A DNA stretch of 14,566 bases. Source: an uncultured Clostridia bacterium. GTDB taxonomy: Bacteria > Bacillota > Clostridia > Oscillospirales > Ruminococcaceae. The notes below the pieces were generated by a model. It was given only the letters and a program-made list of their open reading frames with translations, searched no databases and was not told the origin of the DNA. A program made the translations under genes and the position numbers. The stretch's first letter is position 1. Each line of letters starts with the position of its first letter. Positions 1 to 14,566 of the stretch are shown one piece after another. The stretch lies in assembly GCA_946183095.1 (NCBI GenBank), contig CAMHBE010000016.1:1-14566 (forward strand), written 5' to 3'.

Positions 1-203
1 AAAACGGGGTCATCGGTCTTACCTTCGGCGATTAGACGGTCACGCTCCCCGAGAAACTCCTCATTGACAGTCGGGAACGTCAGCTCCCCCGTGCGTATCT
101 CATCGAACGGTTCGTTCAGCTTTGACAGCAGCTTTTCCGCCAGCTTCGCTGTCCGTGACTCTTTGCGGACACAAGAGTTGATATAAAGTATCGGTCTTTC
201 CAT
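1..203 (-). CDS. NAD(P)H-dependent oxidoreductase, flavodoxin fold (5' part only)
   Basis: The first 67 codons of a gene that runs out of the window at position 1. The start is an ATG at 203 preceded by GAGGTG seven bases upstream. The N-terminus reads MERPILYINSCVRKESRT, then a helix rich in Leu and Lys. This matches the beta1-loop-alpha1 of the Flavodoxin_2 / NADPH-dependent FMN reductase families, whose members often begin ILYINACVR-ESRT; the loop after beta1 binds the FMN phosphate. Such proteins are soluble cytoplasmic flavoenzymes reducing quinones, azo compounds or flavins. A promoter lies directly upstream, so it is probably transcribed separately from the deacetylase-like gene. The active-site half is outside the window and the substrate cannot be guessed. 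Confidence 0.75.
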   Translation of the reverse strand, partial: MERPILYINSCVRKESRTAKLAEKLLSKLNEPFDEIRTGELTFPTVNEEFLGERDRLIAEGKTDDPV

Positions 204-238
204 AGATATGCACCTCACATGGTCGTTGTTATATTTAA

Positions 239-268
239 ATTGTAACATAAAACTCCCCCAAATGTCAA
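239..268 (-). promoter_or_regulatory. Sigma-A type promoter of the oxidoreductase gene
   Basis: On the minus strand a perfect -35 TTGACA (263-268) is followed by an 18-base spacer and a -10 TACAAT (239-244). Transcription would start near 232, giving a leader of about 30 bases before the GAGGTG ribosome site. The -35 box shares three bases with the foot of the upstream hairpin (266-306). Confidence 0.65.
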
Positions 269-306
269 TACCGCACAAAGAGACATACGCTCTTTATGCG
301 GTATTG
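266..306 (-). terminator. Strong hairpin after the deacetylase-like gene, probable terminator
   Basis: Arms 266-282 and 290-306 pair in 16 of 17 positions around a 7-base loop (one C/A mismatch). It lies 45 bases past the stop codon of the minus-strand gene at 352-1557 and just before the next promoter. The position fits a terminator, but there is no proper run of U after the stem on either strand (minus-strand continuation ACATTTGGGGG), so intrinsic termination is not certain. It could instead be an RNA 3'-end protecting hairpin. Confidence 0.55.
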
Positions 307-351
307 CATTAAGAATGGTGATGCAGTTTCCGGCAGCACCGCTATTTCCGG

Positions 352-1557
352 TCACTTGACTGCGTGCGGCACGCTCTCGGTTTCTGCCGCCCCTTTGCCG
401 TCGGAGCTGTCGTCCTCGGGTATTATCTCCGGGTCGTCCTCCGGTATCACGGACACGTCATCGGGTGTGGGCGCGGGTTCGTCGGGAGCGGAAAACACCT
501 GCGGTTCATTGCCCGGCTCCGGGTCGGTGTAAGTCCCGCCCGCGCCGTAGTTCTCTGCCGCATATACGAGCACCGTGTAGCAGTCCATAAGCTCCTCGTA
601 GGTCGCCTCACGCACTGCATACAGCTCATCGGCGTTCAGGAAAGACTTGATATCGTCAACCAGTCCGACCCTGCCGACGGAAGAAAGGTCGTAGATCTGC
701 TGAACCGTGAGGTTTGCGCGCATCTTCTCGAACGCGGAGTCAAGAGCGGCGTTGTAGTCGCAGTAAACTATCGGGAGCGCCGTAGTCACCGCAGGTCGGT
801 AATGCTGAACGCCCTTCTCGTCGATGTAGTAATTGCTGCCGAATGCAAGATCCTCGATCTTCACAAGCTCCAGACCCTTCTTTTTCAGCCCGGTTATTAT
901 GTCGGGCAGGGCTTCGAGCGTAACCTCGCAGTCGTTGTGGAAAAGCACCACCGAACCGGACGCAGTACCGTCGAGCACCCTCTTTTTCACCGAGACAGCG
1001 TCGGGATCATCAAGGTCTTTGCTGTCAACGCTCCACTGCACGACGGTGTAGCCCATGCCCTCCAGCGTGGTGAGTGAGCTGTCGTCGCAGTCGCCGTAGG
1101 GCGGACGGTAGAACGCGGGGTCGCGGTTGGAAATGACCTTTATCTTCTTTGCGTTCTCGTTCGTGTCGGCTATCAGATCGTTGATGTTCGTTCCGGCGAT
1201 ATGTATGTTCTTGTCGGATGCGCACTGCACCGAATGACCCGCCGCCGATATCTTGCGTACGGCATCGGGGTGGGTGTCGCAGAACTCTCCCGTAACGAAG
1301 AATGTCGCCGGGGTGTTGGTATTGCGGAGTATTTCGAGCAGACCGTCGATATTGCCCGCATCCCACGCGCAGTCAAAGGTGAGAGCGGCGCGTTCGTCAG
1401 TGCGCTCAACACTGCATACCGGTCTTTTTGATGTATCCGCCGATGCAGTGACCGAGCCTGCAACTGCGAAGATAACGGCTGCCGCTGCCGCGATAACGGC
1501 GAGAACGATGCCCGCTATGCGGAATATCTGTTTTCTTGTCATAGTGCATACTACCAT
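352..1557 (-). CDS. Membrane-anchored polysaccharide deacetylase-like protein (NodB homology) with degenerate metal site
   Basis: A 401-residue protein. Residues 11-34 form one hydrophobic segment (signal anchor or uncleaved signal), so the rest is outside the cell. Residues 57-240 are a NodB/CE4 domain of the PdaA/PdaB/YlxY type: motif 1 TFDCAW (60-65), ATFFVTG (84-90), motif 3 RPPYG (151-155), motif 4 WSVD (175-178) and motif 5 LFHN (205-208). CE4 enzymes remove N-acetyl groups from peptidoglycan or chitin-like sugars using a metal held by Asp-His-His. Here the metal Asp is Cys63, and the His-x3-His site reads ASDKN (113-117), so both His are Ala or Asn. The general base Asp62 and His207 remain. 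Residues 241-360 match no family I recognise, and the last 60 residues are a Pro/Asp/Glu-rich tail. The ATG at 1557 is preferred because AAAGGA lies nine bases upstream; the ATG five codons later has no ribosome site. No convincing sigma-A promoter is visible, so sporulation-sigma control is possible. Fold is confident, activity doubtful. Confidence 0.8.
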   Translation of the reverse strand: MVVCTMTRKQIFRIAGIVLAVIAAAAAVIFAVAGSVTASADTSKRPVCSVERTDERAALTFDCAWDAGNIDGLLEILRNTNTPATFFVTGEFCDTHPDAVRKISAAGHSVQCASDKNIHIAGTNINDLIADTNENAKKIKVISNRDPAFYRPPYGDCDDSSLTTLEGMGYTVVQWSVDSKDLDDPDAVSVKKRVLDGTASGSVVLFHNDCEVTLEALPDIITGLKKKGLELVKIEDLAFGSNYYIDEKGVQHYRPAVTTALPIVYCDYNAALDSAFEKMRANLTVQQIYDLSSVGRVGLVDDIKSFLNADELYAVREATYEELMDCYTVLVYAAENYGAGGTYTDPEPGNEPQVFSAPDEPAPTPDDVSVIPEDDPEIIPEDDSSDGKGAAETESVPHAVK

Positions 1558-1976
1558 TGTGATATGTCCTTTCGTATATTATCTTGTACTTGATAATATT
1601 CGGGATGTCCGGAAAATATACCGGCAGATCGGATCATATTTCAGTGACAAGTTCGTTTTATTATCACTATCTCCAACTTAAAAAAATATAGTTTATATTT
1701 CGCTTAAGTTGTGAACAGTGACATTAGAGGAACCCTTTATTATTGCAAAATGCTTTAGTGCGGTATTATAGTAATGGACGATTTTGTGCAAATTTACTGT
1801 TTTTGATGTTAATATTTAGCAAAAACGTGAAAAATTCAAGCTGTGGAAAATTTTATGGATTTAGGTATTTACAATCTGCCCAAAATATGCTAAAATACTA
1901 AAAGATAGTTTTATATACGGGATAATATTGTGTCCCCTCATTAAGAAAGCTTCTGAATAATATATATCCAAACCAA
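1558..1976. other. AT-rich stretch without a recognisable gene
   Basis: About 420 bases with much lower GC than the flanking genes and no ORF with a ribosome site on either strand. The only structure seen is an 8-bp inverted repeat, CAACTTAA (1674-1681) and TTAAGTTG (1704-1711), with a 22-base AT-rich loop. The part next to 1557 must hold the control region of the deacetylase-like gene, but no clear -35/-10 pair stands out. No riboswitch or RNA gene is recognised. Confidence 0.5.
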
Positions 1977-2014
1977 GAAAACACCCTGTGTCCGTATGAG
2001 CACAGGGTGTTTTC
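1977..2014 (-). terminator. Rho-independent terminator of the ACP-to-PlsX operon
   Basis: Arms 1977-1990 and 2001-2014 pair over 14 bp (core ACACCCTGTG / CACAGGGTGT) around a 10-base loop. A-rich bases on the left become U-rich on the minus strand (GTGTTTTCTT). It begins 17 bases after the plsX stop codon, the expected place for the end of this transcript. No plus-strand gene ends here. Confidence 0.85.
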
Positions 2015-2030
2015 CGTATATCTTTTATGT

Positions 2031-3011
2031 TTACACAGCGTTTGCGGCGAACTCGGCGCGTATCTTGTCCACAAGTCCGTTCTTTGCAAGCCTTGCGGCG
2101 GAACAGATAATGTTGTACATCGTTCCGGAGTTTGCAGCACCGTGTCCCTTTATCACGGGGATATTCGTTCCGAGCAGCACAGCCCCGCCCTGTGTGTTGA
2201 AGTCGTACTTTCTGTACACCGCGTCAAGCTGTTCGCCTACCGCGTCCTGCACGCCGGGGAGTTTCCGCAGTTCGGCAAGCGCTGCCTTTGCGCTGCCCTC
2301 TATGGTTTTCAGCAGGACGTTGCCGGAAAAACCGTCGCACACGATCACATCGGCTTCTCCGGTAAGCACAGATGTTCCCTCGACATTTCCGACAAATTCG
2401 GGTATATTCGCGCGTATAAGCTCATTTGCCTGTTTTACTACGGCATTGCCCTTTTTGTCCTCCGCGCCGTTGGACAGCAATCCAACTTTCGGCGCTGCAA
2501 CGCCCACCGCCTTCATATACGCGATGCCCATGTGTGCGAAATCGACGAGTTTTTCCGCGCGGCAGTCAACGTTTGCGCCGCAGTCAACGATGCACAGCGG
2601 AGTTCCGCCGATACGCGGGAGTTCCACCAGCAGCATCGGACTTATGCGTGCGATACGTCCGAGCATCATCATCGCCGTAACAAAGATAGCGCCCGTTGCA
2701 CCGCACGACACCAGCGCGCCTATGTCCGGGTCATCCTTGTAAAGCTGCGCTGCCCGCACCAGTGACGAGTTCTTCTTGTTTTTGAACGCTTCGGCGGGGT
2801 CATCGTGATTGGTTATGACCTCGGGCGCGTTGATGATCTCTATGCGCTCCGTGCGATATCCGCGCTCGTTTATGTACCGGGTAAGCTCCTGCTCATTACC
2901 GCACAGGTACAGATACAGCTCCTCGTTCTCCCGTACTGCCATGAGCGCGCCGTCAACGAGCTCTGTCTGCGGTCTGTCGGCACCTTGCAGGTCAACCGCT
3001 ATTTTTATCAT
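2031..3011 (-). CDS. plsX: PlsX-like phosphate acyltransferase (divergent)
   Basis: A 326-residue protein, near the usual PlsX length of 330-345. PlsX moves an acyl chain from acyl-ACP to inorganic phosphate, giving acyl phosphate for PlsY at the membrane. Family landmarks in order: IAVDLQGAD (4-12, usually DAMGGD), NAPEVI (61-66), KKNSSLV (79-85), VSCGATGA (101-108, usually VSAGNTGA), DCGANVDC (143-150), GNVEG (208-212) and CDGFSGNVLLK (225-235). The changes in the first and fourth motifs suggest a paralogue with a different acyl donor rather than the housekeeping copy. ATG at 3011 is chosen over GTG at 3020 because AGGAAGG ends two bases before the GTG and 11 before the ATG. The start overlaps the preceding gene by 20 bases, so translation is probably coupled. 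It is the last gene of the operon. Family is confident; substrate unknown. Confidence 0.88.
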   Translation of the reverse strand: MIKIAVDLQGADRPQTELVDGALMAVRENEELYLYLCGNEQELTRYINERGYRTERIEIINAPEVITNHDDPAEAFKNKKNSSLVRAAQLYKDDPDIGALVSCGATGAIFVTAMMMLGRIARISPMLLVELPRIGGTPLCIVDCGANVDCRAEKLVDFAHMGIAYMKAVGVAAPKVGLLSNGAEDKKGNAVVKQANELIRANIPEFVGNVEGTSVLTGEADVIVCDGFSGNVLLKTIEGSAKAALAELRKLPGVQDAVGEQLDAVYRKYDFNTQGGAVLLGTNIPVIKGHGAANSGTMYNIICSAARLAKNGLVDKIRAEFAANAV

Positions 3012-3753
3012 GGGTACCACTGCCTTCCTGTTCTTTCCAGAAATTTTCCGTAAGCATCCGGTATGTCTGCGGCTGGAACGGCGGCTTTGAGAGCTCCGCG
3101 GTCATTTCGTCGCTGAGCGTGCCGTCTTTTGCAAACACCGCGCCTGCGTTCCTTATCTTTGACAGATACATCGGCAGCTTGCGCTCCTTTCCCGTATCTA
3201 TAAGCGCTTTGAGTTCGGGGCAGCATATCATAGTATAGCCCTTTTTGCCGAGTATCAGATCGATCTGACCTTTGAGCGGTGCGAACACCTCGGCGGATTC
3301 CGAGAAACCGCATGAAGATATCACCGCGAACCGCTGACCTTCTTTCTGTACGCGCAGTCTGTGGTACTGCTCATCGTCGTCCGACCGCATCTCGCCCCTG
3401 TACGTTGAGAGCATTCCGAGGAGACGGTCGGTCACGACCTTCATCGTTCCCGGCAAGCCGAAAAAAAAGAGGGGGAAGCTCTCAACTATGAAGTCGGCTT
3501 CTTCCAGCTTACTTTTCAGCATCGGGATATCATCACCTTTGATAACACATTCTCCCGCCGTTCGTCCCCAGCATGAGAGACATCCTCGGCAGGGAATGAC
3601 GTTCATATCCGATATGTTCACATATTCGGCAGTGCTCCCTGTTTCCTGCTCCAGACCCTCCACGAATGCTCTTGTCACAGTCATGGTGAAGCTCTTTTCA
3701 CGCTTGGGACTGCCATTTATCACAAGTATCTTCTTTGCCTGTTTATCGGGCAT
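2992..3753 (-). CDS. NADPH-dependent FMN reductase / iron-sulfur-flavoprotein-like oxidoreductase
   Basis: A 253-residue soluble protein of the flavodoxin-like FMN reductase superfamily. The FMN phosphate loop is VINGSPKREKSFT (11-23). Cysteines at 55, 58, 61 and 69 form Cx2Cx2Cx7C, matching the compact cysteine motif (Cx2Cx2Cx4-7C) of iron-sulfur flavoproteins that hold a [4Fe-4S] cluster next to FMN. SFPLFFFGLPGTMK (92-105) is the usual second flavin-contacting region. The tail is about 60 residues longer than the smallest family members. ATG at 3753 has GGGAGA six bases upstream; the GTG one codon earlier is less likely. It sits between fabZ and plsX, with 178 bases holding a large palindromic repeat before it and no visible promoter of its own. 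It may carry out a redox step on the ACP-bound chain or product, but nothing in the sequence shows a substrate. Confidence 0.8.
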   Translation of the reverse strand: MPDKQAKKILVINGSPKREKSFTMTVTRAFVEGLEQETGSTAEYVNISDMNVIPCRGCLSCWGRTAGECVIKGDDIPMLKSKLEEADFIVESFPLFFFGLPGTMKVVTDRLLGMLSTYRGEMRSDDDEQYHRLRVQKEGQRFAVISSCGFSESAEVFAPLKGQIDLILGKKGYTMICCPELKALIDTGKERKLPMYLSKIRNAGAVFAKDGTLSDEMTAELSKPPFQPQTYRMLTENFWKEQEGSGTHDKNSG

Positions 3754-3774
3754 CACTATCTCCCTTATGTTTCC

Positions 3775-3921
3775 GGTGCAGCGTCAGGCTGCCGCAGGTC
3801 AAGGGCGCGCAGCCCTTGTGCCGTCTGCCAATGCAGAAAGCATTGGTAGGGCAATCCAAAGCGTGCACGACGCACGTTTTGGATTGCCGGAAAAGACAAA
3901 GCGCGAACGCGCCGCTGCACC
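3775..3921. repeat. Cloverleaf-like palindromic repeat inside the operon
   Basis: A perfect 9-bp outer inverted repeat, GGTGCAGCG (3775-3783) and CGCTGCACC (3913-3921), encloses three consecutive hairpins. The first is 3800-3818 (7 bp, 5-base loop), the second 3826-3848 (9 bp with one G-T, loop AGAAA), and the third 3850-3888 (17 bp with one G-T, 5-base loop). The block fills nearly all the space between the fabZ stop (3932) and the next start (3753). No ORF, promoter or U-tract is seen. It looks like a REP/MITE-type intergenic palindrome, and may also protect RNA ends or lower expression of the two downstream genes. Confidence 0.7.
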
Positions 3922-3931
3922 TGCCTTCTTA

Positions 3932-4375
3932 TTATCGCTTGTATATGCTGTCTCTTGATACTGCTGTGAATACGAGACTTCCCTTTGCGTGGACATTGCC
4001 ATCCACCCTGACTTCGGCATCGAACGCGAACAGCGCACCGCCTCCGCGTGTCTTTTTAACGCTGATATCCAGCACATCTCCGGGGATAACAGGCTTCACG
4101 AATTTGAACCCGTCCACTTTCAGCAGCACATAGAGCTTGTCGGCATCAGGCTCCTGCTCAACAACGAACGAGCAGAGCTGCGCACAGGCTTCGATCAGCA
4201 GTACGCCGGGCATTATCGGAGCACCGGGGAAATGCCCGATGAAATGCGGTTCGTTCACCGACACACACTTTATGCCCTCCGCACTCTCGCCCGGAACGAC
4301 CTCTATAACACGGTCGATCATCTGAAACGGCGGGCGCTGCTTTATCTTTTCGTTTATATCATCAATATACATCAT
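3932..4375 (-). CDS. fabZ: 3-hydroxyacyl-ACP dehydratase, FabZ type
   Basis: A 147-residue single hotdog domain, the normal FabZ length. FabZ removes water from 3-hydroxyacyl-ACP to give trans-2-enoyl-ACP in the cytoplasm. The signature HFPGAPIMPGVLLIEACAQ spans 48-66, with His48 and Glu62 as the catalytic pair; both are intact. PPFQMIDRV (15-23) is the usual N-terminal strand. The start ATG at 4375 overlaps the fabG stop as ATGA, which implies translational coupling; no good ribosome site of its own is visible. It follows fabG in an operon that lacks a recognisable enoyl reductase, so its enoyl product may be kept unsaturated. The housekeeping fatty-acid role cannot be excluded from sequence alone. 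Confidence 0.92.
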   Translation of the reverse strand: MMYIDDINEKIKQRPPFQMIDRVIEVVPGESAEGIKCVSVNEPHFIGHFPGAPIMPGVLLIEACAQLCSFVVEQEPDADKLYVLLKVDGFKFVKPVIPGDVLDISVKKTRGGGALFAFDAEVRVDGNVHAKGSLVFTAVSRDSIYKR

Positions 4376-5103
4376 AGCGAGATACCGCCGTCCATTGTTA
4401 TTACCTGTCCCGTTATGTAGGACAGCTCATCTTTGGTGAGCATCGACACCACCGCCGCGACTTCCTCAGCCTTGCCGAAGCGTCCGAGCGGTATCTCTTT
4501 CAGATACTCTTCTTTTTTCTCGTCCGACAGCGCGTTTATCATCTCTGTTTCGATAAATCCCGGAGCTACCGCGTTCACACGGATGCCTTTTGCGCCGAGT
4601 TCTTTTGCAAGCACCCTCGTAAGGGAGTTCACAGCGCCTTTTGCGGCACTGTACACGCTCTGTCCAGCAAGTGCGAGTTCGCCGCTCACCGAGGACATAT
4701 TGATTATCACGCCCTGCTTGCGTCTGAACATTTTCAGACCCACCTGCTGCGCACAATAGAAATATCCCTTCACGTTCAGGTCGAAGCACTTGTCGAGATC
4801 GTCGTTGTTCATCATCAGCAGATAGCTGTCGCGCACGATCCCCGCGTTGTTCACCAGCACGTCTATCTGCCCGTACTTCTTGTCAACGTCCCGCACCATC
4901 TGCTTTACCTGCGCGGGGTCGGAAACATCCGCCTTGTATATCATGCCGTCGCCGCCGTCTGACCGTATCTGCTCCAGCACCTTGTTGGCTTCTTCCTCGC
5001 TGCGGCTGTAGTTTATAACTACCGTGAAGCCGTCCTTTGCGAGACGCACAGCACAGGCTCTGCCGATACCGCGCGATGCTCCGGTTATTAACGCAACTTT
5101 CAT
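4372..5103 (-). CDS. fabG: 3-oxoacyl-ACP reductase, FabG type
   Basis: A 243-residue short-chain dehydrogenase, normal for FabG, which reduces 3-ketoacyl-ACP with NADPH. TGASRGIG (7-14) is the cofactor-binding glycine motif and NNAG (85-88) the structural motif. The catalytic residues Asn110, Ser138, Tyr151 and Lys155 fall at the same numbers as in E. coli FabG. The C-terminus GQVITMDGGISL is typical of FabG. The start has AAGGAG five bases upstream, 19 bases after the ketosynthase stop codon. Residues for catalysis are complete, so an active ketoreductase serving the ACP of this operon is expected. Other SDR functions are possible, but the fabZ/ACP/ketosynthase context supports FabG. Confidence 0.93.
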   Translation of the reverse strand: MKVALITGASRGIGRACAVRLAKDGFTVVINYSRSEEEANKVLEQIRSDGGDGMIYKADVSDPAQVKQMVRDVDKKYGQIDVLVNNAGIVRDSYLLMMNNDDLDKCFDLNVKGYFYCAQQVGLKMFRRKQGVIINMSSVSGELALAGQSVYSAAKGAVNSLTRVLAKELGAKGIRVNAVAPGFIETEMINALSDEKKEEYLKEIPLGRFGKAEEVAAVVSMLTKDELSYITGQVITMDGGISL

Positions 5104-5122
5104 CGCTTCTCCTTATCTGCCG

Positions 5123-7516
5123 TTATCTTCCAATCACAAGCGCGCAGTACGAACCGCCCGCGCCGAACGAAAGCGCGAGTATATTGTCAAGCTCGCCGCT
5201 CTTAACTGTCTTTCTTGCCATTTTACCGTCGCCGCCGAGGAAATACGCGCTGTCCTCCGGGATATCCCCGTGCAGCATCAGCGCAGCGTGTGCGGCTCCG
5301 AGTGCAGCCGATGCAGCCCTTCCCTCGCCGAGACGCTCCTTCACCGAAAGTACGGGAAGTTCCGCGAGTCTGCCGCCGAATACGCGTTTCAGCGCACCCA
5401 GCTCTATGTCATCAACCGCCTTGCAGCCGTCCGCAAATCCCACGACCGCACCGATGTCGGCAGCCGTGATGCCCGCATCCGCAACAGCTTCCGCTATCGC
5501 ACGGTCAAGCGCTTCGTCCGAGCCGCTCAGCTTTCCGAACTCTACATTGCGGTGCGCGGAGCCGCAGCCCTTTGCGTAAGCGTATATGCGCGCGCCCCTG
5601 TCCTTTGCAGCCGTTTCATCTTCGAGCAGCAGTGTAGTGCTTCCGTCGGAGAGTATGAAGCTGTCTGAACCCGAATACGGCTCCACAGGCTTGTCCGCGG
5701 CGTAACCGAGAGTTCCGTACAGCTCGCGGATTATATCGTCGTTCTCGTCCGTGCCCGTCGCGAGCATAGCTTTCTCGCGTCCGAGACGTATCACGCTCAT
5801 TGCATACGCTGCCGAGAAAAGTCCCGACTGCGCACCGTTCGTCGCGGTAACGTTGTACCCCTTTATGCCGGAGCATATCGAGAGATAGCCGCCCGCCGCA
5901 TTATATACGGTATTCGGGAACTTGAACGCACTTCCGTTCGCGTTGCCCTTTTCCGCTATCAGCATCTCAAAGTCGCAGACCGGGGAGAGCGCACCCTCGG
6001 AAGTTCCCACGATTATGCCTATATCGGTCGCGTTGTCGTCCGTTATCGTAAATCCGCCGTCCTGGAGCGCTTCCATTCCGGAAACTGCCTGGAGCTGGCT
6101 GAAACGGTCGAGCTTGCGGTAAAATGCCATTTTCAGACCGAGCGCGTCGTAATCGTCCTTGCCCACCGACGAACAGAGGTCGGCAGCAGCTGCGGGAGTT
6201 CCCGGAACGAAGTCCTCAACGTAATTCTGCACGCCGTTTCCCGCCGGGGTCACGATACCCATGCCGGTGATGCCGATCCGCGGTCTTTCGTCTCTCATCT
6301 TAACACTGCCGATCTTCTTGCCGAACACGATGGACGCGTTGTTGCCGCCGAAGGCGAAGGAGTTGCTCATGACCGTGTGGAGTTCCTTTTTGCGGGGAAC
6401 GTTCGGACAGAAATCGAGCTTTCCGGCTCTTTCCGCGAGCAAGGTGAGATCATCCTCCGAAAATCCCACAGTCGGGGGAACGATGTTTTCACACAGCGCT
6501 TTTATCGCAAGAACGGCTTCCACCGCTCCCGCCGCGCCGAGACAATGCCCCGTCATGGCTTTTGTGGAGCTTACGCTGAGGTCGTCGTTCTTTCCGTCGA
6601 ATATGGTATGCAGGGACAGGAATTCCGCTTCATCGTTCTTTGCGGTACCCGTTCCGTGCGCGTTTACATAGTCTATATCGGCTTCGGTGATGCCGGAATT
6701 CTTGATAGCATCGCGGATAGCGTTCATCTGTCCTTCGCCGTCGGGCCGCGGAGCCGTGATGTGGTGTGCGTCGCTGCTCACGCCGGAACCCAGCACCTCG
6801 CAGTATATCTTCGCGCCGCGTGCCTTTGCGTGCTCGTAAGACTCGACTATGACCGCACCCGCGCCCTCGCCGAGCGTGATACCGCTGAGGTGATTGAACG
6901 GCGAGCAAGGGTTCGCGTCGAGCGCGTGCAGCGAGGTGAAACCGGCATAAGGCACGGAAGCGAAGGAATCCGCACCGCCCGCGATAACAACATCCGCGCG
7001 TCCCGTCCTTATCAGGTCGGAGGCGTAGGAGATGCTGATAGTACCCGCGGCGCAGGCGTTGGCGACGTTGGTGACGACACCTCCCGCGTGGCAGTAACCC
7101 GCAGCCTGCGACGCTATCGCGGCTATCGGCATCTGGGGTATCAGTTCCGCTTTCTTTCCTTTTGTATAGTATTCCTCAACGCTTACGACACCGCCTACAC
7201 AGCTGCCCATTATCACTCCGGCGCGTTCGCTGCCGCCGAAGTCCGTAAGCCCGGAATCGTTCATGGCTTCAGCGACTGCCTTTATGCAAAGCTTTGAAGC
7301 TCTGTCCATACCCTGTGTTCCGGGAAGGCTCCACGGCGTGTCGTCACGCACTTCTGCGGAGTAGTCCGAATAGCAGTTCTCGGTATCGACGGTTTTCGTG
7401 TGATCTATGCCGGACACCGCATTTATCGCGTTGTTCCAGCATTCCTCAACATTTCCGCCTATAGCGGAGATCATGCCGAGACCTGTTATCACACAGCGAG
7501 TTCTGTCGTTTTCCAC
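5123..7516 (-). CDS. Fused ketosynthase and chain-length-factor-like protein (KS-KS0)
   Basis: A 797-residue protein made of two FabF-like thiolase-fold domains, each about 400 residues. The first (about 5-402) is complete: Cys155 in NACAAG, His287 in NAHGTGT, Lys319 and His324 in TKAMTGH, and GEGAG (216-220), so it should catalyse decarboxylative condensation of malonyl-ACP with acyl-ACP. The second (about 411-797) keeps the fold (GITGMGIVTPAGNG, LSFGAGGS) but not the chemistry: the Cys position is Ala562 (NGAQSG), the first His position falls in GFADGC (693-698), and the second reads LGEG (729-732). This is the pattern of a chain-length factor, which in type II polyketide systems is normally a separate subunit paired with the ketosynthase. 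GTG at 7516 has AAGGGTGAG upstream at good spacing. The gene follows the ACP gene by 131 bases and precedes fabG by 19. The domain assignment is strong; the fusion's product is unknown. Confidence 0.9.
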   Translation of the reverse strand: MENDRTRCVITGLGMISAIGGNVEECWNNAINAVSGIDHTKTVDTENCYSDYSAEVRDDTPWSLPGTQGMDRASKLCIKAVAEAMNDSGLTDFGGSERAGVIMGSCVGGVVSVEEYYTKGKKAELIPQMPIAAIASQAAGYCHAGGVVTNVANACAAGTISISYASDLIRTGRADVVIAGGADSFASVPYAGFTSLHALDANPCSPFNHLSGITLGEGAGAVIVESYEHAKARGAKIYCEVLGSGVSSDAHHITAPRPDGEGQMNAIRDAIKNSGITEADIDYVNAHGTGTAKNDEAEFLSLHTIFDGKNDDLSVSSTKAMTGHCLGAAGAVEAVLAIKALCENIVPPTVGFSEDDLTLLAERAGKLDFCPNVPRKKELHTVMSNSFAFGGNNASIVFGKKIGSVKMRDERPRIGITGMGIVTPAGNGVQNYVEDFVPGTPAAAADLCSSVGKDDYDALGLKMAFYRKLDRFSQLQAVSGMEALQDGGFTITDDNATDIGIIVGTSEGALSPVCDFEMLIAEKGNANGSAFKFPNTVYNAAGGYLSICSGIKGYNVTATNGAQSGLFSAAYAMSVIRLGREKAMLATGTDENDDIIRELYGTLGYAADKPVEPYSGSDSFILSDGSTTLLLEDETAAKDRGARIYAYAKGCGSAHRNVEFGKLSGSDEALDRAIAEAVADAGITAADIGAVVGFADGCKAVDDIELGALKRVFGGRLAELPVLSVKERLGEGRAASAALGAAHAALMLHGDIPEDSAYFLGGDGKMARKTVKSGELDNILALSFGAGGSYCALVIGR

Positions 7517-7647
7517 TTTATCTCACCCTTCTTTATCTTTGTGCAATGTCTTTGTTTACTTTATTTATCAACAACACTAAAAACCATTGCCGTTATCTTT
7601 CACAGCAAAGGTTTTCGGTGGATATCATTTTTGTGTTTTGCGGTGCA

Positions 7648-7893
7648 TCACTTGTTTGCTGTGATGTACGCGGCTATGGTGTCGATGCTTAAGAAGTTTT
7701 CCTTGTCAACGCCGGTCATGTCAACTCCGAACTCGCCGTCAACATAGGAGATTATCTCCAGAGAATCAACAGAATCAAGACCTATCGAGCTGTCGCCGAA
7801 AAGTTCGGTGTCGTATTCCAGAACATCGGCTTCAACTCCGAGAGTTGAGCATATAAAATCCTTGAGTTTAGCCTTCATCTCATTATCAGCCAT
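7648..7893 (-). CDS. Acyl carrier protein
   Basis: An 81-residue acidic protein, typical ACP size. GLDSVDSLEI (38-47) contains Ser41, the 4'-phosphopantetheine attachment site, with the usual DS(L/V) surroundings. The chain would be carried on this arm and presented to the ketosynthase, FabG, FabZ and PlsX encoded downstream. ATG at 7893 is chosen because AGGAGG lies eight bases upstream; an ATG two codons earlier sits almost on top of that site. A consensus promoter about 40 bases upstream makes this the first gene of the operon. The phosphopantetheinyl transferase needed to activate it is not in the window. A dedicated ACP for this assembly line is more likely than the housekeeping AcpP, but not proven. 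Confidence 0.92.
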   Translation of the reverse strand: MADNEMKAKLKDFICSTLGVEADVLEYDTELFGDSSIGLDSVDSLEIISYVDGEFGVDMTGVDKENFLSIDTIAAYITANK

Positions 7894-7935
7894 GGTCATA
7901 TCCTCCTCATAGACATTAAGGCAATTTATTAAAAC

Positions 7936-7964
7936 ATTATACAACAGTTTTTCAAAAAATGCAA
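7936..7964 (-). promoter_or_regulatory. Promoter of the ACP-KS-fabG-fabZ-oxidoreductase-plsX operon
   Basis: On the minus strand, -35 TTGCAT (7959-7964), a 17-base spacer and a perfect -10 TATAAT (7936-7941). Transcription would start near 7929, about 35 bases before the ACP start codon. The sequence upstream is T/A-rich, which favours strong sigma-A activity. No FapR- or FabT-like operator is recognised. Confidence 0.8.
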
Positions 7965-8273
7965 GATGCAATTTCGAGAAAATATACAATTTTTTTCTTT
8001 GAAAACGTTCACAGTGCCGTCCGACGCATTTACGCGGTATGATCTCCCTTTTTCCGCCGGCATACCTGCTCGGTTCGCCGAAACGGCTTTGTTATGCATC
8101 TTTCCGGCATTTTCTCTGCGCATCGCCGATGCAGCTGCATCCATGACGCGGCAAAACAGCGCATGATACAGCGGGAATGCAGGCGGCAAATTTCGTCAAA
8201 TTTAACAAAAATTCCCTTGCAATACCGATAATTTTTGAATTTGCACAATATTGTCAAAACAGCACAAAAATTC
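7965..8273. other. Divergent intergenic region between the ACP operon and the flavodoxin gene
   Basis: About 310 bases between two divergent promoters with no credible gene. It contains a perfect 14-bp palindrome GATGCAGCTGCATC (8128-8141) and an AT-rich dyad centred on ACAATATTGT (8245-8254), 20 bases upstream of the flavodoxin -35 box. Either could bind a dimeric regulator, but neither matches an operator I can name (it is not the Rex consensus). Confidence 0.4.
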
Positions 8274-8302
8274 TTGCAATTTGCGGAAAAATATGTTATA
8301 AT
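8274..8302 (+). promoter_or_regulatory. Sigma-A promoter of the flavodoxin gene
   Basis: -35 TTGCAA (8274-8279), a 17-base spacer and a perfect -10 TATAAT (8297-8302). Expected transcription start is near 8309, leaving a short leader with an AAGGAGG ribosome site (8317-8323). Confidence 0.8.
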
Positions 8303-8331
8303 AAGACATAATCTGTAAGGAGGAACACATC

Positions 8332-8820
8332 ATGAGCAAAGTTCTGGTAGCATATTTCAGCACAAAGGGCGTAACAGCAAGAAAAGCCGAAGCTATCGCC
8401 GAAGCGGCAGGCGCGGATCTGTATGAGATAAAGCCCGCGGTACCGTATTCCGACGAGGATCTCGATTACCGCAACAGCGAGTCGCGCAGCACGGTGGAGA
8501 TGAAGGACAAGAGCTTCCGCCCCGAACTCGCCGACAAGGACGCGCACGCGGAGGATTACGACACGATATTCCTCGGTTTCCCGATCTGGTGGTACACAGC
8601 CCCGACCATTATCAACTCTTTCCTTGAGAGCTATGACCTCGCGGGAAAGACCATCATACTTTTTGCGACCTCGGACGGTACGAAATTCGGCAAGTCCGTG
8701 CAGGATCTCAGAAAGAGCGTTCCCGAGTCCACGGTCATCAAAGAGGGCAAGATGATGTCGAATATGCAGACTCTCGTCATAAAGGCATGGGTCAAGGAAC
8801 TCGGCTTCGGGAACGACTGA
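8332..8820 (+). CDS. Flavodoxin
   Basis: A 162-residue flavodoxin-fold protein, typical size. VLVAYFSTKGVTA (4-16) is beta1 with the FMN phosphate loop; the usual SASGTT appears as STKGVT. ADLYEIKP (28-35), GFPIWWYTAPTIIN (82-95) and GKTIILFATSDG (103-114) are the standard family segments, with the Trp pair next to the isoalloxazine ring. It resembles the Flavodoxin_4 group common in gut Clostridia, which act as one-electron carriers or small NAD(P)H-linked reductases. AAGGAGG lies eight bases upstream of the ATG. It is transcribed alone, divergently from the ACP operon, and ends in a GC-rich hairpin. Whether it supplies electrons to the neighbouring oxidoreductase is unknown. Confidence 0.9.
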   Translation: MSKVLVAYFSTKGVTARKAEAIAEAAGADLYEIKPAVPYSDEDLDYRNSESRSTVEMKDKSFRPELADKDAHAEDYDTIFLGFPIWWYTAPTIINSFLESYDLAGKTIILFATSDGTKFGKSVQDLRKSVPESTVIKEGKMMSNMQTLVIKAWVKELGFGND

Positions 8821-8858
8821 TCCCGCTACAGCCCCTGACCTGCTTTATTGACACGTTT

Positions 8859-8882
8859 AGGCGCTCCCGACGCGGGGCGCCT
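8859..8882 (+). terminator. Rho-independent-like terminator after the flavodoxin gene
   Basis: Arms 8859-8867 and 8874-8882 pair over 9 bp (AGGCGCTCC with GGGGCGCCT, one T-G pair) around the loop CGACGC. The tail TTATCTTGCTTG is only moderately U-rich. It begins 39 bases after the flavodoxin stop. A second small hairpin (8893-8899 with 8904-8910) follows. Confidence 0.65.
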
Positions 8883-8907
8883 TATCTTGCTTGCCCTGTT
8901 ATTACAG

Positions 8908-9067
8908 GGCACCTCTAAAAACCTCTTGCCGCCCATTCGTACCGCCCTAAAGCCGTCATATTGCACAAATTTTCCTTGACATACGACAGTATGCCTGCAA
9001 AAAATTTGTACAATCTGCCGACTTTATGTCGGCACGCCTGAACGACAATAGGTTTTTAGAGGAGCCC
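8908..9067. mobile_element. 160-bp miniature inverted-repeat element (MITE-like)
   Basis: Left end GGCACCTCTAAAAACCT (8908-8924) and right end AGGTTTTTAGAGGAGCC (9050-9066) are inverted repeats with one mismatch. The direct repeat TACAG flanks the element at 8903-8907 and 9068-9072, as expected of a target duplication. The whole unit is a long imperfect palindrome: 8907-8973 pairs with 9001-9067 at about 53 of 67 positions, closed by a hairpin CATAC-GACA-GTATG (8980-8993). A second local hairpin, GCCGAC/GTCGGC, lies at 9017-9033. It has no ORF, so movement would depend on a transposase elsewhere. Family unknown to me. Confidence 0.75.
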
Positions 9068-9534
9068 TACAGTATCGTTTCCATGCCCGTTTTCTGGGGC
9101 AGCAGTCCCATTTTCTCGTAGAACCTGCGCGCGTCCGGGTTGCACTCCCAGACGTTGAGCGTGATGTTGTAGCAGCCGACAGACTTCGCGTATGCTCTGA
9201 CGTGTTCGTACAGCGCACTGCCGACGTGCTTCCCGCGGCTCTTTTCGTCAACGCACAGATCGTCGATATACAGCGTCTTTATGTCGGTGAGTATGTTGTC
9301 GCCCTTGTGCTCCTGAAGGACGCAGAACGCGTAGCCCAGCAGTTCCCCGTCCTGCAATGCGGCAAATATCGGTCTGCTGTCATCGGCTATTATCTCCGCG
9401 AGCTGCTCGTCGGTGTATTTCTTGACACCGCCCTTGAACAAGTCCGGGCGGCCTTTGTGATGCACTTCGAGCACCTGCCGCAGCAGAGAGTTTATCCCGT
9501 CCATATCCTTTATTACCGCTCTTCTTATCTCCAT
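9067..9534 (-). CDS. GNAT-family N-acetyltransferase
   Basis: A 155-residue single-domain GNAT, which transfers acetyl from acetyl-CoA to an amine. The acetyl-CoA site is visible as LYIDDLCVDEKSRGKHVGSA (88-107): the strand-4/helix-3 signature in which the first Gly of RxxGxG is His103. NPDARRFYEKMGL (132-144) is the C-terminal part that packs on the cofactor. ATG at 9534 is chosen because AGGAAG lies eight bases upstream; 20 extra upstream codons would place the start on the -35 box. The stop codon TAG straddles the junction with the inserted element: its last base comes from the element, and the reconstructed empty site would read TAA. The protein therefore appears complete. Substrate unknown; close relatives are annotated only as GNAT. 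Confidence 0.88.
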   Translation of the reverse strand: MEIRRAVIKDMDGINSLLRQVLEVHHKGRPDLFKGGVKKYTDEQLAEIIADDSRPIFAALQDGELLGYAFCVLQEHKGDNILTDIKTLYIDDLCVDEKSRGKHVGSALYEHVRAYAKSVGCYNITLNVWECNPDARRFYEKMGLLPQKTGMETIL

Positions 9535-9565
9535 GACGGACACTTCCTTTCTTTTACCTTCTACA

Positions 9566-9594
9566 ATTATATATTTTATGGTAATTTCTGTCAA
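9566..9594 (-). promoter_or_regulatory. Perfect consensus promoter of the GNAT gene
   Basis: On the minus strand, TTGACA (9589-9594), a 17-base spacer and TATAAT (9566-9571). Both boxes match the sigma-A consensus exactly. Transcription would start near 9559, about 25 bases before the start codon. Confidence 0.88.
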
Positions 9595-9619
9595 TAGCTT
9601 TTTTTCGGCATTTTCCGAT

Positions 9620-9648
9620 TTGACAATCAGCCTTTTTTGCTATATAAT
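9620..9648 (+). promoter_or_regulatory. Perfect consensus promoter of the lipoprotein-ispDF operon
   Basis: TTGACA (9620-9625), a 17-base spacer and TATAAT (9643-9648), all exact. It stands back to back with the GNAT promoter, with 25 bases between the two -35 boxes. The leader from about 9655 to 9711 ends in AAGGAG seven bases before the GTG start. Confidence 0.88.
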
Positions 9649-9711
9649 AGTTTGTGGGGAACGCTACCCCCTTTTACCGATATACAATGACTCTTTTCAA
9701 GGAGTGATACC

Positions 9712-12099
9712 GTGATACACACGAAACATACATTTTTATCGGCGGCGGCAGTTACGCTGTGCGCCGCTCTGCTTGCGGGCTGCGGGACTGCGCCGGGGTC
9801 TGATGCCGGGGAGACTTCCCGCACGTCTGCGGCTGAAACGTCCGCTTCGGAAACATCCGCGGCGGTGACTTCCGCATCTTCCGAAGAACAGACCTCCTCC
9901 GCTGCGCCCTCCGCGTCCGTGGGAGCTTTCGCCGACGAGGAGGAGATAACCCCCGAAAAAGAAGAAAAGCCGTTCGTTATCGCAGTTGACGGCATTAACA
10001 GCACATACACCCCGTTTACAGGCAGTTCGGAATATGACCGGCTGCTCGACAGGCTCACCGGCGCAAGGCTGCTCGGACGCACAAGGGCGGGCAGACCCGT
10101 GACCGCCGGCGTTTCCGGTCAGAAAGAGCGTTTCGGCGGCAAGACCTACGATTACAGCGGGCTTGCCGATGTGTTTACCTACCGCAGTGAGACCGATGAT
10201 ACCACGACTTTCACCTTTGTGCTGCGGGAGAACGCGGGGTTCGCCGACGGTGAGACGCTTGACGCGGACGACGTGATCTTCACGCTCTATGTGCTGCTCG
10301 ACCCGTCTTACGAGGGTGACAAGTCCCTCGCGGATGCCGGCATCGTGGGTGCGCTGAACTACCGCTATGACAGCGCGTTCGCCGACACGATAACCGACGA
10401 GCGCATTGCGGAAGTCCTCGCGTCCCCCGAGATAGAGGATATGATGCGGGAAAAGCTGGTCATACCGACATTGCAGAAGCAGTACGCCGTGGTCGAGACG
10501 CTTTACGGCGACAGTTCCTACGAGATATACACGAGCAGATACCCCGACCCGCGCGATCTTTTCGTGTTCTTCTTCTCGATAGACAGCGAATACACCCGCC
10601 CCGAGAACGCTTCTAAAGACGATGTCATTTCCGATATCGCCGCAATGTACGGCAGCGGCTACAAACAGCTCGCAAGCATGACAGTGGGCGACGAGAACGC
10701 ATTTGACAGGCAGGCGGCGGCGATTGCGACCGAATACATCACCGTGCAGTCATACAACGCGGAAGTTCCCCGCGAACATATCAACAGCATTTCCGGCATA
10801 CGCAGGACGAGCAGATACAGCCTTGCGGTGACAGTTCGCGGCACCGGAACCGATTTTCTCGACACGGTCGCTGATATCGTCGTTGCGCCGCTGCACTACT
10901 ACGGTTCGGAAGCGCTTTATGAGATCGAAAAAGAACGTTTTGGCTTCACCAAGGGCAATGCTGCCGCCGTTCTTGCCGCACACGCGGGGGATCCTCTCGG
11001 CGCCGGCGCATACAGTGCAGCATCGTCCGATGACGGTACGCCGGTATTTGCCGCAAACAAGTATTATTATCGCGGCAAGCCATATACCGAAGAAATTACC
11101 GTCACAGGTGCATACGATGACCCGGCTGATATGATAGCCGACGGCAGAGCGGATGCGGCGTTTTCCGACGGCTCGGCTGATGTTCGCAGTTCCGCCGACA
11201 ATGCCAACAGATCCGTCGAGAAAGTATTCACCGAGGTCGTCGGCAGCAGCGGCTACGGATACATCGGCATAAACGCCGATACCGTGAACATCTCCGGAGA
11301 TGCGCTCTCCGAAGCGAGCTGCTTTCTGCGCAAGGGCATTGCCACAGCACTGAACTATTTTAAAGGCGGATCCGTTTCCGCCTACTTCGGCGAGGAATAC
11401 GAACTCACCGACTACGCGATCGCCGGAACGATGCAGGTCGCAGCCGACACCGAAGCCTATATCCCGCCGTACTCCCTCGATGCGGACGGCGAGCCGATCC
11501 TGACCCCCGACATGACTGCCGCACAGCAGAAAAACGCGGTGAAGACCGCCTGTCTCGGCTATTTCATGCGTGCGGGCTATACCGTTGACGAAAACGGCGT
11601 TATCACCGCAGCACCGGAGGGCGGGAGACTCTCGTTCAATGCGCTCGTATCAGGCGGCGGAGCCGGTGCGCATCCCGCATATACGGCTCTCGCAAAAACC
11701 TCGGAACTGCTCGGCGAGATAGGAATAACGCTGAACGTAACTGATGTCACCGACCCCGGCACGCTCTGGGAAAGTATTTCCCACGGTACCCATGAGATAT
11801 GGGCGGGTGCGTGGGACTGCACGCTGTCACACCTCTATCCTGCCGACCACTACGGCATAGACTTCGGCAAACTCGACTATGAGCTCCCGGAAACGGAAAG
11901 CGCTGCCGACGCGGAATATGCGCTGTTCTGTGCGGTATGCCGCAAAGCTGTGGATGAACTTGCCGTCGAAGTCCCCCTCTATAAGCGGACAAGCCTTGTG
12001 CTGTTCAGCGCCCTTCGCGTGAATAAGTCCGGTGTTGCCGAAAACATGACCGGTTCTTACGACTGGACAGACCAAATAGAAAAGCTGGAGCTGAAATGA
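9712..12099 (+). CDS. Lipoprotein, solute-binding protein family 5 (oligopeptide type)
   Basis: A 795-residue secreted lipoprotein. Residues 1-23 are a signal peptide ending in the lipobox LAGC, so Cys24 would be lipidated and the protein held on the outer face of the membrane. A Ser/Thr/Ala-rich linker (about 25-75) follows. The rest matches SBP_bac_5, the peptide/nickel-type binding proteins of ABC importers: [26 protein letters not shown] (split at 167-182 and 183-192) is the family's hallmark region, and the C-terminal third includes the usual EIWAGAWD. Typical members have 500-600 residues; the extra length appears to lie in the middle, around 200-345. GTG start with AAGGAG upstream. No permease or ATPase gene is near, so the transporter partner is elsewhere or the protein acts as a sensor or chaperone. 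Its stop overlaps the ispDF start (ATGA), an unexpected coupling. Ligand unknown. Confidence 0.82.
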
Positions 12100-13235
12100 T
12101 GAAAACCAACGTTCTGATACTCGCGGGCGGGTCGTCAAGCCGCATGAACGGTATAAACAAGCAGTTCGCACTTATCGGCGGCATCCCCGTCATAATAAAA
12201 AGCATCCTCGCCTTCGAGCACTGCCCCCTCGTGTCGGATATAATCGCTGCCGTGCGGGAATGTGACGCGGACAGGCTTGCCGCGCTGTGCGGAGAATACG
12301 GCATTACAAAGCTGAAAAAGACAGTTCCCGGCGGTGATACCCGTACAGAGTCCGCACGGCGCGCGTTTGCGGAATGTGACGATTGTGATATTATAATAGT
12401 ACACGACGGTGCAAGGCCCTACGTTTCCGCCGCACTCATCGAGCGCGTGATAAATGCCGCAGCCGCTCACGGTGCCGCGATACCCGCACTTCCGCTGAAG
12501 GACACTGTCAAATTCACCGACGAAAAGGGTTTTTCCGCGGGAACTCCCGACCGCGCCGCACTTCGCGCAGTTCAGACACCGCAGGCTTTCCTCTGTTCGC
12601 AGTACCGCGAAATGATGCTGTCGGGGAAGGATGCCACCGACGACGCGGGACTTGCGGAAATGCTGGGTATGCCGGTATTTCTCACGGAGGGTGATCCCCG
12701 CAACATAAAAATAACCACACCCGACGACCTTCCAAAGGAGAAAAACTCAATGTTTCGTATCGGACACGGCTATGACGTTCACCTGCTCACAGAGGGGCGA
12801 AAGCTCATCATCGGCGGCGTTGACATACCATTCGACCTCGGGCTGCTCGGACATTCCGACGCTGATGTTCTCGTCCATGCGGTTATGGACGCAATGCTCG
12901 GTGCGCTGGCGCTGGGCGACATCGGCAGGCACTTCCCCGACAATGACCCGCAGTACAAAGGCGCGGACAGCATCGGACTGCTGCGGCGCGTCACAGAAAT
13001 GATACATGAGCGCGGGTATTCGGTTTCAAACCTCGACTGCACGATAAATGCAGAGAAGCCGAAACTCGCTCCCTACACAGCGCAGATGCGCTCGAATATC
13101 GCGGCAGCCTGCGGATGCAGCGAATCGCAGGTCAGCGTGAAAGCCACCACCGAGGAAGGGCTGGGACTTGCGGGCAAAGGGATAGGTTCGGTTTGCGTGT
13201 GCTTGCTGAGTTCCTGTCAAAGCGGTATGTTCTGA
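12096..13235 (+). CDS. ispDF: Bifunctional IspD-IspF (isoprenoid MEP pathway)
   Basis: A 379-residue fusion. Residues 1-218 are IspD (MEP cytidylyltransferase): [16 protein letters not shown] (9-24) with Arg16 and Lys22, then [29 protein letters not shown] and [10 protein letters not shown]. Residues 219-379 are IspF (MEcPP synthase): GHGYDVH (223-229) with Asp227 and His229, [15 protein letters not shown] with metal ligand His261, and [10 protein letters not shown]. The two enzymes catalyse non-consecutive steps of the MEP route to isopentenyl diphosphate in the cytoplasm; IspE, needed between them, is not in the window. The ATG at 12096 overlaps the lipoprotein stop. IspD is a little shorter than usual (225-236) and joins IspF with almost no linker. 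An internal ribosome site before the IspF Met suggests that IspF may also be made alone. Confidence 0.95.
12735..12752 (+). promoter_or_regulatory. Internal ribosome site and start codon for IspF alone
   Basis: AAGGAG (12735-12740) is followed nine bases later by an in-frame ATG (12750) that is the natural first Met of the IspF domain ([11 protein letters not shown]). It looks like the former start of a separate ispF gene kept after fusion, and may still give a free IspF protein. Seen in sequence; use is inferred. Confidence 0.55.
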
Positions 13236-13285
13236 CAGACCGTTCCCTGACGAAGCGTGATCTGCCGCTGATATCATCGTAAACA

Positions 13286-13324
13286 AAAACCGACCCTGCG
13301 GAATCCACAAGGTCGGTTTTCTTT
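13286..13324. terminator. Bidirectional terminator between ispDF and the GH130 gene
   Basis: AAAACCGACC (13286-13295) pairs with GGTCGGTTTT (13311-13320) over 10 bp, with a 15-base loop that can partly pair. The plus tail is TTTTCTTTTG; on the minus strand the stem is followed by TTTTTGTTTACG. It lies 50 bases after the ispDF stop and downstream of the convergent GH130 gene, so it can end both transcripts. Confidence 0.85.
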
Positions 13325-13353
13325 TGCCGTTATAAATTATATTGTCACGTTTT

Positions 13354-13444
13354 CGGTTCCTTTGTCGAACAAAGGAACCGGGTCAGGAGTTTGAGGATAG
13401 GGCAGCGCCCTATCCTCATGTGGCTCGCCCTCAAGGCGAGTCAC
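13354..13444. repeat. Three tandem hairpins downstream of the GH130 gene
   Basis: Three near-perfect hairpins follow one another: 13354-13364/13370-13380 (11 bp, loop TCGAA), 13392-13403/13407-13418 (12 bp, loop AGC) and 13420-13429/13435-13444 (10 bp with one G-T pair, loop CTCAA). The design, three close stems with 3-5 base loops and a GGGC-GCCC centre, recalls the block at 3775-3921. No U-tract follows on either strand. Likely an intergenic repeat family rather than a gene; on the GH130 mRNA it would form the 3' end structure. Confidence 0.65.
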
Positions 13445-13469
13445 GGTCTCAAGCGGCAGCGACCTATCA

Positions 13470-14477
13470 TCACACGGAGCTGTGGCTCTTGACATACTCT
13501 ACGACTTCATCAGCTGTGCAGAACGCCATAGATACGCAGGTGTCGGCGCATCCGTAGTAGATGGCGATACGACCGGTGTCTGCATCGCAGAGAGCTGCGC
13601 AGGGGAATGTAACGTTCTGGACATCTCCGACGCACTCATAGAGCTCTCTCGGGTTGAGGAGGTATTCTGCGCAGCGGTACTTTACTTTCCACGGCTTGTC
13701 GATATCGAGGATGCACGCGCCGAAGCTGTAAACGAAGCCGTTGCAGCTTTCGAGAACGCCGTGATAGAATACCAGCCAGCCTTCATCTGTCTCTATCGGG
13801 ATAGGACCTGCGCCTATCTTCTTGGACTCCCAGCCTCTGAGGGGTCCCATAACGTGTCTGTGTTCGCCCCAGTACTTCATATCGGGGGACTGAGAAACAT
13901 ACATATCACCGAAGGGAGTGTGACCGCTGTCCGAAGGACGGCTGAACATAACGTACTTACCGTCTATCTTTCTCGGGAACAAAACGCCGTTTCTGTTAAA
14001 GGGCAGGAAGGCGTTCTCACACTGGTGGAATTCCTTGAAATCCTTTGTCCAGCCCACGCCGATAGTAGGTTTCCAGCCGTAAGCGTTGCACCATGTGATC
14101 CAGAATCTGTCCTCGATCCATACGCAGCGGGGGTCATAGCCGTACTGCCACGGATTTGCTTCCTTTGTTTCGGGATCGTCGTTTATCCATTCAACGCGGT
14201 TTTCGTTGATCTCCCAGTGGATGCCGTCTTTGGAGAAGCCGGCGTGGATAGCCATGTTTCTTTCTTTGTCGTCCACTCTGAAAACGCCTGCGAACTTATA
14301 GTCGCCGCACACGAACGGAACTACAGCGCTGTTGAAGATAGAGTTTGCGGCGGGGATAAGGTCTCTGGGTATGATCGGGTTAGCGTCATAGCGCCAGATG
14401 ACGTCCTTGCAGCCTGCGGGCTTGTCCTGCCACGGGATGTTGGGGAGGGAAGTGCCGTTGATGATCTTTACGCTCAT
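13470..14477 (-). CDS. GH130 phosphorylase, probably beta-1,4-mannooligosaccharide phosphorylase
   Basis: A 335-residue five-bladed beta-propeller of family GH130, without signal peptide, so cytoplasmic. GH130 enzymes split beta-1,4-mannosidic bonds with phosphate, releasing mannose 1-phosphate. Asp115 in GYDPR is the conserved proton donor; RNGVLFP (162-168), [12 protein letters not shown] (180-191) and YWGEHRHV are strong family landmarks, and the His/Arg residues there bind phosphate. Length and motifs resemble the mannooligosaccharide-phosphorylase subfamily (GH130_2) rather than the longer mannosyl-glucose phosphorylases; this subfamily call is from memory of the motifs. ATG at 14477 is chosen for AAAGAGGT seven bases upstream; in-frame upstream ATGs lack a ribosome site. 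A 5' leader hairpin and a possible -10 box lie upstream. No mannanase, epimerase or transporter gene is within the window, so the mannan pathway partners are elsewhere. Confidence 0.9.
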
Positions 14478-14508
14478 GATAATTACCTCTTTCATTAGGA
14501 TTTTTCCG

Positions 14509-14540
14509 GTGCAGCCGCGCATTACTGCCGCCCGCTGCAC
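14509..14540 (-). promoter_or_regulatory. Leader hairpin upstream of the GH130 gene
   Basis: GTGCAGC (14509-14515) pairs with GCTGCAC (14534-14540) around an 18-base loop, inside the presumed 5' leader and about 30 bases before the start codon. No known riboswitch is recognised. It may control translation or RNA stability, or be a remnant of the repeat at 3775-3921, with which it shares a 13-base sequence. Confidence 0.4.
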
Positions 14541-14555
14541 ATTTCCGGTAATATT

Positions 14556-14561
14556 ATTATA
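14556..14561 (-). promoter_or_regulatory. Possible -10 box of the GH130 gene
   Basis: Minus-strand TATAAT in a TATTATATAATAATAT context, about 80 bases before the start codon. The -35 box would lie beyond the right edge of the window, so the promoter cannot be confirmed. Confidence 0.45.
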
Positions 14562-14566
14562 TAATA

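Follow-up and report, generated by a model that had tools for sequence, protein, structure and literature searches.

A six-gene acyl-assembly operon in an uncultured Clostridia bacterium

The window, that is, the whole 14,566-nucleotide stretch analysed here (C16:1-14566), comes from a 2.27 Mb genome in 389 contigs that is 72% complete. The six genes given in the initial annotation are all found on the minus strand at the positions described there. They start with an acyl carrier protein (ACP) of 81 aa (7648-7893), with a score of 33.6 bits to PF00550, above the cut-off; it scores below the cut-off of every NCBIfam fatty-acid ACP model that it matched, and its attachment Ser is invariant in the 15 rows of the alignment. 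There follows a fusion of two ketosynthases (KS) of 797 aa with a GTG start (5123-7516), recognized by Pfam and NCBIfam models, which comprises an active half, KS1 (6308-7516, PF00109/PF02801), and a dead, CLF-like half, KS2 (5123-6307), where the Cys and both His are replaced. Next come a FabG ketoreductase (KR) with a Ser-Tyr-Lys motif (4372-5103, PF13561/PF00106) and a FabZ dehydratase (DH) with the His and Glu motifs (3932-4375, NF000582 above cut-off). The last two genes encode a flavodoxin-fold oxidoreductase with a Cys4 motif (2992-3756, PF02525/PF03358; GTG start, with an ATG at 3753) and a second, divergent PlsX (2031-3020, TIGR00182 above cut-off; GTG start, with an ATG at 3011). Alignments and motif checks agree that the catalytic residues of the ACP, KS1, FabG and FabZ are intact, as had been proposed.

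The operon had been considered to be bracketed by a promoter and a terminator. The promoter-like sequence TTGCAT-17-TATAAT (7936-7964, minus strand) has a perfect -10 box, but its -35 box matches in only three of six positions and it is missing from the 14 matches of our promoter scan, so that it is plausible as a putative promoter. The hairpin at 1977-2014 is real, with a symmetrical stem of 15 pairs that the scan places on the plus strand; the nine terminator-like matches in the region are no excess over the mean of 7.8 obtained in shuffled sequences. Between FabZ and the flavoprotein gene there is a dispersed repeat (3762-3925), outside the pathway and with 63 match pieces listed in its own genome, itself included. 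Because of its position, that the six genes form one transcript is something we can only infer.

The operon is distinct from the housekeeping fatty acid synthase

The window operon contains neither FabH nor an enoyl reductase (ER), both expected from a housekeeping fatty acid synthase (FAS). The absence of FabH, FabD, FabI/FabK and acc genes noted previously thus holds for this operon; it does not extend to its relatives, nine of which have FabD and acc genes within the cluster (see below). The only KS hits in this incomplete genome are those of the operon, which could suggest that this is the organism's housekeeping synthase. However, a second contig of the same genome, the 6.4 kb C122 (locus L091), contains FabG (127-867, minus), FabK (945-1883, minus), FabH (2161-3159, minus) and FabD (3290-4225, plus), and stops where FabF comes next in genome G011. 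Moreover, a second PlsX, 35% identical to that of the cluster, is present on contig C1, G011 and G008 each possess FabF besides the fusion, and just three of 36 genomes of the genus carry a full-length fusion. We therefore reject a housekeeping role, which we consider extremely improbable given the second fab locus and the second PlsX. The finding that the initial annotation held would undo its reading, a genome without any other fab or plsX gene, was thus not obtained, and its proposal of a dedicated, non-housekeeping acyl or polyketide operon lacking enoyl reductase is supported.

A search of 21 genomes found two PlsX copies in G000, G011, G061, G062, G065 and G075, whose clusters are all of the PlsX type. 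G072, G073 and G079 likewise have two; one PlsX of G072, which hosts locus L015, is unlinked and 45% identical to that of the window. In this same search, G060 showed only the cluster copy and no PlsX was found in G076.

An active and a dead ketosynthase in a single polypeptide

The catalytic residues of KS1 (C154, H286 and H323 in the numbering of alignment A1) are invariant in 17 of 17 rows, and KS2 lacks the Cys and both His in all 14 rows examined, with A, M, F, N, S or T occupying the Cys position. The whole fusion is modelled by AlphaFold with a pTM of 0.91. The operon thus pairs an active KS with an inactive, KS/CLF-like partner, and has a dedicated ACP, KR and DH without ER, both of which are characteristics of polyene type II polyketide synthases (PKS).

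In phylogenetic analyses, the KS2 halves of this family, of Priestia, of two Streptomyces fusions and of L085 and L086, two distant KS-KS fusions with different gene sets that we used as comparison rows, form a single clade (19 rows, 100/100). ApeC (240 aa) was omitted from the tree because it is half-size. The KS1 halves group with ApeO (20 rows, 95/94), separate from eight FabFs (100/95), with several long branches that include ApeO. Nevertheless, the alternative grouping of KS1 with FabF, 17.5 log-likelihood units worse, is not rejected by the AU test (p 0.138), and an assignment of KS1 to the polyene enzymes from the tree alone is therefore not upheld. A plain sequence search with KS1 retrieves FabF first (284 bits; the ishigamide KS scores 188 bits), a FabF subfamily model recognizes KS1 above its cut-off, and sequence and fold scores for KS1 tie or favour FabF; the fold comparison barely tests KS2. 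In all, the dead half is common to the fusions, and the sister of KS1 may be either the ApeO type or FabF. The PDB pair 9s5h_B/C is close to both halves of the fusion; we found no paper on it in the open-licence PMC literature.

The Cys4 flavoprotein is a regular member of the system

The four Cys of the motif CX2CX2CX7C are invariant in 18 of 18 flavoprotein sequences. The combination of a flavodoxin fold and a compact Cys4 motif marks iron-sulfur flavoproteins (Isf-like), in agreement with the earlier description of this product as an iron-sulfur-flavoprotein-like oxidoreductase; its Fe-S cluster and FMN are predicted. Full-length matches with at least 43% identity appear, among 60 genomes of relatives, only in the three genomes with the fusion; G033 and G015 contain more distant matches (34-35%). 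In G008, the flavoprotein and DH genes lie at a contig end, compatible with a split cluster. The nearest solved structures, all of them weak matches, are Cd1, azoreductases and quinone reductases, and include no enoyl-ACP reductase.

Distribution and gene content of related clusters

The full-length fusion is present in seven of 395 genomes sampled from the order and in three of 398 sampled from the phylum, in both cases including the genome of the window; besides it, the phylum sample contains two distant fusions, whose gene sets differ. Of the remaining six matches from the order, three were taken to be the same genomes as G067, G077 and G078, and through this identification G067 and G077 would be 98% and 97% complete, respectively. 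A scan of named genomes yielded 20 loci in Ruminococcus, Ruminiclostridium, Clostridia, Lachnospiraceae and Anaeroplasma/Acholeplasmatales. Two further matches, 66% identical over their full length, come from a plasmid collection: [Eubacterium] eligens (Lachnospira eligens) ATCC 27750 and another L. eligens record. In both the KS1 and the KS2 part of the tree, a supported clade of six rows (100/98 and 100/99, respectively) unites the Anaeroplasma/Acholeplasmatales sequences with those of L003, L. eligens and the window, which is indicative of transfer between phyla.

Reference proteins served as tblastn queries to establish which genes are present at 25 loci. These comprise the window, 19 of the 20 loci from named genomes, G008, L082, L083, L084 and L094 (L. 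eligens). Locus L007 was excluded because its contig ends within the fusion. The core formed by ACP, KS-KS, KR, DH and flavoprotein recurs over these loci. KR is present in all 25 and DH in 24, the exception being L019, which adjoins housekeeping fab genes and where no DH lies beside KR; the flavoprotein is present in 23 and missing from L017 and L021. PlsX occurs in eight and PlsC in 12 of the 24 loci that remain after omitting L014, which is cut at both ends. The two were never found together (0/24), and neither is nearby in four loci (L006, L009, L015 and L019), counts that include contigs reaching only a short way to one side. PlsX or PlsC is the candidate off-loading partner.

Other genes accompany the core. 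FabD and AccDA (or AccABCD) lie within the clusters L009, L010, L011, L013, L015, L016, L020, L022 and L094, and L014 has AccB and AccC up to the contig end. Likewise, both loci tested for a phosphopantetheinyl transferase domain, L006 and L082, have one adjoining the core.

Several hosts lack FabK and FabH

Searching 23 host genomes (22 distinct, since G011 and G069 are the same), we found FabK above the cut-off in 15, including that of the window, and FabH in 11. Seven hosts (G063, G066, G067, G068, G071, G072 and G077) have only the fusion, with no FabK above the cut-off, FabH or other KS hit; none of the 22 hits inspected, out of 31 SDR hits in these seven genomes, has the character of FabI. 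In addition, G079 has FabH and another KS and no FabK, and G060, G061, G062, G073 and G075 have FabK and no FabH hit. FabK and the fusion are on different contigs in 11 of the 14 distinct genomes with FabK (G064 was not placed); they are 23 kb apart in G073 and next to each other in G076.

Six of the seven clusters from hosts without FabK, FabH or other KS contain FabD and/or acc genes. More generally, among 19 genomes (the hosts of the 20 named loci less G064), the cluster contains FabD and/or acc in seven of the eight without FabK versus two of the 11 with FabK (Fisher p 0.0055, for genomes that are non-independent by descent). Cluster L006 has no FabD or acc genes, even though its host lacks FabK. 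Because seven hosts have neither FabH nor FabK, and six of their clusters have FabD and/or acc, it appears from gene content that the system needs a malonyl supply, KS, KR and DH, but neither FabH nor a FabK-type reductase.

Comparison with known polyene systems

The initial annotation did not recognize this gene set as a described pathway. We found no description of the six-gene set in the open-licence PMC literature, as far as its texts were available, nor any match to it in the available parts of PMC10132072, PMC11747023, PMC8241843 and PMC9582728; its core logic does have precedents. The closest are the pks and fun clusters of Lactobacillus (L.) reuteri R2lc, described in the accessible part of PMC6498181 as type II polyketide-like polyene clusters and located on plasmids of a gut symbiont. 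As in our clusters, a long, fused KS encoded by a single gene is accompanied by ACP, KR, DH, FabD and ACC, with no ER: the pks cluster has PksB (688 aa), ACP, KR, DH, PPTase, FabD and ACC, and fun has the long ketosynthase FunB (798 aa). A pigment absorbing at 405-409 nm is retained in the fun mutant and absent from the pks mutant (PMC6498181). Compared by description only, the table rows for pks and fun contain no PlsX/PlsC and no Cys4 flavoprotein, and they contain genes of their own, a metallo-hydrolase in pks and an aminotransferase-like gene in fun (PMC6498181).

The granadaene cyl operons of Gram-positive bacteria similarly contain KS (CylI), KR (CylG), ACP and DH (CylZ), together with the MCAT CylD, and the polyene arises through skipped enoyl reduction, according to the part available of PMC6985545. 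However, every cyl operon described there has the acyltransferase CylE, and they also have CylF, CylA and sugar genes. None of these was recognized among the genes of the window operon or those annotated in the L. eligens stretch; as to CylE, all six genes of the window operon are identified otherwise and none is annotated in the L. eligens stretch (L094). Aryl polyene (APE) clusters, with ApeO-ApeC, ApeQ, ApeP/I and ApeD, share a KS with an inactive partner, KR, DH and ACP (PMC8253772, PMC8358021, in the sections available). There, the lysophospholipid acyltransferase ApeD is proposed to transfer the aryl polyene to lipid (PMC8253772), and ApeO-ApeC alone produces the full-length polyene in vitro (PMC8358021). 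They differ in being from Gram-negative bacteria and in having an aryl starter ligase, a second KS (ApeR) and export machinery (PMC8253772, PMC8358021), and ApeC is half-size (240 aa). No genes for aryl starter activation or export are among those identified in the window or annotated around L094. Finally, as to the ishigamide-type systems and the highly reducing type II PKS of Streptomyces, loci L096 and L100 have extra KS and KSIII genes and oxidases, and no PlsX/PlsC annotated in the stretches compared, where L100 has one gene called acyltransferase.

Given that we see no starter or export genes and no CylE, we keep the cluster apart from both APE and cyl, while its operation would probably resemble that of a polyene synthase. 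What is new appears to be the set: the fused KS-CLF, the Cys4 flavoprotein and the candidate off-loading by PlsX/PlsC, in Clostridia and Mycoplasmatota. Since the nearest relatives are from Ruminococcus, we also considered the yellow affinity substance and celluxanthenes of cellulolytic clostridia, which we discarded because their proposed synthase is an iterative type I PKS (PMC12144888 and PMC11839114, available text).

Proposed function and alternatives

The window operon looks like an assembly line whose product, an unsaturated and probably coloured fatty chain, is handed over to an enzyme of membrane-lipid synthesis. Our preferred reading, to which we assign a probability of around 0.58, is a type II acyl synthase dedicated to polyene formation, the product of which is used to acylate membrane lipids, in line with the earlier suggestion of a polyene product, which we consider reasonable. 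In the genome of the window, malonyl-ACP would come in trans from the host FAS, and in other genomes from the FabD/ACC of the cluster; condensation would be catalysed by the fusion acting as a covalent KS-CLF pseudo-heterodimer. FabG would then reduce the keto group and FabZ remove water; as there is no enoyl reductase, the C=C would be left in every round, giving a conjugated polyene on the dedicated ACP, with a set length in which KS2 may participate. The chain would then be moved toward glycerophospholipid, by PlsX in the window and by an acyltransferase of the PlsC type in sister clusters, and the Cys4 flavoprotein may perform an auxiliary redox step. Our confidence is held down by the partial exclusion of FabI and by the closeness of KS1 to FabF. 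A further point against this reading is that PlsX normally accepts saturated chains. We propose more tentatively, with the odds rather against it, that this is an undescribed and widespread route of gut anaerobes delivering polyene acyl chains to glycerophospholipids through PlsX/PlsC, which would provide the sole self-made acyl chain in Mollicute-like hosts without a recognizable FAS.

Two alternatives to a polyene synthase have to be weighed. In one, the cluster would borrow FabK or another reductase of the host for some rounds, and PlsX/PlsC would receive chains of a special length, whether partly reduced, unsaturated or hydroxy; or else the ACP-bound product would be released as a small non-lipid polyketide. 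In hosts with FabK, which are the majority and include that of the window, the chain could indeed be reduced in trans; any acyl-ACP could be a substrate of the acyltransferases, and in L. eligens an alpha/beta hydrolase is encoded upstream of the ACP. Even so, we consider this unlikely, because seven hosts that lack FabK use the cluster or, at the least, retain it, and FabK is usually on a contig other than that of the fusion. In the other alternative, somewhat less likely still, the cluster would be a self-contained FAS of a new type, the only one of Mollicute-like hosts, with the flavoprotein as enoyl reductase and priming without FabH, making chains with full or partial saturation that PlsX/PlsC would take up. 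Chain reduction by the flavoprotein is the main rival to the polyene reading, as this protein is present in 7/7 clusters of hosts without FabK and FabH, which also suits a reductase role. Both clusters without it (L017 and L021) belong to hosts with FabK, its closer matches are confined to fusion-bearing genomes, and KS1 resembles FabF. Against this, the flavoprotein is also kept in hosts with a complete-looking separate FAS, its weak structural matches include no enoyl-ACP reductase, and the dead KS2 is indicative of KS-CLF enzymes.

If the polyene synthase reading is true, strictly anaerobic gut bacteria would have an extra class of lipids, the principle of granadaene and aryl polyenes would extend to Clostridia and Mycoplasmatota, and the retention of ACC-KS-KR-DH operons in hosts without FabH and FabK would be explained. 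Other gut bacteria have close copies of the operon. One of them is L. eligens, a commensal that can be cultured, so that the question is testable in strain ATCC 27750, whose plasmid-borne cluster holds FabD, AccDA, the flavoprotein and PlsX.

Fatty acid synthase genes and other ketosynthase loci

Profile searches detected FabK together with a FabF in five host genomes (G060, G061, G062, G073 and G075); despite this, the same genome search retrieved no FabH match in any of the five, which may reflect either contig gaps or the use of another priming route. Close to the cluster, the related loci L006 (12802-13695) and L016 (5052-5924), whose hosts are distant, encode mutually related proteins. 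The L006 protein is a member of the DegV family, a family associated with FakB-like fatty acid binding.

A distant KS-KS fusion, in locus L086 (genome G220, contig C205, 1497-10539), adjoins an NRPS-like gene; the locus also contains two leader-like peptides, of 93 aa each, and a metallo-hydrolase, a gene set that perhaps directs the synthesis of a polyene-peptide hybrid. Three additional KS matches were found in G043, a genome of the same order, within long frames of up to 3936 aa (contig C1, 289807-299111) that likely constitute a modular PKS.

Repeats and other genes in the window

The operon includes a dispersed intergenic repeat (3762-3925), present as a single copy in the window and represented in its own genome by 63 match pieces, itself included, with 81-100% identity and many of them partial units. 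The window also encodes a family 5 solute-binding protein of 795 aa (9712-12099), with no neighbouring ABC permease or ATPase recognised, and a single frame of 379 aa (12096-13235) that, going by its motifs, resembles a fused IspD-IspF. Downstream of a flavodoxin gene there is an inverted repeat (8906-8973 and 9001-9068), whose 68-nt arms are 79% complementary.
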